From Thermaurantimonas aggregans (GTDB taxonomy: Bacteria; Bacteroidota; Bacteroidia; Flavobacteriales; Schleiferiaceae), in the NCBI RefSeq assembly GCF_003851885.1, contig NZ_BHZE01000004.1, positions 1 through 64,000 of the forward strand: a stretch of DNA of 64,000 nucleotides, in the 5' to 3' direction. Position numbers and translations under genes: made by a program. The notes beneath the pieces were generated by a model that was not told where the DNA came from, did not search any database, and worked only from the letters and a program-made list of their open reading frames with translations. Numbering within the stretch: position 1 is the first letter of the stretch; each line of letters begins with the position of its first letter. Below are positions 1 to 64,000 of the stretch, piece after piece.

Positions 1-87
1 GCCGGGTTGCTGTTTAAAGACTACTCGCCTCACTTAAAATGTCTATGATGGCTCTAATTTACTTCAATTAAGGGTTTTATCAAAATA

Positions 88-126
88 AAAAAGAAGGCGT
101 CCTTTACTTTTTGGACACCTTCTTTT
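88..126 (-). terminator. Intrinsic terminator after ppx
   Basis: An inverted repeat pairs 91-102 with 113-124 (7 bp, one C/A mismatch, then 4 bp) around a 10-nt loop. On the minus strand it is followed by a T-rich run (the A tract at 85-92). It lies just past the ppx stop codon, so it probably ends the minus-strand gene run that begins near 9.7 kb. The plus-strand side also ends in T residues, so it could work in both directions. Bases 1-87 before it show no recognisable gene. Confidence 0.75.
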
Positions 127-135
127 ATTTTTACA

Positions 136-1032
136 TCAGAGCTTTTCAACCAAGTCTTTGTATAGCTCTCTCACTATTCCATCAGCGAGTCCAAGTTTTG
201 GCACGTAAATCCGATCAGCACCTGCCCAACGCATGACACTTAAATAAATTCTGCAGGCATGGGTTATTACATCCGCGCGGTCCGGATTTAAATCCAGTTT
301 TAAGATTAAATCTTCCTTTGTAAACTTTTGTAAATAGTCGAACGTGCTTTCCAGATATTCTCGAGTGAGCGGTACACCCTGTGCTTTACCACTCATTTTG
401 AAAATTCTATTGATGTTGCCTCCGCTACCTATCATCACTACATCTTCAATGGTATTGGTTTGGTCGCGAAGCCAATGCTTCATGGTATTCCAATCGTCTT
501 CTTTTACCAACCCATTGAGCAGACGAACTGTTCCAATGTTAAACGAACGAGAGGCAGTAACAATACCTCTCTGAATAAGGGTAAGCTCCGTGCTACCACC
601 CCCTACATCGATGTAGAGCACGTTGGGTTCTTGCTCGGTGAGTTTGGCGAGAAATTCGTTGTTTTTAATAAGTCGGGCTTCTTCTTCGCCGGTAATGATT
701 TCAATGTGAATACCTGTCTCCTTTTTCACTTTGTCGATCACCTCTTGTCCATTGGCAGCATCGCGCATAGCCGATGTGGCGCATGCTCTGTAGGCCGATA
801 CTTCATTTACTTGCATCAGATATTTGAAGGCAAGCATGCCGGCGATGATCTTTTCCTCTGTCTTTTTTGAAATGGTATTTTTAACAAACGAGTCGCTCCC
901 TAGCCGTATTGGCAGTCTTACAAGCGAACTTTTTTTAAAATAGGTCTCCTTTTGGATCTTAATGATGTTAGCAATTAGAAGTCGGATGGAGTTCGAACCG
1001 ATGTCAATAGCCGCCAAGTGCTTGATCTTCAT
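136..1032 (-). CDS. ppx: Ppx/GppA-family phosphatase (exopolyphosphatase-like)
   Basis: A 298-residue protein of the ASKHA-fold Ppx/GppA family, which removes terminal phosphate from polyphosphate or converts pppGpp to ppGpp in the cytoplasm. Phosphate-binding loops are visible as DIGSNSIR at residues 10-17 and DVGGGSTEL at 142-150, with the family motif GEEEARLI at 115-122. The length matches the short form that has only the two N-terminal lobes and lacks the C-terminal HD-like domain of E. coli Ppx and GppA. Sequence alone does not separate the two activities. The start ATG at 1032 gives the expected N-terminus. It is the last gene of the minus-strand run, 63 nt after recJ, and is followed by a terminator. 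Confidence 0.88.
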   Translation of the reverse strand: MKIKHLAAIDIGSNSIRLLIANIIKIQKETYFKKSSLVRLPIRLGSDSFVKNTISKKTEEKIIAGMLAFKYLMQVNEVSAYRACATSAMRDAANGQEVIDKVKKETGIHIEIITGEEEARLIKNNEFLAKLTEQEPNVLYIDVGGGSTELTLIQRGIVTASRSFNIGTVRLLNGLVKEDDWNTMKHWLRDQTNTIEDVVMIGSGGNINRIFKMSGKAQGVPLTREYLESTFDYLQKFTKEDLILKLDLNPDRADVITHACRIYLSVMRWAGADRIYVPKLGLADGIVRELYKDLVEKL

Positions 1033-1095
1033 TGAAATATTTTTTTAATTTTTCAAAAATATGCTACGCTTCTAAAAGTGAAAATCCTCTCTACT

Positions 1096-2817
1096 TCAAG
1101 GGTGTAGCGCAATATCTTCTACTTTCAACTGAATACGGCGTTCGTTTCGAAAATCATTAAAATCAACGCGGTACATCACATCTACTGCCGAAGCGCTTCG
1201 GATTTGTTCAAAAAAATGTCCCTTTGAAAACCAAACGGCTTCCATTGTCGTGCTGGTCGTCTCTTCGTGCAGGTGCAATCGAATGTGGCTTTGATCAGCC
1301 CCCATCAGACAGCTACTGTCCAACACTTTTAATTTTCTGGAGACATATAGAGGAGATGGATTACCATAACCGGTGGGCTGTATGTGCTGAGTGGAAAGGC
1401 GAGTAAATTTTTCGTCGATCTGTGCCAAGCGAATTACGGCTTCAGCTACCAGCTTCCGTTGACGGTCTTCTAAGGTCGAAAAGTTATTGACCTGATGTTT
1501 GAATTCAGAAAAAAATTCTTCGAATTTCTCTGGAAGTACTGTAACACCAGCAGCCTGGCGATGCCCTCCGTACTGATAAATGTGATGTTCACATCTTTCT
1601 AATACATTGTAAATATCAACTGTCGGGATGCTGCGGGCACTGCCGACAAGTTTGCCTTGACTTTCGGTAAACACAATAGCCGGTCTGTAAAACTCCTCCA
1701 CCAGGCGCGCAGCCACTATGCCGAGTACTCCTTTCAACCAGTCTTTCCCGTAGAGAGCAATAGCGTATTCATAGCGTTCTGGATTGGCCTTTACCATTGA
1801 AATAGCCTCGTTAGCTGTAAGGTCTTGAATGGATTTGCGCTCTGCATTCAGGTTTTCAATTTGGTCGGCAATTTCAGTGGCTTTCTTAGGGTCATCGGTA
1901 GTAAGTAGTTCAAGGGCTATATTAGCGTGATCAATTCTGCCGGCTGCATTGATGCGAGGCCCTAAGATGAAGCCTACGTGATAGGATGTTATTGGTCCTG
2001 TAATCCCTGATGAGTTTATCAAAGCCGCTAATCCCAATGTGGGTTTGCTGTTAAGCACTTTCAAACCGATTTTCATAAGTATGCGGTTTTCATCAGTCAG
2101 CGGAACCATATCGGCCCCAATGCTAACAGCCACTAAGTCAAGTAACTGGTAGAGTTGCCCTTTGTCAATACCGAATCGGTCGGCCAAAGCGCAAGCGAAC
2201 TTAAAAGCTACGGCACATGCTGAGAGCTCTTTGTAGGGATATGGACAGTCGGGTCTCTTCGCATCGACTACAGCAACAGCAGTGGGCAATACGTGCCCTG
2301 GTGTATGGTGATCGATAACAATCAGGTGCATGCCCAGCTTTCGTATTTCGTCGGCCAGCTCTACGGATTTAATGCCGCAATCGAGGGTCACAATAGTGTG
2401 TACACCTGAGGACTTTGCGTGCTGAATGCCACTGAGGGTAAGCCCGTAGCCTTCGGTGTAGCGGTCGGGAATGTATGTAATGAAGTTGGTATAAAACGAA
2501 CGAAAAAATCGGCTCATTAAAGCCACTGAAGTGGTGCCATCTACATCGTAATCGCCGTAAAACATGATTTTTTCACCGCGCTGAACAGCGAGAGCTAAGT
2601 GCTCCACCGCATTATCCATGTCACGAAAGAGAAATGGATCATACAAGTCTTCATAGCTCGGTTTAAAAAATCGTCGCGCTTGTTCGAAGGAGGTAACTCC
2701 CCTACTGAAGAGTAAAGCGGTGTATTCTGGTTCGAAATTGAGGGCTCGACTCAATTGGTGTATTTCTTCAGTAATTTCTTGATTGCGTATGACCCAAAGG
2801 GCATTTTGAATGCTCAT
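1096..2817 (-). CDS. recJ: Single-stranded-DNA-specific exonuclease RecJ
   Basis: 573 residues, close to the usual RecJ size. RecJ degrades single-stranded DNA 5' to 3' in recombinational repair and mismatch repair. All DHH-phosphoesterase motifs are visible: YGDYDVDG at 87-94, the DHH triad at 169-171, GADMVPLTDENR at 234-245, GPRINAAGR at 286-294, and the DHHA1 GGH at 417-419. These supply the metal ligands of the active site. The start codon overlaps the dprA stop as ATGA (2814-2817), which suggests translational coupling of two DNA-processing genes. Confidence 0.96.
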   Translation of the reverse strand: MSIQNALWVIRNQEITEEIHQLSRALNFEPEYTALLFSRGVTSFEQARRFFKPSYEDLYDPFLFRDMDNAVEHLALAVQRGEKIMFYGDYDVDGTTSVALMSRFFRSFYTNFITYIPDRYTEGYGLTLSGIQHAKSSGVHTIVTLDCGIKSVELADEIRKLGMHLIVIDHHTPGHVLPTAVAVVDAKRPDCPYPYKELSACAVAFKFACALADRFGIDKGQLYQLLDLVAVSIGADMVPLTDENRILMKIGLKVLNSKPTLGLAALINSSGITGPITSYHVGFILGPRINAAGRIDHANIALELLTTDDPKKATEIADQIENLNAERKSIQDLTANEAISMVKANPERYEYAIALYGKDWLKGVLGIVAARLVEEFYRPAIVFTESQGKLVGSARSIPTVDIYNVLERCEHHIYQYGGHRQAAGVTVLPEKFEEFFSEFKHQVNNFSTLEDRQRKLVAEAVIRLAQIDEKFTRLSTQHIQPTGYGNPSPLYVSRKLKVLDSSCLMGADQSHIRLHLHEETTSTTMEAVWFSKGHFFEQIRSASAVDVMYRVDFNDFRNERRIQLKVEDIALHP

Positions 2818-3935
2818 AGTACTTGATACATTTTACCTGGTAATCCGATGATTGCACCTTTAATTTCTAATTCTGTAAGAATTGGAATAAGCTGTGAAAT
2901 GGGCATATCGGCAGCATCGCGCAGCTGGTCGATGTGCATTTTATCGACCTGACGCAAGATGTCAAAAAGGCGTTGTTCTACTTCTGAAAGTTCTGGAAAG
3001 AGGCTAGTTTGAACTACTTTGACCTTTCCTTGCCCGCTATGTTCATCCCATTGCAACTTTTGCAATAGGTCATCTACCTTGGTGTACATGTAAGCTTTTC
3101 CCGAGTTAATCAGTGCATTTGAGCCTTCTGAATAGGTATCGCCAATGCGACCTGGCACTGCAAACACATCGCGTTTGAAGTTTCGAGCAAAATCAGCAGT
3201 TATCAATGCCCCGCCCGACTCCGCTGCTTCTACTACAATGATAGCATCGCTCATGCCTGCTACTATGCGATTGCGTACCGGAAAATTCTCTTTGTCAGGT
3301 TTTACACCTCTGAAATATTCTGATACTATACCGCCTTTTTCGATCATTCGATTGGCCACTGCGGTATGTGATGGCGGGTAAATACGATCTAAACCGTGTG
3401 CCACCACAGCTACCGTCGTCATCTCCGAATCAAGTGCTGATTTGTGGGCAGCTATGTCGATGCCGTAAGCTAAACCGCTTACAATACATACATTGTAGGG
3501 CTTTAGGTCTTCTACGATTTTTCTAGTCACATTCACACCGTAGGCAGTAGCCTTACGGGTACCGACGATGGCTACCATTCGGTGAGCGTTCAGGTTGACA
3601 TTGCCTTTTACAAAAAGCATTGCTGGCGAAGCTGATACTGCTCGCAGCTTTTCTGGAAATTCACTAGCGTAAAAAGGCAGTAAACGGATGCTGTTTTTTT
3701 GCAGAAATTCCCATTCTCTGTCGATCGTCTTTTTTTCGACCTGAATGAATTCTTTTATGCGCTTTGCCAGTGTTTCTCCGATTCCGGGCGTTCGAGCTAA
3801 ATCTTTTGATGAGGTTTTAAAAATTCCTACAGCTGTCTTGTGGTAAGAAATCAATGTTTTCGAAAGAGTATTACCTATGCCCGGCACAAGCTGCAGAGCT
3901 AAAAAGTGGTAGAGCTCCTCTTCGCTTAGCGTCAT
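2814..3935 (-). CDS. dprA: DNA-processing protein DprA
   Basis: DprA binds incoming single-stranded DNA and loads RecA during natural transformation. The chosen product has 373 residues: N-terminal helix-hairpin-helix segments (GIG at 19-21 and 51-53), then the Rossmann-like DprA core with VGTRKAT at 124-130, SGLAYGID at 153-160 and ESGGALITA at 239-247, and a C-terminal winged-helix domain of about 60 residues. The frame is open further upstream, but the added residues lie inside the SDR gene and are unlike DprA. The ATG at 3935 overlaps the SDR stop as ATGA, which supports this start. dprA is widespread in bacteria not known to be competent, so its presence alone does not show competence. 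Confidence 0.95.
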   Translation of the reverse strand: MTLSEEELYHFLALQLVPGIGNTLSKTLISYHKTAVGIFKTSSKDLARTPGIGETLAKRIKEFIQVEKKTIDREWEFLQKNSIRLLPFYASEFPEKLRAVSASPAMLFVKGNVNLNAHRMVAIVGTRKATAYGVNVTRKIVEDLKPYNVCIVSGLAYGIDIAAHKSALDSEMTTVAVVAHGLDRIYPPSHTAVANRMIEKGGIVSEYFRGVKPDKENFPVRNRIVAGMSDAIIVVEAAESGGALITADFARNFKRDVFAVPGRIGDTYSEGSNALINSGKAYMYTKVDDLLQKLQWDEHSGQGKVKVVQTSLFPELSEVEQRLFDILRQVDKMHIDQLRDAADMPISQLIPILTELEIKGAIIGLPGKMYQVL

Positions 3936-4696
3936 ACCTGACTGCGATTGATCAACGTAGAAGTAGCCTGAGCTGTAGGCGTAAGCACAATGTCGTGAAT
4001 GCACACATGCGGTGGCTGATGAATCACAAAGGCGATGCACTCGGCTATATCTTCGGCGGTAAGCGGCTGTATGCCGTGATACACTGCCTTGGCTCTATCG
4101 ATATTACCCTCAAAGCGCACGATGGAAAACTCCGTCTCTGCCAAACCGGGAGAAATCTGACTAACGCGAATGCCGAATTTAAACAAGTCCTGGCGCATTC
4201 CTTTCGTGATGGCCTCCACAGCATGCTTGGTAGCACAATACACATGTCCACCGGGATACACTTCTTTGCCGGCCAATGAGCCTATGTTGACGATATGTCC
4301 TCTACCAGCCTTTACCATGTAGTCAGCAGCTGCCTTGCCCATGTACAATAAGCCCTTGATATTGGTGTCGATCATCTGATTCCAATGCTCGGGATTTGCC
4401 TGGTCAAATCGATCTAAGCCAAGGGCCAAACCAGCATTGTTTACTAATACATCTGGGGTCCCAAGCGATTCAAAGGCATTTTTTGTTTGCTTGCTTACCT
4501 CATCAGCATTGCGCACGTCGAGAATAAAAACTTCGGTTTTCGACCCCAACGCTTCGCATTGCTGGGCTACAAGCTCGAGTTTCTCTCTTCTGCGAGCAAA
4601 AAGGGCTAAAGTATGACCTTCTTTAGCCATCCTAAGCGCAGTAGCGGCACCGAACCCGGCACTTGCGCCAGTAATCCAAACAATTTTTTTACTCAT
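3932..4696 (-). CDS. SDR-family NAD(P)-dependent oxidoreductase
   Basis: A 254-residue classical short-chain dehydrogenase. The cofactor-binding TGASAGFG is at 9-16, NNAG at 86-89, the catalytic Ser at 140 and the YxxxK motif (YCATK) at 153-157, so the active site is complete. An Arg-rich stretch after the second beta strand (ARRREK) favours NADP over NAD. It resembles the YdfG group of 3-hydroxy acid and serine dehydrogenases, but the substrate cannot be read from the sequence. It sits between a small unknown gene (4-nt gap) and dprA (ATGA overlap). That shows co-expression, not a shared pathway. Confidence 0.9.
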   Translation of the reverse strand: MSKKIVWITGASAGFGAATALRMAKEGHTLALFARRREKLELVAQQCEALGSKTEVFILDVRNADEVSKQTKNAFESLGTPDVLVNNAGLALGLDRFDQANPEHWNQMIDTNIKGLLYMGKAAADYMVKAGRGHIVNIGSLAGKEVYPGGHVYCATKHAVEAITKGMRQDLFKFGIRVSQISPGLAETEFSIVRFEGNIDRAKAVYHGIQPLTAEDIAECIAFVIHQPPHVCIHDIVLTPTAQATSTLINRSQV

Positions 4697-4700
4697 ACAA

Positions 4701-5054
4701 TTAAATCACTCCCAGTTCTTCGAAATAGTGAATGACAGCCTCCTTCATCAGCCAGCTCTGTTCGCCGGGCTTTAGATATGGTAAGGACTGAACGAGCTTA
4801 TAGTGTGGCCATCCTTCAGCATCTATACCTTCAAAGGCGTAATAGCCATAGGGCTCTAAAACTCTGCAAATGGCTATGTGCATCAGGTTTACCTTCTCGT
4901 CTTTTTTAAACTTTCGGTATCCTTTACCCAGCTCTTGCACCCCAATGAGAAATAGAATACCGTCTAAATCAATATCTTCACCTTGACTAAAGGTATCGCT
5001 GAGTTCCTTGACCAGCCGGTTCCATTTTTCGCGCAGTACATCACGGTCTGTCAT
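4701..5054 (-). CDS. Small conserved-looking protein of unknown function
   Basis: I do not recognise this family. The chosen start (Met 14 of the longest frame) gives 117 soluble residues with no signal peptide or membrane segment. It begins MTDRDVLREKWN and has a charged, mostly helical first half. A later aromatic stretch is rich in Tyr and Gly (EPYGYYAFEG), followed by LKPGEQSWLMKEA near the C-terminus. It lies 4 nt before the SDR gene and about 50 nt after the ABC permease, so it is probably co-transcribed. The clean frame, spacing and composition like its neighbours argue that it is a real gene. Confidence 0.7.
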   Translation of the reverse strand: MTDRDVLREKWNRLVKELSDTFSQGEDIDLDGILFLIGVQELGKGYRKFKKDEKVNLMHIAICRVLEPYGYYAFEGIDAEGWPHYKLVQSLPYLKPGEQSWLMKEAVIHYFEELGVI

Positions 5055-5105
5055 ATTCGTACAAAAATACTTACCTGAATACTTTAAACTCACTAAACTC
5101 TGTGT

Positions 5106-6302
5106 CTAAAATGCCTTTTGAATGGTTAATACCACAGATTGGGTGTAGGCCCGAATGGCTGGTAGAAGGGAAGCTACAAGACCTGTTATCAGTGCCAAAA
5201 GCATCAAAAAGACATCATCAGCCGACAAACCATATTCAAATCTGTATCGGAAAGCATTGACTGCATAATCGCTCAGCAACTTTTGACCCACTTTGGCTAA
5301 TGCAATGCCTACAATTCCACCCATTAAGGAGATGATTAGACCTTCGCTCAAGATCAAACCAAAAATACCTAAAGGTCGATAACCTAAAACTCTTAAAAGC
5401 GATAACTCTTGTATTCTACTGCTAAGTGATTGAAATAGAGAAAATACCAAACTGACTATAGATAGGGCAATCAGCACAATTGCAATCCAATTCACAATTT
5501 CAACGCCTATTCCCATGAGATTAAAAACTCTATTAATTTCAATGGCAGGTAAAGCTGCCTGCATATTGCTGTTTTGGTTAATAAGTCGCGGCAGTGAGAA
5601 ATTTGCCATTGGACCTGTGAATTTTACGAGAGCCAAAGTGATTTCTTTAGGCTCATCTTCTTGTGCATGGTCGTGTGAGTGCTCGTGATGCACCTCCCAA
5701 ACGCTTTCAAGGGATGTAAAAATCAATTGGTCAGCTACCGTACCAGTATTTTTAAATATTCCGACTATTTTGTATGGGTGATGGTGGGCATCGTCGTTTC
5801 CGGCAGCCAATCCATGTGTTCCCTCTATTTTCTGACCTAAAGAGAGATTTAATTCCCTTGCCAAACGCTCACTTATGATGGCTTGCATAGGTTTCTTAAA
5901 GGGTTTTCCTTCAAGAATTTTCAAATCGTAATGTGCATAAATGGTGCTGTCGGTGCCCACAATTCGATAGCCCTGGTAATTGTCGCCCAGACTTAGGGGG
6001 ATGAGTTCTTTCACCCACTGATTTTTTCGAAGTTCCTGAACCTCATCGAGGGGAATGTTTCCCGTAGGAGCATCAATGTGATAAATACCGCACAGCACCA
6101 GTTGCAGTGGGCTGCCTTTGGCTCCCACGATCATATCTACGCCCCGCAAATTCCCCTGAAATTGCGCTTCAACGTTGGAGGCAAAAAATCTCATGAGTCC
6201 GATCATTCCAATGCCAAAAGCCATGAGAAGAATGGAAATAAAGCTACGGGTCGGCGAATCGAGTATATTGAATAGGGCAAGCTTCAGATTTTTCATGCTC
6301 AT
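5106..6302 (-). CDS. FtsX/MacB-like ABC transporter permease with His-rich periplasmic region
   Basis: 398 residues with the FtsX-like permease layout: one N-terminal membrane segment (about 20-45), a large extracytoplasmic domain, then three membrane segments in the last 130 residues. The extracytoplasmic domain carries two histidine-rich patches, DDAHHHPYK near 170-177 and HHEHSHDHAQED near 205-216. These are not part of the ordinary MacB fold and look like metal-binding loops. The partner ATPase is directly upstream. MacB-like permeases usually move substrates out of the inner membrane or power periplasmic work rather than import. Related His-bearing permeases occur in zinc-responsive operons of Proteobacteria, so a metal-linked role is a reasonable inference. 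The start was set at 6302, behind AAGAAG; ATG 6296 is an alternative. Confidence 0.85.
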   Translation of the reverse strand: MSMKNLKLALFNILDSPTRSFISILLMAFGIGMIGLMRFFASNVEAQFQGNLRGVDMIVGAKGSPLQLVLCGIYHIDAPTGNIPLDEVQELRKNQWVKELIPLSLGDNYQGYRIVGTDSTIYAHYDLKILEGKPFKKPMQAIISERLARELNLSLGQKIEGTHGLAAGNDDAHHHPYKIVGIFKNTGTVADQLIFTSLESVWEVHHEHSHDHAQEDEPKEITLALVKFTGPMANFSLPRLINQNSNMQAALPAIEINRVFNLMGIGVEIVNWIAIVLIALSIVSLVFSLFQSLSSRIQELSLLRVLGYRPLGIFGLILSEGLIISLMGGIVGIALAKVGQKLLSDYAVNAFRYRFEYGLSADDVFLMLLALITGLVASLLPAIRAYTQSVVLTIQKAF

Positions 6303-6312
6303 TATTTTCTTC

Positions 6313-6954
6313 TTATTGCGAAACGTGATATACAGCGTCATCGCTGTTTACAATTCTCCTATCGTGTGTTACAACGACAAGAGAGGCATTCTGTTGGAGA
6401 GCTGTACTTTTTAATAAATCAATTACTTCAAGGGCATTTTCGTCGTCGAGTGCAGAAGTTGGCTCATCTGCCAAGACGAGTTTTGGCCGGTTCACCAAAG
6501 CGCGAGCTATTGACCCTCTTTGTTGCTCGCCTTGACTAAGCTGATGGGGTTTTTTGTGTTTTTTCTCTGAAATTCCAAGCTTCTCGAGCAAAAATTCGGC
6601 GTGAGCAGCATCAAAAGAAACATCAGCCGCATAGGCTGCCCATTTCAAATTTTCCCAGATACTCACTGACCTTAGAAATACATTTTTTTGAAACACAATA
6701 CCAATATTTCTTCCTCTAAACACATCGCGCTTTGAAGGTGACAATTGTTGAAGTAATGTACCATTAATTACAATTTCGCCACTGAGAGGGGTCAGAAAAC
6801 CTGCTAATAAATTCAGCAAGGTAGATTTTCCGGAGCCTGACCTGCCTAAAACGAATAGAACATCACCTTGATTAAGGGTAATATCACTGTAAGAAAAAAC
6901 CACATCTTTTTGATACGTAAATTTAAGCGCGCGCGTTTCTACTACCAAAGTCAT
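6313..6954 (-). CDS. ABC transporter ATP-binding protein (MacB/LolD type)
   Basis: A 213-residue nucleotide-binding subunit with Walker A GRSGSGKST (37-45), signature LSQGEQQR (139-146), Walker B LVLADEP (159-165) and the switch His in THD (196-198). It is the short single-domain type that pairs with FtsX-like permeases, and the permease starts 10 nt after its stop. The frame continues upstream of 6954 into the T9SS gene, but the extra 49 residues are unrelated to ABC proteins, so the ATG at 6954 is used. It begins 26 nt after the stop of the FG-GAP surface protein gene and is probably in the same transcript. Confidence 0.92.
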   Translation of the reverse strand: MTLVVETRALKFTYQKDVVFSYSDITLNQGDVLFVLGRSGSGKSTLLNLLAGFLTPLSGEIVINGTLLQQLSPSKRDVFRGRNIGIVFQKNVFLRSVSIWENLKWAAYAADVSFDAAHAEFLLEKLGISEKKHKKPHQLSQGEQQRGSIARALVNRPKLVLADEPTSALDDENALEVIDLLKSTALQQNASLVVVTHDRRIVNSDDAVYHVSQ

Positions 6955-6980
6955 TTTACTTACCTTTCGAACAGCCGAAA

Positions 6981-9722
6981 TTAAGGCTGACCGACGACAA
7001 ATTTCAAAGCGTGTGCCTCTCCGGGTGAAGAAGAAAGGTACAGGATGTACATTCCGGGTGCCAGCGTTGATATATTGATCTGATATTGACCATCCAACCA
7101 AGTTCCTTCACCCCGAAATACCTTTCGGCCATCCAAAGCATAAATGGCATATTTTAGTTTACCTTCTTGCGAAGTTTTATTGCGAATAATCAGATATTCG
7201 GTTGCCGGATTAGGAAAAAGCGCATAGATAGATGATGAGGCTTCGTCGTTTTCATTTGGCAATCCGATGTTTGATGGTGCTTTTCCTTTAAAGAAGTGCA
7301 TGCCTCCTGAGGCATTGCCAAGCAATACTTCAGGCCAGCCATCATTATCAAAGTCGAATAAAGCAGCAGCATTCAATTGACCTTCGACTAATTTTTGACC
7401 AAAGTCGTATAGAGAAGGTAACAGGGTAAAACGCATATCGGGTCGTATGTTGGAGGCTGTTTGATAAGGCATTTCGCACCCATGGGCAAATATGGTATTA
7501 AAGCCCTGAATGTTGCCATATGCATTTGACTGATAACCAGCATCATGACCTGTAAGCACTATATCTTGATTGGGTATGTTTTGCGAAAAACAGATTTCAA
7601 TCACAAGATTTGATTTTCCATCCCACAGGAAGGAGTTGGTAAGCTGAACGGAATTCCAACCTTGCGAGAGAATGAGTGTTTGGTTAAACACCTCTCTGAA
7701 GCCCAAGGTATCGAATTGATTCAAAGCATTCAGCGTAGTGTTTTTCATTCGAATGCTGATACCTTGGCTTATGTAAAAATTTCCGGAAGACGTAACATTA
7801 AAACCAATATGTGTGATACGGCCTGCCACCAAACCAGCGGCCTTGAGGTCAGAGGCTCTGAATAAAATCTGATTTCTGCCGGTTCGACGGCTTGTGCCAA
7901 AGGGGGTTACATCTGCATTTGAGAGCGTGTGTGTTGAGGTTCCTATGGTTTGGGTGATTTGTTCGGGTTTTTGGGAAATGAGACTTAAGCTATCGTAAAA
8001 GTGTATGCCTTGACTTAAGCTGCCCACAGCTAAAAGCTTTCTACCCTGAAGTATGAAGTGCCGGGGCATGGCATATCCTTGAAAATCAAATTGGCCTCGC
8101 GTATCTACCCCCCCAAATCGAGCATTTACCAAAGTAAATTGAGGATTAGTGACTGTGCCCGTATTTCGGTAGTAAAGGAGGTAACCCGTACGATTGCCAA
8201 CGAGCAAATCGAGCAATCCATCGCCGTCAACATCCACTACTTCAGGAGCAGCCCACTGCCCTACCTGAATTCCGGAATAGGCATTGACTGGTGGTGCCCA
8301 TTGAGGGTTGAAAGCTGTACCTGTATTTTGAAAATACGAAAGAGTACCATCAGCCAGTCCGACGATCAAATCCAAATCGCCATCGCCATCCAAATCGCCC
8401 ATCGCAGGATACAAATTTGCTGAATTAAGCTGCCAAGTATTGGCCAAATTGGTATCGCTCAGCACATAAGCAGGCATGCTGCCGGTGCTTACATTTTTAA
8501 AAAAATACAATCTGCCCCTATACACCGAGCTATCTATCTCATGCCCGTGATGACCAACGATTAAATCAGGTTTGCCGTCTCCATCCAAATCTTTAATAAG
8601 TGGATAGGCACCATATTCGAGATTGATCGTTTGATCTTGTAAAAAGGACTTTGTCTGAAGCTGAAACTGAGCGCCGGGTCCGGTGGCTACATTTTTAAGA
8701 TACCACACGCTGTTTTTCATCTTCCCGTTGTACTGGCGCGGGCTCACGATTAAATCGCGCCTTCCGTCTTTGTCGATGTCGATAAATACTGGGGAAGGAC
8801 TGTACGGTAAAAAGATGGGCGAACCTGATGGAAAAGCCGTGTCTTGAGAAGTCATCCATGCGTCCACGTTATTGACTCCAGTATTAAAAACTGCCGTGAG
8901 CGTAGGATAGTCTTCTTCGCTCATCAGCATGTCGAGGCGGCCATTGCCAGATAAATCGAATACAGCTGCATTTACTGCCCCTAGATGCTGTACCTTTTCC
9001 GGGATAATTACATTGTCGTAGAGCGAATTGATACTACAGGTCATTAGCTTCAGGGCTAGAAACAAATCGCTTTTTACAAATCCACCCCAACACAATTTCA
9101 CTTGCTGAAAGTGTGTGGTACAGGGCTGAACTGCTCTGTGTAATTCAAATCGATCTTCAAAAACACTTTGATTAATGATGTCTAACCGATTGTCGCCATC
9201 GATATCGGCTATTACAGGTATAGACAGGGGGTTATTAAAAATCGTAGAACTAATGGTGCCGAACTGAGAAAAAAGGAAGTCTCCATTGGGATTTTTTGTG
9301 AACTGTAAGTTGCCGTTAGTACTAGAATTAAGATAAAGAAGAATTCCGGCAAACATGTTTCCTGTAAACAAGTCTTTTTTTCCATCGCAATTCACATCAG
9401 CCGTAATGATAAAACCGCGTAACTCAGGGATTTTTTTGCTGATCTCGTAATCATATTCAAACGTGTAATTTCCTGATGTTCCTTTTCTCAAGAATGCCAT
9501 TGGCCTGTTGCCCATTCGATCAAGTGCCAGGAGGTCTTCTTGTCCATCGAAGTCGAGATCGATTTCGGCAAAGTGCATATGGCTCATACCCCCAATCCAT
9601 GGTTGAGTCAGAGCATTTCCAGAAATCTGTACTGGTATATTCTTGAAGTATTCAAAATCAACTTGACCTAAAGAAAATTTTACAAAAATTAGGAAAAGTA
9701 AAATGCCTAATCGAAGACGCAT
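6981..9722 (-). CDS. T9SS-secreted FG-GAP/VCBS-repeat surface protein
   Basis: A 913-residue exported protein. Residues 1-19 form a signal peptide (MRLRLGILLFLIFVKFSLG). The body carries at least eight FG-GAP/VCBS repeats with Ca-binding-like cores such as DLDGDGDLDLIVG and DVDGDGLLDLLVG, typical of an extracellular beta-propeller. Residues about 590-760 form a beta-rich module without these repeats (the last FG-GAP unit follows it), of a type common in Bacteroidota adhesins. The last 80 residues are a type A T9SS sorting domain (LFPNPATEYL, then YALDGRKV and LAPGMYIL). Such proteins are carried across the outer membrane and attached to the cell surface or released. Its ligand is unknown. It is the first gene of the minus-strand run; a weak -7-like element (minus strand, 9754-9761) lies upstream. 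Confidence 0.9.
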   Translation of the reverse strand: MRLRLGILLFLIFVKFSLGQVDFEYFKNIPVQISGNALTQPWIGGMSHMHFAEIDLDFDGQEDLLALDRMGNRPMAFLRKGTSGNYTFEYDYEISKKIPELRGFIITADVNCDGKKDLFTGNMFAGILLYLNSSTNGNLQFTKNPNGDFLFSQFGTISSTIFNNPLSIPVIADIDGDNRLDIINQSVFEDRFELHRAVQPCTTHFQQVKLCWGGFVKSDLFLALKLMTCSINSLYDNVIIPEKVQHLGAVNAAVFDLSGNGRLDMLMSEEDYPTLTAVFNTGVNNVDAWMTSQDTAFPSGSPIFLPYSPSPVFIDIDKDGRRDLIVSPRQYNGKMKNSVWYLKNVATGPGAQFQLQTKSFLQDQTINLEYGAYPLIKDLDGDGKPDLIVGHHGHEIDSSVYRGRLYFFKNVSTGSMPAYVLSDTNLANTWQLNSANLYPAMGDLDGDGDLDLIVGLADGTLSYFQNTGTAFNPQWAPPVNAYSGIQVGQWAAPEVVDVDGDGLLDLLVGNRTGYLLYYRNTGTVTNPQFTLVNARFGGVDTRGQFDFQGYAMPRHFILQGRKLLAVGSLSQGIHFYDSLSLISQKPEQITQTIGTSTHTLSNADVTPFGTSRRTGRNQILFRASDLKAAGLVAGRITHIGFNVTSSGNFYISQGISIRMKNTTLNALNQFDTLGFREVFNQTLILSQGWNSVQLTNSFLWDGKSNLVIEICFSQNIPNQDIVLTGHDAGYQSNAYGNIQGFNTIFAHGCEMPYQTASNIRPDMRFTLLPSLYDFGQKLVEGQLNAAALFDFDNDGWPEVLLGNASGGMHFFKGKAPSNIGLPNENDEASSSIYALFPNPATEYLIIRNKTSQEGKLKYAIYALDGRKVFRGEGTWLDGQYQINISTLAPGMYILYLSSSPGEAHALKFVVGQP

Positions 9723-10055
9723 CGCTATATGTACTTAAAAGTGCCTGAATATACGAAAGTATAACATGTAAAGTAAGTGACCAGCAGCCTCAGCTCTGTA
9801 AAAGTTGAGTAAGTGTAGCATAAAGGACATTAAAGTTTTCAAATTTTCAACTTTCTCAAATCATCGCTTTTTTTATAAATGATAGAATTTTATGTCAATA
9901 AAAGAATAAACCCTATTCATATTCAAAATCCTGATTGCCAAAAATGGCGGTAGATCATTAACTCCTTACAAAAAAAATTGCCTTTTGATTTAGAATAATT
10001 TTTTTGCACTTGTATTCGAAGATTCTCAAAAAATTCTTAGAATATCAAAACGCTT
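9723..10055. other. AT-rich intergenic region between divergent genes
   Basis: This stretch separates the minus-strand FG-GAP gene from the plus-strand DUF2237 gene. It contains A/T runs and no open frame that looks coding. On the minus strand, 9754-9761 reads TACTTTCG, one base from the Bacteroidota -7 consensus, and could serve the FG-GAP gene. I see no RNA gene or repeat in it. Confidence 0.5.
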
Positions 10056-10063
10056 TACTTTTG
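10056..10063 (+). promoter_or_regulatory. Candidate -7 box for the DUF2237 gene
   Basis: TACTTTTG matches the Bacteroidota -7 consensus TAnnTTTG exactly and lies 24 nt before the chosen ATG at 10088. A start of transcription near 10070 would leave a short leader. I see no clear TTTG at -33. This position also argues against a translation start at 10004. Confidence 0.5.
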
Positions 10064-10087
10064 AATACTATAAAAACGCGCAAAGCC

Positions 10088-10480
10088 ATGATAGACTCTT
10101 CATTAAACATATTTGATCTCCCCCTGGAAGAATGTAGCAAAAAGCCGCTAACCGGATTTTTTAGAAACGGGTGCTGCGACACCGGCCCTGAAGATGTAGG
10201 TTGTCATACCGTGTGTGCGGTGATGACAGAGGAGTTTTTGCTATTTACCAGAAGATTGGGCAACGATTTAATCACACCTCGTCCAGAGTACAATTTTCCT
10301 GGCTTAAAACCCGGTGACCGGTGGTGCTTGTGTGCCTTGCGCTGGAAGGAGGCTTACGACGCAGGATGCGCTCCCTACATCATACCCGAAGCCACCCACA
10401 AAGCAGCACTGCGCTACATCGACATCGACATTTTAATACAATTCGCTTTGAAAAACAACACTTTAGATACAAATGGCTAA
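10088..10480 (+). CDS. DUF2237 family protein
   Basis: A 130-residue Cys-rich protein of the DUF2237 family, whose function is not known. The family core is plain: LTGFFRNGCCDTGPEDVG (about 21-38), HTVCAVMTEEFL, and PGDRWCLCALRWKEA (about 82-97). Conserved Cys pairs suggest metal or disulfide chemistry, but that is inference. The longer frame starting at TTG 10004 was rejected because the extra 28 residues have no family counterpart and lie across the -7 box. It is followed by the sugar permease gene after 75 nt. Confidence 0.88.
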   Translation: MIDSSLNIFDLPLEECSKKPLTGFFRNGCCDTGPEDVGCHTVCAVMTEEFLLFTRRLGNDLITPRPEYNFPGLKPGDRWCLCALRWKEAYDAGCAPYIIPEATHKAALRYIDIDILIQFALKNNTLDTNG

Positions 10481-10555
10481 AAGTGTAGAAAATACACTTG
10501 CGATGTAAAAACTTTTTTACTTTAGGCCCCTGAAAAAAATGTTAAAGCGCTTTGT

Positions 10556-11866
10556 ATGGCTCGTAAAGAGAAACCTCTTCTTTCGTTTTGGCAAATATGG
10601 AATTTGAGTTTTGGCTTTTTAGGCGTACAAATTGGTTACTCCCTTCAAAACGCTAATACGAGTCGCATTCTGTCAGCCGTGGGAGCCGATGTACATCACT
10701 TGAGCTTGTTTTGGCTGGCAGCTCCGATAGCCGGATTAATCGTACAGCCTATCGTAGGTCTCTCCAGCGATAAAACATGGACGCGCTTCGGCCGGCGTAT
10801 TCCATTTATTCTCGGCGGAGCCATCGTATCGGCCATTGCCATGTTTTTTATGCCAAACAGCGAATACTACGCCCATCTGATGCCTCCTGTGATTTTTGGG
10901 GCCTTTATGCTGCTTCTAATGGATACTTCTTTTAATGTAACCATGCAGCCTTTCAGAGCCTTAGTGAGCGACATGGTACCAGATCGGCAGCGCAATCTGG
11001 GCTACAGCATACAGAGTTTTCTGATTAATCTTGGTGCAGTTTTAGGTAGTGTGTTACCGGCTATTCTCACATTTATAGGCATTAGCAATACGCCAGGCGA
11101 GGGCGAAAAGGTAGCCTCTACCGTCATTTGGTCGTTTTACATCGGAGGAGCCACACTTTTTCTCACTGTGATTTGGACGGCGATCAACACCCGTGAATAC
11201 CCTCCCAAAGAATACGCAGAGTACAACGATATAGAAGACGACAAACCGCGCAGAAATTTCTTAAAACTTCTGACCAATGTGCCAAAAATTATGTATCAAC
11301 TGGCAGTTACTCAATTTTTGAGCTGGTTTTCGCTCTTTCTGATGTGGGTGTACACTACCCAAGCCCTAGCTGAAAACATATGGAATACAACGGATGCGCA
11401 ATCCAAAGAATTTAACGACGCAGGCAACTGGACAGGAATTCTCTTCGCTGCCTACAGCGTATTTGCTGCTCTTTACAGCCTTCTGATGCCTAAGCTTGCC
11501 GACAAATACGGAAGAAAAACCGTATATGCCCTTTCGCTTATTGCGGGCGGCATCGGCTTGATAAGTATTTTGCTGATCAAAAATCAATACGTCTTGCTAG
11601 TGCCAATGATAGGTATAGGTATAGCTTGGGCTGCTATACTTGCTATGCCCTATGCGCTACTATCATCCAAACTGCCCGCTCAGGACACAGGTGTATATAT
11701 GGGTTTGTTTAATGCAACCATTACCATACCACAGATTATCGCTGGCCTTACAGGCGGATTATTACTGAGCCTGGCTGGTGGTGAAGCTGTATGGATGCTG
11801 GTGTTTTCGGGTATATCCATGACATTGGCAGGCATCGTTGCACCTTTCGTGATTAAAGAAGCTTAA
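10556..11866 (+). CDS. MFS transporter, SLC45-like (probable disaccharide/H+ symporter)
   Basis: 436 residues with about 12 membrane segments. The MFS motif between helices 2 and 3 is present as SDKTWTRFGRRIPFI and its echo between helices 8 and 9 as ADKYGRK. The RFGRRIPFI form and the opening FWQIWNLSFGFLGVQIGYSLQ match the SLC45-like group, whose members take up sucrose or maltose in symport with protons. No sugar hydrolase or regulator is next to it, so the substrate is open. A near-consensus -7 element (TACTTTAG, 10518-10525) lies upstream, suggesting its own promoter. Confidence 0.85.
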   Translation: MARKEKPLLSFWQIWNLSFGFLGVQIGYSLQNANTSRILSAVGADVHHLSLFWLAAPIAGLIVQPIVGLSSDKTWTRFGRRIPFILGGAIVSAIAMFFMPNSEYYAHLMPPVIFGAFMLLLMDTSFNVTMQPFRALVSDMVPDRQRNLGYSIQSFLINLGAVLGSVLPAILTFIGISNTPGEGEKVASTVIWSFYIGGATLFLTVIWTAINTREYPPKEYAEYNDIEDDKPRRNFLKLLTNVPKIMYQLAVTQFLSWFSLFLMWVYTTQALAENIWNTTDAQSKEFNDAGNWTGILFAAYSVFAALYSLLMPKLADKYGRKTVYALSLIAGGIGLISILLIKNQYVLLVPMIGIGIAWAAILAMPYALLSSKLPAQDTGVYMGLFNATITIPQIIAGLTGGLLLSLAGGEAVWMLVFSGISMTLAGIVAPFVIKEA

Positions 11867-12012
11867 TCGCTTATTTGGCCTTCATAAGAATTTTCTGAAA
11901 ATGTTTTAAGGCCTTTTAAAATTTTGATAAAAGGCTTGGTAATAAAACCGCTTTTGTATTAAGTCCAAAGCTTGCTGGGTGTTCCTCTTTTTCAAACAAA
12001 TCACTAAAGAGC

Positions 12013-14103
12013 TTAAATTCTCAGCAGCCAAGCATCCGGATAAGAAGACTTAATGTTGGCTATGTCAGCTTTAGCTTCTCGCAGTGAGGCGTAGGTTTTC
12101 ACTGCAACTCTGAAGTAAGGTGTTCCTGGAATTTTAACAATCTCAAATTCAGAGCGTCCGGCCACAAAAAGTTTTGCATTTTCTTCGCTTGTAAACGATG
12201 CTACGATCAATTTCCAACCTTGTCTGGCCGAGGTTGACCTGGCCGAAGACATACTTGAAGCAGGTGCTGCCTGGCTGTAAGAAGTATTGCCTACATTAGC
12301 TGTTGCATCTTTAAAGTAATCTCTACCACGCACAAAGGCTCCACTACGTGTAAGTACTACCAAACGGTCGATAAAAGCCTTCTGAGATACGTAGGGTTTT
12401 TCAGATTCTACGGGCGTATCTGATGGTTTTTCTTTTGGAGTTTGAAGGGTGGGCATGGTTCGCTGCTCTTTAGCAGTAGATGATTGTGCAGGTTTTTCTT
12501 CCGCTTTAGGAGTTTCTCTAATAGGTCTTTCTGTACTTTCAGAAGTAGGCGATGGCTCTTTTGAAGAGACAGCTGAGCTTGGTTTAGAATCTTTTTCTTT
12601 CGGACGTTCTTCAGAAGTGTTCTGACTTGTTCTTTCTTCTTTTCTAACTGGAGGAAGGGTTTGTTGGTTGTCTTCGAAAGTGATTTTTTCGCTAGATGGT
12701 GGTGAAGCTACTTTCGTTTCTTGAGCTAGCAAAGCTTGTATTTTTCTAAGCCCGTAGGGCAAAGGCGAAGAGGTAGGGTCAATTTTTAATTTCCGATCTG
12801 CTGGTTCGACTTGAGAGGAATTTTCTTCCGGAACAATCCCCCCTACTCTCCTTCTTAAGGCTCTTTTGGGCAGCGGTCGCAAAGTTGATCGGTCTATTCT
12901 GTCTTTTCTGAAATAATAATCATGTAGAATTTTTCGAACCAAAGGCTGATAATATTCCCAAAAGAATTTTCGTCGATCGTTGTAATCTTGATTGTTGTAA
13001 AACAACTTGCGTATGTAGGTAATGCCTCTGAAATAAGACGTAAGAAATCCAAAGGGGTTGTCGCTGTAATCGCCACAGAAGTAGAAGCGCAAACCCTCAG
13101 CAGAATCGCCGATTACTGCTGGGTAAATTTTGGGAATTCGATAGTACATCAGAAAACTGTCACCTCGTTCATTTGGATGCACCCTGTAGTTGGCGATTAC
13201 ATTTTCTTCAGCATATGGAATGACTACATCTTGCCAAAAGGGATATCTCAAATATTCAGGTAAACCATAGTATTGGGCATATTCTCTTTTGGTATTGATT
13301 ACGGGAACTTCTGAAATGAGGTCGTCTTTTTTTGTCAATACAAATACTGTCCCGTTCTCATTTACATAGGCCAAACCTGGTCCTTTGTAATCCCATGGCC
13401 TGCCTTGAGACTCGTTGTGCAAACGAATCATCCACTTGGGAATGTCAGGATTTTTGGCCGTATCTAGTTCATCGTAATACCTCAATGTCCACCCTGTGTA
13501 TCGAAACTGAAAGAGGTCTTCCAGCGCTTTCCGCATATCATAAGGCGTGGGTGAGGCTACAAGGTTAAACTCACCGATTAGCAGCTTGCGCTGTTGAAAC
13601 ATTTTTTCCATTACAGTAAGCTCAGAAATGTTTGCACCACCGTAAATGAGAGAAGAACGTTCGTTGATGCTACCTTTCTGATACCATTCATTCGAGTACA
13701 CGCCATAGGCGTCAGTGTAGTAGAATGCGTCGTAATAATCAGCAATACTGTCAAGTTGCTCGTCATAGTAAAGGGTGAGGTCTTTTATTTTGAACTGTGG
13801 TCTGTTAACAGGAAAAAATCCCCAGTAGTCTTCTGATCTGATGTACCTGCTTTTGTCAGGCTTTACAAATCGGTTATAGTTAAGTACCCACATCAAACTC
13901 AAGTGCTCGTCGTAGGTGGTGCGCGAGACTGTTTTGTCCATTATAAAAATTCGTATGGACTTCTTTGGCCAGAAATACCAGAAAAGAAAACTCCATAATG
14001 GGGTGAAAATCAAAAGTATGACAATTATCTTCCTAAATAGATACTTTGTTCTTTTTGGTTTATCTTGAGAGGAAACGGCTGACTGAGTTTGAGAAGTACT
14101 CAC
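12013..14103 (-). CDS. Inner-membrane-anchored envelope protein of unknown function with C-terminal SPOR domain
   Basis: A 696-residue protein starting at GTG; later Met codons would remove the membrane anchor. Layout: short Lys-rich cytoplasmic tail, one membrane segment (about 25-47), a periplasmic domain of about 380 residues that I cannot name, a Ser/Glu/Lys/Pro-rich linker (about 440-590), and a SPOR domain (about 627-696, opening GWKLIVASFTSEENAKLF). SPOR domains bind denuded glycan strands at the division septum. The large domain has conserved-looking motifs such as FYYTDAYGVYSNEWYQ and LIGEFNLVASPTP, with WTGW shortly after. These faintly recall a glutamine-amidotransferase-like or glycosidase-like fold, but no active site is identifiable. 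The overall layout resembles FtsN-type septal proteins. Confidence 0.8.
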   Translation of the reverse strand: MSTSQTQSAVSSQDKPKRTKYLFRKIIVILLIFTPLWSFLFWYFWPKKSIRIFIMDKTVSRTTYDEHLSLMWVLNYNRFVKPDKSRYIRSEDYWGFFPVNRPQFKIKDLTLYYDEQLDSIADYYDAFYYTDAYGVYSNEWYQKGSINERSSLIYGGANISELTVMEKMFQQRKLLIGEFNLVASPTPYDMRKALEDLFQFRYTGWTLRYYDELDTAKNPDIPKWMIRLHNESQGRPWDYKGPGLAYVNENGTVFVLTKKDDLISEVPVINTKREYAQYYGLPEYLRYPFWQDVVIPYAEENVIANYRVHPNERGDSFLMYYRIPKIYPAVIGDSAEGLRFYFCGDYSDNPFGFLTSYFRGITYIRKLFYNNQDYNDRRKFFWEYYQPLVRKILHDYYFRKDRIDRSTLRPLPKRALRRRVGGIVPEENSSQVEPADRKLKIDPTSSPLPYGLRKIQALLAQETKVASPPSSEKITFEDNQQTLPPVRKEERTSQNTSEERPKEKDSKPSSAVSSKEPSPTSESTERPIRETPKAEEKPAQSSTAKEQRTMPTLQTPKEKPSDTPVESEKPYVSQKAFIDRLVVLTRSGAFVRGRDYFKDATANVGNTSYSQAAPASSMSSARSTSARQGWKLIVASFTSEENAKLFVAGRSEFEIVKIPGTPYFRVAVKTYASLREAKADIANIKSSYPDAWLLRI

Positions 14104-14438
14104 TATTACCTTGTATTTACGCCTAAATTACCCTGGGTTTATTGAGAAAGTAAACCTTAATTATTAAATTTATCAATAGATGAATGTTGATAATCAGATG
14201 TATAACACCCGAATTCTTCTGTGTAGTACTACAAAGTTTTCAACAGAAAAGCAGTGATTTTTTCTTTCAAAAAACGATCTTGTTAATATCTCGTATGATG
14301 TTGAATTTAAAATCTTTATGCAATTTTTTTGCAGATTACATTCGTATTTTTCTTAATTTATTTTGAATTTGCTTTAATTTTTGCTAAAATTTTGAGTTTA
14401 AAGTTTCAAATGCTTTATTCGCAGTGGCAGATGAAATT
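14104..14438. other. AT-rich intergenic region between divergent genes
   Basis: A stretch of 335 bp between the divergent SPOR protein and subtilase genes. It is rich in A/T runs and carries no convincing open frame. The minus-strand element TAATTTAG (14123-14130) is one base from the -7 consensus and could serve the SPOR gene. I found no exact TAnnTTTG upstream of the subtilase. No RNA gene or terminator is visible. Confidence 0.45.
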
Positions 14439-16070
14439 ATGAAAAGTCTCTCTTCAATTTTTGTTTTTCTGGTTTCGCTTTTTTCGATGGCACAGCCCAA
14501 AAATCGATATTGGGTTGAGTTTGCCTATAAAGGAACCTCATTCGATCCATTTACCTATTTTGATTCAAAAGCCATAGAACGAAGAATCAACAATAACGTT
14601 CCTTTGTGCGACAGTTCTGACTTTCCAGTAAACGAAGTTTTTTTAGAACATTTGACTTCTTCTAATGCAGAAGTTATTTATGCCTCTCGCTGGCTGAATG
14701 CGGCCTACATCATCGCTGACGATGTAACCATAGACCAAATACGGGAATTCAACTTTGTAAAATCGGCAAAAAAAGTAGAGAGCCAGTTGGTCATCAGTTC
14801 ATTATACACTGAAGCATTAGATGATCAAAACTTACAAGAATTAGCTGAACGGCAAATTACCTTGATGAAAGGACAGCTTTTTGCCGAAAAAGGCATCACA
14901 GGTAAAGGTGTACGAATAGCCATTTTTGATGGGGGATTTCCAAATGTCGATCGCCATCCGGCTTTTGAACACATCCGCTCTCAAAATCGAATTCTCGCCA
15001 CTTTCGATTTCACCAAAAACAAACAACACGCATACCGAGGTAATAGTCATGGACTTTCGACATTTTCGAACATAGGAGGTAAATTTGGTAAACTTTTCTT
15101 AGGTCTAGCACCTGATGCAGAATATTTGCTGGCCATCACCGAGGTAAACCGAGAAATTTTTAAAGAAGAAGTTTGGTGGGTGGCAGCAGCTGAATGGGCT
15201 GATCAAATGGGCGCTCAGATCATCAACAGCAGCCTCGGCTACACCGAACCGAGATATACCCCCCAACAAATGAACGGAAGGCACACTATGGTGTCGAAAG
15301 TCGCCAATATGGCAGTGGCTAAAGGCATTTTGGTCATTAACTCGGCAGGCAATGAAGGCGATGATTTTAATTGGCAAATCATAGGTTCCCCGGCCGACGC
15401 AGATAGCGTGCTCTCGGTAGGTGGTGTAAACCCTTACACAGGGCTGAAAATCGACTTTTCATCTTTTGGTCCGACAGCAGAAAGAAAACTTAAACCCAAT
15501 GTAGCAGCAAGCGGCACCACCGTGGCAGCAAAAGGGGCAGATGGATACAGAAGAGTAAATGGCACGTCATTTTCGGCGCCTTTGATCACAGGCTTCGCAG
15601 CGTGCGTTATGCAGTTGTACCCCGGATTAAAAGCAATGGAATACTTCGACAAGATTCAACAATCAGCTCATCTCTACCCTTATTTCGATTACGCTCATGG
15701 GTATGGTGTTCCTCAAGCTGATTTTTTCTACACTGAAAAAAAAGAAAGCAAAACCTTTTCAGCTGCTTTTGTTCCAACTTCCATATTAAAATCTGTACAT
15801 TCATTCGAAAAAAAGAACAATCAGGAAGAAGAAAAATCTATAACAAGAGAAATTAAAATTGCACTACCAAAGGAACACAGCACTACATCTTCGTTTAAAG
15901 CTTTCGACTATTTCTACTACCACATTGCCAATGCAAAAAACGAATTAGTGGACTATGAAGTACTCATCCCAGTCAAGGAATTTACCATTCCAATTTCTCA
16001 CCCGGATGCCGTAATTTTCAGAGCTTTTTATCAAGGCTATTTTATTGAATTAATACTCAAAAACGAATGA
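14439..16070 (+). CDS. Subtilisin-like serine peptidase (family S8), secreted
   Basis: 543 residues. A signal peptide (about 1-18, ending FSMAQ) is followed by a pro-region and the subtilase domain. The catalytic triad is visible: Asp164 in IFDGGFP, His204 in NSHGLSTF and Ser377 in NGTSFSAP, with the oxyanion-hole Asn in NSAGNEGD. The longest frame begins at GTG 14424, but the ATG at 14439 places the signal peptide at the N-terminus. No T9SS sorting domain is seen at the C-terminus, so it may stay periplasmic or leave by another route. Its stop overlaps the start of the next gene (ATGA, 16067-16070), indicating coupled translation. Confidence 0.88.
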   Translation: MKSLSSIFVFLVSLFSMAQPKNRYWVEFAYKGTSFDPFTYFDSKAIERRINNNVPLCDSSDFPVNEVFLEHLTSSNAEVIYASRWLNAAYIIADDVTIDQIREFNFVKSAKKVESQLVISSLYTEALDDQNLQELAERQITLMKGQLFAEKGITGKGVRIAIFDGGFPNVDRHPAFEHIRSQNRILATFDFTKNKQHAYRGNSHGLSTFSNIGGKFGKLFLGLAPDAEYLLAITEVNREIFKEEVWWVAAAEWADQMGAQIINSSLGYTEPRYTPQQMNGRHTMVSKVANMAVAKGILVINSAGNEGDDFNWQIIGSPADADSVLSVGGVNPYTGLKIDFSSFGPTAERKLKPNVAASGTTVAAKGADGYRRVNGTSFSAPLITGFAACVMQLYPGLKAMEYFDKIQQSAHLYPYFDYAHGYGVPQADFFYTEKKESKTFSAAFVPTSILKSVHSFEKKNNQEEEKSITREIKIALPKEHSTTSSFKAFDYFYYHIANAKNELVDYEVLIPVKEFTIPISHPDAVIFRAFYQGYFIELILKNE

Positions 16071-16768
16071 AAAATTTTCTCAATGTCAGTTTGATGGTAC
16101 TAGTGTGCTTAAATGCATTTGGCCAAACGACTGTTTTGAAAAAGCCAAAAAGCGTTTTAGATGAAAATTACACGTACGGAAAAAATAGAAAACATTACGT
16201 GCATACGGGCTTTGCTTATTTAGCAGGAGTATCAGCTACCACCCTTCCTAATTTAGAATTCAGACCTTTATCTTCGAGTGTTTTCCAATTCTTTGCACTT
16301 TACAAATACAAAATCAACAATACATTTTCACTTACATCAGAACTAAGCTTCGGAGGCGTAGAACTCATCTTTAAATTCAAAGATTCAATACCTCAATATT
16401 CCCTTTTTACGACTCAAAAGGAAGATAAGATTAACAGAGGTGAAATCGAACTTCGACAAAACATTCGCATCAGATACTCTGGTACCCAAAGCAAAATCGG
16501 GAATTTCATTGAAATAGGTATTTTAGGTGGAATTGCTACGACCAATCAGTACACGCATGCAGGCGTTACAGCTTTAAATCAAAAAACAGAGATAAATTTT
16601 ATCAATAGTCCAGTACAACTGACCGACGGAAATTTGTATTCCTTTAATCGATGGTATTATGGATTTGCAGCTCGACTTGGATTTAATAGAATATCTTTTC
16701 CATTTCGATATGTGAATATTGGCGACGTTGAATACATGGTTACAGGTATCGAAATTTCATTTTTTTAA
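16067..16768 (+). CDS. Probable outer-membrane beta-barrel protein of unknown function
   Basis: 233 residues with a signal peptide (about 1-19, ending LNAFGQ) and then alternating polar and aromatic strands, for example FFALYKYKINNTFSLTSELSF, as in small outer-membrane barrels. It ends in Phe-Phe, which suits the C-terminal signature of barrel proteins. I cannot assign a family beyond this. Its translation is coupled to the subtilase gene by the ATGA overlap, and the Crp/Fnr gene follows after 18 nt. A role as partner or substrate of the peptidase is possible but unproven. Confidence 0.7.
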   Translation: MKNFLNVSLMVLVCLNAFGQTTVLKKPKSVLDENYTYGKNRKHYVHTGFAYLAGVSATTLPNLEFRPLSSSVFQFFALYKYKINNTFSLTSELSFGGVELIFKFKDSIPQYSLFTTQKEDKINRGEIELRQNIRIRYSGTQSKIGNFIEIGILGGIATTNQYTHAGVTALNQKTEINFINSPVQLTDGNLYSFNRWYYGFAARLGFNRISFPFRYVNIGDVEYMVTGIEISFF

Positions 16769-16786
16769 CCCTATATCAAAAAATTT

Positions 16787-17425
16787 ATGCAAGAAATAGA
16801 CATCAAAAAAAGATTTCCAGAATTCGAAAACGAGCTTATAAAAGAAATGCTCGAACATGCCATCATACGCGACTTTATGGCAGGTGACTACATCATACAG
16901 TCAGGTCAGTATTTTAAACAATCTATGCTTGTGTATGAAGGCACTGTAAAATTGTACCGCGAAGGTCACGAAGGAAACGAGTTTTACCTGTACCACATCA
17001 AAGCAGGTGAACCCTGTGCCCTTAGTATGAGCTGCGCCATCAGACAAGAGCGCAGTGAGGTGATTGCCAAGGCCGTAACTGATTGCACACTCATCTTTAT
17101 TCCAGCTACCCTTACCGAAAAATGGATGACCACCTACCCCGGCTGGAACCGCTTTGTGCTCGACAGCTACAGAAAGCGCTTCGAAGAAATGCTCGAAACC
17201 ATCGACCAAATCTCCTTTAGAGCATTGGATGAGCGGCTTGAATTTTACCTGAAGCGCCAACGTGAAATATACGGGTCTAATGTGATTAATATTTCTCATC
17301 AGCAAATAGCCGACGAACTCAACTCTTCCAGAGAGGTCATCTCCCGTCTTCTTAAAAAAATGGAACAGCGCGGCTGGCTTGAACTTCACAGAAACCAGAT
17401 TGTTTTGTTGCCAAGTTTTAAGTAA
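16787..17425 (+). CDS. Crp/Fnr-family transcriptional regulator
   Basis: A 212-residue regulator with an N-terminal cyclic-nucleotide-binding-like barrel (about 1-130) and a C-terminal helix-turn-helix domain. The recognition region reads HQQIADELNSSREVISRLLK (about 167-186). No Fnr-type cluster of Cys ligands for an iron-sulfur centre is present in the N-terminal part, and the phosphate-binding Arg-Ser motif of cAMP-Crp is not evident, so the effector is unknown. This short type is common in Bacteroidota. It lies inside a co-oriented gene set with a peptidase and an esterase, which may be among its targets. Confidence 0.9.
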   Translation: MQEIDIKKRFPEFENELIKEMLEHAIIRDFMAGDYIIQSGQYFKQSMLVYEGTVKLYREGHEGNEFYLYHIKAGEPCALSMSCAIRQERSEVIAKAVTDCTLIFIPATLTEKWMTTYPGWNRFVLDSYRKRFEEMLETIDQISFRALDERLEFYLKRQREIYGSNVINISHQQIADELNSSREVISRLLKKMEQRGWLELHRNQIVLLPSFK

Positions 17426-17459
17426 TTGTTATTTTTACATCTCTAAAGCTTTAACTGCT

Positions 17460-18650
17460 ATGAAGAAAATCTACATGCTCAGCTCGGCGCTTTTTCTAGT
17501 TTTAACGCTTAATGGCCAGAGATACCTTAACGAGGTTTTTACACAATTAGATTCTATAAAAGACGTACAATACGGGCAGGCGATAGCATGGAACAACGAC
17601 ACCGTAAAACTGTATGTCGATATCTTCAAGCCAGCCAATGATTCTGCAACCAACAGACCTCTTATAATCCTTGCACACGGGGGCTCTTTCATAGCCGGAA
17701 ATCGACAAGATGAGTTCATTACCGACTTGTGCAGGCGATTTGCTCGCCGTGGGTATGTAACAGCCTCTATTTCTTACCGATTGGGTGTCAATCAGCAAAA
17801 CTTTTTGAATATTTCCGAAGAATTTATCATGGCTGCTATTAGAGGCACACAAGACTTCAACGCAGCTGTGCGCTTCTTCAAGAAATCAGCTACTCAAGGC
17901 AACCCATACGGAATTGATACAAACCGCCTGGTGGCAGGTGGCTACTCGGCTGGTAGCATAGCTGCGCTGCACTCTGTGTATCTGCGCGATACCAACGTGG
18001 TCACTCAACAAGTGCGATCACTGATTAAATTGCTTGGCGGAGTGGAAGGTAGCAGTGGAAATTCAGGGTTCAGTTCAGAATCGCATTTGGTGGTAAATAT
18101 CGCCGGTGCAGTGCTCGATACTCAAATCATCCTTCAGCAGTACGTGCGGCCTATTGTGAGTTTCCATGGCACCGTGGATAACACAGTGAAATTTGGAAGA
18201 GGCTTTGTACAAGTGAATGGTTTTAACATTCTGCAACTCGATGGGTCTAGCTTAATAGATGTGCGCGTTAAAAATCTCGGCTCTACAAGCTCTCTTTTTG
18301 CTTTTCAAAATGTAGATCACGACTTGCCTTACAACACTACTAGAAGAAACACTATAGTGACTGAAATGGCAAATTTCCTCTTTGCATGGCTGAATGGAAC
18401 TCTTGGCCAGAAAACATTTACCGATCTGCGAGTGGCTTATTATCCCAATCCTGCTCGAGAAATGCTCAACATTACGCTTGAAAAGTCAGCTGTGATCAAA
18501 ATTTACACCATCAATGGCCAACTTCTCAAAGAAATCTCTTGTACCGAAGGGGATAATGCCATCACTGTAGCTGACCTGCCGAGAGGTATGGTATTAGTAA
18601 CAATCCATGATGGTGTAAATACCGTAACAAACAAGTTGCTTTTACAATAA
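17460..18650 (+). CDS. Secreted alpha/beta-hydrolase (esterase-like) with T9SS sorting domain
   Basis: 396 residues. The signal peptide (1-20, ending TLNGQ) fixes the start at ATG 17460 and rules out the longer frame from 17379 that overlaps the regulator gene. The hydrolase core has ILAHGGSF for the oxyanion region and GYSAG as the nucleophile elbow carrying the catalytic Ser. A later HD in NVDHDLPY is a plausible catalytic His. The family resembles carboxylesterases and polyhydroxyalkanoate-depolymerase-like lipases. The last 70 residues form a type A T9SS sorting domain (YYPNPAREMLNI, YTINGQLL, LPRGMVLV), so the enzyme is exported to the surface or medium. The substrate is unknown. Confidence 0.87.
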   Translation: MKKIYMLSSALFLVLTLNGQRYLNEVFTQLDSIKDVQYGQAIAWNNDTVKLYVDIFKPANDSATNRPLIILAHGGSFIAGNRQDEFITDLCRRFARRGYVTASISYRLGVNQQNFLNISEEFIMAAIRGTQDFNAAVRFFKKSATQGNPYGIDTNRLVAGGYSAGSIAALHSVYLRDTNVVTQQVRSLIKLLGGVEGSSGNSGFSSESHLVVNIAGAVLDTQIILQQYVRPIVSFHGTVDNTVKFGRGFVQVNGFNILQLDGSSLIDVRVKNLGSTSSLFAFQNVDHDLPYNTTRRNTIVTEMANFLFAWLNGTLGQKTFTDLRVAYYPNPAREMLNITLEKSAVIKIYTINGQLLKEISCTEGDNAITVADLPRGMVLVTIHDGVNTVTNKLLLQ

Positions 18651-18680
18651 TTTAACAGGGAAGTCAAAACGAATTTTCTT

Positions 18681-18688
18681 TAGTTTTG
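18681..18688 (+). promoter_or_regulatory. -7 box of the tRNA-Arg promoter
   Basis: TAGTTTTG fits TAnnTTTG and is followed by CAGCC, so the segment reads TTTGCAGCC, as in the tRNA-Ala promoter. The expected transcript start near 18694 leaves a leader of about 33 nt with a small inverted repeat (AGCTCTT / AAGAGCT) before the tRNA. Confidence 0.65.
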
Positions 18689-18727
18689 CAGCCCTAAAAT
18701 TGAGCTCTTCTTAAAAAGAGCTTATAC

Positions 18728-18801
18728 GGTCCGGTAGCTCAGCTGGATAGAGCAACTGCCTTCTAAGCAGTAGGTCAAAGGTTCGAATCCTTTCCGGATC
18801 A
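18728..18801 (+). tRNA. tRNA-Arg (anticodon TCT)
   Basis: A 74-nt cloverleaf: acceptor GGTCCGG/CCGGATC (one G-T pair), D-arm GCTC/GAGC, anticodon stem ACTGC/GCAGT with loop CTTCTAA, and T-arm AAAGG/CCTTT with loop TTCGAAT. The anticodon TCT reads AGA/AGG arginine codons. The discriminator A is followed by CTT, so the 3' CCA is not encoded. Confidence 0.96.
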
Positions 18802-18817
18802 CTTTCATCAAATTTTT

Positions 18818-18848
18818 AAAGCTGCATTTTCGTTATGCAGCTTTTTTT
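18818..18848 (+). terminator. Intrinsic terminator after tRNA-Arg
   Basis: AAAGCTGCAT (18818-18827) pairs with ATGCAGCTTT (18835-18844) around a 7-nt loop and runs into a T tract on the plus strand. It ends the single-tRNA transcript. Confidence 0.85.
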
Positions 18849-18964
18849 ATTTCAAAATTTTTTTTAAAAACAATTGATTCAGAAAATTTTCTGATCGATA
18901 AAGAAGCTAAATTTTTTCATATTTATTCTTTTCAAATACAGTTTATAGGTTCTTTGATAGAAAT

Positions 18965-18986
18965 AAAAAACCCGGCAATAGCCGGG
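18965..18986 (-). terminator. Intrinsic terminator after sodA
   Basis: CCCGGC (18971-18976) pairs with GCCGGG (18981-18986) around a 4-nt loop. On the minus strand it is followed by TTTTTTATTT. It lies 22 nt past the sodA stop. The AT-rich stretch between this and the tRNA-Arg terminator holds nothing else recognisable. Confidence 0.88.
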
Positions 18987-19008
18987 CTTAAATTTGTTAT
19001 TAATTAGA

Positions 19009-19620
19009 TTATTTCATTGCTTCCTGGTATCTGCGGCTTACTTCTGGCCAGTTAACCACATTCCAGAAGGCAGCAATGTACTCAGGTCTGCGGTTTTGAT
19101 ATTTTAAATAATAGGCGTGTTCCCAAACATCAAGACCCAGAATTGGAGTACCGCGCTGTTCAGCGACGTCCATCAGAGGGTTGTCTTGATTAGGAGTGCT
19201 TGTGATGAAGAGCTTTTTGTCAGGACCTACGCAGAGCCATGCCCATCCTGAGCCGAAACGAGAAGCCGCTGCCTTGTTAAACTCTTCTTTCATCTTGTCA
19301 AAAGAGCCAAAGGTTTTGTCAATAGCAGCAGCAAGTTCACCGGTAGGAACTCCACCGCCGTTTGGCGACATGATAAGCCAAAACATGGAGTGGTTGTAGT
19401 GTCCACCGCCATTGTTGCGCACGGCTACAGGCAGCTTGCTCACAATAGCCATAAGCTCTTCGATGGTTTTATTTTCGAACTCTGTGCCCTGAATGGCGGC
19501 ATTCAGATTATTAACATAGGCTGCGTGGTGCTTGCCATGATGAATTTCCATGGTCATGGCGTCAATGTGCGGTTCGAGAGCCGCTTTGTCGTAAGGCAAA
19601 TTAGGAAGTGTAAAAGCCAT
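19009..19620 (-). CDS. sodA: Superoxide dismutase (Fe/Mn family)
   Basis: A 203-residue cytoplasmic enzyme that converts superoxide to hydrogen peroxide and oxygen. The metal ligands fit the family: a His in [10 protein letters not shown], a His in NHSMFW, and Asp and His in DVWEHAYY. The usual NGGG and GSGWAWL segments are present. Fe and Mn preference cannot be read reliably. The start at ATG 19620 ([12 protein letters not shown]) matches the family N-terminus; the longer frame to 19653 adds residues lying across the promoter. It is a single-gene unit with its own promoter and terminator. Confidence 0.96.
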
Positions 19621-19650
19621 TTTATTCGGTTTTAAGTTTAAAAATCGAAA

Positions 19651-19658
19651 CAAAGGTA
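19651..19658 (-). promoter_or_regulatory. -7 box of the sodA promoter
   Basis: On the minus strand this reads TACCTTTG, an exact TAnnTTTG match 30 nt before the sodA ATG. The predicted transcript start is near 19645. Confidence 0.6.
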
Positions 19659-19710
19659 AAATTCAAAAAGTTTATCCAGCTATTGAATCTGTCAATCTCA
19701 TATCGATGGC

Positions 19711-20580
19711 TCAGGTTCTAAATTTTAAGAGATTCAATAAATATTGACCATATCCACTCTTCAAGAGAGGAGCGGCTGCCTTTTCTAATTGTTCATCGGT
19801 AATAAATCCCTTACGCCAGGCAATCTCTTCTATACATCCGATTTTCAATCCCTGGCGTTCTTCAATCACTTGCACAAATTGCCCTGCTTGCATTAAGGAA
19901 GTGAATGTGCCGGTGTCGAGCCAAGCTGTGCCGCGTTCTAGCTTTCGCACCTCTAGGCGGCCTTGGCGAAGGTATTCGTTGTTTACATCGGTAATTTCGT
20001 ATTCACCCCTGGCGCTAGGTTTAATCTCGGATGCAATTTTCACAACATCGTTGTCGTAGAAATACAGACCCGGCACAGCGTAATTCGACTTGGGATGCTT
20101 GGGTTTTTCTTCAATAGAAATAACTCGGTTATTTTCATCAAACTCTACAACCCCATATCGCTCAGGGTCGCTCACGTGGTAGGCGAAGACGATACCACCT
20201 TTTGGATTTTCACAAGTGGCCAGAAGTCGTCCCATTCCCTGTCCATAAAAAATATTGTCTCCTAAAACAAGAGCTGCGCTGTCGTTTCCAATAAAATCCT
20301 TTCCCAACACAAAAGCCTGTGCAAGTCCGTTGGGTTCGTGTTGCACGGTGTATTGAAAGTTACAACCTATGCGGCTACCGTCGCCAAGCAGCCTGTGGAA
20401 AAGGGGGGCATCGTGAGGCGTGGTGATGATCAAAATATCGCGAATACCCGCCAAAAGCAAGGTAGAAAGAGGATAATACACCATCGGTTTGTCGTATACT
20501 GGCATCAGCTGTTTACTTATGGCCAATGTAAGCGGGTGAAGACGTGTGCCGCTACCTCCGGCCAAAACAATTCCTTTCAT
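19711..20580 (-). CDS. rmlA: Glucose-1-phosphate thymidylyltransferase
   Basis: 289 residues, the normal RmlA length. It joins dTTP and glucose-1-phosphate to give dTDP-glucose, the first step toward dTDP-L-rhamnose and other dTDP-sugars of cell-surface polysaccharides. The nucleotide-binding signature [11 protein letters not shown] lies at the N-terminus, with the [11 protein letters not shown] lysine motif and LGDNIFYG in the core. The next enzyme, RmlB, is at 40846-41898 on the other strand; rmlC and rmlD are not in the window. It stands alone between sodA and tRNA-Ala. Confidence 0.95.
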
Positions 20581-20697
20581 ATTACTCTATTTACGAGGTG
20601 AAAGTAGTGTGAAAGAAAGAAAATCGCACAAAAATTCAGTACTAAACAGAAGAATTTTAAAGTTCATAATTTTACTTTACGTTAATGATCGTATTTG

Positions 20698-20705
20698 TAT
20701 ATTTG
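20698..20705 (+). promoter_or_regulatory. -7 box of the tRNA-Ala promoter
   Basis: TATATTTG is an exact TAnnTTTG match. It is followed by CAGCC, the same extension as at tRNA-Arg. The predicted transcript start is about 12 nt before the tRNA. TTTA at 20676-20679 sits at the -33 distance. Confidence 0.65.
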
Positions 20706-20723
20706 CAGCCGCTTAAAACAAAT

Positions 20724-20797
20724 GGGGAATTAGCTCAGCTGGCTAGAGCGCTACAATGGCATTGTAGAGGTCATCGGTTCGACTCCGATATTCTCCA
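20724..20797 (+). tRNA. tRNA-Ala (anticodon GGC)
   Basis: A 74-nt cloverleaf: acceptor GGGGAAT/ATTCTCC, D-arm GCTC/GAGC, anticodon stem CTACA/TGTAG with loop ATGGCAT, and T-arm ATCGG/CCGAT with loop TTCGACT. The anticodon GGC reads GCC/GCT. No CCA is encoded. Confidence 0.96.
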
Positions 20798-20810
20798 CAT
20801 GGTTATGTGA

Positions 20811-20837
20811 ATCCGCCTTTACCTGGCGGGTTTTTTT
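20811..20837 (+). terminator. Intrinsic terminator after tRNA-Ala
   Basis: ATCCGCC (20811-20817) pairs with GGCGGGT (20825-20831), with one G-T pair, and runs into seven T residues on the plus strand. Between this and the TPR gene (about 265 nt) I see only AT-rich sequence with no clear element. Confidence 0.8.
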
Positions 20838-21102
20838 ATTTTGTGCTGAAAACTTGTACCTTTTAACAAATGAGCTTGGTCCATCACCTGCAAAATTTAA
20901 ATAATGTAATAATTTTTTGATTATTAAAGTTTAACGCCTTTCATCGTCAAACTTTTTTTTCAATTATTACCCATATTTCACAAAATTTTGGTTCGTAGGT
21001 ATACGATTTTAATTTTTAAAAGAGTTAATCGTTTTACGGTACTTGTGTTTTGAAAATAGTTATTCGATTGAACTACTTTTACCCCAAAAATTTGCTTTTA
21101 GT

Positions 21103-24100
21103 GTGAAAAAAGCTATTGCCAGAATTCTTGGACTCATCCTGGCGTTTGCTGCAGGTGAAGTAAAGAGCCAACTTACGGAAATTCAACGTACACCAGAAGC
21201 TGACTTTCAAACCGGAATATTTTACATCCAACAAAACATGTATGGCGCTGCTCGCGATGTGTTTACACGGCTATTGGATGACAACAAAAATCTTACGGCT
21301 GATCAGCGGCTCAATGCGGAATACTATCGCGCCATTGCAGCCGTTCAGATGCTGCACCCTGATGGAGAATTTTTGTTGGAAAAATTTATTCAAGACTATG
21401 AAACCAGCGCTAAAGCCAATGAAGCAAGGCTGTATATGGGTGATTTTCTGTTTAAAAACCGCCAATACAAGCGCGCGGTAAAGTACTATCAGCAGGCTGA
21501 CTGGACGCTGATGAATGCTGCCGAACGGGCAAAAATTCAATTTCAGTACGGTTATTCCCTTTTTTCAACGGATGATCAGGACGGAGCCGAAAAGCAATTT
21601 GCAGCTGTGAAGGATGGCAAGTCGCAGTATGCCGCTCCTGCCTTGTACTACTATGCCTACATATGCTACATGAAAGAGCGATACGACGAGGCTTTGGTAA
21701 ACTTCGAAAAGCTGCGCAACGACAAGAATTTCGGCGGAATGGTACCCTATTATCTAGCTCATATTTATTACAAAAAAGGCGAATATGACAAATTGCTCGC
21801 CGTGGGCAAAGAGATCTTGGAAGGCGATGAGCCTGCTCGAGCCTCAGAGATTGCCAAATTAGTGGCCGATGCCTACTATCGACGCAAGGATTACAAAAAT
21901 GCACTCACTTATTACACCAAATTTTTGGAAAAAGGTGGTAAGCCTTCGCAAACAGATTATTACGAAATCGGCTACACCTACTATCAACTCGGCAAATACA
22001 GCGAGGCTGTGCAATTTTTTAATAAGATTACCAATGCCCGTGAAGAAATTGCCCAGAATGCGCACTACATGCTCGGCGACTGCTACCTGAAGCTTGGCAT
22101 GCGACAAGAGGCTGCAGGTGCCTTCAAAGCAGCTGCGCGAAGCGACAAAAACCTAGAAGTACAAGAAGATGCTTTCTACAACTTTGTGAAAATCAACTAC
22201 ACCGAAACTTCTCCCTTTCAAAACCCAATTGAAGCCGCTGAAGAATATTTGAAACTCTTCCCTCAAAGCCGTCATAGCAAAGAAATAAACCGACTGCTTG
22301 CAAGCCTGTACAGCAACAGTAGCGATTACGCTAGAGCAGCTGTTGCCCTTGAGCAGGCTGGCCTCGATTCACCGGAGATGCGCGAAGCCTGGCAACGCGT
22401 ACAGTACTTCTTGGGCGTGCGCAGCTATACAAGCCGTCAATATGCTCAGGCCATTACCCACTTCAAGCGCAGTCTCGAGCAGCCATTAAACCCGCGCTTT
22501 ACTGCCTTGGCTTATTACTGGATGGGCGAAACCTACTATCAACTAATGGAGTACGACGCTGCGCTGAATGCATTTAACCAATTTGCTTCCACTCCTCAAG
22601 CGTCGCTGTTAGCAGAGTTTCCTAATCATTACTACAACAAAGCTTATTGCTATCTCAAAAAACAACAATTTGCGCAAGCTGCGACTGAATTTAGAAAGTT
22701 TCTCACCGAAAAAAACCTTACGGCAGCCCGCAGGCGCGATGCACTGCTGCGCACAGGCGATGCTTATATGATGATCAACCAATTCGAACTCGCACAAGAC
22801 TTTTACTCATGTGCTGAAGCTGCTGGTGCAGATCCTGACTACACGCGCTTTCAGAGAGCTCTGGCTTTAGGATTACTCAACAAAAACGATGAAAAAATTC
22901 AGGTACTCAGAAAGCTGATAGAGTCAAGTTCTAACGACAATACACGGGCTGCAGCGCGTATGGAACTGGGCAATACCTGGCTGCTAGTAGACCGATTTAC
23001 AGAAGCAGCTGGGGCTTTTGACGAATTTATAAAGTTTCATCCGAGGCATCCGCAAGTGCGCCGTGCCCTTATGAGCAAAGCACTTGCGCTGAAAAACGCG
23101 CGACGCTTCGACGAAGCCCTTACAATTCTTAAAAACTTGGTAGCACAATATCCTGAATCGCCTGAAGCCGCCGAAGCCATCGGATTTGCGCGCATTATCT
23201 ATGCCGAAACCAATCGCATGGGCGAATACGTGGATTGGGTAGATCGCAACAAGCTCGGCAATATATCGCGCGGGCAGCTCGACTCATCGCTTTACAACAA
23301 CGCCTACGAGCTATACAGCATGCAGCGCTGGCAAGAAGCCGCACAAGGTTTTGACGAGTATCTACGCCGTTTTCCGGAAGGTATCTTCGTTCAGCGTGCT
23401 GAAAATTTTATGGCCGACAGCTATTGGAGGCTCAACCGCCGTGCCGATGCTGTACAGATTTACGAACGAATAGCGAGCAAACCTAATCATGCCTATTTCG
23501 AAAATGCCTCAATGCGCGCTGGCAGCTACTACTTCGACCAAAAAGATTGGCCTTCAGCTCGCAGGATGTATCAACAGATCGCCGACCTGAGCAATGCTCG
23601 CGAAAGCAATCGCCACATTGCTGAAAACCAGCTTCTGCGAATTGCCTATCAAATGGGCGATTGGAACGAATGCCAAAACCTGGCCGACCAAATTCTGCAG
23701 CGTCGTGACCTTGATCAAGCGTTGAGCCAAGAAGCTACCTTCTACAGAGCACTGGCTCTATTCAATCGCCAGCAACAGGCGCTGGCCGTAGCTGACTTTG
23801 AAACCCTGGCTCGTTCTGGCAGCGGCATTTACAAGGCAGAAAGCATGTATTATTTAGCCTTACACTACTACATCCAGCAGCGCTACTCAGACTCTAAAAA
23901 GCTGGTGTATTACCTTGTAGAAGACTTTCCTGAAAACATTCAGCTGCGCGACCGTGCACTCATCTTACTGGCACGCAACTTTATTGCTGAGCGCGACTAT
24001 TTTCAAGCCGACTTTTCTTTGGATTTTGTCATCAAATCAAATTCATCACCTGATCTTGTAAACGAAGCTCGTGCACTAAAAAACGACATTAAAAACTTTA

Positions 24101-24114
24101 CCCAGAAAAAATAA
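21103..24114 (+). CDS. Exported TPR-repeat protein of about 1000 residues
   Basis: With the start at GTG 21103 the product has 1003 residues and a clear signal peptide (KKAIARILGLILAF, ending KSQ). The TTG start at 21043 would bury that signal under 20 extra residues. The rest is a long array of helical TPR-type repeats, for example YYEIGYTYYQLGKYSEAVQF and ALAYYWMGETYYQLMEYDAA, with no enzymatic domain. There is no lipobox, so it differs from the T9SS lipoprotein PorW/SprE. It is probably a periplasmic scaffold. An outer-membrane barrel (11-nt gap) and FtsE follow in the same direction, which suggests an envelope or division role. Confidence 0.85.
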   Translation: MKKAIARILGLILAFAAGEVKSQLTEIQRTPEADFQTGIFYIQQNMYGAARDVFTRLLDDNKNLTADQRLNAEYYRAIAAVQMLHPDGEFLLEKFIQDYETSAKANEARLYMGDFLFKNRQYKRAVKYYQQADWTLMNAAERAKIQFQYGYSLFSTDDQDGAEKQFAAVKDGKSQYAAPALYYYAYICYMKERYDEALVNFEKLRNDKNFGGMVPYYLAHIYYKKGEYDKLLAVGKEILEGDEPARASEIAKLVADAYYRRKDYKNALTYYTKFLEKGGKPSQTDYYEIGYTYYQLGKYSEAVQFFNKITNAREEIAQNAHYMLGDCYLKLGMRQEAAGAFKAAARSDKNLEVQEDAFYNFVKINYTETSPFQNPIEAAEEYLKLFPQSRHSKEINRLLASLYSNSSDYARAAVALEQAGLDSPEMREAWQRVQYFLGVRSYTSRQYAQAITHFKRSLEQPLNPRFTALAYYWMGETYYQLMEYDAALNAFNQFASTPQASLLAEFPNHYYNKAYCYLKKQQFAQAATEFRKFLTEKNLTAARRRDALLRTGDAYMMINQFELAQDFYSCAEAAGADPDYTRFQRALALGLLNKNDEKIQVLRKLIESSSNDNTRAAARMELGNTWLLVDRFTEAAGAFDEFIKFHPRHPQVRRALMSKALALKNARRFDEALTILKNLVAQYPESPEAAEAIGFARIIYAETNRMGEYVDWVDRNKLGNISRGQLDSSLYNNAYELYSMQRWQEAAQGFDEYLRRFPEGIFVQRAENFMADSYWRLNRRADAVQIYERIASKPNHAYFENASMRAGSYYFDQKDWPSARRMYQQIADLSNARESNRHIAENQLLRIAYQMGDWNECQNLADQILQRRDLDQALSQEATFYRALALFNRQQQALAVADFETLARSGSGIYKAESMYYLALHYYIQQRYSDSKKLVYYLVEDFPENIQLRDRALILLARNFIAERDYFQADFSLDFVIKSNSSPDLVNEARALKNDIKNFTQKK

Positions 24115-24125
24115 TCTGCCGGTAC

Positions 24126-25847
24126 ATGAAAATTAAAGCATTCACCAGAATAGCTCTGACTGTTGCACATCTAACCGCTTTTGGTCAAAACGAAAATCTC
24201 GGACAGATAAAACTCGAGGTAATCGGCTCTTATAAAGCCACAATCGAAGATGCCCAAAAGCTTAACGATCTACCGCGTACTGAAGACACAGCCCGAAGCC
24301 GAGTTCCAGTAAAATTTGAGATTAAACCCATCGTTTTAGCTACAGATTACACCCCAGAACCCCTAAAGCCGGCGCGCATCAGCAAGTCGGCCATTGAGCC
24401 GGTTCCTCGTACCTTCGTGCGCATAGGAGCAGGGTTATACGCCACACCTCTGGCCGAAGTGCGCTATGACAGCGATCGCTCTCGAAACAACGCCTTTGGT
24501 GCCGGATTCAACCACTACTCTACCCGCACCGGTGTTCGCAATATCGTTTTTGAAAACAATGGCCTATCTACCACCTCCGGTTCGGTGTATTATAGGCATT
24601 TTTTCACCAATTACAGTCTGGGGGCTTCTACCGACCTTGAGTACGATCGAGTAAAGTACTATGGACTGCCGAAACTTGCATTACCGCCTGTTGACACTTT
24701 CAGGGCAGGTGATCCGGCCATTCAAAGCTATCTGATCTCAACTACCAGGGTAGATGCCACCCGTTTGGTGCCCGTCAGCCAGTTTGCAATGACCAATTTG
24801 GGATTTCGCTTTGACTTTCTGCGCGATCGATATGACATAGCCGAACTGCACGCAGCTCTGCCAATTGACTTTAGACTAAAGCGCACAGATAATCGAAATC
24901 TCAACCTTCGCCTGGCCTACGAACACATGCAGCACTACAATACACAAAATGATTTAGCTATGGCCTTCAGTGCCAATGTGATTCGGGTGCGCCCTGCCAT
25001 GAATTTTTCGAAAGACGAATGGCAGTTTGACCTGGGACTCAATATGGTACTGAGCAACTATGTTCGAAAAAATCTGATTTCTATCGATCCCAAGGAACCC
25101 GATGAAATGTACTTTTTTATTTTTCCTGAAGGTCGGTTCAAATTACCTGTGATTACTGACGTGCTTGAATTCGACGGGATGCTCTCTTTTGATTATCAGC
25201 TCAATACTTTGAGAACTCTAAGCCGTCAGTGGCTATTTATCAGTCCAGGTATAGAGCTCGATTACACCCAAAAGGTGCAAGCTCAGGTTGGAATGTCAGG
25301 TCTAATCTTTCCCGGGGCAAGTTATCACCTCAGTGCCGGTTACATCGACTGGCGTAACCTGCCTATCTTTTACAGAAGTCCTTTTTATTACACTACACCG
25401 CAAGACATTCAGGGTGTAGAAGTACTTTACCTCGATGGCAATCAAGTACCTTTACAGGCCAAACTCGCCATTAAGCTTACAAAAAACATTGATGCAGAAG
25501 GTATAGTAAACTATAACCACTACGAAATGAAAGGTGGAAAGGCCTGGCACTTGCCGAATTGGCGAAATGAAATTAAGCTCAAATATTCTAATGGAAACTC
25601 TTTTGACCTGGGCTTCGATGTCTTTTTTATCGGCGAACGAACTGCCTTCGACCAGTCATTGAACACGGCTATTAGTGCCCGATTAAGGCCGTACACCGAT
25701 GCCAACATGCACCTCAATTATCACTTCAGCAAGCAAATGAGTTTTTTCCTGACAATCAATAATATGTTTTTTAACGCCTATGAGCACTACCTTGGCTATC
25801 CGGCTCAGCAGTTTTTGGCCATAGCGGGTGCTGTGTACAAACTTTAA
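24126..25847 (+). CDS. Outer-membrane beta-barrel protein (TonB-receptor-like barrel without a clear plug)
   Basis: 573 residues. A weak signal peptide (about 1-21, ending LTAFGQ) is followed by a polar stretch of about 70 residues and then by many amphipathic strands ending in AIAGAVYKL, typical of a barrel. It is shorter than a full TonB-dependent receptor, and neither a TonB box nor a plug domain is evident. Co-transcription with the TPR gene (11 nt upstream) and ftsE (8 nt downstream) is likely from the spacing. The TPR protein may be its periplasmic partner; this is inference. Confidence 0.75.
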   Translation: MKIKAFTRIALTVAHLTAFGQNENLGQIKLEVIGSYKATIEDAQKLNDLPRTEDTARSRVPVKFEIKPIVLATDYTPEPLKPARISKSAIEPVPRTFVRIGAGLYATPLAEVRYDSDRSRNNAFGAGFNHYSTRTGVRNIVFENNGLSTTSGSVYYRHFFTNYSLGASTDLEYDRVKYYGLPKLALPPVDTFRAGDPAIQSYLISTTRVDATRLVPVSQFAMTNLGFRFDFLRDRYDIAELHAALPIDFRLKRTDNRNLNLRLAYEHMQHYNTQNDLAMAFSANVIRVRPAMNFSKDEWQFDLGLNMVLSNYVRKNLISIDPKEPDEMYFFIFPEGRFKLPVITDVLEFDGMLSFDYQLNTLRTLSRQWLFISPGIELDYTQKVQAQVGMSGLIFPGASYHLSAGYIDWRNLPIFYRSPFYYTTPQDIQGVEVLYLDGNQVPLQAKLAIKLTKNIDAEGIVNYNHYEMKGGKAWHLPNWRNEIKLKYSNGNSFDLGFDVFFIGERTAFDQSLNTAISARLRPYTDANMHLNYHFSKQMSFFLTINNMFFNAYEHYLGYPAQQFLAIAGAVYKL

Positions 25848-25855
25848 TATTGTTA

Positions 25856-26548
25856 ATGAACACAAATTCGCAACCAATCGTTTCCCTTATCGACGCAGCT
25901 GTAGGACACGGAAAGGAGCCGGTACTCGCCGGAATTAATCTTTTTCTACACCCCGGCGAATTTGTTTATCTCATCGGCGAAACGGGCAGCGGTAAGTCAA
26001 CGCTTCTAAAGACCCTGTATGCCGACCTTCCTTTGATAGCAGGCGAAGCCCATGTAGCAGGCTATGCACTTCACAGGTTAAAGCGAAAACAAATTCCCTA
26101 CTTGCGCAGGCAATTAGGCATCATCTTTCAGGATTTTCAGCTTTTGCCTGACCGCACAGTGTACGATAATCTTCTCTTTGTGCTTCGCGCTACTGGCTGG
26201 AAAGAGAAGAAACACATTAATGAGCGCATCGAGCGCGTTCTTAGCTCAGTAGCCATGCTCGACAAGGCCAAAAAAATGCCTCATCAACTCTCCGGCGGAG
26301 AACAGCAGCGGGTATCTGTGGCTCGCGCTCTGCTCAACGAACCAAAACTCATCATTGCAGACGAGCCTACAGGTAACCTCGATCCTGACACGAGCGAAGA
26401 AATCATTTTGCTCATTCGCGAGCTGGTGAAATCTGACCGAAGTGTACTCATGGCCACACACGATTACAACATCATCATGAAATTTCCAGCCCCTACGCTG
26501 CGCTGCCAAGCAGGAAAGGTGATTTCAGTTTTAAAACCTACTTTATAA
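25856..26548 (+). CDS. ftsE: Cell-division ABC ATPase FtsE
   Basis: A 230-residue ATP-binding protein with Walker [10 protein letters not shown] (41-49), signature LSGGEQQR (145-152) and Walker B LIIADEP (165-171). [19 protein letters not shown] around the Q-loop is a strong FtsE hallmark. FtsE works with the permease FtsX to activate septal murein hydrolases. ftsX is not adjacent and not in this window. The ATG at 25856 was chosen over TTG 25850. Its 3' end overlaps that of the convergent alkB gene by 11 bp. Confidence 0.88.
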
Positions 26549-27167
26549 AAAATGCAGTTGTACTTCCTTTAGGCCTTATGAACCGATACGTAAGGTTAAT
26601 CCGATGGTGAGTTACATGTTTCGCCTTAGGTAAAGCGTGTAAAAACTGCGATTGAAAATGTGCCTTCATCACCAAGAGTGAGCCATGCGGCAATGTGACC
26701 TTCTTTGAAGAACCTCCATATTTTGGTTTCCATGCAAAAGTGCGATCGGCTCCTAAGCTAACACTGGCAATAATCGGTTCTGCACCCAGCTCAGGTTCGT
26801 CATCAGCATGCCAGCTCATAGAATCCTGACCGTTTCTATACAAATTGAGCAATACCGAATTAAATTCTGTATTTAAAACTTCTTCAAGTTCCTTTTTAAT
26901 GCTTAAAACTGTCGAATCCCAACCAAGAGGCTGAAAAGTGTTGCCTGAGAAACTATAGGAAGCTCCTTGCTGGCCCATCCAACACATAAGCCTAGGAAAT
27001 GGGATCTTCTGACCGTAAAGAGTCAAATAATGTTGCTGCCAATCAACGGAACCGAGCAGATCAATAAAATACTTATCAGAACGCGTCTTATCGAAAAAAT
27101 TTGGGTAAAGAATTAAAGCGTTTTTTTCAAGTTCTAAAGGATTGTTCTCAAAAAAATCAAACATCAT
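26538..27167 (-). CDS. alkB: AlkB-like 2-oxoglutarate/Fe(II)-dependent dioxygenase
   Basis: A 209-residue AlkB-family enzyme that oxidatively removes alkyl groups from damaged DNA or RNA bases. The iron ligands are visible: His120 and Asp122 in SWHADDE, and His177 in FLHALPK. The 2-oxoglutarate-binding Arg pair falls at R189 and R195 in HHRINLTYR. The GADRTFAWKPK strand and the LLNLYRNGQDSM lead-in match the ALKBH2/3-like bacterial subgroup. It converges with ftsE and overlaps its end. Whether it prefers DNA or RNA cannot be told. Confidence 0.92.
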   Translation of the reverse strand: MMFDFFENNPLELEKNALILYPNFFDKTRSDKYFIDLLGSVDWQQHYLTLYGQKIPFPRLMCWMGQQGASYSFSGNTFQPLGWDSTVLSIKKELEEVLNTEFNSVLLNLYRNGQDSMSWHADDEPELGAEPIIASVSLGADRTFAWKPKYGGSSKKVTLPHGSLLVMKAHFQSQFLHALPKAKHVTHHRINLTYRFIRPKGSTTAFFIK

Positions 27168-27207
27168 CGATTAAAAAACGCTGTAAATTTTAAAAACTCA
27201 TAAAATT

Positions 27208-27240
27208 TAAAAGAAAAAGCCGCTGAATATCAGCGGCTTT
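27208..27240 (-). terminator. Terminator of the tuf-rpl-rpoBC-DUF3467 cluster
   Basis: A perfect 11-bp stem (27216-27226 with 27230-27240) around ATA. On the minus strand it is followed by TTTCTTTT. It lies 10 nt past the DUF3467 stop and closes the long minus-strand cluster. The plus side ends in TTT only, so it mainly serves the minus strand. Confidence 0.88.
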
Positions 27241-27250
27241 GATTGTGTTT

Positions 27251-27571
27251 TTATGCTTGTCCCTTAGGTCCAAAAGGCATCGGAATGGGACCTCCGGGTT
27301 CAACTTCGTTAATGCGTCCGAAGGCTGCCTCGTATTTAGCGATGTTATCGCTGAGGGCGATGAGCAGTCTTTTGGCATGCTGTGGGGTAAGTATGATTCG
27401 AGATTTCACCTTAGCCTTTGGCATGCCAGGCATTATTTGTAGAAAATCCACCACAAACTCACTTGGGCTATGGTTGATGATGGCCAGGTTGGTATATACA
27501 CCACCAGCTACATCATCGGTGATTTCTACATTGATTTGTTGCTCAGGAAAGTCATTTGGATCCATAGCCAT
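27251..27571 (-). CDS. DUF3467 family protein
   Basis: A 106-residue soluble protein of the DUF3467 family, small proteins of unknown function common in Bacteroidota. Typical features are the VYTNLAIINHSPSEFVVDF strand pair and the central RIILTPQHAKRLLIAL segment. The Pro/Gly-rich tail ends FGPKGQA. It starts 11 nt after rpoC, so it is the last gene of the RNA-polymerase operon, followed by the terminator. That position suggests a link to transcription or growth rate, but no mechanism is known to me. Confidence 0.88.
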   Translation of the reverse strand: MAMDPNDFPEQQINVEITDDVAGGVYTNLAIINHSPSEFVVDFLQIMPGMPKAKVKSRIILTPQHAKRLLIALSDNIAKYEAAFGRINEVEPGGPIPMPFGPKGQA

Positions 27572-27582
27572 ATATTTTAGAG

Positions 27583-30500
27583 TTAGTTAGCGGTTTCTTT
27601 TTCTTTTCTTGCCTTCATCGCCTCGTAATCAGTCAGTGAGCCCACAAGTATTCTTTCGAACGACTTAAGGCCTGTACCTGCCGGAATGTTGTGACCCACG
27701 ATAACGTTTTCTTTCAGACCTTCGAGGTAATCTACCTTGCCACTCACAGCAGCTTCGTTGAGCACTTTGGTTGTCTCTTGGAAAGAAGCTGCCGAGATGA
27801 ATGACTTGGTCTGCAAGGCTGCACGGGTGATACCTTGAAGTACCGGATTAGCTGTAGCGGGTCTTGCATCACGAGCCACAACGAGCTTCTTGTCTTGACG
27901 CTTCAGGCGGCTGTTTTCGTCGCGCAACTTGCGGGCTGATACGATCATACCAGGCTTCAGTTCGGTAGAGTCGCCGGCGTCTTCTATCACTTTCTTGTCG
28001 AAGATGTAATCATTTTCGGCATTGAAGTCGTTGATGTGTACCAACTGTCCTTCTAGGAAGCTGGTATCGCCTGCTTCTACAATCTCTACTTTGCGCATCA
28101 TCTGGCGCACGATTACCTCAAAGTGCTTGTCGTTGATTTTCACCCCCTGGAGGCGATATACTTCCTGGATTTCGTTGACCAGATACTCTTGTACCTTGCT
28201 CGGACCTTGAATGGCCAATATATCAGCAGGCGAAATGGCACCGTCTGAAAGGGGCGTACCGGCTTTTACAAAATCGTTTTCTTGTACGAGAATCTGCTTA
28301 GAAAGGTTGATCATGTACACCTTGCGCTCACCGGTCTTGCTTTCCACGATTACTTCGCGATTACCGCGCTTGATTTTCGGACCGAATGACACAATACCAT
28401 CGATCTCAGATACAATGGCAGGGTTTGATGGGTTACGTGCTTCGAAAAGTTCGGTAACACGTGGAAGGCCACCGGTAATATCACCTGCCTTGGCTGATTT
28501 ACGCGGAATCTTGGCGATTACTTTACCAGCTTTGATGGTACTGCCATCTTCTACAATTAGGTGAGCACCTACCGGCAGATTGTACGACTTGAGGATCTCT
28601 CCATCTTCTGTCTGGATATGCAGTGTCGGGATGAGTCTCTTATTCTTTGATTCTGAGATTACCTTTTCCTTAAAACCAGTTTGCTCATCCACTTCTTCGC
28701 GGCAAGTCACACCCATTTCGATACCGTCGTACTTTGCGATACCGTTATTTTCAGCCACTATTACTGCGTTGTAGGGATCCCATTCGCAGATTTTTGTGCC
28801 TTTTTGCAGTAACTGACCGGGTTTTACATAAATGGTTGAACCATAAGGTATGTTGTTGGTCTGTACGACTACACCTGTCTTTTCATCTACGATGCGCATT
28901 TCAGCGGTGCGACCGATCACTACTTCAACGGTTTCCCCAAGGTCGTTTTCACTTATTACGGTGCGCAATTCATCTATTTCAATCTTACCGTCGAACTTGG
29001 CGATGATCTTAGATTCTTCAGCCACGTTACCGGCTGTACCACCTACGTGGAAGGTACGCAGAGTAAGCTGAGTACCCGGCTCACCGATAGATTGAGCGGC
29101 AATTACGCCTACTGCCTCACCGATTTGAATCATCTTTGAGGTAGCCAGGTTACGGCCGTAGCATTTAGCGCAAATACCCTTCTGAGATTCGCAAGTAAGC
29201 GGGCTGCGAACCTCAACCATCTGAATGGGTGAGTTTTCGATTTTACGCGCTATCTCTTCAGTAATTTCTTGGCCGCTCTTTACGTAGAGCTCGTCGGTAA
29301 GTGGATCGTACACATCGTGAAGAGATACACGTCCCAGAATTCTGTCGTAAAGTGGCTCTACGACTTCTTCGTTCTTTTTCAGGGCTGTTACCTCTAAGCC
29401 GCGCAGCGTACCGCAATCTTCTTCAGAGATGATGACGTCTTGAGCCACATCTACCAGTCGACGAGTGAGGTAACCGGCGTCAGCTGTTTTGAGAGCGGTA
29501 TCCGCCAGACCTTTACGTGCTCCGTGAGTAGAGATGAAGTACTCGAGGATGGAAAGACCTTCTTTGAAGTTTGCGATAATGGGGTTTTCGATGATTTCGC
29601 CACCGGTTGAGCCTGATTTTTGTGGCTTAGCCATGAGGCCGCGCATACCTGAAAGCTGACGAATCTGCTCTTTAGAACCACGAGCACCAGAGTCGAGCAT
29701 CATAAAGATGGGGTTGAAGCCCTGGCGGTCGCTTGATAGGTAATGCATGGCGCGCTCTGTGAGTCGAGCATTGGTATTTGTCCAAATGTCAATAATCTGA
29801 TTGTAGCGCTCGTTATTGGTAATCAGACCCATGTTGTAGCTGGCGATTACGTTTTCCACTGCCTCGTTGGCTTCAGCTATGAGTTGTTCTTTTTCAGGTG
29901 GAATGATAATGTCGCCAAGGCTGAATGACAGACCTCCCTTGAACGCATAGCGATAACCGAGGTTCTTCATGTTGTCGAGGAAGGCGGCTGTCTTTGGAAT
30001 ATTTGTGAGTCGGAGGATTTTGGCAATAATGTCTCTGAGCGACTTTTTCGTGAGAAGCTCGTTGATGAATCCGACTTCCTCCGGTACAATGGTGTTGAAT
30101 ATTACGCGGCCTGCAGTGGTTTCAATAATTTTCTCAACCAACTGGTCGTTTTCGCGCACTTTCGCCTTTACCTTAATTTTAGCGTTAATGTCAAGGCGGT
30201 TTTCGTTCAAGGCAATTTGAACTTCTTCAGCACTGTAGAAGATTTTGCCTTCTCCTTTTACCGGATTGTCGGGTGTACTTGGGCGAGGCTTAGTGATGTA
30301 GTATAACCCAAGTACCATGTCTTGTGAAGGAACGGTAATCGGTGAACCGTTGGCAGGGTTGAGAATGTTGTGCGAAGCCAACATCAGCATTTGAGCTTCA
30401 AGAATCGCAGCATGACCGAGCGGAAGATGTACGGCCATTTGGTCGCCGTCGAAGTCTGCATTGAACGCTGTACAAGTTAGCGGATGAAGCTGAATTGCTT

Positions 30501-31890
30501 TACCTTCAATCAACTTTGGCTGGAATGCTTGAATACCAAGACGGTGTAAGGTTGGGGCACGGTTTAAGAGGACCGGGTGTCCTTTCATTACATTTTCCAA
30601 AATATCCCACACCACTGGTTCACGGCGATCGATTATTCTCTTGGCAGATTTGACGGTCTTTACTATACCTCTTTCAATCAGTTTGCGGATGATGAAAGGC
30701 TTGTAAAGCTCGGCTGCCATATCTTTTGGCAGACCACACTCGTGAAGCGCCAATTCCGGACCGATCACAATCACTGAACGACCAGAGTAGTCAACACGCT
30801 TACCGAGTAAGTTCTGACGGAAGCGACCTTGCTTACCCTTCAAGCTATCAGAAAGTGACTTCAGTGCACGGTTTGATTCGGTCTTAACAGCTGTTGACTT
30901 GCGTGTGTTGTCAAAAAGAGAGTCAACTGCCTCTTGAAGCATGCGTTTCTCGTTGCGCAAGATCACCTCGGGGGCTTTGATCTCCATGAGGCGCTTCAAG
31001 CGGTTGTTTCTAATGATTACACGTCGGTAAAGATCATTGAGGTCTGAAGTAGCGAAGCGACCACCGTCGAGGGGAACGAGAGGACGCAATTCGGGTGGTA
31101 TCACGGGGATCACTTTCATGATCATCCACTCAGGCTTATTTGCTATACGGGTGTTTGCTTCGCGTACTGCCTCAACTACCTGAAGTCTTTTAAGGGCTTC
31201 TTGTTTCTTTTGCTGAGAAGTTTCTCTGTTTGCCTGATGTCTTAGCTCATAAGAAAGTTCATCGAGGTTAAGTCGCTGGAGCAACATCAGCAATGCCTCT
31301 GCACCCATTTTAGCGATGAACTTATTGGGGTCGTTATCGTCGAGGTATTGATTCTCGGGGGGTAGTTTTTCAATAATTTCGAGGTACTCCTCTTCGGTGA
31401 GGAAGTCCATTTTATTCAATTCCGAACCATCAGGATATGTGGCTATACCCGGCTGAATAACTACGTAACGCTCGTAGTAAATGATCATGTCCAACTTTTT
31501 AGACGGAAGACCGAGCAAATAGCCTATTTTATTCGGAATGGAACGGAAGTACCATATGTGCGCTACAGGAACAGTAAGGGTAATATGACCGATGCGCTCG
31601 CGACGCACTTTTTTCTCAGTAACTTCTACACCACAGCGGTCGCAAACGATGCCTTTGTAGCGAATTCTTTTGTATTTGCCGCATCCGCACTCATAGTCTT
31701 TCACCGGACCGAAAATGCGCTCGCAAAACAATCCGTCGCGCTCAGGCTTATGGGTGCGGTAGTTAATGGTTTCGGGTTTTAGCACCTCGCCGTATGAGCG
31801 CTCGAGGATATACTCGGGCGATGCAAGGCTAATGGTAATGGTGCTAAAGCGGCTGCTTTGAGTGTTTTTATCTGTCTTTTTAAACGACAT
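27583..31890 (-). CDS. rpoC: DNA-directed RNA polymerase subunit beta'
   Basis: 1435 residues, full length for Bacteroidota. The N-terminal zinc finger uses Cys68, Cys70, Cys83 and Cys86. The catalytic magnesium loop [12 protein letters not shown] is intact. The second zinc site is visible in the segment with CGTLRG and CAKCYGRN. The start is 20 nt after the rpoB stop, as in most bacteria. It forms the clamp and active centre of RNA polymerase with RpoB. Confidence 0.99.
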
Positions 31891-31910
31891 ATTGAAATTT
31901 TTTAAAATCC

Positions 31911-34900
31911 TTATTCCAAAGTCACTTTCAGTCCAAGTCCAAGCAATTCATGCAACAATACGTTGAATGATTCGGGAATACCTGGTTCTGGAAGATTCTC
32001 TCCTTTTACAATAGCTTCGTACGTTTTGGCGCGACCAATTACATCATCGCTCTTTACGGTCAGGATTTCGCGCAAGATGTTCGATGCTCCATAAGCCTCA
32101 AGTGCCCACACCTCCATCTCACCAAAGCGCTGACCGCCGAATTGTGACTTACCGCCGAGTGGCTGCTGGGTGATGAGTGAGTATGGGCCAATAGAACGAG
32201 CGTGCATCTTATCATCGACCATGTGACCAAGTTTGAGCATGTAAATGACTCCAACGGTAGCCTTCTGGTCGAAGCGCTCACCTGTTCCACCGTCGTAGAG
32301 GTAGGTGTGACCAAATCTGGGCAACCCGGCCAAATCGGTGTAGTAGTTGATCTCATCAATGCTTGCGCCGTCGAAGATTGGTGTTGCAAACTTGAGCCCC
32401 AACTTTTGACCTGCCCAGCCCAGTACAGTCTCGTAGATCTGACCGATGTTCATACGAGAAGGTACACCGAGAGGGTTGAGTACTATGTCAACCGGAGTTC
32501 CATCTTCGAGGAATGGCATGTCTTCGTCACGCACAATCTTAGCAACTATACCCTTGTTACCGTGACGACCAGCCATTTTATCTCCCACTTTTAGCTTGCG
32601 CTTTTGGGCTACGTATATTTTAGCCAGTTTCACGATACCCGGCGGTAGTTCGTCACCCACCATGATGTTGAACTTCTTGCGCTTCAGCACACCCAAGAGG
32701 TCGCTGGCTTTGATTTTATAATTGTGCAACAAGGTGGTAATGAGGTTGTTTTTCTCCTCGTCAGTAGTCCACTGGCCACCTTGAATGCGGGTATAGTCTT
32801 CAATGGAGTTGAGGATCTTTTGGGTAAATTTCGTTCCCTTTGGAATGACCACCTCATTTAGGTCGTTATAAACACCTTGAGAGGTTTTACCGGCTACCAG
32901 AATATTGAGCTTTTCCAGAAATCTCTCTCTCAAAGCAGCCATATTCTGATTGTATTCATCCTCTACCTCCTGTAGCTCTTGCTTTTCTTTTTGCTTTGAG
33001 CGCTTGTCTTTCAGTGCTTTTGTGAAGAGTTTCTTGTCGATCACCACACCGTAAGCTGAAGGGGGTGCTTTCAGTGAAGCATCTTTTACATCGCCGGCCT
33101 TGTCACCAAATATGGCTCTCAAGAGCTTCTCCTCCGGGGTAGGATCCGATTCGCCTTTAGGAGTGATTTTTCCTATCAAAATATCACCCGGCTTAATCTC
33201 CGCGCCGATGCGAATAATACCATTTTCGTCGAGCTCGCGAGTGGCTTCTTCGCTGACGTTAGGTATATCACAGGTTAGCTCCTCCATTCCCAGCTTGGTA
33301 TCGCGTACATCTACAGAGTATTCTTCGATGTGGATGGAGGTGAAAATGTCTTCGCGAACTACGCGCTCTGAAATCACGATAGCATCCTCGAAGTTATATC
33401 CCTTCCACGGCATGAAAGCCACTTTGAGGTTGCGGCCGAGAGCCAGCTCACCATCGCGAGTAGAATACCCTTCACACAACACCTGTCCCTTTGTTACGCG
33501 ATCGCCCACGCGCACAATGGGCTTGAGGTTAATGGTAGTGTTTTGGTTTGTTTTTCTGTATTTGATGAGCCTGTAAACTTTTAAATCGTCGTCAAAGCTT
33601 ACAAGTCTTTCGTTTTCTGTTCTGTGGTAGCGGATGTGAATTTCATTGGCATCCACATATTCTACTACGCCATCGCCCTCGGCATTAATAAGCACGCGCG
33701 AATCTTTGGCAACGATACGCTCCATACCAGTTCCCACAATAGGTGCTTCTGGACGGATGAGCGGAACGGCCTGGCGCATCATGTTTGAACCCATCAAGGC
33801 ACGGTTTGCGTCGTCGTGTTCGAGGAAAGGAATCAGCGAAGCCGATATGGATGCAATTTGGTTAGGAGCCATATCCATGAAGTGAACTTCAGAGGGCTCC
33901 ACAATTGGGAAGTCGCCTTCGAGTCGAGCCTTGATCTTTTGATTGGTAAACTCACCTGAATCTGAGATAGGCGCATTTGCCTGAGCGATTACCTTACCTT
34001 CTTCTTCCTCAGCTGAGAGGTATACAGGCTTTTCGTCGAGTTTTACAACGCCGTTTTCAACCTTGCGGTAAGGTGTCTCAATAAAGCCGAGGTTATTAAC
34101 TTTTGCAAAAACACAAAGTGATGAAATTAAACCAATGTTCGGACCTTCAGGTGTCTCAATCGGACACAGGCGGCCGTAATGAGTGTAGTGAACGTCGCGA
34201 ACTTCGAAACCAGCACGATCTCTGGATAGACCCCCCGGTCCAAGAGCCGAGAGACGACGCTTGTGCGTAATCTCAGCCAGAGGATTGGTCTGATCCATAA
34301 ATTGGCTGAGCTGGTTAGTACCAAAGAAGGAGTTGATTACCGAAGATAAGGTTTTAGCATTAATAAGATCAATGGGCGTAAATACCTCGTTATCGCGTAC
34401 ATTCATGCGCTCGCGTATTGTACGAGCCATACGTGCAAGGCCTACGCTAAACTGTGCAGCCAATTGCTCACCTACGGTACGTACACGGCGGTTGCTGAGG
34501 TGGTCGATATCATCTACTTCAGCTTTTGAGTTGATTAGCTGAATCAGATATTTAACGATAGCAATGATATCTTCTTTAGTGAGCACCTGAATATTTGGAT
34601 CGATGTCGAGACCAAGTTTCTTGTTCAGGCGATAGCGGCCTACGTCTCCTAAGCTGTAGCGGGTATCAGAGAAGAAGAGTTTTTCGATGATGCCTCTTGC
34701 TGTTTCTTCATCGGGAGGGTCTGCGTTTCTGAGCTGGCGATAGATATACTCCATAGCCTCGAGCTCAGAGTTGGTAGAGTCTTTTTGAAGCGTGTTGTAG
34801 ATAATAGAGTATTCAGATGACTCTACATCCTCTCTGTGCAGTAGGATGGTTTCTACATTGGCATCTAAAATCAGATCTATATGTTCTTTTTCGATGATTT

Positions 34901-35735
34901 CGTCGCGGTCGATGAGTACTTCGTTTCGTTCGAGTGATACTACTTCACCAGTATCCTCGTCAACGAAGTCTTCAATCCAGGTTTTAAGAACACGAGCAGC
35001 AAGCCTGCGACCTACTACGCGTTTGAGCGCGGCTTTAGAAACTTTTACTTCTTCAGCAAGGTCGAAAAGCTCTAGTATATCTTTATCGCGCTCGTAACCA
35101 ATAGCTCTTAATAGAGTGGTTACTGGTAATTTCTTCTTGCGGTCGATGTAGGCATACATCACGTCGTTGATGTCGGTAGCAAATTCTATCCAGCTACCTT
35201 TAAAAGGTATGATACGAGCTGAATACAATTTAGTACCGTTAGCGTGATAGCTCTGACCAAAAAATACACCCGGCGAACGGTGTAACTGAGAAACTACTAC
35301 GCGTTCAGCACCGTTTACGATAAAGGTACCGCGATCGGTCATGTAGGGTATGGTACCCAAGTAAACGTCCTGAACGATGGTTTCAAATTCTTCGTGTTCC
35401 GGATCAGTACAATAAAGTTTGAGACGAGCCTTTAATGGTACACTGTACGAAAGACCTCTTTCTATGCACTCTTCCTCGGTGTAGCGCGGTGGATCGACGA
35501 AATAGTCGAGGAATTCGAGTACAAACTGGTTGCGAGCATCAGTGATTGGAAAATTCTCCATGAAGGTTTTGTAAAGGCCTTCATTTTTGCGATTTTCCGG
35601 TTTGGTTTCGAGTTGAAAGAAATCTTTAAAGGATTTTATCTGGATCTCCAGTAGGTCGGGGTATTCAGGCTGCGACTTCATGCTACTGAACGAGACCCTT
35701 CCATGTACCACTTCGTGAGGAATCTGGCTGCTCAT
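31911..35735 (-). CDS. rpoB: DNA-directed RNA polymerase subunit beta
   Basis: 1274 residues, full length. The rifampicin-binding cluster is present in its sensitive-type form ([20 protein letters not shown]), as are the switch regions and C-terminal [20 protein letters not shown]. It is preceded by an attenuator-like hairpin (35781-35816) that separates it from rplL. Together with RpoC it makes the catalytic core of transcription. Confidence 0.99.
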
Positions 35736-35780
35736 ACTGTATGGAAAAGAAAGTTTTTAATAACAAGTAAATAAAACACA

Positions 35781-35816
35781 AAAAGGTTTAGGTTTGAAAA
35801 CCTTCAAACCTAAACC
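35781..35816 (-). terminator. Attenuator-like hairpin between rplL and rpoB
   Basis: A perfect 14-bp inverted repeat (35785-35798 with 35803-35816) has a 4-nt loop. On the minus strand it is directly followed by TTTTTGTGTTTTATTT, the form of an intrinsic terminator. Because rpoB and rpoC lie downstream with no obvious new promoter, partial termination is expected, setting fewer polymerase than ribosomal-protein transcripts. Confidence 0.75.
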
Positions 35817-35837
35817 GAAATATAGGGTAAAAGTAAA

Positions 35838-36221
35838 TTACTTAATCTCAACTTCAGCTCCTGCCTCTTCAAGTTGTTTTTTGAGAGCATCGGCTTCGTC
35901 CTTAGTTACGCCTTCCTTCAAAGGCTTGGGTGCGTTGTCCACTACATCTTTAGCTTCTTTCAGACCGAGGCCTGTGAGCTCTTTTACAAGCTTCACAACA
36001 GCAAGCTTCTGTGGACCAGCTGACTTCAGAATTACATCAAAAGATGTTTTTTCTTCTGCAGCAGCAGCACCATCTCCGCCTCCTGCAGCAGGACCGGCAG
36101 CAACCACTGCAGCAGCTGCAGGCTCGATACCATAAGTTTCTTTCAGATAGTTAGCGAGCTCTTGAACTTCTTTTACAGTAAGGCTTACGAGTTTATCACC
36201 AAGTTCTTGAATTGTTGACAT
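35838..36221 (-). CDS. rplL: 50S ribosomal protein L7/L12
   Basis: 127 residues. The N-terminal dimerisation domain and Ala/Gly-rich hinge (about 35-55) are followed by the C-terminal factor-binding domain with [20 protein letters not shown] and the [12 protein letters not shown] helix. It forms the ribosomal stalk that recruits elongation factors and binds L10, encoded just upstream (70-nt gap). Confidence 0.98.
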
Positions 36222-36291
36222 TTTAATTTGAGTTTTAATTGGTTAATAATTGATTTGTTGTATTTGGAAGCTGAGTGCGTACTCTTTGGGA

Positions 36292-36816
36292 TTAATTTTT
36301 AGCTCTTTCTTCCAGCGTCTTGAGCAATCCTGCGATGGTCTGACCACCGCTGTTAAGAGCTGATACCACATTCTTAATCGGGCTTTGCAGCAGAAGGATG
36401 ATGTCGCCGATGAGTTCTTCGCGTGACTTGAGGTTCTCAAGTACCTTCAACTGATTGTCGCCGACAAATATGGCTTCTTCTACATAAGCACCTTTCAGGA
36501 TAGGCTTATCTGACTTTTTGCGAACTTCGAGAATGAGTCTTGCAGGTGTGCTGCCACTCTCCGCAATCATCAGGCTTGTCATTCCCTTGAGGGTGGGAAA
36601 CAGTTCCCCAAAGTTTTTGCCTGATCTTTCCATGGCCTTTTTCAGCAGCGTATTTTTCACCACGCGCAGCTGTACTTTCTTGTTAAAGCACATTCTGCGC
36701 AATTGGGAGGTTTGAGCTGCATTAAGACCCTCAATATCTGTAAGGTAGATTACATTGTTGTTTTTCAATATCTCTGTAATCTCCTCTATTAATGCATTTT
36801 TTTCCTCTTTAGTCAT
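36292..36816 (-). CDS. rplJ: 50S ribosomal protein L10
   Basis: 174 residues of the L10/P0 family, the base of the ribosomal stalk that binds L7/L12 dimers through its C-terminal helix. Recognised by LTDIEGLNAAQTSQLRR and the LRVVKNTLLKKAME segment. It starts only 18 nt after rplA, so no long autoregulatory L10 leader can fit in the gap. Confidence 0.97.
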   Translation of the reverse strand: MTKEEKNALIEEITEILKNNNVIYLTDIEGLNAAQTSQLRRMCFNKKVQLRVVKNTLLKKAMERSGKNFGELFPTLKGMTSLMIAESGSTPARLILEVRKKSDKPILKGAYVEEAIFVGDNQLKVLENLKSREELIGDIILLLQSPIKNVVSALNSGGQTIAGLLKTLEERAKN

Positions 36817-36834
36817 TTGGCAATTTTTTTATCA

Positions 36835-37530
36835 TTAATTGGTAGCCTGACGGGTATCAACTGCGATTCCGGGGCCCATTGTGCTGCTCATGTAAATGCT
36901 CTTGATATATGTTCCTTTAGCTGTAGAGGGCTTAAGGCGCACGATGGTTCTGAGCAATTCTTCAGCATTCTCTTTAATCTTGGCGGGCTCAAAAGAAACC
37001 TTTCCTATGGCAGCGTGCACGATCCCGTAGCGATCTACCTTAAAGTCTATCTTACCGGCTTTCACATCTTTTACTGCCTTGCCAATGTCCATCGTTACGG
37101 TACCAGTTTTTGGGTTTGGCATCAATCCACGGGGACCGAGTATTCTACCCAAAGGACCGATTTTACCCATTACCGAAGGCAATGTTATGATGACATCAAC
37201 ATCAGTCCAACCGTTTTTAATTTTCTCTATGTATTCGTCTAATCCTACGTAGTCAGCTCCGGCCTCTTTAGCTTCTGCCTCTTTATCTGGCGGTACAAGC
37301 GCAAGTACGCGAACTGTCTTACCGGTACCGTGTGGTAAGGTAACTACACCTCTTACCATTTGGTTGGCTTTGCGTGGATCTACACCGAGACGCACGGCAA
37401 TGTCAACTGATGCATCGAATTTAGCGATGGAGGTCTCTTTCACCAGTTTTGCAGCTTCATCGAGTGTATAGGCCTTATTCTTATCTACCTTGGCCAGAGC
37501 TGCTTTCATCTTTTTCGTTAACTTAGCCAT
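36835..37530 (-). CDS. rplA: 50S ribosomal protein L1
   Basis: 231 residues, normal length. Family signatures include [27 protein letters not shown] and the C-terminal [18 protein letters not shown]1 forms the mobile stalk near the exit site and in many bacteria represses its own operon by binding the mRNA leader. It starts 6 nt after rplK, so the two are translated together. Confidence 0.98.
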
Positions 37531-37536
37531 ACGTCA

Positions 37537-37980
37537 TTACTTTTTTAACGGTGATTCTCCAACGATGGTCAAACCCATACTGCGCGCAGTTCCGGCGATC
37601 ATGCTCATTGCTGATTCGATTGTAAAGGCATTGAGATCTTGCATTTTATCTTCAGCAATGGCGCGAATCTGATCCCAGGTAACTTTACCTACTTTTTTGC
37701 GGTTGGGCTCTGCACTACCGCTTTTGATCTTAGCCGCTTCCATCAATTGAATGGCAGCGGGAGGGGTCTTAACGATAAAGTCAAATGACTTATCAGCATA
37801 CACTGTGATAAGAACGGGCAATATTTTACCCATTTTATCTTGTGTACGCGCATTAAATTGTTTGCAGAACTCCATGATATTCACACCCTTCGAACCGAGT
37901 GCAGGTCCGATGGGAGGTGCAGGGTTGGCTTGTCCACCCTTAGCCTGGAGTTTGATTATTGCGGTTACTTCTTTAGCCAT
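37537..37980 (-). CDS. rplK: 50S ribosomal protein L11
   Basis: 147 residues. The N-terminal [24 protein letters not shown] and the C-terminal RNA-binding domain with [11 protein letters not shown] identify L11, which binds 23S rRNA at the GTPase centre and is needed for RelA activation. An 84-nt gap before it holds a small hairpin (38003-38029). Confidence 0.98.
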
Positions 37981-38002
37981 TTTGTTTTGTTTTTGCTATC
38001 AG

Positions 38003-38029
38003 GTGCCAAACTGGAAGCGCATTTGGCAC
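38003..38029 (-). promoter_or_regulatory. Hairpin in the nusG-rplK gap (possible leader structure)
   Basis: GTGCCAAA (38003-38010) pairs with TTTGGCAC (38022-38029) around an 11-nt loop, 22 nt before the rplK ATG on the minus strand. No T tract follows, so it is not a terminator. This is where L1 represses rplKA translation in other bacteria, so an L1-binding leader is possible. I could not confirm the L1 consensus. Confidence 0.35.
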
Positions 38030-38065
38030 GTAGATAAAATATATTGAGCTCACATCAATATCAGA

Positions 38066-38614
38066 TCAAGATTCCCTCTCCACTTGCATATAGCTAAGTT
38101 CGAGAGGAGTTTTACGACCGAAAATTTTTACCATTACCTCAAGTTTTCTCTTTTCCTCGTGAATTTTCTCAATCACACCATTGAAACCGGTGAAAGGGCC
38201 ATCAATAACCTTTACTGTTTCACCTACGACGAATGGAACTTGAGTAACCTCTAAACTTTCGGTAAGTTCATCTACTTTTCCGAGCATTCGGTTCACTTCG
38301 GCAGGACGCAGGGGCACGGGGTCACCACCTTTTGTCTCCCCAAGAAAACCAATAACTCCAGGTATGTTTTTGATCACATGAATCATCTCGCCTTCTAAAT
38401 TGGCTTCGATGATGATATATCCGGGAAAGTAGTTGCGCTCTTTAGTGATTTTTTTACCGTTTCGTACTTGAATTACTTTTTCAGTGGGAATAAGGACTTT
38501 GCCAAGCTGATGAGAGAGATTATTGCGAAGAACTTCATTTTCTATATAGCTCTTCACTTTATTCTCCTGGCCACTGATAGCCCTTATTACATACCACTTT
38601 TTGTTTTCAGTCAT
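38066..38614 (-). CDS. nusG: Transcription termination/antitermination protein NusG
   Basis: 182 residues with the NGN domain (WYVIRAISGQENKVKSYIE at the N-terminus, then YFPGYIIIEA) and the C-terminal KOW domain (GPFTGFNGVIEKIHEEK). NusG binds RNA polymerase and couples it to ribosomes or Rho. It lies between secE (19-nt gap) and rplK, in the standard bacterial order. Confidence 0.98.
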   Translation of the reverse strand: MTENKKWYVIRAISGQENKVKSYIENEVLRNNLSHQLGKVLIPTEKVIQVRNGKKITKERNYFPGYIIIEANLEGEMIHVIKNIPGVIGFLGETKGGDPVPLRPAEVNRMLGKVDELTESLEVTQVPFVVGETVKVIDGPFTGFNGVIEKIHEEKRKLEVMVKIFGRKTPLELSYMQVERES

Positions 38615-38633
38615 TTTTTTGGGTAGAACTGTT

Positions 38634-38834
38634 TTAAAACAGAGAATATATAGTCTCTAAAACAAATGTTATAACCTTGTCCATTACAAAGATGATCAGT
38701 GAAATGATCACCGAAGCCAATGCTACAAGCGCTGTGGTCTTTTGCATTTCTGAGAGTGTAGGCCAGGTGGTTTTTTGCACCAGTTCTACATACGACTCTC
38801 TGAAGGCATTTTTAATAGAGTTAACAATTTGCAT
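38634..38834 (-). CDS. secE: Preprotein translocase subunit SecE
   Basis: 66 residues with the single C-terminal membrane segment (about 36-58) and the amphipathic helix with VQKTTWPTLSEM, the conserved SecE core. The start at ATG 38834 gives this length; the longer frame to 38885 runs into tRNA-Trp and is rejected. It stabilises SecY in the inner membrane. Confidence 0.95.
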   Translation of the reverse strand: MQIVNSIKNAFRESYVELVQKTTWPTLSEMQKTTALVALASVIISLIIFVMDKVITFVLETIYSLF

Positions 38835-38855
38835 CGGTAGAACCCCTAAGTTGAG

Positions 38856-38926
38856 CACGGGTGGAGAGATTCGAACTCCCATCAACGGTTTTGGAGACCG
38901 CTATTCTACCCTTGAACTACACCCGT
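38856..38926 (-). tRNA. tRNA-Trp (anticodon CCA)
   Basis: 71 nt on the minus strand: acceptor ACGGGTG/CACCCGT, anticodon loop CTCCAAA closed by GCGGT/ACCGT, and a T-arm with TTCGAAT. The discriminator is G and no CCA is encoded. It sits between tuf and secE, so tRNA processing would separate the tuf message from the secE-nusG-rpl-rpo message. Confidence 0.96.
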
Positions 38927-38934
38927 ATGTGGTA

Positions 38935-38969
38935 AAAGGTGTCTCGAGTTTGGCTCTCGAAACACCTTT
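38935..38969 (-). terminator. Hairpin between tuf and tRNA-Trp
   Basis: AAAGGTGT then TCGAG (38935-38948) pairs with CTCGA then ACACCTTT (38956-38969), with one C/A mismatch, around a 7-nt loop. On the minus strand a short TTTT follows. It may be a weak terminator that lowers expression downstream of the very highly expressed tuf gene, or a stabiliser of the tuf 3' end after tRNA processing. Confidence 0.55.
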
Positions 38970-38990
38970 AGAATATTAGTCAATGGTAAA

Positions 38991-40178
38991 TTATTCGAGG
39001 ATTTCAGTTACCTGACCAGCACCTACAGTACGACCACCTTCGCGGATAGCGAAACGGAGACCTTTGCTGATAGCAACCGGAGTGATCAAGTTGACAGTGA
39101 TCGTGAGGTTATCACCTGGCATTACCATGTCAACACCTTCAGGAAGGATAATCTCACCAGTTACGTCAGTAGTACGGAGGTAGAACTGAGGGCGATACTT
39201 GTTGTGGAATGGAGTGTGACGTCCACCTTCTTCCTTCTTCAGGATATACACCTCAGCTTTAAATTTCTTATGAGGAGTCTGAGAACCTGGCTTGCAGATC
39301 ACCATACCACGGCGAATTTGAGACTTTTCAATACCGCGGAGGAGAAGACCCACGTTATCACCAGCTTCACCTCGATCAAGGATCTTGCGGAACATCTCCA
39401 CACCAGTAACGGTAGAGGTAAGTTTTTCGTCGCCGAAGCCAATGATATCTACTGGATCACCAGTGTTGATGATACCTGTCTCGATACGACCTGTAGCTAC
39501 AGTACCACGTCCTGTAATAGTAAATACGTCTTCGATTGGCATCAAGAAAGGCTTATCCTTATCTCTTACAGGCTCTTCGATCCAAGTATCAACGGCATCC
39601 ATGAGCTTCAGAACAGTATCTACCCACTTAGGCTCGCCATTGAGAGCACCAAGAGCAGAACCTCTAATCACGGGAGTGTTGTCGCCATCGTATTCATAGA
39701 ACGAGAGAAGCTCACGAACCTCCATTTCAACAAGCTCGAGAAGCTCTTCGTCATCTACCATGTCCACCTTATTGAGGAATACAACGATTCTGGGCACACC
39801 TACCTGACGAGCGAGGAGGATGTGCTCACGGGTTTGTGGCATCGGACCATCTGTAGCAGCAACAACGAGGATAGCACCATCCATCTGTGCAGCACCAGTA
39901 ACCATGTTTTTCACATAGTCGGCGTGACCTGGACAGTCAACGTGAGCGTAGTGTCTCTTGTCAGTCTCGTACTCTACGTGAGCAGTGTTGATGGTAATAC
40001 CTCTTTCTTTTTCTTCAGGTGCATTATCGATAGAGTCGAAGCTGCGAGCCTGAGCAAGACCTCTTTCAGCCAATACCTTAGTAATAGCGGCAGTCAAAGT
40101 AGTCTTACCGTGGTCTACGTGACCTATAGTACCCACATTTACGTGGGGTTTGGTTCTAATAAATTGCTCTTTTGCCAT
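38991..40178 (-). CDS. tuf: Elongation factor Tu
   Basis: 395 residues, full length. The GTPase motifs are GHVDHGKTT at about 18-26, DCPGHAD near 81 and NKVD near 136. Domains 2 and 3 are intact, including [13 protein letters not shown]-Tu carries aminoacyl-tRNA to the ribosome. It follows four tRNA genes in one transcript. The window contains no second tuf copy. Confidence 0.99.
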
Positions 40179-40218
40179 TTCGGAAGCTCAATTAATGTTG
40201 ATAAACAAAAAAAATCAG

Positions 40219-40290
40219 AGCCGATGGAGGGAATTGAACCCTCGACCTTTTCCTTACCAAGGAAACACTCTACCACTGAGCTACAACGGC
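40219..40290 (-). tRNA. tRNA-Thr (anticodon GGT)
   Basis: 72 nt on the minus strand. The anticodon stem TTTCC/GGAAA closes loop TTGGTAA, and the T-arm GAGGG/CCCTC has loop TTCAATT. The acceptor GCCGTTG/CATCGGC has a T-T mismatch at pair 5-68, unusual but compatible with folding. It lies 40 nt before tuf, the position of thrT in E. coli. No CCA is encoded. Confidence 0.93.
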
Positions 40291-40299
40291 TTACCAAAG

Positions 40300-40372
40300 A
40301 GCGGAAGACGGGATTCGAACCCGCGGCCCTCAGCTTGGAAGGCTGATGCTCTACCAACTGAGCTACTTCCGC
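40300..40372 (-). tRNA. tRNA-Gly (anticodon TCC)
   Basis: 73 nt on the minus strand: acceptor GCGGAAG/CTTCCGC, anticodon stem TCAGC/GCTGA with loop CTTCCAA, and T-loop TTCGAAT. The anticodon TCC reads GGA/GGG. No CCA is encoded. Confidence 0.96.
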
Positions 40373-40379
40373 ACACCGG

Positions 40380-40460
40380 TGGGGAGAGAAGGATTCGAAC
40401 CTCCGAAGCTTTCGCAACAGATTTACAGTCTGCCCCATTTGACCACTCTGGAATCTCCCC
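40380..40460 (-). tRNA. tRNA-Tyr (anticodon GTA)
   Basis: 81 nt on the minus strand, with acceptor GGGGAGA/TCTCCCC, anticodon loop CTGTAAA and a long variable arm as expected for tyrosine tRNA. The T-loop is TTCGAAT and no CCA is encoded. Confidence 0.95.
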
Positions 40461-40492
40461 AATCTCTTGAAAAAGAACGTTTTAAAATTAAG

Positions 40493-40565
40493 AGCCGGCA
40501 GAGGGACTCGAACCCCCGACCAGCTGATTACAAATCAGCTGCTCTACCAACTGAGCTATGCCGGC
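40493..40565 (-). tRNA. tRNA-Thr (anticodon TGT)
   Basis: 73 nt on the minus strand: acceptor GCCGGCA/TGCCGGC, anticodon stem GCTGA/TCAGC with loop TTTGTAA, and T-loop TTCGAGT. The anticodon TGT reads ACA and related threonine codons. It is the first transcribed element of the cluster. No CCA is encoded. Confidence 0.96.
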
Positions 40566-40581
40566 TTGATTTTTGGGATTG

Positions 40582-40611
40582 CAAATGTAGAGATCTTTTT
40601 TATTTTGCAAA
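40582..40611 (-). promoter_or_regulatory. Promoter of the tRNA-tuf-secE-nusG-rpl-rpo cluster
   Basis: On the minus strand a -33 element TTTG (40608-40611) is followed by an 18-nt spacer and an exact -7 box TACATTTG (40582-40589), then CAATCC. This is the best match to the Bacteroidota consensus TTTG/TAnnTTTG in the window. The predicted transcript start is about 10 nt before the first tRNA. Confidence 0.78.
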
Positions 40612-40845
40612 ATGTTTTTCCAAATTCTTATTAGCATTTTGAGAATGTCCTCAAACCTTTACACCACTTGATTAAAAAATTGAAAATCAATTTTTTGAAA
40701 AGTCGTTATTAAGCAATTCATCAACCACAGGTTACTACTTTGATTAACGACAAGCAGAAATTAGACAACTTTTAACACTTGTCATCAAAAAAAAGAAAGG
40801 CGTATAAATCTATTCGTTTTCTTTGTTGCACAATTTCAAACAACC

Positions 40846-41898
40846 ATGAAAAAAATTCTGATTACCGGAGGTGCCGGTTTTATTGGCTCACATGTGGTGA
40901 GGCGTTTTGTAACGAAATATCCTGAATATCACATATACAATCTCGACGCCCTAACTTATGCCGGAAACCTTGAAAATCTTAGAGACATAGAAAACGCACC
41001 AAACTACACTTTCTTAAAAGAAGACATTACTGAGGGTGAGCGTATGATGCAACTCATCAGTGAATTACAACCCGATGGCGTGATTCATTTAGCGGCTGAA
41101 TCGCACGTAGATCGCTCAATAAACGATCCACTGGCTTTCGTGAAAACCAATGTCATCGGTACTGTTAATCTTTTAAATGCCTGCAGAGAGGCTTGGAAAG
41201 GCAGATACGACAAGACGCTTTTCTACCATATTTCTACCGATGAGGTGTATGGAACGCTGGGCGAAACCGGGCTCTTTACTGAAAATACACCATATGCGCC
41301 TAACTCACCTTATTCAGCATCAAAAGCTGCATCTGACCACTTTGTGCGTGCCTATGGCGAAACCTATGGAATGAGCTATATCATCACCAACTGCTCAAAT
41401 AACTATGGCCCATACCAATTTCCAGAAAAATTAATTCCTCTCTTTATCAATAATATAATAAACCAAAAACCACTGCCCGTGTACGGCGATGGACTTTACA
41501 CACGTGACTGGTTGTATGTAGTAGATCACGCCATTGCGATTGATTTGGTTTTTCACAAGGGAAAAAATCACGAAACCTACAACATTGGTGGCTTCAACGA
41601 ATGGAAAAACATAGATCTGGTGCGATTGCTCTGTCGCCTGATGGACAAAAAACTCGGAAGAGAAGAAGGTAACTCAGAGAAACTCATCACTTTTGTAAAA
41701 GACAGGCCTGGTCACGATCGCAGGTATGCCATCGATGCCACAAAAATCAATCGTGAGCTGGGCTGGAAACCATCTGTAACATTCGAACAAGGACTTTCTG
41801 AAACCATCGATTGGTACCTCAACAATACAGAATGGCTTGCCCATGTAACATCAGGTGCATACCAACACTACTACGAACAGATGTACAAAAACAGATAA
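40846..41898 (+). CDS. rmlB: dTDP-glucose 4,6-dehydratase
   Basis: A 350-residue extended-SDR enzyme that converts dTDP-glucose to dTDP-4-keto-6-deoxyglucose. The NAD-binding GGAGFIGSHVVRRF is at the N-terminus, ESHVDRSI and the STDEVYG segment follow, and the catalytic YxxxK is YSASK. It stands alone, about 20 kb from rmlA and on the opposite strand, with rmlC and rmlD absent from the window. The product feeds dTDP-rhamnose or related surface sugars. Confidence 0.95.
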   Translation: MKKILITGGAGFIGSHVVRRFVTKYPEYHIYNLDALTYAGNLENLRDIENAPNYTFLKEDITEGERMMQLISELQPDGVIHLAAESHVDRSINDPLAFVKTNVIGTVNLLNACREAWKGRYDKTLFYHISTDEVYGTLGETGLFTENTPYAPNSPYSASKAASDHFVRAYGETYGMSYIITNCSNNYGPYQFPEKLIPLFINNIINQKPLPVYGDGLYTRDWLYVVDHAIAIDLVFHKGKNHETYNIGGFNEWKNIDLVRLLCRLMDKKLGREEGNSEKLITFVKDRPGHDRRYAIDATKINRELGWKPSVTFEQGLSETIDWYLNNTEWLAHVTSGAYQHYYEQMYKNR

Positions 41899-41932
41899 AC
41901 AGGTTTACAAGAAACGCCTCCAGGTTGGATTT

Positions 41933-44356
41933 TTATGCCATACTGGGGGCTGATTTATTTAATTTTCCGCGTATTTCCATTCCAAGTTTATTAGCAAGTA
42001 GTAACACTCCAAACATTTCGGACTGAGGAAATTTGCCTTCTTTAATGATGGTGAAGATTAAATCTTGAAGTTCGTTGAGCTGTGGGGTTATTCCAATAGA
42101 CTTTAAGCTGTTTATCAGATCAATAGACAATTCGACGACCAGGTGAATGTTTTGATTCTTTCGGTATTCTTCTACGAGGGTATTAATTTTTAAAGTAGCG
42201 GCATAATTGAGTCTTTCTGTTGGGATTCGAAATTTCCACTTTAATATGATTTGCTCTATTTCATGAATTTTATCGATATCAGGCAAAGTGGGCGATGACA
42301 ATTCGTCGTACAGATTCTGAATAACCAGAGTTTTAAGATTTGTGATAAGAATTTCGGGTATAGTCAATCCCTCTTTGTGCATCAGATTGAGCAGTAGGAA
42401 GGTGCGTTCATTAATGCGCTCGTAAAAGTCGAGAGCATTTTTAACCTGTATATCCAGTACGCGATCGAGCAATTTTTTTTGCTCGTCTTTAAAGAGATCG
42501 AAGAAAGAAAAGGTACGTGAGGCAAAATTGTCTTTTATAAGCTCGAGTACTTGGGTTAGATTGCCGGCATCGAAGAATTCTCTGAATTTTTTAACCAGCG
42601 ATGCGTATTCATCATAAGTAAGGCTGTCAGCTGTATTACCTATGAGGTGGTGGTTGCCAAGATATAAGATTACAAAGCTGAAGCGCTTTTGACTCTGAGT
42701 CACTTTTGAACGCACTTTGGTTTGACCAATTACGAGCAATTGGCCACCTGCCTTAATACGCGTGAGCTCTTCAGAAGTACACTCGTAATTGAGTACTGTA
42801 AGGTTGCGCGCATCTTCTTCGAAGAGGGTACTCACTGCGTAATGCATACCAACTTGGGTAAGCGACAAGCGCTTAGGTACTACCATAGTGCGATATATGT
42901 CAGCACCGGTACCCAGCGAAGGAATGTTTGACTGGGCCTGGCTTAAAATTTCCAGAAAATGCGGATACAAATCTACTTGTGCTACATCTTCAGCCAGTTG
43001 AATAGCTCGCTCAGCATATTGTAGTATTTGAATGGTTTCAATACCTGAGATTTCGTTGAAAAACCAACCACAGGATGTGTACATGTATAGGGCCATGCGT
43101 TGCAATTCGAGCGCGCGAATGATGGTAATGATCTCCTCTTCTTTGAGGTCTTTACCAATATATTGCTCAATGAATCGAAGAGTTTTGGTTCGGCTTCTCT
43201 GCTGAAAAATGTGTATGTATTTGTTTCTTAACTCCCATGGATTTGGATGATAATCCTTTAGTTTAGATTCAAAAATTTTTGCTAGTTCATCTCTTAAGTA
43301 ATCAAGTGCTTCTCGCAGAGGCTTTCGCCATTTCTGATTCCAATGAGGTTCGCCACCTGTTTTACAGCCGCAGTCTGATCTCCAACGCTCTACGCCATGA
43401 GCGCATGACCAAGAAGAGTTTTCAAGAATCTGAACTTCGTACTGAGGTGGAAATTTTCTCAAGAAATAGCCGTAATTAGCTATTTTGATGTCGGGTTGCT
43501 TTTTCAGGTAGTGAATACAATAGGCCAGCGCCATGTCGCCATTGCGGTGGTGATGGCCATAGCTTTCGCCATCTGTAGCGATGTGAACCAATTGTGCCTC
43601 ACTGGGGTCGGAATCGAAAGCGCTCATCAACTGGTGAGCGAAAAACTTTCCGTCGTTTAAATATCCTTTGAAGGCGACGCCTTGCGATAATTCGGCGTGG
43701 TAAAAAAAGATGGCAATGGACTTGCCCGAGGGCAAGTTGCAAACGTAAGCTCTGCGGCTATCGATGCCTGGAATCCATTCGTTTGTTCCGATGCGCCGAA
43801 AACGAGCAGCCTGATAAGGCGACAGAATGGTGAATTTGATTTTGTTTTCCGCTAAAATTTCAAGAGTTTCAGTATCAACAGCTGTTTCAGCGAGCCACAT
43901 GCCTTCCGGATTTCTACCAAAGCGCTTTTTGAAATCTTCAATCCCCCAGATGATCTGCGTCTCTTTATCACGGCGGTTGGCCAGCGGCATAATTATATGG
44001 TTATATACCTGTGCAATGGCCGACCCATGACCTTCGAATTGAACAATAGACTGCATATCAGCATCAATAATACGCTGATATACATCGGGCTGGTGAATCT
44101 CGAGCCAGCTGAGCAATGTGGGGCCGAAATTGAAGGAAATATCAATGTAGTTATTTACAATATCTGCAATTTTTCCGGCATCGTTCAGTATTCGACTCAC
44201 ACTGTTTGGTCGATAGCATTCTTGAGTGATGCGTTCGTTCCAATCGTGATAGGGATGTGCTGATTCCTGAATCTCGATTTCTTCGAGCCAAGCATTTTCT
44301 CGAGGTGGCTGGTAAAAGTGACCATGTACGCAGATGTACTTTTTGCATTCGGCCAT
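41933..44356 (-). CDS. GH57-family protein with DUF3536 (alpha-glucan acting)
   Basis: 807 residues. The N-terminal part is a glycoside hydrolase family 57 barrel (CVHGHFYQPPRENAWLE, GMWLAETAVD with the candidate nucleophile Glu, and HIATDGESYGHHH with the candidate acid Asp). The second half matches DUF3536, which often follows GH57 domains. Known GH57 enzymes are alpha-amylases, branching enzymes and 4-alpha-glucanotransferases. The glgB gene lies 21 nt upstream on the same strand, so a role in glycogen turnover is likely. The exact reaction is unknown. Confidence 0.85.
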   Translation of the reverse strand: MAECKKYICVHGHFYQPPRENAWLEEIEIQESAHPYHDWNERITQECYRPNSVSRILNDAGKIADIVNNYIDISFNFGPTLLSWLEIHQPDVYQRIIDADMQSIVQFEGHGSAIAQVYNHIIMPLANRRDKETQIIWGIEDFKKRFGRNPEGMWLAETAVDTETLEILAENKIKFTILSPYQAARFRRIGTNEWIPGIDSRRAYVCNLPSGKSIAIFFYHAELSQGVAFKGYLNDGKFFAHQLMSAFDSDPSEAQLVHIATDGESYGHHHRNGDMALAYCIHYLKKQPDIKIANYGYFLRKFPPQYEVQILENSSWSCAHGVERWRSDCGCKTGGEPHWNQKWRKPLREALDYLRDELAKIFESKLKDYHPNPWELRNKYIHIFQQRSRTKTLRFIEQYIGKDLKEEEIITIIRALELQRMALYMYTSCGWFFNEISGIETIQILQYAERAIQLAEDVAQVDLYPHFLEILSQAQSNIPSLGTGADIYRTMVVPKRLSLTQVGMHYAVSTLFEEDARNLTVLNYECTSEELTRIKAGGQLLVIGQTKVRSKVTQSQKRFSFVILYLGNHHLIGNTADSLTYDEYASLVKKFREFFDAGNLTQVLELIKDNFASRTFSFFDLFKDEQKKLLDRVLDIQVKNALDFYERINERTFLLLNLMHKEGLTIPEILITNLKTLVIQNLYDELSSPTLPDIDKIHEIEQIILKWKFRIPTERLNYAATLKINTLVEEYRKNQNIHLVVELSIDLINSLKSIGITPQLNELQDLIFTIIKEGKFPQSEMFGVLLLANKLGMEIRGKLNKSAPSMA

Positions 44357-44377
44357 GTGTCAAGGGGAATTTGTGGT

Positions 44378-46288
44378 TTACGTGTTTGATTTTGAAAAAA
44401 CGACGACAGCCAGTGGTGGTAAATCAACAGCGATGCTGTGTTCGCGGCCATGCCATGGGGTGGAATCTGATTTCACCTTGATGCCGTTTTTAAGCATTCC
44501 ACTACCGCCATATTTTGTATCATCAGTATTGAGTATCAATTTCCAATTTCCAAAGGAAGGGACCCCGATTCGGTAATCTTTTCGCGGCACAGGGGTGAAG
44601 TTTGCGATGATTATCAAGTCATTTTTTGGATTGCCCGATTTGCGCACATACGACAGCACACTTTGCTTCCAATCATTTGCTTCGATCCACTCAAAACCTT
44701 CAGGACTGTATTGTTTTTTATAAAGTGCCTCCTGGCTTTTATAAAGGTGATTTAAATCAATTACGAGCTGGTGAATGCCTTGACTGAAGGAAAGGTTTGA
44801 AAGCTGATCCCAACGAACGGAGCCATCGTGATTCCATTCGCTCGATTGGCCAAATTCACTGCCCATAAACATCAGTTTGCTGCCAGGATGGGTGTACATG
44901 TAGCCATATAAAGCTCGCAGGTTGGCAAATTTTTGCCAAAGGTCACCTGGCATACGACTTAGTAAAGAACCTTTGCCGTGCACAACCTCATCGTGCGAAA
45001 AAGGAAGCACAAAATTTTCACTAAAGGCATACACAAGGCTGAAGGTGATTTGATTATGATGATACCTGCGAAAAAGTGGATCGATGCTGAAGTATTTTAA
45101 TGAATCATGCATCCATCCCATCATCCATTTCATGCCAAAGCCAAGACCACCGTCATACACAGGCCTTGAGACTTTTGGAAAAGAGGTTGACTCTTCGGCA
45201 ATCATTTGGATATCTGGGTGTTCTTTGTAAATGTATTCATTGAGTTCTTTCATAAAAGAAATTGCCTCCAGATTCTCCTTTCCGCCAAATTGATTGGGAA
45301 CCCATTCGCCCGGCTTTCGTGAGTAGTCCAGATAGAGCATAGAGGCTACGGCATCTACTCTTAGTCCATCGGCATGAAAGTGCTCAATCCAATACATGGC
45401 ATTCGAGAACAGGAATGAGCGAACCTCATATCTGCCATAGTTAAAAATATAGCTGTTCCAATCGGGGTGATATCCCTTTCGAGGATCTTCGTGCTCGTAG
45501 AGCGAAGTGCCATCGAACTTATGCAGTCCATGTACATCGCCGGGAAAATGCGAAGGTACCCAGTCGAGTATCACTCCTATGTCGGCTTGATGAAAAGCAT
45601 CAATCAGCTCCATAAACTCAGCGGGCGTACCGTATCGCGAAGAGGGAGCAAAATAACCGGTGATTTGGTAACCCCAAGATCCGAAAAAGGGATGCTCCAT
45701 AACTGGCAGAAACTCCACGTGAGTATATCCCATTTTCTTTACATAAGGTACCAATTTTTCTATCAACTGTTTATAGCTCAGAGAGGTGCCGTCAGGGTTA
45801 CGCATCCAGCTGCCCAAGTGCACTTCGTAAATGCTCATCGGGCAATCATGACAGTTGCGCAGGCTAAGGTTGGCTTTCCATTTTTTGTCTTTCCATTGAT
45901 ATGTATCCTTCCAAATGATGCTGGCAGTCTTTGGAGGTGTTTCGCACATTCGGCCATAGGGATCTGCCTTTTCAAGGTGGTAGCCCCATGGTGAAACAAT
46001 CATGTATTTATAACGGTGTCCTACCAAAGCCCCGGGCACAAAACCTTCCCAGATGCCGGAACCATCCCAACGCGGATAGAGCGGATGGGCTTCTCTATTC
46101 CAAAAATTAAAATCACCAATAACAGAGACATATTTTGCATTTGGTGCCCACACTGAGAAATACGTTCCTTCTACGCCGTCGAGCTCCATGGGATGAGCCC
46201 CCATTTTTTCGTACATTTTGAAGTGGTGACCCGAGCTAAAAAGAGAAATATCAAAATCAGTATAAAGGGAATGTGGGACTGTACTCAT
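44378..46288 (-). CDS. glgB: 1,4-alpha-glucan branching enzyme
   Basis: 636 residues, close to the usual size. An N-terminal CBM48-like domain (YFSVWAPNAKYVSVIGDFN) precedes the GH13 barrel. The nucleophile Asp lies in DGLRVDAVASMLY, the acid Glu in MIAEEST and the third Asp in PFSHDEVVHGKGS. It creates alpha-1,6 branches in glycogen. It precedes the GH57/DUF3536 gene on the same strand and is divergent from the HU-SPOR gene. glgA, glgC and glgP are not in the window. Confidence 0.96.
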   Translation of the reverse strand: MSTVPHSLYTDFDISLFSSGHHFKMYEKMGAHPMELDGVEGTYFSVWAPNAKYVSVIGDFNFWNREAHPLYPRWDGSGIWEGFVPGALVGHRYKYMIVSPWGYHLEKADPYGRMCETPPKTASIIWKDTYQWKDKKWKANLSLRNCHDCPMSIYEVHLGSWMRNPDGTSLSYKQLIEKLVPYVKKMGYTHVEFLPVMEHPFFGSWGYQITGYFAPSSRYGTPAEFMELIDAFHQADIGVILDWVPSHFPGDVHGLHKFDGTSLYEHEDPRKGYHPDWNSYIFNYGRYEVRSFLFSNAMYWIEHFHADGLRVDAVASMLYLDYSRKPGEWVPNQFGGKENLEAISFMKELNEYIYKEHPDIQMIAEESTSFPKVSRPVYDGGLGFGMKWMMGWMHDSLKYFSIDPLFRRYHHNQITFSLVYAFSENFVLPFSHDEVVHGKGSLLSRMPGDLWQKFANLRALYGYMYTHPGSKLMFMGSEFGQSSEWNHDGSVRWDQLSNLSFSQGIHQLVIDLNHLYKSQEALYKKQYSPEGFEWIEANDWKQSVLSYVRKSGNPKNDLIIIANFTPVPRKDYRIGVPSFGNWKLILNTDDTKYGGSGMLKNGIKVKSDSTPWHGREHSIAVDLPPLAVVVFSKSNT

Positions 46289-46388
46289 ACCATTGGGGGG
46301 AATAAAATAGTTTCAATGCTGCTAAATAAACTCAAAGATTTCACATAAATATGTGGTTTGGTCAGGAATACGCTAAATTAATTTTCCG

Positions 46389-46396
46389 TACCTTTG
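46389..46396 (+). promoter_or_regulatory. -7 box for the HU-SPOR gene
   Basis: TACCTTTG is an exact TAnnTTTG match 22 nt before the ATG at 46419. It lies in the 130-bp gap between divergent glgB and the HU-SPOR gene. No clear -33 element is seen. Confidence 0.55.
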
Positions 46397-46418
46397 CCAT
46401 GATAAAGTCAATAGGCCG

Positions 46419-47495
46419 ATGACAATTAACGAGCACATCATCAATTTGCTCTACTCTTACGATTGTGTGATCATACCTGGTTTCGGTGGATTTGTAGCTA
46501 GATACTTTCCAGCTGAAATACAAGAAGGTACTTACATGTTTCGGCCACCTTCTAAGCGCATTTCGTTCAATGCTCGTTTGAAAGAAAACGATGGGCTTGT
46601 AGCACATTACATCAGTCAGAAAGAAGGTATTTCGTACCAAGAGGCGCTTCAGATGCTCGAAATTACCGTTCGTTCATGGAACAGAATTTTAGAGAGCGGC
46701 AATAAAATAATTCTGGAGGGCATCGGAAAGATTTACACCGATTCGGAAGGTAATTTACAATTCACTCCTGCCCTTGAGGCAAATTTCTTGACCTCATCGT
46801 ATGGACTTGCTATGTTTCGCTCTCCGGCGATTACTTCTGAATCTTTAATTGCTCAATCGATTCGCCGGCAAGCAGAAGCTGAAGGCAAGGTAATGGAAAG
46901 CCCAAATGCTGGATACTTCCTTTCAAATGTTTTCCATACGGTTAAAGTAGCATCTGTGGTAGTGGTGGTGGGTTCCATTTTTTACTTAGCCATTGAGAAT
47001 ACACAGATGTTTAAGAGGTCAAAAACCGATAGTTTTTCATACATAGGCTTCACAGTTACCGATTCTGTAGCTTCAACTTCCGAGGACCTTAAGGAAGAAT
47101 TTAAGGTTTCTGAACCAGAGTCAACAAAAACCACTGAGACTGCCCAGCCGACAGAAAAAAGGACTCTAGAAGAAAAGAATGAGTATATATCATCAGCAGA
47201 AACTCCCTCGCTGAAGGAAGTAAAATCAGCCGAAAACCCAGACCTCAGTATGACCAGCTCTGCCGTAGAGGTTACTGAGGTACGAGAAATTGTAAAAATT
47301 TCCGTAGGAGCTTTCAGCGTGGAAGCAAATGCACAAAACAGACTTAAGGAACTGGCTGCACACAATATAAACGGAGCTATAGAACCGTCTGGCAAACTCT
47401 ATCGCGTGGTAGTAGCTTGCGAAAAGAAAGAAGCTGATGTAATGCTTCAGATGATTAAGAAAACGGTTGCGCAAGATGCTTTCGTTTTAAAATAA
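46419..47495 (+). CDS. HU/CCDC81-like membrane protein with C-terminal SPOR domain
   Basis: 358 residues. The first 140 residues match the paired HU-like (CCDC81-type) domains of Bacteroidota, with the hallmark VIIPGFGGFVARYFPA and later GNKIILEGIGKIYTDSEGN. A membrane segment lies at about 175-192 (VKVASVVVVVGSIFYLAI). A Ser/Glu/Thr-rich linker leads to a C-terminal SPOR domain (about 288-358, starting VKISVGAFSVEANAQNRL). The HU-like part would be cytoplasmic and the SPOR part periplasmic, where it binds septal peptidoglycan. The protein could link nucleoid or cytoskeletal elements to the division site; this is inference. Confidence 0.88.
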   Translation: MTINEHIINLLYSYDCVIIPGFGGFVARYFPAEIQEGTYMFRPPSKRISFNARLKENDGLVAHYISQKEGISYQEALQMLEITVRSWNRILESGNKIILEGIGKIYTDSEGNLQFTPALEANFLTSSYGLAMFRSPAITSESLIAQSIRRQAEAEGKVMESPNAGYFLSNVFHTVKVASVVVVVGSIFYLAIENTQMFKRSKTDSFSYIGFTVTDSVASTSEDLKEEFKVSEPESTKTTETAQPTEKRTLEEKNEYISSAETPSLKEVKSAENPDLSMTSSAVEVTEVREIVKISVGAFSVEANAQNRLKELAAHNINGAIEPSGKLYRVVVACEKKEADVMLQMIKKTVAQDAFVLK

Positions 47496-47618
47496 ACCCC
47501 ACTCTTTCATCCGTTTTTTTCCCATGGAATCATCGAAAGAGTCTTTTTAAACTATACATTTGATTTTCAGAATATTTTTTTGTGACTATCTACTCAGACC
47601 GATTAAAGGCTGTGAGCG

Positions 47619-47626
47619 TAGCTTTG
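47619..47626 (+). promoter_or_regulatory. -7 box for pruA
   Basis: TAGCTTTG is an exact TAnnTTTG match 26 nt before the pruA ATG. No clear -33 element is seen. Confidence 0.5.
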
Positions 47627-47652
47627 TTTCAGAATTTTAATAATTCCAAATC

Positions 47653-49278
47653 ATGATAAAGGGTTTTTTTAAGTTGCCGGACATTAAAAATGAACCGGTA
47701 AAACAATATGGCCCCGGAAGCGCTGAGCGCGCTGAACTTCAGGCCAAATACGACGAACTGTGGAACAGCATTCGCGACATACCGATGTATATAGGTGGGC
47801 AGGAGGTGCGTACGGGCAAAACTGAGCGCGTACTGCCACCACACGACCACCAGCACAACGTAGGCCACTATCACATGGGCGATGCCAGCCATGTGCACGC
47901 TGCCATAGATGCTGCCCTGAAAGCGCGCACCAAGTGGGCAGCCATGAGCTGGGAGCAGCGAGCCTCTATCTTTCTTAAAGCAGCTGATTTGCTGGCTGGT
48001 CCATATCGGGCTGAGGTGAATGCTGCTACCATGATTGCGCAGAGCAAAACTTCCTTTCAGACCGAAATCGATGCTGCCTGTGAGCTGATCGACTTTCTTC
48101 GGTTTAACGTGAAGTACATGGCCGAAATCTATGCTGAGCAGCCCAATTCAATGCCCGGTGTGTGGAACCGCATGGAATACAGACCTCTAGAAGGCTTTGT
48201 ATTTGCTGTTACACCGTTCAACTTTACAGCCATCAGCGGCAACCTGCCTGCCTCCGCAGCTCTCATGGGCAACGTGGTGGTGTGGAAGCCATCGCTCTAT
48301 CAAGTGTACTCTGCACACGTTGTGATGAAAGTATTTATCGAAGCCGGGTTGCCCGCCGGAGTCATCAATATGATTATGACCGACCCGGCCGAGACCGCCC
48401 AAATAGTGCTAAGTCATCCAGACTTTGCCGGAATTCACTTTACTGGTTCAACTGCCGTCTTTAGAAGCATTTGGAAAACTATTGGAGAAAATATCCATCG
48501 CTACAAGTCTTATCCTCGTATTGTTGGAGAAACAGGAGGTAAAGACTACGTGTGGATGCATGCATCAGCTGATGTTCGCGAAACTGTAGTAGCTCTCGTA
48601 AGAGGCGCCTTTGAACTGCAAGGCCAGAAGTGCTCAGCGGCCTCACGTGCATATATCCCACGTAGTCGTTGGAATGAGGTAAATGCGGATCTAGGCCGGA
48701 TGCTCTCCGAAATCAAAATGGGTTCACCACGTGACTTTTCAAACTTCGTGACAGCAGTGATTCACGAAGGTGCCTTTGACAAGATTGTATCTTACATCGA
48801 ATACGCCCGCAAAGACAAAGACAGCGAAATCATCTACGGTGGTAAGTACGATAAATCTGTGGGCTATTTCATCGAGCCCACGGTAATACTCACGAAAAAT
48901 CCGAAGATGAAGACCATGGTAGAAGAAATCTTCGGCCCTGTACTTACCATTTATGTTTACGAAGATGAAGAATGGGAAGCATCTCTTGACCTGGTGAACG
49001 AGACAAGCGAATATGCTCTTACGGGTGCCATTTTTGCTAAGGACAGATACGTGATAGAAGTGGCTACCAACAAATTAGTGGATAGTGCTGGTAACTTTTA
49101 CATAAATGACAAGCCTACCGGAGCTGTGGTAGATCAGCAACCCTTCGGTGGAGCTCGCGGCAGCGGTACCAACGACAAGGCCGGTTCTAAGCTAAACCTA
49201 CTCCGTTGGGTAAGTGCCCGCTCCATTAAAGAAACGATGGTGCCACCGACAGACTACACCTATCCTTTTATGAAATAA
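47653..49278 (+). CDS. pruA: 1-pyrroline-5-carboxylate (glutamate semialdehyde) dehydrogenase
   Basis: 541 residues of the aldehyde dehydrogenase superfamily, matching the stand-alone P5C dehydrogenase type. It oxidises glutamate-gamma-semialdehyde to glutamate with NAD in proline breakdown. The catalytic Cys lies in GQKCSAASRAY and the Glu in GETGGKDYVW. The N-terminal FKLPDIKNEPVKQYGPGS and C-terminal KETMVPPTDYTYPFM are characteristic of this family. Proline dehydrogenase is not adjacent. Confidence 0.95.
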   Translation: MIKGFFKLPDIKNEPVKQYGPGSAERAELQAKYDELWNSIRDIPMYIGGQEVRTGKTERVLPPHDHQHNVGHYHMGDASHVHAAIDAALKARTKWAAMSWEQRASIFLKAADLLAGPYRAEVNAATMIAQSKTSFQTEIDAACELIDFLRFNVKYMAEIYAEQPNSMPGVWNRMEYRPLEGFVFAVTPFNFTAISGNLPASAALMGNVVVWKPSLYQVYSAHVVMKVFIEAGLPAGVINMIMTDPAETAQIVLSHPDFAGIHFTGSTAVFRSIWKTIGENIHRYKSYPRIVGETGGKDYVWMHASADVRETVVALVRGAFELQGQKCSAASRAYIPRSRWNEVNADLGRMLSEIKMGSPRDFSNFVTAVIHEGAFDKIVSYIEYARKDKDSEIIYGGKYDKSVGYFIEPTVILTKNPKMKTMVEEIFGPVLTIYVYEDEEWEASLDLVNETSEYALTGAIFAKDRYVIEVATNKLVDSAGNFYINDKPTGAVVDQQPFGGARGSGTNDKAGSKLNLLRWVSARSIKETMVPPTDYTYPFMK

Positions 49279-49284
49279 GCGATT

Positions 49285-49473
49285 GGGGCATCACGACCCT
49301 TGCTTTGCTGAGATGCCCTTTGAATAAGCACTCACTTCACGCGTGAGGTGGCTGAAGTACACCGGCGAAGCCGGTGGTGCGAAGCGACACGCAGTGGAGC
49401 GCAGCACGGAAGCGAAGCGGACTACGGAAGACACCGACCCAGACGAGGGCGCCAGATGCGCCTTCGTCTGGGG
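49285..49473. repeat. GC-rich, hairpin-dense intergenic element between pruA and hemF
   Basis: Four inverted repeats stand in line: 49286-49318 (7-bp stem, wide loop), 49333-49350 (near-perfect palindrome), 49360-49376 (CACCGGC GAA GCCGGTG) and 49438-49472 (15-bp stem with one G-T pair, 5-nt loop). The seven-mer GCGAAGC, known to form a very stable mini-hairpin, occurs at 49365, 49379 and 49412. The stretch is visibly richer in G and C than other gaps here. No T tract follows the strongest stem, so it is not a normal terminator. It ends 25 nt before the hemF start. Confidence 0.6.
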
Positions 49474-49497
49474 CACGCCCAAAAAAATAGTAAAAAA

Positions 49498-50427
49498 ATG
49501 ACTATTAAAGAACGATTTGAAAGCTATATACATGAGCTTCAGGATCGCATATGCAAATCGCTAGAAGAAGTCGATGGGAAGGAGCACTTCACAGAAGACC
49601 GCTGGGAGCGACCCGGAGGCGGAGGCGGAATTACGCGCATCATTCAAGGTGGAAAAGTCTTTGAAAAAGGCGGTGTAAACACATCAGTAGTGCACGGTGT
49701 GCTCCCAGAAGTAATGATGCAAAGGCTTGGCGTACAGCACAATCGATTCTTTGCCTGCGGGATTTCGCTTGTTATTCATCCGGTCAATCCTTTCGTGCCT
49801 ACCGTGCATGCAAACTATCGCTACTTCGAGTTGTACGACGAAGAGTGGGCGGTAGTCGATAGCTGGTTTGGTGGAGGAGCAGACCTAACGCCCTATTACA
49901 TCTTTGAGGAGGATGGAAGACACTTTCATACCGTTCTAAAAGAGGCTTGTGAAAAACATTCGCCGGAATACTATCCGCGTTTTAAAGCGGAATGCGACCG
50001 ATACTTCTACATCGATCACCGCAAGGAAAACAGAGGAATTGGCGGGATTTTTTTCGATTATCTGAGGCCCAATGACATTCAGACGGCCGAGCACTGGCTA
50101 AGCTTTGTAATGGATGCGGGCGATGCTTTTTTACCGGCCTATGTGCCAATAGTTGAGCGCAGAAAAGAGTTACCATACGGAGAGAGGCATTTGCATTGGC
50201 AAGGGATACGCCGAGGCAGGTATGTAGAATTTAACTTGGTGTACGACCGCGGGACACTCTTTGGCCTGAAAACCGACGGCAGAATTGAGTCTATCTTAAT
50301 GAGCCTTCCTGCCACGGCTCGGTGGGAATACAATTTTAAACCTGAACCCGGCAGTGAGGAGGCCAAGTTACTCAAAGCATTAGAGCATCGAGACTGGGTA
50401 AATACTTTTACAATAGAGGGGTATTAG
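49498..50427 (+). CDS. hemF: Oxygen-dependent coproporphyrinogen III oxidase
   Basis: 309 residues. HemF decarboxylates coproporphyrinogen III to protoporphyrinogen IX with oxygen in haem synthesis. Family motifs include RWERPGGGGGITRII, GVNTSVVHG, VHANYRYFE, and DSWFGGGADLTPYY, with RGRYVEFNLVYDRGT near the C-terminus. The start at ATG 49498 matches the family N-terminus; the frame runs 50 codons further up through the hairpin element, but those residues are Arg/Gly/His-rich and not HemF-like. Its end overlaps that of convergent psd by 4 bp. Confidence 0.96.
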   Translation: MTIKERFESYIHELQDRICKSLEEVDGKEHFTEDRWERPGGGGGITRIIQGGKVFEKGGVNTSVVHGVLPEVMMQRLGVQHNRFFACGISLVIHPVNPFVPTVHANYRYFELYDEEWAVVDSWFGGGADLTPYYIFEEDGRHFHTVLKEACEKHSPEYYPRFKAECDRYFYIDHRKENRGIGGIFFDYLRPNDIQTAEHWLSFVMDAGDAFLPAYVPIVERRKELPYGERHLHWQGIRRGRYVEFNLVYDRGTLFGLKTDGRIESILMSLPATARWEYNFKPEPGSEEAKLLKALEHRDWVNTFTIEGY

Positions 50428-51089
50428 TTGGTTTTTTTCTCAGCAATTATTGTAATACCACCTACGGTTTTATCTCCGAGCTTCACTCTTGGCACAGTGC
50501 CAGGAGGCAAGAAGATGTCGAGTCGGCTGCCAAATTTGATGAATCCGCTCTCGTCGCCCTGCCGAGCGATGGTTCCTTCTTTTGCATACATGACGATACG
50601 GCGGGCTACATAACCAGCAATCTGCCGATAGAGCACTGGCCCCCACACGGGGCTGTTTATCACAACTGACGTGCGCTCATTTAACGTGCTCGACTTTGGG
50701 TGCCATGCAACTAGATATTGGCCCTGATGATGGCGCGCGTATTCAATACGGCCACTCACCGGATAGCGGTTTACGTGCACATTGAGGGGCGACATAAAGA
50801 TGGATATCTGAAGGCGTTTGCCTTTGAAATACTCAGGTTCTTCGACTTCCTCGATAATGACCACCTTTCCATCGGCCGGGGCTATGATTTTGTTTTCATC
50901 GCGAACGATGTTGCGCTGAGGATTTCTAAAAAACTGCAGCACAAGGCCATATACAATCAGAGATGCAATGATGAAAACATTACGAATCCAGACGACATCC
51001 GTAATCCAATGAATTAGCGCGTTGAGCACAAAAAGGATAACCAGGGTGACAAAGAGAATGGTGTAACCTTCGCGGTGAATTTTAATCAT
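50424..51089 (-). CDS. psd: Phosphatidylserine decarboxylase
   Basis: 221 residues of the short Psd type. Two N-terminal membrane segments (about 8-27 and 32-50) are followed by the enzyme domain. The self-cleavage site is Gly187-Ser188 in KFGSRLD; cleavage makes the pyruvoyl cofactor on the alpha chain. It converts phosphatidylserine to phosphatidylethanolamine in the inner membrane. Its start overlaps the cdsA stop as ATGA (51086-51089), so two phospholipid genes are translationally coupled. Confidence 0.95.
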   Translation of the reverse strand: MIKIHREGYTILFVTLVILFVLNALIHWITDVVWIRNVFIIASLIVYGLVLQFFRNPQRNIVRDENKIIAPADGKVVIIEEVEEPEYFKGKRLQISIFMSPLNVHVNRYPVSGRIEYARHHQGQYLVAWHPKSSTLNERTSVVINSPVWGPVLYRQIAGYVARRIVMYAKEGTIARQGDESGFIKFGSRLDIFLPPGTVPRVKLGDKTVGGITIIAEKKTN

Positions 51090-51955
51090 AGATTAAGCAA
51101 TAAAGGATAGACAAAATAAAATGCCGGGGCGGCAAAGAGGAAACTATCAATGCGGTCGAGAATGCCCCCATGACCGGGAATAAACGCGCCACTGTCTTTG
51201 ACACCAGCTTTGCGCTTGAGCTTCGATTCAAAGAGGTCGCCCAGAAAGGCAGAAAGCACCAAAACAAGTGCAAGCAAATATCCGGAAATAGCGTGTGAAA
51301 AAGGGAGTATTTCGGAACGACTGAGAAAAAATGTGAGAACAGCTGCACCTGCAATACCACCTGCAAATCCCTCCCACGTCTTGCCGGGTGAAATAGATGG
51401 CGCTATGACATGGCGGCCAAACAACTTGCCAAAGATGTAAGAAAAAGTGTCAAAAGTCCACATGAAAATAAATATCAGCAGTATTGGAGAGATGGCCAAT
51501 TGTTGATCTGCTATGTCGATCTCTATCGCCAAAACAAATGGCATTATGATATAAGCAAAAGGCAGGAGGCTCTTATACCCACCTTTTCTATAAAATAGTA
51601 CAACTGTTGCCAAAAAAACACCTAGAATCCAAAGCCACCTCCATTCAAAAAAAGCGACAATTCGATCAGCAATTTTAAATAAAGTAAGCCACTCAGTGTA
51701 AAAATTAAAAAAGGGCTTTTCGAAGAAAAAGGTATTGACAAACACGGTGGAAAACCAAGGCAAAAAGGCAATCCAAAAACTCAAAAGCCAGAGTTGAATA
51801 GCATTTCTTTTTAGAAAGAGAATTTTTCCCAATTCCAGCATGGCCAAAGAGCCAAAAAGTGAAAAAAGAATTGGGGAGAAATTGTAATAAACCAACAGGA
51901 GTATCAAAAAAACATAAAGAAGCCCAAAAATGCTGCGCTGAATGAGTTCTTTCAT
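51086..51955 (-). CDS. cdsA: Phosphatidate cytidylyltransferase
   Basis: A 289-residue polytopic membrane enzyme that makes CDP-diacylglycerol from phosphatidic acid and CTP. The CDS signature is complete: SISPGKTWEGFAGG, GDLFESKLKRKAGVKDSG, and PGHGGILDRIDSFLFAAP. It is coupled to psd and starts 1 nt after the stop of the LUD-domain gene, in a tight operon from rsfS through psd. Confidence 0.96.
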   Translation of the reverse strand: MKELIQRSIFGLLYVFLILLLVYYNFSPILFSLFGSLAMLELGKILFLKRNAIQLWLLSFWIAFLPWFSTVFVNTFFFEKPFFNFYTEWLTLFKIADRIVAFFEWRWLWILGVFLATVVLFYRKGGYKSLLPFAYIIMPFVLAIEIDIADQQLAISPILLIFIFMWTFDTFSYIFGKLFGRHVIAPSISPGKTWEGFAGGIAGAAVLTFFLSRSEILPFSHAISGYLLALVLVLSAFLGDLFESKLKRKAGVKDSGAFIPGHGGILDRIDSFLFAAPAFYFVYPLLLNL

Positions 51956-51956
51956 T

Positions 51957-52565
51957 CTATACCGTCAGAAGAAGGTAAATATTTTTTGTTGAAAAAGCAG
52001 AATTTGGATCCTCAAGACCATCGCCTTTCGGCCCCTTGAGTGTTGTAATCATCGATGGTATTTCTTTTGGAGGATATTTGGCTTTAATGTGCGTCAAGGC
52101 ATTGTTGAGTTTATCAATAATTTGAGAAGTATTGCCTAATACGATGATGGTATTCGGAAGATTCTGAATTTTGATGTGATAGGTCTGATTGGCAGTGACC
52201 ATAATTCCGCCATTACTTGCAATCAGCAATTCGCAAGTGATAAAAGCAGCATCTGCATTTTTGGATAAATCTGTAGGCTGCAATATACCTGCTTCTCTTA
52301 CAAGTGTCTGTAGAAGCGGATCGTTACAAGACAATGTTTCAATTTGTTCTTCAGCAAAAATGTCTTGCAGCGTTTTAATCACCTCATCTCTATGTTCACA
52401 AAATATAAATTTTCCTCCTGCTGTTACAAACCGATCGGCGAAGATGGCTTCTAGATGTTCAGGATTTATCGCTGGTTTCGGCGATGCCGAAGCCTCTGAG
52501 GTTTTCTCAGAGGCTTTTGGCCGCAAGGAGGAAAATATTTTTGAGAAGAGTGATGACTGCGCCAT
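51957..52565 (-). CDS. LUD-domain (LutC/YkgG-like) protein
   Basis: 202 residues. A low-complexity N-terminus (about 1-35, rich in Ser, Lys and Ala) is followed by a LUD domain (DAAFITCELLIASNGGIMV and IIVLGNTSQII), as in LutC of lactate utilisation. LutA and LutB are not nearby. Stand-alone LUD proteins between ftsH and cdsA are familiar in Bacteroidota, but their role is unknown. It is 13 nt after ftsH and 1 nt before cdsA. Confidence 0.85.
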   Translation of the reverse strand: MAQSSLFSKIFSSLRPKASEKTSEASASPKPAINPEHLEAIFADRFVTAGGKFIFCEHRDEVIKTLQDIFAEEQIETLSCNDPLLQTLVREAGILQPTDLSKNADAAFITCELLIASNGGIMVTANQTYHIKIQNLPNTIIVLGNTSQIIDKLNNALTHIKAKYPPKEIPSMITTLKGPKGDGLEDPNSAFSTKNIYLLLTV

Positions 52566-52578
52566 TAAACAAAAGCTG

Positions 52579-54678
52579 TTAGTCCTTTGAATCTTGGGCT
52601 GAAACAGTAGCTCCGCTCAACTCAGCTTCATCTTTTTGTTCCTTTTCAGCTTCACTTTCATTTTTCGAAAGTTCAGTGGTATTAGATTGGCTATCGGCTT
52701 CTTTATCCCACTTGCGCTTTCCGAAAATCTGTTCCAAATCCTGTTTAAAAATAACCTCTTTTTCGAGCAATAATTCTGCTAATTGAATGAGTTTTTCTTT
52801 ATGCGTTGTTAATATCTCAATGGCACGTTCGTATTGCAAATCGACGATTTTTTTCACCTCTTCGTCGATGATTTCAGCCGTTTTTTCGCTGTATGGTTTA
52901 TTAAAGCCAAACTCATTCTGACCTGATGAGTCGTAGTATGTAATGTTACCAATACGTTCGTTGAGGCCAAAAATGGTTACCATGGCTTGAGCTTGTCGTG
53001 TTACCTTTTCCAAATCACTCAGAGCACCGGTCGATACCTTGTTGAAAATTACCTTCTCAGCAGCTCGGCCACCAAGAGCAGCACACATTTCGTCTTGAAT
53101 TTGTTCGGCGGTGGTGATCTGGCGCTCCTCCGGCAAATACCAGGCGGCTCCTAAAGAACGACCTCGTGGCACTATGGTAACCTTTACAAGTGGAGCAGCA
53201 TGTTCGAGCATCCAGCTCACAGTGGCATGGCCTGCTTCGTGGTAAGCAATTACTTTTTTCTCTTCAGGTGTTATAATTTTTGATTTTTTCTCTAAGCCAG
53301 CCACGATTCGGTCCACTGCATCGAGAAAATCTTGAAGCTCAACGACTTTTTTGTCTTTTCGAGCAGCGATCAAGGCTGCTTCATTGCATACATTGGCAAT
53401 ATCTGCTCCTGAAAAACCAGGGGTTTGCTTAGCCAGAAAATCAATGTCGAGGTCAGGCGTATGCTTGATGCGACGCAAGTGAATTTTAAAAATCTCTTTG
53501 CGCTCATTCAGGTCAGGCAAGTCGATGTAAATCGTTCTGTCGAAACGTCCGGCGCGTGTCAAAGCTCGGTCGAGAATTTCTGGACGGTTAGTAGCTGCAA
53601 GAACGATTACGGTTTCATTTGTCTGAAAACCGTCCATTTCAGTGAGCAACTGGTTAAGGGTATTTTCTCTTTCGTCGTTACCCCCGCTGAATGAGGCTTT
53701 TCCGCGAGCTCTACCAATGGCGTCTATCTCGTCAATAAAGATGATGGAAGGCGCTTTTTCTTTGGCCTGCTTAAAGAGGTCGCGCACCCGCGAAGCACCT
53801 ACACCTACAAACATCTCCACAAAGTCAGAACCCGACAGGCTAAAGAAAGGCACTTTCGCTTCGCCAGCTACTGCTTTGGCAAGCAGGGTTTTACCTGTAC
53901 CCGGAGGGCCGGCCAACAAAGCCCCCTTCGGTATCTTACCGCCAAGATTGGTGTACTTTTCAGGGTTTTTCAAAAAGTTAACAATCTCCTGAATTTCTTC
54001 CTTAGCACCTTCCATTCCTGCTACATCTTTAAAGGTGACCTTCACATTGGTGTTTTTATCAAAAAGCTGAGCTCTGGATTTGCCAATATTGAAGATCTGA
54101 CCTCCGGGGCCACCGCCCATGGAGCTCATTCGGCGCATGATAAACATCCATATAAGGAAGATGAACAAGAATGGAAGCACCCAGGCTAAAATATCGCTCC
54201 AGTAATCGCGCTGTTCTTCGTAGGTAATGGGCACCTTCCGACGGTCGAGGTTAGGGTTATCTTCGTAAAAATTTCTCAACTCATCGCGAAAGGCATCGCC
54301 TGGCATTTGAAAAACCAAATGTGGACCAGGAACAACCCCTGACCCTGTACTCCTGCTTCTAAGGTCTTTAAACTCTTCTTTTGTTTTAATGCTCTCTTGT
54401 CGTAGAAAAACTTGAATTTCCTTTGAATTCACTACCCTAATGCGCTCTACATCATCGCTTAGCAAGTACGTTGTTAGTTCATTGAAGCTGCTTTTTTTAG
54501 CAGCACTGTTCATCATGCCAAGAAGCTGAATACCAAAGATTACCGCTATAAGAACGATATATATCCAGTAAAAATTGAAACCTCCGTTTCGTTCGGAGTC
54601 TCCGTTTCCAGAGTTTTGATTTTGGTTTCTCTTTCGGAATTGACCGAATTCTGTAGGATGTTTTTTCTTTTGAGCCAT
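52579..54678 (-). CDS. ftsH: ATP-dependent zinc metalloprotease FtsH
   Basis: 699 residues. Two membrane segments (about 36-54 and 163-182) flank a periplasmic domain. The AAA module has Walker A GPPGTGKT (257-264) and Walker B IIFIDE (312-317), and the peptidase site is HEAGH (480-484). The C-terminal tail is acidic and Ser/Glu-rich. FtsH degrades damaged or regulatory membrane proteins as a hexamer. It starts 5 nt after rsfS. Confidence 0.98.
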
Positions 54679-54683
54679 AATGG

Positions 54684-55058
54684 TTAATCGACATTTGAAA
54701 TTTCAGTAATGCGCGCATCACTCCAAAGACCATCAAGGTCGTAAAAACGCCTTTTTTCGGGCAGGAAGATATGCACCACTACATCAACATAATCTAACAA
54801 AACCCATTCAGAATTGGTTTTGCCTTCTACATGCCATGGCCTTTCTCCAGTGTTTTCAAACACCTTTTCTTCAACTGAGTCAGCTAAAGCACTTACCTGA
54901 GTGGTGGAATTACCTTCGGCAATTACAAAGCAGTCGCATACAGCTTTGTCTATTTCAGAGAGGTCAAATATTTTAATGTTAAAACCTTTCACCTCGCGCA
55001 GACCTTCAATCACTGCGTGTATAAGTCGGTCAGTATCAATATCTTGTTGTACTTTCAT
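54684..55058 (-). CDS. rsfS: Ribosome silencing factor RsfS
   Basis: A 124-residue Iojap/RsfS protein that binds L14 on the 50S subunit and blocks joining of subunits in starvation. Family motifs are DCFVIAEGNSTTQVSALAD, RPWHVEGKTNSEWVLLDY and VVHIFLPEKRRFYDLDGLW. It is the first gene of the rsfS-ftsH-LUD-cdsA-psd run and is divergent from birA across a 91-nt gap. Confidence 0.95.
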   Translation of the reverse strand: MKVQQDIDTDRLIHAVIEGLREVKGFNIKIFDLSEIDKAVCDCFVIAEGNSTTQVSALADSVEEKVFENTGERPWHVEGKTNSEWVLLDYVDVVVHIFLPEKRRFYDLDGLWSDARITEISNVD

Positions 55059-55149
55059 TCAATTAATTCTAATTCTGAAGCCTTTCATTGCAAGACTGCT
55101 AAAATAAGCAATAAAATTGCCAATTGTTTTTGAATTTTTGCCATTCTCT

Positions 55150-55887
55150 ATGTTTCATCGAAAACACTTACCCGTTGTAGAATCGACCAACGACTGGCTT
55201 AAAAAGAAATTAGAAGAAGGAACAATCGAAAACAATTTATTGATTTTCACTCAAAATCAAACGAAAGGTCGAGGCCAGTTTGACAGACAATGGCATATGG
55301 AACCTGACTTAGATTTAGCTTTTAGTTTTTTTATTGAAGTTCCAAAAGTTGGAGAAAATTTTTTACCAGCCATTCACTCAATGACAGTTTGTCTTGCACT
55401 TCACAACACTTTTGACAGGTTGGGCATTCCCGCTCTGATAAAATGGCCTAATGATCTTTTGGCACATGGGAAAAAAATTTCAGGAATTTTGTTGGAATCT
55501 ATCCTTTCCGGCAAAAAAATATACTTAATAAATGGTATTGGAATTAATCTGAATTCAGCGCGAAAGGATAAACAATCCAATTATCCATCTATATCAGTAA
55601 AGGATATCATCTGTAGAGATGTTTTGGCAGAAGATTTTATTGATGTCTTTGAAGAATCGTTTAAATTTTTCTATTCGATTTACAACAGAGATGATCATGC
55701 TACCATTCTCTCAGCATATGAAAAAAATATGTATAAATTAGGTGAAGTTATTGCATTAAAAGAGTTAAAAAACAATCAGATTTTACTCTCTAAAATCAAA
55801 TGCGTAGATGCCCAAGGTAGATTAATCGTTGAGCACGAAGAATCTTTAAAAAGTTTTCACAGTGGAGAGGTAAAATGGCTTATGTAA
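55150..55887 (+). CDS. birA: Biotin--[acetyl-CoA carboxylase] ligase
   Basis: 245 residues from the ATG at 55150; the TTG at 55117 in the same frame was rejected. It attaches biotin to carboxylase subunits through biotinyl-AMP. Visible motifs are ESTNDWLK, TKGRGQFDRQW (biotin and ATP loop), and IKWPNDLLAHGKKISGIL with the catalytic Lys region. There is no N-terminal helix-turn-helix, so it is the single-function type without a repressor role. It is flanked by divergent rsfS and convergent SRPBCC (5-nt gap). Confidence 0.92.
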   Translation: MFHRKHLPVVESTNDWLKKKLEEGTIENNLLIFTQNQTKGRGQFDRQWHMEPDLDLAFSFFIEVPKVGENFLPAIHSMTVCLALHNTFDRLGIPALIKWPNDLLAHGKKISGILLESILSGKKIYLINGIGINLNSARKDKQSNYPSISVKDIICRDVLAEDFIDVFEESFKFFYSIYNRDDHATILSAYEKNMYKLGEVIALKELKNNQILLSKIKCVDAQGRLIVEHEESLKSFHSGEVKWLM

Positions 55888-55892
55888 GTAGG

Positions 55893-56285
55893 CTACAAAG
55901 CACCAGCTTTTTCAGCCAATTTATCAATAAAATTTTGCAAAGGTTTTTCGAGCATCATTCGCATCATCATGTTCACTTCACCATCGAAGAAAAATTGAAT
56001 GCCACTCGTTTGAGGACTTTGCTCTGATAGAGCACAAGTAAGCGTAAATTTTAAGATAGGAGTAGCTGATTCAAAGGTTATTTTCTGATTTTCTACCTTC
56101 TCCTTTACACGAAGCTGAACTTCAGGAAATCCTTTTAATCCAAATGTAAAAGTATCGCCTTCAGCCTTAAAAACTGTAACTTCAGTCGGCATTATTTCTT
56201 TGTACTTCTCAAGAGATGAAGTCAGTTGATTGTATACTTCACTAACTGGCTTATTTACTGTTATTAGTTTACTCTGTAAATTCAT
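55893..56285 (-). CDS. SRPBCC-like protein of unknown function
   Basis: A 130-residue soluble protein with the pattern of a START/SRPBCC helix-grip fold: an opening strand (SKLITVNKPVSEVYNQL), a run of beta strands (FTFGLKGFPEVQLRVKEK, KITFESATPILKF), and a long C-terminal helix (PLQNFIDKLAEKAGAL). No ligand or active residue can be named. It follows pyrE by 17 nt and is probably co-transcribed. Confidence 0.75.
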   Translation of the reverse strand: MNLQSKLITVNKPVSEVYNQLTSSLEKYKEIMPTEVTVFKAEGDTFTFGLKGFPEVQLRVKEKVENQKITFESATPILKFTLTCALSEQSPQTSGIQFFFDGEVNMMMRMMLEKPLQNFIDKLAEKAGAL

Positions 56286-56302
56286 AGGTGAAAGTTTTTA
56301 AA

Positions 56303-56944
56303 TTATTGACCCCATTTATCGGGCATTAATCTCCATTCATTCAGCTGTTTTAATTCATTTTCATTTATATACCCAACTTTTAGAGCTGTTTTTATCAAAT
56401 GCTCATAATCACTTAGCGTGATGACTTGAATGTTTTCGCTTTCAAAAAGTTTATGAGCTTCATCGAAACCATAGGAAAAAATAGCCTGTACGCCTAATAC
56501 TTTCAGACCAGCTTGTTTAAGAGCTTTAATGGCATTCAATGAACTTTTGCCAGTGGAAATCAAGTCTTCAATCACAATTATATTTTGGCCTGAAACAATA
56601 TAACCTTCGATTTGATTCATTCGGCCATGCGATTTGGGTTCTGGCCTTACATAAATAAAAGGTAGTCCAAGTTCATCGGCCACGAGTGCACCTATAGCTA
56701 TGGCACCCGTAGCTACACCAGCTACAACATCAGGTTTAGGGAAGTGCCGCTCAATGCTTTTAACCATCATCTCCCTGATGTAGGTGCGCACTGCCGGAAA
56801 GGACAAAACCACTCTATTGTCGCAATATATTGGCGACTTCCATCCGCTTGACCATTGAAAGGGAGATGACAAATTGAGCTGTACCGCTTTGATTTGCAAG
56901 AGAAATTCTGCTGCCTTTTGAGCAATATCTTTGTCAGCAATCAT
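56303..56944 (-). CDS. pyrE: Orotate phosphoribosyltransferase
   Basis: 213 residues. It joins orotate and PRPP to give OMP in pyrimidine synthesis. The PRPP-binding motif is VIEDLISTGKSS, with the upstream RPEPKSHGRMNQIEG loop. The start at ATG 56944 (MIADKDIAQKAAEF) leaves 13 nt to the divergent NUDIX start; the longer frame to 56974 would run into that gene. Its predicted promoter box lies only 7 nt upstream, so the message may be almost leaderless. Confidence 0.94.
   Translation of the reverse strand: MIADKDIAQKAAEFLLQIKAVQLNLSSPFQWSSGWKSPIYCDNRVVLSFPAVRTYIREMMVKSIERHFPKPDVVAGVATGAIAIGALVADELGLPFIYVRPEPKSHGRMNQIEGYIVSGQNIIVIEDLISTGKSSLNAIKALKQAGLKVLGVQAIFSYGFDEAHKLFESENIQVITLSDYEHLIKTALKVGYINENELKQLNEWRLMPDKWGQ
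56926..56933 (+). promoter_or_regulatory. -7 box for the NUDIX gene, inside pyrE
   Basis: TATCTTTG is an exact TAnnTTTG match on the plus strand, located within the first codons of pyrE. The predicted transcript start is near 56940, 18 nt before the NUDIX ATG. Confidence 0.5.
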
Positions 56945-56950
56945 ATGGCG

Positions 56951-56958
56951 CAAAAATA
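56951..56958 (-). promoter_or_regulatory. -7 box for pyrE
   Basis: On the minus strand this reads TATTTTTG, an exact TAnnTTTG match. TTTG lies 17 nt further upstream as a possible -33 element. The predicted start near 56945 is at the pyrE ATG. Confidence 0.5.
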
Positions 56959-57572
56959 TGTATAAAGTGAACATTCAAAATTCGCTGCTTGCAATAGGAG
57001 GCAAACCTATACGAAGACCCGACTGGCTTATCGATTATTACAATTTTTTTCCTTTTGACACGATAATCAATCAGTTAGAAAATTCACCTGTCACTTTATA
57101 CTACCATATTAAAGCGGACAGCAACGAAGAAGAAGTATGGAAAGAATTTACAAAATATTTTGAAATAATCCATGCTGCTGGTGGTGTTGTTAAAAATAAA
57201 GATGGGAAATTTCTGATAATAAAACGCCATGGCAAATTTGACCTGCCTAAAGGAAAGGTTGAAGAATATGAAAATCTAAGAGATGCTGCTCTAAGAGAAG
57301 TAGCCGAAGAATGCGGCATTAAAAACTGCACCCTCGATACAGAAGAGCCAACGATATCCTATCACACGTACAGCATCGATGGCAAGCGGGTGTTAAAGAA
57401 AACCCATTGGTTTCCGATGACCGTAGATAATTCATTGGACTTGTTCAAGCCTCAAACTGAAGAAGGAATTACGGATGTCTTCTGGCTTGAACCTGAGAAG
57501 TTAAATACAATCTTTTCAAATACGTATCCAAACATCAAGGACTTGCTTATTCATTTTTCGAAAAAAAAGTAA
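56958..57572 (+). CDS. NUDIX hydrolase
   Basis: 204 residues from ATG 56958. A 75-residue N-terminal part of unknown role precedes the NUDIX domain. The NUDIX box is present around residues 92-114 as GKVEEYENLRD then AALREVAEECGI, with the REVxEE core intact. NUDIX enzymes cleave nucleoside diphosphates linked to other groups; the substrate is not predictable here. The longer start at 56931 would overlap pyrE. Confidence 0.88.
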   Translation: MYKVNIQNSLLAIGGKPIRRPDWLIDYYNFFPFDTIINQLENSPVTLYYHIKADSNEEEVWKEFTKYFEIIHAAGGVVKNKDGKFLIIKRHGKFDLPKGKVEEYENLRDAALREVAEECGIKNCTLDTEEPTISYHTYSIDGKRVLKKTHWFPMTVDNSLDLFKPQTEEGITDVFWLEPEKLNTIFSNTYPNIKDLLIHFSKKK

Positions 57573-57633
57573 ATGGTCTGTAAAGTTTTAAATCCCATTC
57601 GCGATTTAGAACATTATTGCCTTGAAATGCCTT

Positions 57634-57641
57634 TATTTTTG
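57634..57641 (+). promoter_or_regulatory. -7 box for ahcY
   Basis: TATTTTTG is an exact TAnnTTTG match 20 nt before the ahcY ATG. A -33 TTTG is not clear. I see no riboswitch-like structure in the 89-nt gap. Confidence 0.5.
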
Positions 57642-57661
57642 TAAAAAATTCGAATACATAA

Positions 57662-58978
57662 ATGAACGCAACAGAAACAACTTACATTCCTTACAAAGTA
57701 AAAGACATCTCACTAGCCGAATGGGGACGGAAAGAGATTCAGCTCGCTGAGGCTGAAATGCCGGGATTGATGGCGCTGCGCAAAAAATACGGAGAAAGTA
57801 AACCCCTGAAAGGTGCTCGCATAGCTGGCTGTTTGCACATGACCATACAAACTGCCGTTTTAATCGAAACACTGGTAGAACTCGGAGCTGAGGTTACCTG
57901 GTCGTCTTGCAACATCTTCTCAACCCAAGATCATGCAGCTGCAGCTATTGCTGCTCGTGGCATTTCAGTGTATGCCTGGAAAGGAATGACCGAAGAAGAA
58001 TTTGATTGGTGCATCGAGCAAACCCTCTTCTTTGGTCCCGAGCGCAAGCCCCTCAATATGATCCTCGACGACGGTGGCGACCTCACTAATATGGTATTGG
58101 ATCGCTATCCTGAACTCGTACCTGGTATTCGCGGTATTTCAGAAGAAACCACTACCGGTGTACACCGCTTGTATGAACGCATGAAAAAAGGCACCTTGCC
58201 ACTTCCAGCTATTAACATCAATGACTCAGTTACCAAATCAAAATTCGACAATAAATACGGCTGTCGTGAATCAGCAGTAGATGCCGTGCGACGTGCTACT
58301 GATGTAATGATTGCCGGTAAAGTAGTAGTAGTAGCCGGTTACGGCGACGTGGGAAAAGGAACTGCTGCCTCCTTCAGAGGTGCTGGTGCTCGCGTAATAG
58401 TGACCGAAATTGACCCCATCTGTGCCCTACAGGCGGCTATGGATGGTTACGAAGTGAAGAAGATGATCAACGCTGTGCCTCTGGCCGATATCGTAATCAC
58501 CGCAACGGGCAACTGCGACATTATACGCGAAGAGCACTTCCGATTGATGAAAGACAAGACTATTGTGTGCAACATCGGTCACTTCGATAACGAAATCGAC
58601 GTAGCCTGGCTGAAGAAAAACTACGGCCATACGCGCATCAACATCAAGCCACAGGTAGATCTTTACAACGTAGATGGAAAAGACATCATATTACTGGCTG
58701 AAGGCCGTCTTGTAAACCTCGGTTGTGCTACCGGGCATCCTTCCTTTGTGATGTCTAATTCCTTTACCAACCAAGTGCTTGCCCAAATCGAATTGTGGAA
58801 TAACTACAACAAATACGAAAACAAAGTTTACACTCTGCCAAAACACCTCGATGAGATGGTGGCAAGACTACACTTGGAAAAAATCGGCGTTGAACTCGAC
58901 GAACTTACACCCAAACAAGCTGAATATATAGGTGTAGATGTAAACGGTCCGTTTAAACCAGAATATTACCGCTATTAA
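57662..58978 (+). CDS. ahcY: Adenosylhomocysteinase
   Basis: 438 residues. The enzyme splits S-adenosylhomocysteine to adenosine and homocysteine, keeping methylation reactions running. NAD is bound at [10 protein letters not shown]; the substrate site includes [28 protein letters not shown] and the C-terminal [15 protein letters not shown]. The C-terminus KPEYYRY is canonical. It is a single-gene unit with its own promoter and terminator. Confidence 0.98.
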
Positions 58979-58992
58979 TGTAGAAAGTAAGC

Positions 58993-59022
58993 AAAAAGCC
59001 GACTAAAAAGTCGGCTTTTTTT
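58993..59022 (+). terminator. Intrinsic terminator after ahcY
   Basis: A 12-bp inverted repeat (58993-59004 with 59109-equivalent arm 59009-59020) surrounds a 4-nt loop, and the plus-strand side ends in a run of T. It lies 15 nt past the ahcY stop. Confidence 0.88.
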
Positions 59023-59035
59023 ATCTCAAAACAAT

Positions 59036-59061
59036 AAAAAAAACCGCCGAAATAGGCGGTC
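59036..59061 (-). terminator. Intrinsic terminator after the acidic lipoprotein gene
   Basis: ACCGCC (59043-59048) pairs with GGCGGT (59055-59060) around a 6-nt loop. The minus strand continues TTTTTTT. It ends the small lipoprotein transcript and faces the ahcY terminator. Confidence 0.8.
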
Positions 59062-59082
59062 TTTTTTGATGCGTTTTGCCAA

Positions 59083-59286
59083 TTACTTTTGCTCGGCAGC
59101 AGGAGTTTCAGCTTCAGCAGCGCTATCAGCTTCAGCAGTTTCAGCAGCTTCTTCTTGAGCTGGCTCTTCAGTAGCAACTTCCTCAGTAGTTTGAGTTTCT
59201 TCCTGAGCAGTTTCTTCTTTAGCGTTGTTGCAAGCTACAAAAGCTACCATAGCAAGGGCAGCAAGAAACAAATTGATTTTTTTCAT
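59083..59286 (-). CDS. Small acidic lipoprotein of unknown function
   Basis: 67 residues. The start at ATG 59286 gives MKKINLFLAALAMVAFVAC, a lipoprotein signal peptide with the lipobox FVAC and Cys19 as the lipid site. The mature chain of about 49 residues is almost only Glu, Ala and Thr, with a few Pro, Asp and Gln (EETAQEETQTTEEVATEEPA), so it is strongly acidic and likely unstructured. The frame open to 59352 was rejected because it covers the promoter. It has its own promoter and terminator, so expression as a stand-alone unit is likely. The function is unknown. Confidence 0.8.
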   Translation of the reverse strand: MKKINLFLAALAMVAFVACNNAKEETAQEETQTTEEVATEEPAQEEAAETAEADSAAEAETPAAEQK

Positions 59287-59320
59287 GACGCGTAATTTTA
59301 AAGTGATTAATAAACTGCTA

Positions 59321-59328
59321 CAAAAGTA
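59321..59328 (-). promoter_or_regulatory. -7 box for the acidic lipoprotein gene
   Basis: On the minus strand this reads TACTTTTG, an exact TAnnTTTG match 34 nt before the ATG. It sits in the loop of a small inverted repeat (GCTAC/GTAGC). Confidence 0.55.
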
Positions 59329-59484
59329 GTAGCATTTTTTTTCTTTGTACAATACTGAAAATGTGTTTTCACTTGAAATACAGAATGTTTTAATAAGATT
59401 TTAACATCGGTTGCTTTTTTAATCATTTTGAATTATATTCTTTCTTATGGATTATTCTTAATAATCCTATGTCAAAAGGTAGCA

Positions 59485-59492
59485 TACATTTG
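59485..59492 (+). promoter_or_regulatory. -7 box for the polyprenyl synthase gene
   Basis: TACATTTG is an exact TAnnTTTG match 28 nt before the ATG at 59521. Confidence 0.5.
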
Positions 59493-59520
59493 TTTCAGTT
59501 AAACATGATTTTTCTACTTT

Positions 59521-60498
59521 ATGAATTCGCTCGAAGAATATAAAAGATTGATCGAAGACTCTATAACAAAATATTCATCAGGCACTGAACCTGAAAATTT
59601 ACACAATTCCATTCGATACATACTCAACTTGGGCGGAAAACGTATAAGACCGATACTCGTACTCATGGGATATGGTGTATTTAATGACCATGTAGAGCGT
59701 GCCTTGCATCAAGCCCTTGCAATCGAGCTATTTCACAACTTCACTTTGATACACGACGACATAATGGATAGAGCGGATTTGCGCAGGGGCCATCTCACTG
59801 TTCATAAAAAGTGGAGCGAACCAACTGCCATACTCTCTGGCGATCTAATGCTCATCAAGGCATATGAACTGCTTTGCGATGCTCCACCACAATTGCTGCC
59901 GCCAATGCTTCAAGCTTTTAACACTATGGCCACTGAAGTTTGTGAAGGTCAGCAAATGGATATGGATTTTGAACAGCGAACCGATGTAAGCGAAGAGGAA
60001 TACATCGATATGATTCGCAAAAAAACCTCTGTGCTCATAGGCGCAGCTATACAAATAGGTGCGCTACGCGCTGGTGCTGACGCCTCAGAAGCAGGATTGC
60101 TGTATGAATTTGGTGTTAATATTGGCCTTGCCTTTCAAATGTTGGATGATTACTTAGATGTATTCGGTCAATCAGAAAAAACTGGAAAAGTAGAAGGCGG
60201 TGATGTGTTAAATGGAAAGAAGACGCTTCTTTTTCTTCATTGTTATCGCCATGCTGATGAACAATCGAAAAACGAATTGCTTTCGATCTATGAAAATCGA
60301 ACGTCGAAATCGAATGCTGAAAAAGTACTCGCGGCTCGAGAGCTTTTTAAGGTAACTGGTTCAGACAAATACCTCTATAAGAAGGCAGAAGATTACTATC
60401 ACATTGGTGTAAATCTATTGAAAAGTGCCGATTTTCAGAGAGAACGCATCAAACCCCTGCTCACATTGGCCGACTCTCTCATGCAAAGAGAGCATTAA
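59521..60498 (+). CDS. Polyprenyl diphosphate synthase (isoprenoid chain elongation)
   Basis: 325 residues of the trans-isoprenyl synthase family. Both Asp-rich motifs are present: DDIMD at 79-83 and DDYLD at 209-213, which bind magnesium-diphosphate. The GGKRIRP motif near 38-44 binds isopentenyl diphosphate. The first motif has the DDxxD spacing, and Phe74 lies five residues before it, which favours a short to medium product (C15-C20). Chain length cannot be fixed from sequence alone. Products feed quinone, carotenoid or lipid carrier synthesis. Confidence 0.9.
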   Translation: MNSLEEYKRLIEDSITKYSSGTEPENLHNSIRYILNLGGKRIRPILVLMGYGVFNDHVERALHQALAIELFHNFTLIHDDIMDRADLRRGHLTVHKKWSEPTAILSGDLMLIKAYELLCDAPPQLLPPMLQAFNTMATEVCEGQQMDMDFEQRTDVSEEEYIDMIRKKTSVLIGAAIQIGALRAGADASEAGLLYEFGVNIGLAFQMLDDYLDVFGQSEKTGKVEGGDVLNGKKTLLFLHCYRHADEQSKNELLSIYENRTSKSNAEKVLAARELFKVTGSDKYLYKKAEDYYHIGVNLLKSADFQRERIKPLLTLADSLMQREH

Positions 60499-60525
60499 AA
60501 AAAGGGGCTTCTGCCCCTTTTCTTT
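60497..60525. terminator. Bidirectional terminator between the convergent prenyl synthase and acyl-CoA ligase genes
   Basis: AAAGGGGC (60501-60508) pairs with GCCCCTTT (60513-60520) around TTCT. The plus strand continues TCTTT and the minus strand ends in a seven-T run. It overlaps the stop of the acyl-CoA ligase gene. Confidence 0.85.
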
Positions 60526-62290
60526 ATGAGTAGATTTTTTTGTAGAGATCTTCGTACTTTTTAAGTATAACTTTCCTTCGCAATTTCATGGTAGGAGTAA
60601 GATGACCAGCTTCTATAGACCAAACGTCAGGGGTAAGCTCGAATTTTTTAATTTTTTCCCAATTTCCAAATTCTTCGTTGTAGCGGTCCACTTCTTTCTG
60701 TATTCTTTCAATTACTTTCGGATTTTTAATGATTTCCTCGTTTGAGGTGTAAGGAATTCCCTTTCTTTCACACCATTGCCTCAAGAAGACAAAATCTGGC
60801 TGAATAAAAGCTGCTGGGTGTTTTTCATTTTCGCCAATGACCATAATTTGCTCAATGAATCGGCTTTCTTTGAACTTGTTTTCCATGATTTGAGGCGCGA
60901 TATACTTACCGCCAGATGTTTTGAAAATCTCTTTTTTGCGGTCGGTGATTTTTAAAAACTGTCCTTCAACCATTTCGCCGATATCGCCTGTATGGAAAAA
61001 TCCGTCAGCATCGATCACTTCAGCGGTCAATTCAGGCTTTTTGTAATATCCCATCATTACGTTAGGACCCTTAACAAGAATTTCTCCGTCATCGGCGATT
61101 TTTACAATACATTCATTTATGGGACGGCCTACAGTGCCAATTCTAGTACCATCGTTTTTCGGACAGTTAACCGCTATAACGGGAGAAGTTTCCGTAAGTC
61201 CATATCCCTCTTGAATATTGATTCCAGCGGCCAGAAAAATTCGACAAAGTCGAGGATTTAGGGCAGCTGCACCCGAAGCTACGGCCAAAACCCTTCCGCC
61301 AAGAGCCTCTTGCCATTTCTTGAAGATCAGCTTGCGAGCAATTGCGAGTTTGATTTTGTAAAAAAGACTTTTGCCTTTTATGTCGTATTCTTCAGCAAGT
61401 GCTACTGCCCAGTAAAACAGCGCCTTTTTGATACCTGTAAGAGCTGCGCCTTTGTCCATTATTTTATCAAAAACCTTTTCCAAGAGTCTAGGAACGGCAG
61501 TGAAAATGGTCGGACGTACTTCGCGCAAATTGTCGCCTATGGTATCCATACTTTCGGCATAATATACCGAGATAAAGTTGTAACAGTACAAATAGTTGAG
61601 CATGCGCTCGTAAATGTGACACATAGGCAAAAAGCTGAGAGCCACCCCGCCATCGGTGATAGGGAGACGGTCTTGGCAGTTCATTACATTACTAGCAATG
61701 TTTCGATGGCTGAGCATCACGCCCTTAGGCCTACCTGTAGTACCTGAGGTATAAATAAGAGTAGCCAGTTGTTCAGGCTTGATGCTTTGCATAATGGACT
61801 CTAACTCAGCCCGCTTGTTGGAACTTTTTCCCAGTTCTATTACTTCCTTAAAGTTGGGAAGGTCGGGTTCCTCATCAAATACATAGACTTTTGAGAGAGT
61901 AGGTACTTGTGGTTTTATACGCATTACTTTCTCATAAAGCGCACGGTCAGACACAAAACAGATTCTTACCTCAGCATCGTTGAAAATGTAGATGTAATCA
62001 TCTTCAGAGGCGGTAGGATATACGGGCACATTGATGGCACCACATTGCATAATACCGATATCGCAGAAGTTCCATTCAAAGCGGTTGTTAGTGCTGATTA
62101 AGACAACTTTGTCATCGGGCTTAATGCCCAGTTCCATTAAGCCGAGTGCAATATTTTCTGCAGTTTCTACATATTCTTTCGTAGAGATTTCAATCCATTT
62201 TCCATTTCGTTTAGATGCTAAAGAAACGGACAATGGCTTTTTTTCGAGCTGGTATTTTGGGAAGTCAAAAAGTCTTGTAGGCTGATTCAT
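60524..62290 (-). CDS. Long-chain acyl-CoA synthetase (AMP-forming)
   Basis: 588 residues of the ANL superfamily. It activates long-chain fatty acids to acyl-CoA through acyl-AMP at the membrane face. The ATP loop is LIYTSGTTGRPKGVMLSH. QEGYGLTETSPVIAVN and DGFFHTGDIGEM provide the A5 and A7 core motifs, and KEIFKTSGGKYIAPQIME is the hinge and C-terminal Lys region. The length and this last motif match the bacterial FAA1-like long-chain group. It stands alone, converging with the prenyl synthase gene. Confidence 0.93.
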   Translation of the reverse strand: MNQPTRLFDFPKYQLEKKPLSVSLASKRNGKWIEISTKEYVETAENIALGLMELGIKPDDKVVLISTNNRFEWNFCDIGIMQCGAINVPVYPTASEDDYIYIFNDAEVRICFVSDRALYEKVMRIKPQVPTLSKVYVFDEEPDLPNFKEVIELGKSSNKRAELESIMQSIKPEQLATLIYTSGTTGRPKGVMLSHRNIASNVMNCQDRLPITDGGVALSFLPMCHIYERMLNYLYCYNFISVYYAESMDTIGDNLREVRPTIFTAVPRLLEKVFDKIMDKGAALTGIKKALFYWAVALAEEYDIKGKSLFYKIKLAIARKLIFKKWQEALGGRVLAVASGAAALNPRLCRIFLAAGINIQEGYGLTETSPVIAVNCPKNDGTRIGTVGRPINECIVKIADDGEILVKGPNVMMGYYKKPELTAEVIDADGFFHTGDIGEMVEGQFLKITDRKKEIFKTSGGKYIAPQIMENKFKESRFIEQIMVIGENEKHPAAFIQPDFVFLRQWCERKGIPYTSNEEIIKNPKVIERIQKEVDRYNEEFGNWEKIKKFELTPDVWSIEAGHLTPTMKLRRKVILKKYEDLYKKIYS

Positions 62291-62373
62291 TGTTAATGAA
62301 TTTTTAATGTTTGCAAATAAAACAAATTACACCGTTAATGAGAAGGATAGTTTATCAAAAAATTGTTGTTAAA

Positions 62374-62404
62374 CAAAAAAACCTCCCGAATGGGAGGTTT
62401 TTTT
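62374..62404 (-). terminator. Intrinsic terminator after the DUF2795 gene
   Basis: ACCTCCC (62381-62387) pairs with GGGAGGT (62392-62398) around GAAT. The minus strand continues TTTTTTGTTT. It lies 14 nt past the DUF2795 stop. Confidence 0.88.
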
Positions 62405-62417
62405 CAGATGTTGATGG

Positions 62418-62642
62418 TTAATACTCGTCTTCGTTCCAGAGGAAGTCTTCCTGAGTAGGATAATCTGGCCATATGTCTTCTATCGACTCATAGATCTCGC
62501 CTTCATCATCTTCTATGGCCTGTAGGTTTTCGATTACCTCTAATGGCGCACCAGTACGAATCGCGTAATCGATGAGCTCATCCTTTGTGGCCGGCCACGG
62601 TGCATCACTAAGGTAAGATGCTAATTCAAGCGTCCAGTACAT
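62418..62642 (-). CDS. DUF2795 family protein
   Basis: A 74-residue acidic protein. The pattern APWPATKDELIDYAIRTGAP and VIENLQAIEDDEGEIYESIE matches DUF2795, a small helical family of unknown function. The C-terminus is very acidic (DYPTQEDFLWNEDEY). It is a single-gene unit with an exact -7 box 25 nt upstream and a strong terminator. Confidence 0.9.
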   Translation of the reverse strand: MYWTLELASYLSDAPWPATKDELIDYAIRTGAPLEVIENLQAIEDDEGEIYESIEDIWPDYPTQEDFLWNEDEY

Positions 62643-62666
62643 CGTCCGGGGTTTTTAAATTTTTTG

Positions 62667-62674
62667 CAAAAGTA
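62667..62674 (-). promoter_or_regulatory. -7 box for the DUF2795 gene
   Basis: On the minus strand this reads TACTTTTG followed by CAAAAA, an exact TAnnTTTG match 25 nt before the ATG. Confidence 0.6.
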
Positions 62675-62725
62675 TAAATAACTTATGGAATATTTCAAAG
62701 TGGAATAAACACAAAGCTCTTGTAT

Positions 62726-63274
62726 TTATTGTATTGATTTCCAGGGTGTTTCTTGAGAGCCGGTGAGAAATAAGGTAAATCTTGCCAACGTAAAGAGGTA
62801 GTCTGAAAGCCTGTTAAGAAATTTGATAATTCCTGGCTCAACTTGCTCTTCAGAGGCAAGTAATACAACAATTCGCTCGGCTCTACGGCATACACAGCGC
62901 GCAAGGTGACAATACGATGCTACTGGGTGACCTCCCGGTAATATGAAGTTTTTTAGAGGCTTAAGGTGTTTGGTCATTTCGTCAATATAGCCTTCTAAAG
63001 CTTCTGTTGAATTTTCAGGCCAAGGTGTGAGATACGACTTTGCCTGTTCATTTTCAGCTGCAAGATGACTGCCAGCTAAAAAGAGCAAATTCTGTATTTG
63101 ATGAAGTTGTTTAATGATATCAGGATGCATGTACTCGTCAGCAACCAAACCCACCCATGAGTTTAGCTCATCTAACGTTCCATATGCTTCGATGCGAATG
63201 TGGTACTTCTCTACTCTACTGCCACCGAGCAGCGATGTCTGACCTCCATCACCTGATTTTGTGTAAATTTTCAT
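62726..63274 (-). CDS. PduO-type cob(I)alamin adenosyltransferase
   Basis: 182 residues. It transfers the adenosyl group of ATP to cob(I)alamin, making coenzyme B12. The N-terminal TKSGDGGQTSLLGGSRVEK is the ATP-binding motif of the PduO family, followed by YGTLDELNSWVGL and the CRRAER motif with the conserved Arg. No other cobalamin gene is adjacent. It lies 55 nt after the OmpA-family gene on the same strand and may be in its transcript. Confidence 0.94.
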   Translation of the reverse strand: MKIYTKSGDGGQTSLLGGSRVEKYHIRIEAYGTLDELNSWVGLVADEYMHPDIIKQLHQIQNLLFLAGSHLAAENEQAKSYLTPWPENSTEALEGYIDEMTKHLKPLKNFILPGGHPVASYCHLARCVCRRAERIVVLLASEEQVEPGIIKFLNRLSDYLFTLARFTLFLTGSQETPWKSIQ

Positions 63275-63329
63275 TTGAAAATAGCTTTTGAAATGGATTA
63301 TGTCAAAATTAGAGGGATGGAAGACTTTT

Positions 63330-64000
63330 TTAAAAATCTTTGATTACAAAAACAGTTCTTCTGTTAAGTGCTCTGCCTTGCTCGGTTTGATTGGTGGCGA
63401 TCGGTTTGTCGGAGCCAAATCCTTTGTACGACATGCGCGAAGGCGATATACCTTTATTTACTAAGTATTCATAAACCACTTTTGCTCTGTTGTTCGAAAG
63501 TACCAGATTTTCTTTGCGGGTACCCACATTGTCGGTATGACCTTGAATTTCAATTCGAATGTTCTTATTGGTTTTTAAAAACTCGTAAAATTCTTCCAAG
63601 ATTCGAATAGCTCTTTTGTCTAAAGCATATGAATTCGTTTCGAAATTGATATCGTGTAATCGGTATTCCTCACCCCGCTTGAGTTTTTTGACTTCAATGG
63701 TCTGTTGTTTTATTACAGACTCTCGCGATGCATTGATGTCTTCAGCAGCGATGTAGCGCGAGGTAAAGGCAGTTCCCTCCTTCTCAGCCACCAGCAATAA
63801 ATCTTCATTCTGCTGAGCTTGCACAGCTACGGCAAAGTCGCCTGTAACAGTATCGATTCGCACAGTTGATTCTTGGGCTGATTGCACTTTTTTAATTTTT
63901 ACTTGTACATTTCCGGGCGATCGTCCGTTTTCATCCATTAATCTGCCAGTAATTAATCTAGTAAAGTTAGGTCTGGCGTTCTGGGGTAATTCAAAGTAGA
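63330..64000 (-). CDS. OmpA-family protein, N-terminus outside the window
   Basis: The frame stays open through 64000, so the gene is cut by the window edge; Met at 63938 is probably internal. The visible part has 223 codons. It begins with a beta-sandwich-like stretch (LITGRLMDENGRSPGNVQVK), as in carboxypeptidase-regulatory-like domains. A C-terminal OmpA domain follows (about the last 115 residues) with IEIQGHTDNVG and LSNNRAKVVYEYL, the peptidoglycan-binding core. It is probably an outer-membrane or periplasmic anchor protein. The missing N-terminus should hold the signal peptide and further domains. Confidence 0.88.
   Translation of the reverse strand, partial: YFELPQNARPNFTRLITGRLMDENGRSPGNVQVKIKKVQSAQESTVRIDTVTGDFAVAVQAQQNEDLLLVAEKEGTAFTSRYIAAEDINASRESVIKQQTIEVKKLKRGEEYRLHDINFETNSYALDKRAIRILEEFYEFLKTNKNIRIEIQGHTDNVGTRKENLVLSNNRAKVVYEYLVNKGISPSRMSYKGFGSDKPIATNQTEQGRALNRRTVFVIKDF

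Follow-up and report, generated by a model that had tools for sequence, protein, structure and literature searches.

Among described systems, the one closest to the structure reported here is the Flavo-1 RNA (RF01705), which was described by Weinberg et al. in 2010 (PMC2864571) and which Rfam classes as an sRNA. In RNA-seq data from Flavobacterium psychrophilum, Flavo-1 matches lie sense or antisense to transcribed regions, and many fall outside them (PMC9723704). Matches that occur in both orientations and often outside transcribed regions fit less well with an RNA gene than with a dispersed repeat. Elements of the REP/RAYT type (TnpA-REP, including the Bacteroidetes subclass 2.6) are short, palindromic, intergenic and present in many copies, as is the element described below, and the genes of subclass 2.6 adjoin "atypical secondary structures" that have genomic copies (PMC6006769).

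The element lies upstream of hemF in Thermaurantimonas aggregans, within the 64,000-nucleotide stretch of DNA that we analyzed (the window), and all of its parts are given on the plus strand. The upstream gene (47653-49278; TIGR01236, 795 bits) encodes an L-glutamate gamma-semialdehyde dehydrogenase, and hemF (49498-50427; NF003727, 410 bits) encodes an oxygen-dependent coproporphyrinogen oxidase. Between them, positions 49341-49482 (GCGTG ... CACGCCCAA) hold the short form of a three-way-junction repeat, which is supported by its 3' signature, by a covariance model that we call R1, and by a closed-junction fold. Stem P1 (GCGTG at 49341-49345, paired with CACGC at 49474-49478) encloses P2-P3 plus the terminal hairpin P4. 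In P2, the GGTG of the 5' strand GGTGGCT (49347-49353; alignments A1-A3) pairs with the CACC (49432-49435) of the 3' strand AGACACC (49429-49435). P3 is the inverted repeat CACCGGC-GAA-GCCGGTG (49360-49376), part of a domain that is variable in relatives, and P4 (49438-49472) has 15-nt arms and a 5-nt loop. After the junction come CCCAAA and an A-rich stretch (49481-49497), and the end of the element is 15 nt from the hemF start codon. Across three sets of copies, A makes up 63-81% of the 10 nt that directly follow the element, with 81% in the copies from this genome. The window copy scores 30.4 bits against R1, with an E-value, rough as all R1 E-values are, of 2.8e-8 over 401 bases.

A preliminary description had read this region as a GC-rich chain of hairpins, and every item that it listed is in place. 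The stem before hemF has arms at 49438-49452 and 49458-49472 that form 14 of 15 pairs around the 5-nt loop, 25 nt before the ATG at 49498, and the remaining inverted repeats are found at 49360-49366/49370-49376, 49333-49350 (a palindrome) and 49286-49292/49312-49318. The element is 68% G+C versus 43% for the window, and the T tract said to be missing after the hairpins is indeed missing. The chain itself has to be shortened by its first hairpin (GGGCATC...GATGCCC, then TTTG; 49286-49318), which lies outside the conserved part of the aligned copies and is a feature of its own, adjacent to the upstream gene and distinct from the repeat. It looks like a weak terminator of that gene, and Schleiferia has a hairpin with TTTTTT at the matching position. 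The idea that GCGAAGC, as a stable DNA mini-hairpin, is the key unit did not hold up. The motif does occur three times (49365, 49379 and 49412; 49365-49418 overall), within the variable P3 domain, but it is not conserved as such between copies: only 1 of 34 copies in this genome has three, and other members of the repeat carry GCGCAGC, GCGTAGC or GCGGAGC in its place. In the whole window it is found 12 times on the plus strand and 5 times on the minus strand. GCGAAGC is one among several interchangeable loops and not a conserved unit.

The genome-wide search for copies that had been suggested returned many of them, so the proposal of a dispersed repeat family was correct. A DNA search of the genome gave 36 matches when weak ones are included, 26 of them at E below 0.001. 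The 3' signature CGACCC-N-GGGGCACGCCCAA is present in 36 exact copies in 2.67 Mb, 18 on each strand, while its reversed control is present in none; it occurs once in the window and not at all in 100 shuffles. When aligned, the copies are constant at both ends and vary in the middle (GCGTGAGG ... GACCC-[hairpin]-GGGGCACGCCCAA), and there are two length forms with the same ends, a short form of ~140 nt that includes the hemF copy and a long form of ~185-250 nt. P4 differs in sequence from copy to copy (36 variants) with its pairing maintained. The copies are intergenic, with the 3' end near the end or the start of a gene. Identity among copies of this genome is 0.68, versus 0.57 between these and copies from other genomes, which indicates lineage-specific subtypes.

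Several copies in this genome have unusual surroundings. At three loci (L014, L021 and L023), tandem arrays with ~418 bp units common to the loci are found directly upstream of element copies. On the minus strand of another locus (L022 on contig C2, near position 2193), about five units of a P4-like hairpin (GCCCTACGGCGAAGGTGCC...) follow one another in tandem. At L015, a copy on the minus strand (1462-1608) and one on the plus strand (1875-2105), a short and a long form in opposite orientation, are ~270 bp apart.

Positions 49325-49485 fold more stably than dinucleotide shuffles whether treated as RNA (z -4.77) or as DNA (z -4.68), and none of 200 shuffles was as good; positions 49341-49479 alone fold into the closed junction with a z of -5.84. 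RNAalifold folded 31 copies, taken from different Bacteroidota, into a three-way junction with P1 GCGTG/CACGC, P2 GGGAT/ATAGCCC, a variable P3, and P4 closed by CCC/GGG. These 31 copies were chosen by a pattern in which two parts are fixed, P1 on its 3' side and P4 at its base, and in their alignment 93.7% of the cells are paired, versus 83% in shuffles and 25-48% when the alignment is slid. The R1 model then added copies from genomes searched without that pattern. In the resulting set of 88 relatives, which still includes those found by the pattern, 19 of the 20 model pairs have changes on both sides, as do all five pairs of P1 and all five of P2. In a set of 45 copies drawn from this genome and the genomes most closely related to it, 97.6% of the cells are paired; pair counts from alignments A2 and A3, which were fitted to the model, are biased towards it.

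The fold is also asymmetric between the strands. In three sets of copies the plus strand is more stable than its complement by 7.9, 3.0 and 5.2 kcal/mol, and the advantage beyond shuffles is 6.1, 5.5 and 3.7 kcal/mol. In alignment A2 there are 23 G-U cells and 7 A-C cells, and in A3 the corresponding counts are 4 and 5. Given the greater stability of the plus strand and the G-U excess in A2, one strand is the folded form, and the element most likely acts as a single strand. The simplest reading is that this strand is RNA, although single-stranded DNA would leave a comparable signature.

Bacterial genomes scanned with the pattern gave at least 118 stretches, and among the matches listed nearly all are from Bacteroidota, together with Fibrobacter and one MAG labelled Spirochaetes; R1 confirms the element in the Fibrobacter and Spirochaetes pieces. 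With R1, relatives were detected in 52 of 296 Bacteroidota genomes. At most 12 candidates per genome were scored in this survey, so its per-genome copy numbers are lower bounds. One genome among the relatives is that of Schleiferia thermophila. The MAG SKYG108 has 177 distinct copies in the fetched pieces alone. On their upstream side, some SKYG108 copies (for example those at L080, L086 and L089) have several hundred bases in common, in which ACCTTGT...ACAAGGT palindromes recur, as though the copies belonged to a larger repeat. Plasmid and phage collections gave no match at the DNA level, IMG/VR has the pattern in only two stretches, and a literature search by sequence motif returned nothing relevant.

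The connection to Flavo-1 is visible only through relatives in other Bacteroidota, Flavobacterium included. Rfam searches of the window region and of the copies in this genome found no family, and the Flavo-1 model has no match at E <= 1 in this genome, in the congener (G001) or in Schleiferia. Several of the relatives score above the Flavo-1 gathering cut-off of 42 bits, the highest being L263 (71.9), with L258 (70.2), L261 (62.1), L264 (60.2) and others below it. Conversely, R1 recovers all 14 of the canonical Flavo-1 copies, one of them weakly and mostly over model positions 12-68 only. The two have in common the P2-P3 core (GAUAGnAGCGG...P3...UAGCGGAUAGC), a Bacteroidota host, and dozens of copies per genome, with 42, 42 and 28 Flavo-1 matches in three closed Flavobacteriaceae genomes. 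They differ in that the Rfam consensus consists of the P2-P3 core only, stopping before P4 and without P1, while the element has both, and in that canonical Flavo-1 pairs CCC/GGG where the element pairs GGG/CCC. We therefore class the element as a sister form that has the Flavo-1 core and is not a Flavo-1 member by the Rfam criterion.

At the hemF site, the congener has the element in the same place, whereas in Schleiferia the two genes are likewise paired but have no element between them. A copy upstream of recA is present in the congener and absent from both this genome and Schleiferia. One orthologous intergenic site in Flavobacterium has the element in some species, a partly deleted form in others and none in the rest, and P4 hairpins are swapped as whole units from one species to another. 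In this set of filled, truncated and empty sites (L256 and L287-L312), three regions (L290, L296 and L297) have P4 swapped for an unrelated hairpin, TCCCGATAGTTATCGGGA. Copies come and go at orthologous sites, by gain or loss.

The hemF copy of the congener has the window copy as its best match by a wide margin, with a score of 115 versus 57, so the two are orthologous and the congener did not recently acquire its copy from another place; the element was present before the two congeners separated. The element of one congener matches that of the other at 90.5% of 116 aligned positions; the alignment contains a 20-nt gap, and the loop of P4 has been rearranged. For the hemF gene as a whole, identity is 73%, and at its third codon positions it is 44%. 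The contrast between 90.5% in the element and 44% at third positions indicates constraint at hemF, and this comparison of two species points to purifying selection on the element. The preliminary description had proposed a structured hemF leader and a search for compensatory changes, and such a change is found in P1, where GCGTG/CACGC in the window copy is GCGTT/AACGC in the congener. The leader proposal is favored by this change, by the high identity and by the retention of the element before hemF in the congener, but it does not extend to the family, since the element is not confined to hemF and most other copies are outside leaders.

The element resembles MITEs in being small, non-autonomous and dispersed, with complementary ends (GCGTG/CACGC). 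Unlike in MITEs, the whole fold is conserved and not the ends alone, and the profiles used (Y1 and reverse transcriptase) found no matching transposase. The element also resembles HEARO, or omega RNA (RF02033), which is structured, is of transposon type and is sometimes present without its ORF; HEARO was rejected as an identification, with no match in this genome and no associated ORF found. In a test for target-site duplications, the longest common flank string was no longer than in permuted pairs, with the exact ends of the element being uncertain. A search for an autonomous parent by way of larger common flanks found none, only tandem arrays beside a few copies.

A REP-type repeat had been suggested at the outset; in the REP/RAYT reading, a Y1 (HUH) transposase would move the element as folded single-stranded DNA. 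This reading also suits the plus-strand-specific fold, Y1 genes are present in 29 of the 39 genomes searched, and the element might be one of the atypical structures with genomic copies reported beside subclass 2.6 genes (PMC6006769). What argues against it is that this genome, which is 99.93% complete, has no match to Y1 (PF01797)/HUH transposases, and that Y1 genes are also absent from several other element-bearing genomes, including the one with the most copies. Furthermore, the element is missing from all 50 Y1 regions that were fetched from genomes bearing it. Unlike REP sequences, the element is a three-way junction of 140-250 nt, and it lacks a GTAG-footed palindrome. Reverse transcriptase, too, is not detectable in this genome. 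Membership in REP/RAYT is therefore not supported, and we consider this reading quite improbable. A closed element-bearing genome (G176, contig C1) has 19 reverse-transcriptase (PF00078) matches, many equal in score, which are possibly group II introns.

A stronger competitor, although still an unlikely one, is a multicopy family of regulatory RNAs, either sRNAs or cis-elements, with many paralogues that are each transcribed and act on neighboring or distant mRNAs. The strong covariation, the plus-strand bias of the fold, the constraint at hemF and the Rfam listing of Flavo-1 as an sRNA would all be expected of such a family. Set against these are neighboring genes in all orientations, presence and absence at orthologous sites, the published RNA-seq in which Flavo-1 matches occur in both orientations and often untranscribed (PMC9723704), and the promoter consensus TTG-N17-25-TAnnTTTG, which was not found upstream of any copy tested. 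A role as a terminator or attenuator of transcription, acting between the dehydrogenase and hemF genes, would explain stable hairpins between genes, and in this genome 22 of 31 right-hand neighbors are convergent, most of them with their ends 13-110 nt away. But the plus strand has no T tract after P4, on the minus strand a T-rich run precedes the hairpin instead of following it, and a terminator scan finds none on the plus strand, so we give this role very little credence. Least credible of all is that the element is coding, as an in-frame 5' extension of hemF from a GTG at 49348. The frame 49348-50427 is indeed open and in frame with hemF, but the open frame through the congener's element differs from its hemF frame, the two congener copies differ by gaps, and the match to the hemF model starts just after the ATG.

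We believe that the stretch before hemF is best explained as a dispersed structured repeat, probably non-autonomous and mobilized in trans, with a Flavo-1 core set in a three-way junction (P1, P2-P3 and P4) and a CCCAAA end, which has been retained at hemF as a leader structure. We would put the probability of this reading at roughly 0.6. Dispersal, lineage-specific subtypes and presence or absence at orthologous sites point to spread from master copies, and a conserved fold on one strand suggests that the fold is recognized by the spreading machinery and later by the host. Copies would spread in trans by way of this putative machinery and insert between genes. The retained copy ends so close to the start codon that a structured leader is its likely local effect, and we infer that, once transcribed, it most likely shapes the 5' end of the hemF mRNA. 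More tentatively, and against the odds as we see them, Flavo-1 and the three-way-junction form may both be substrates of a new Bacteroidota mobility system, neither Y1 transposase nor reverse transcriptase, that recognizes a folded single strand, with individual copies such as that at hemF then domesticated as leaders.

Flavo-1 has been catalogued since 2010 without a function, and its core can now be placed inside a larger closed fold, that of a dispersed repeat whose presence at orthologous sites changes from genome to genome across a phylum. Counting Flavo-1 matches as sRNA genes may therefore inflate sRNA annotation in Bacteroidota. The hemF copy is one locus where conservation is about equal to that of amino-acid-determining codon positions. 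Two questions become testable as a result, namely what moves the repeat and what effect a retained copy has on the gene that it adjoins.
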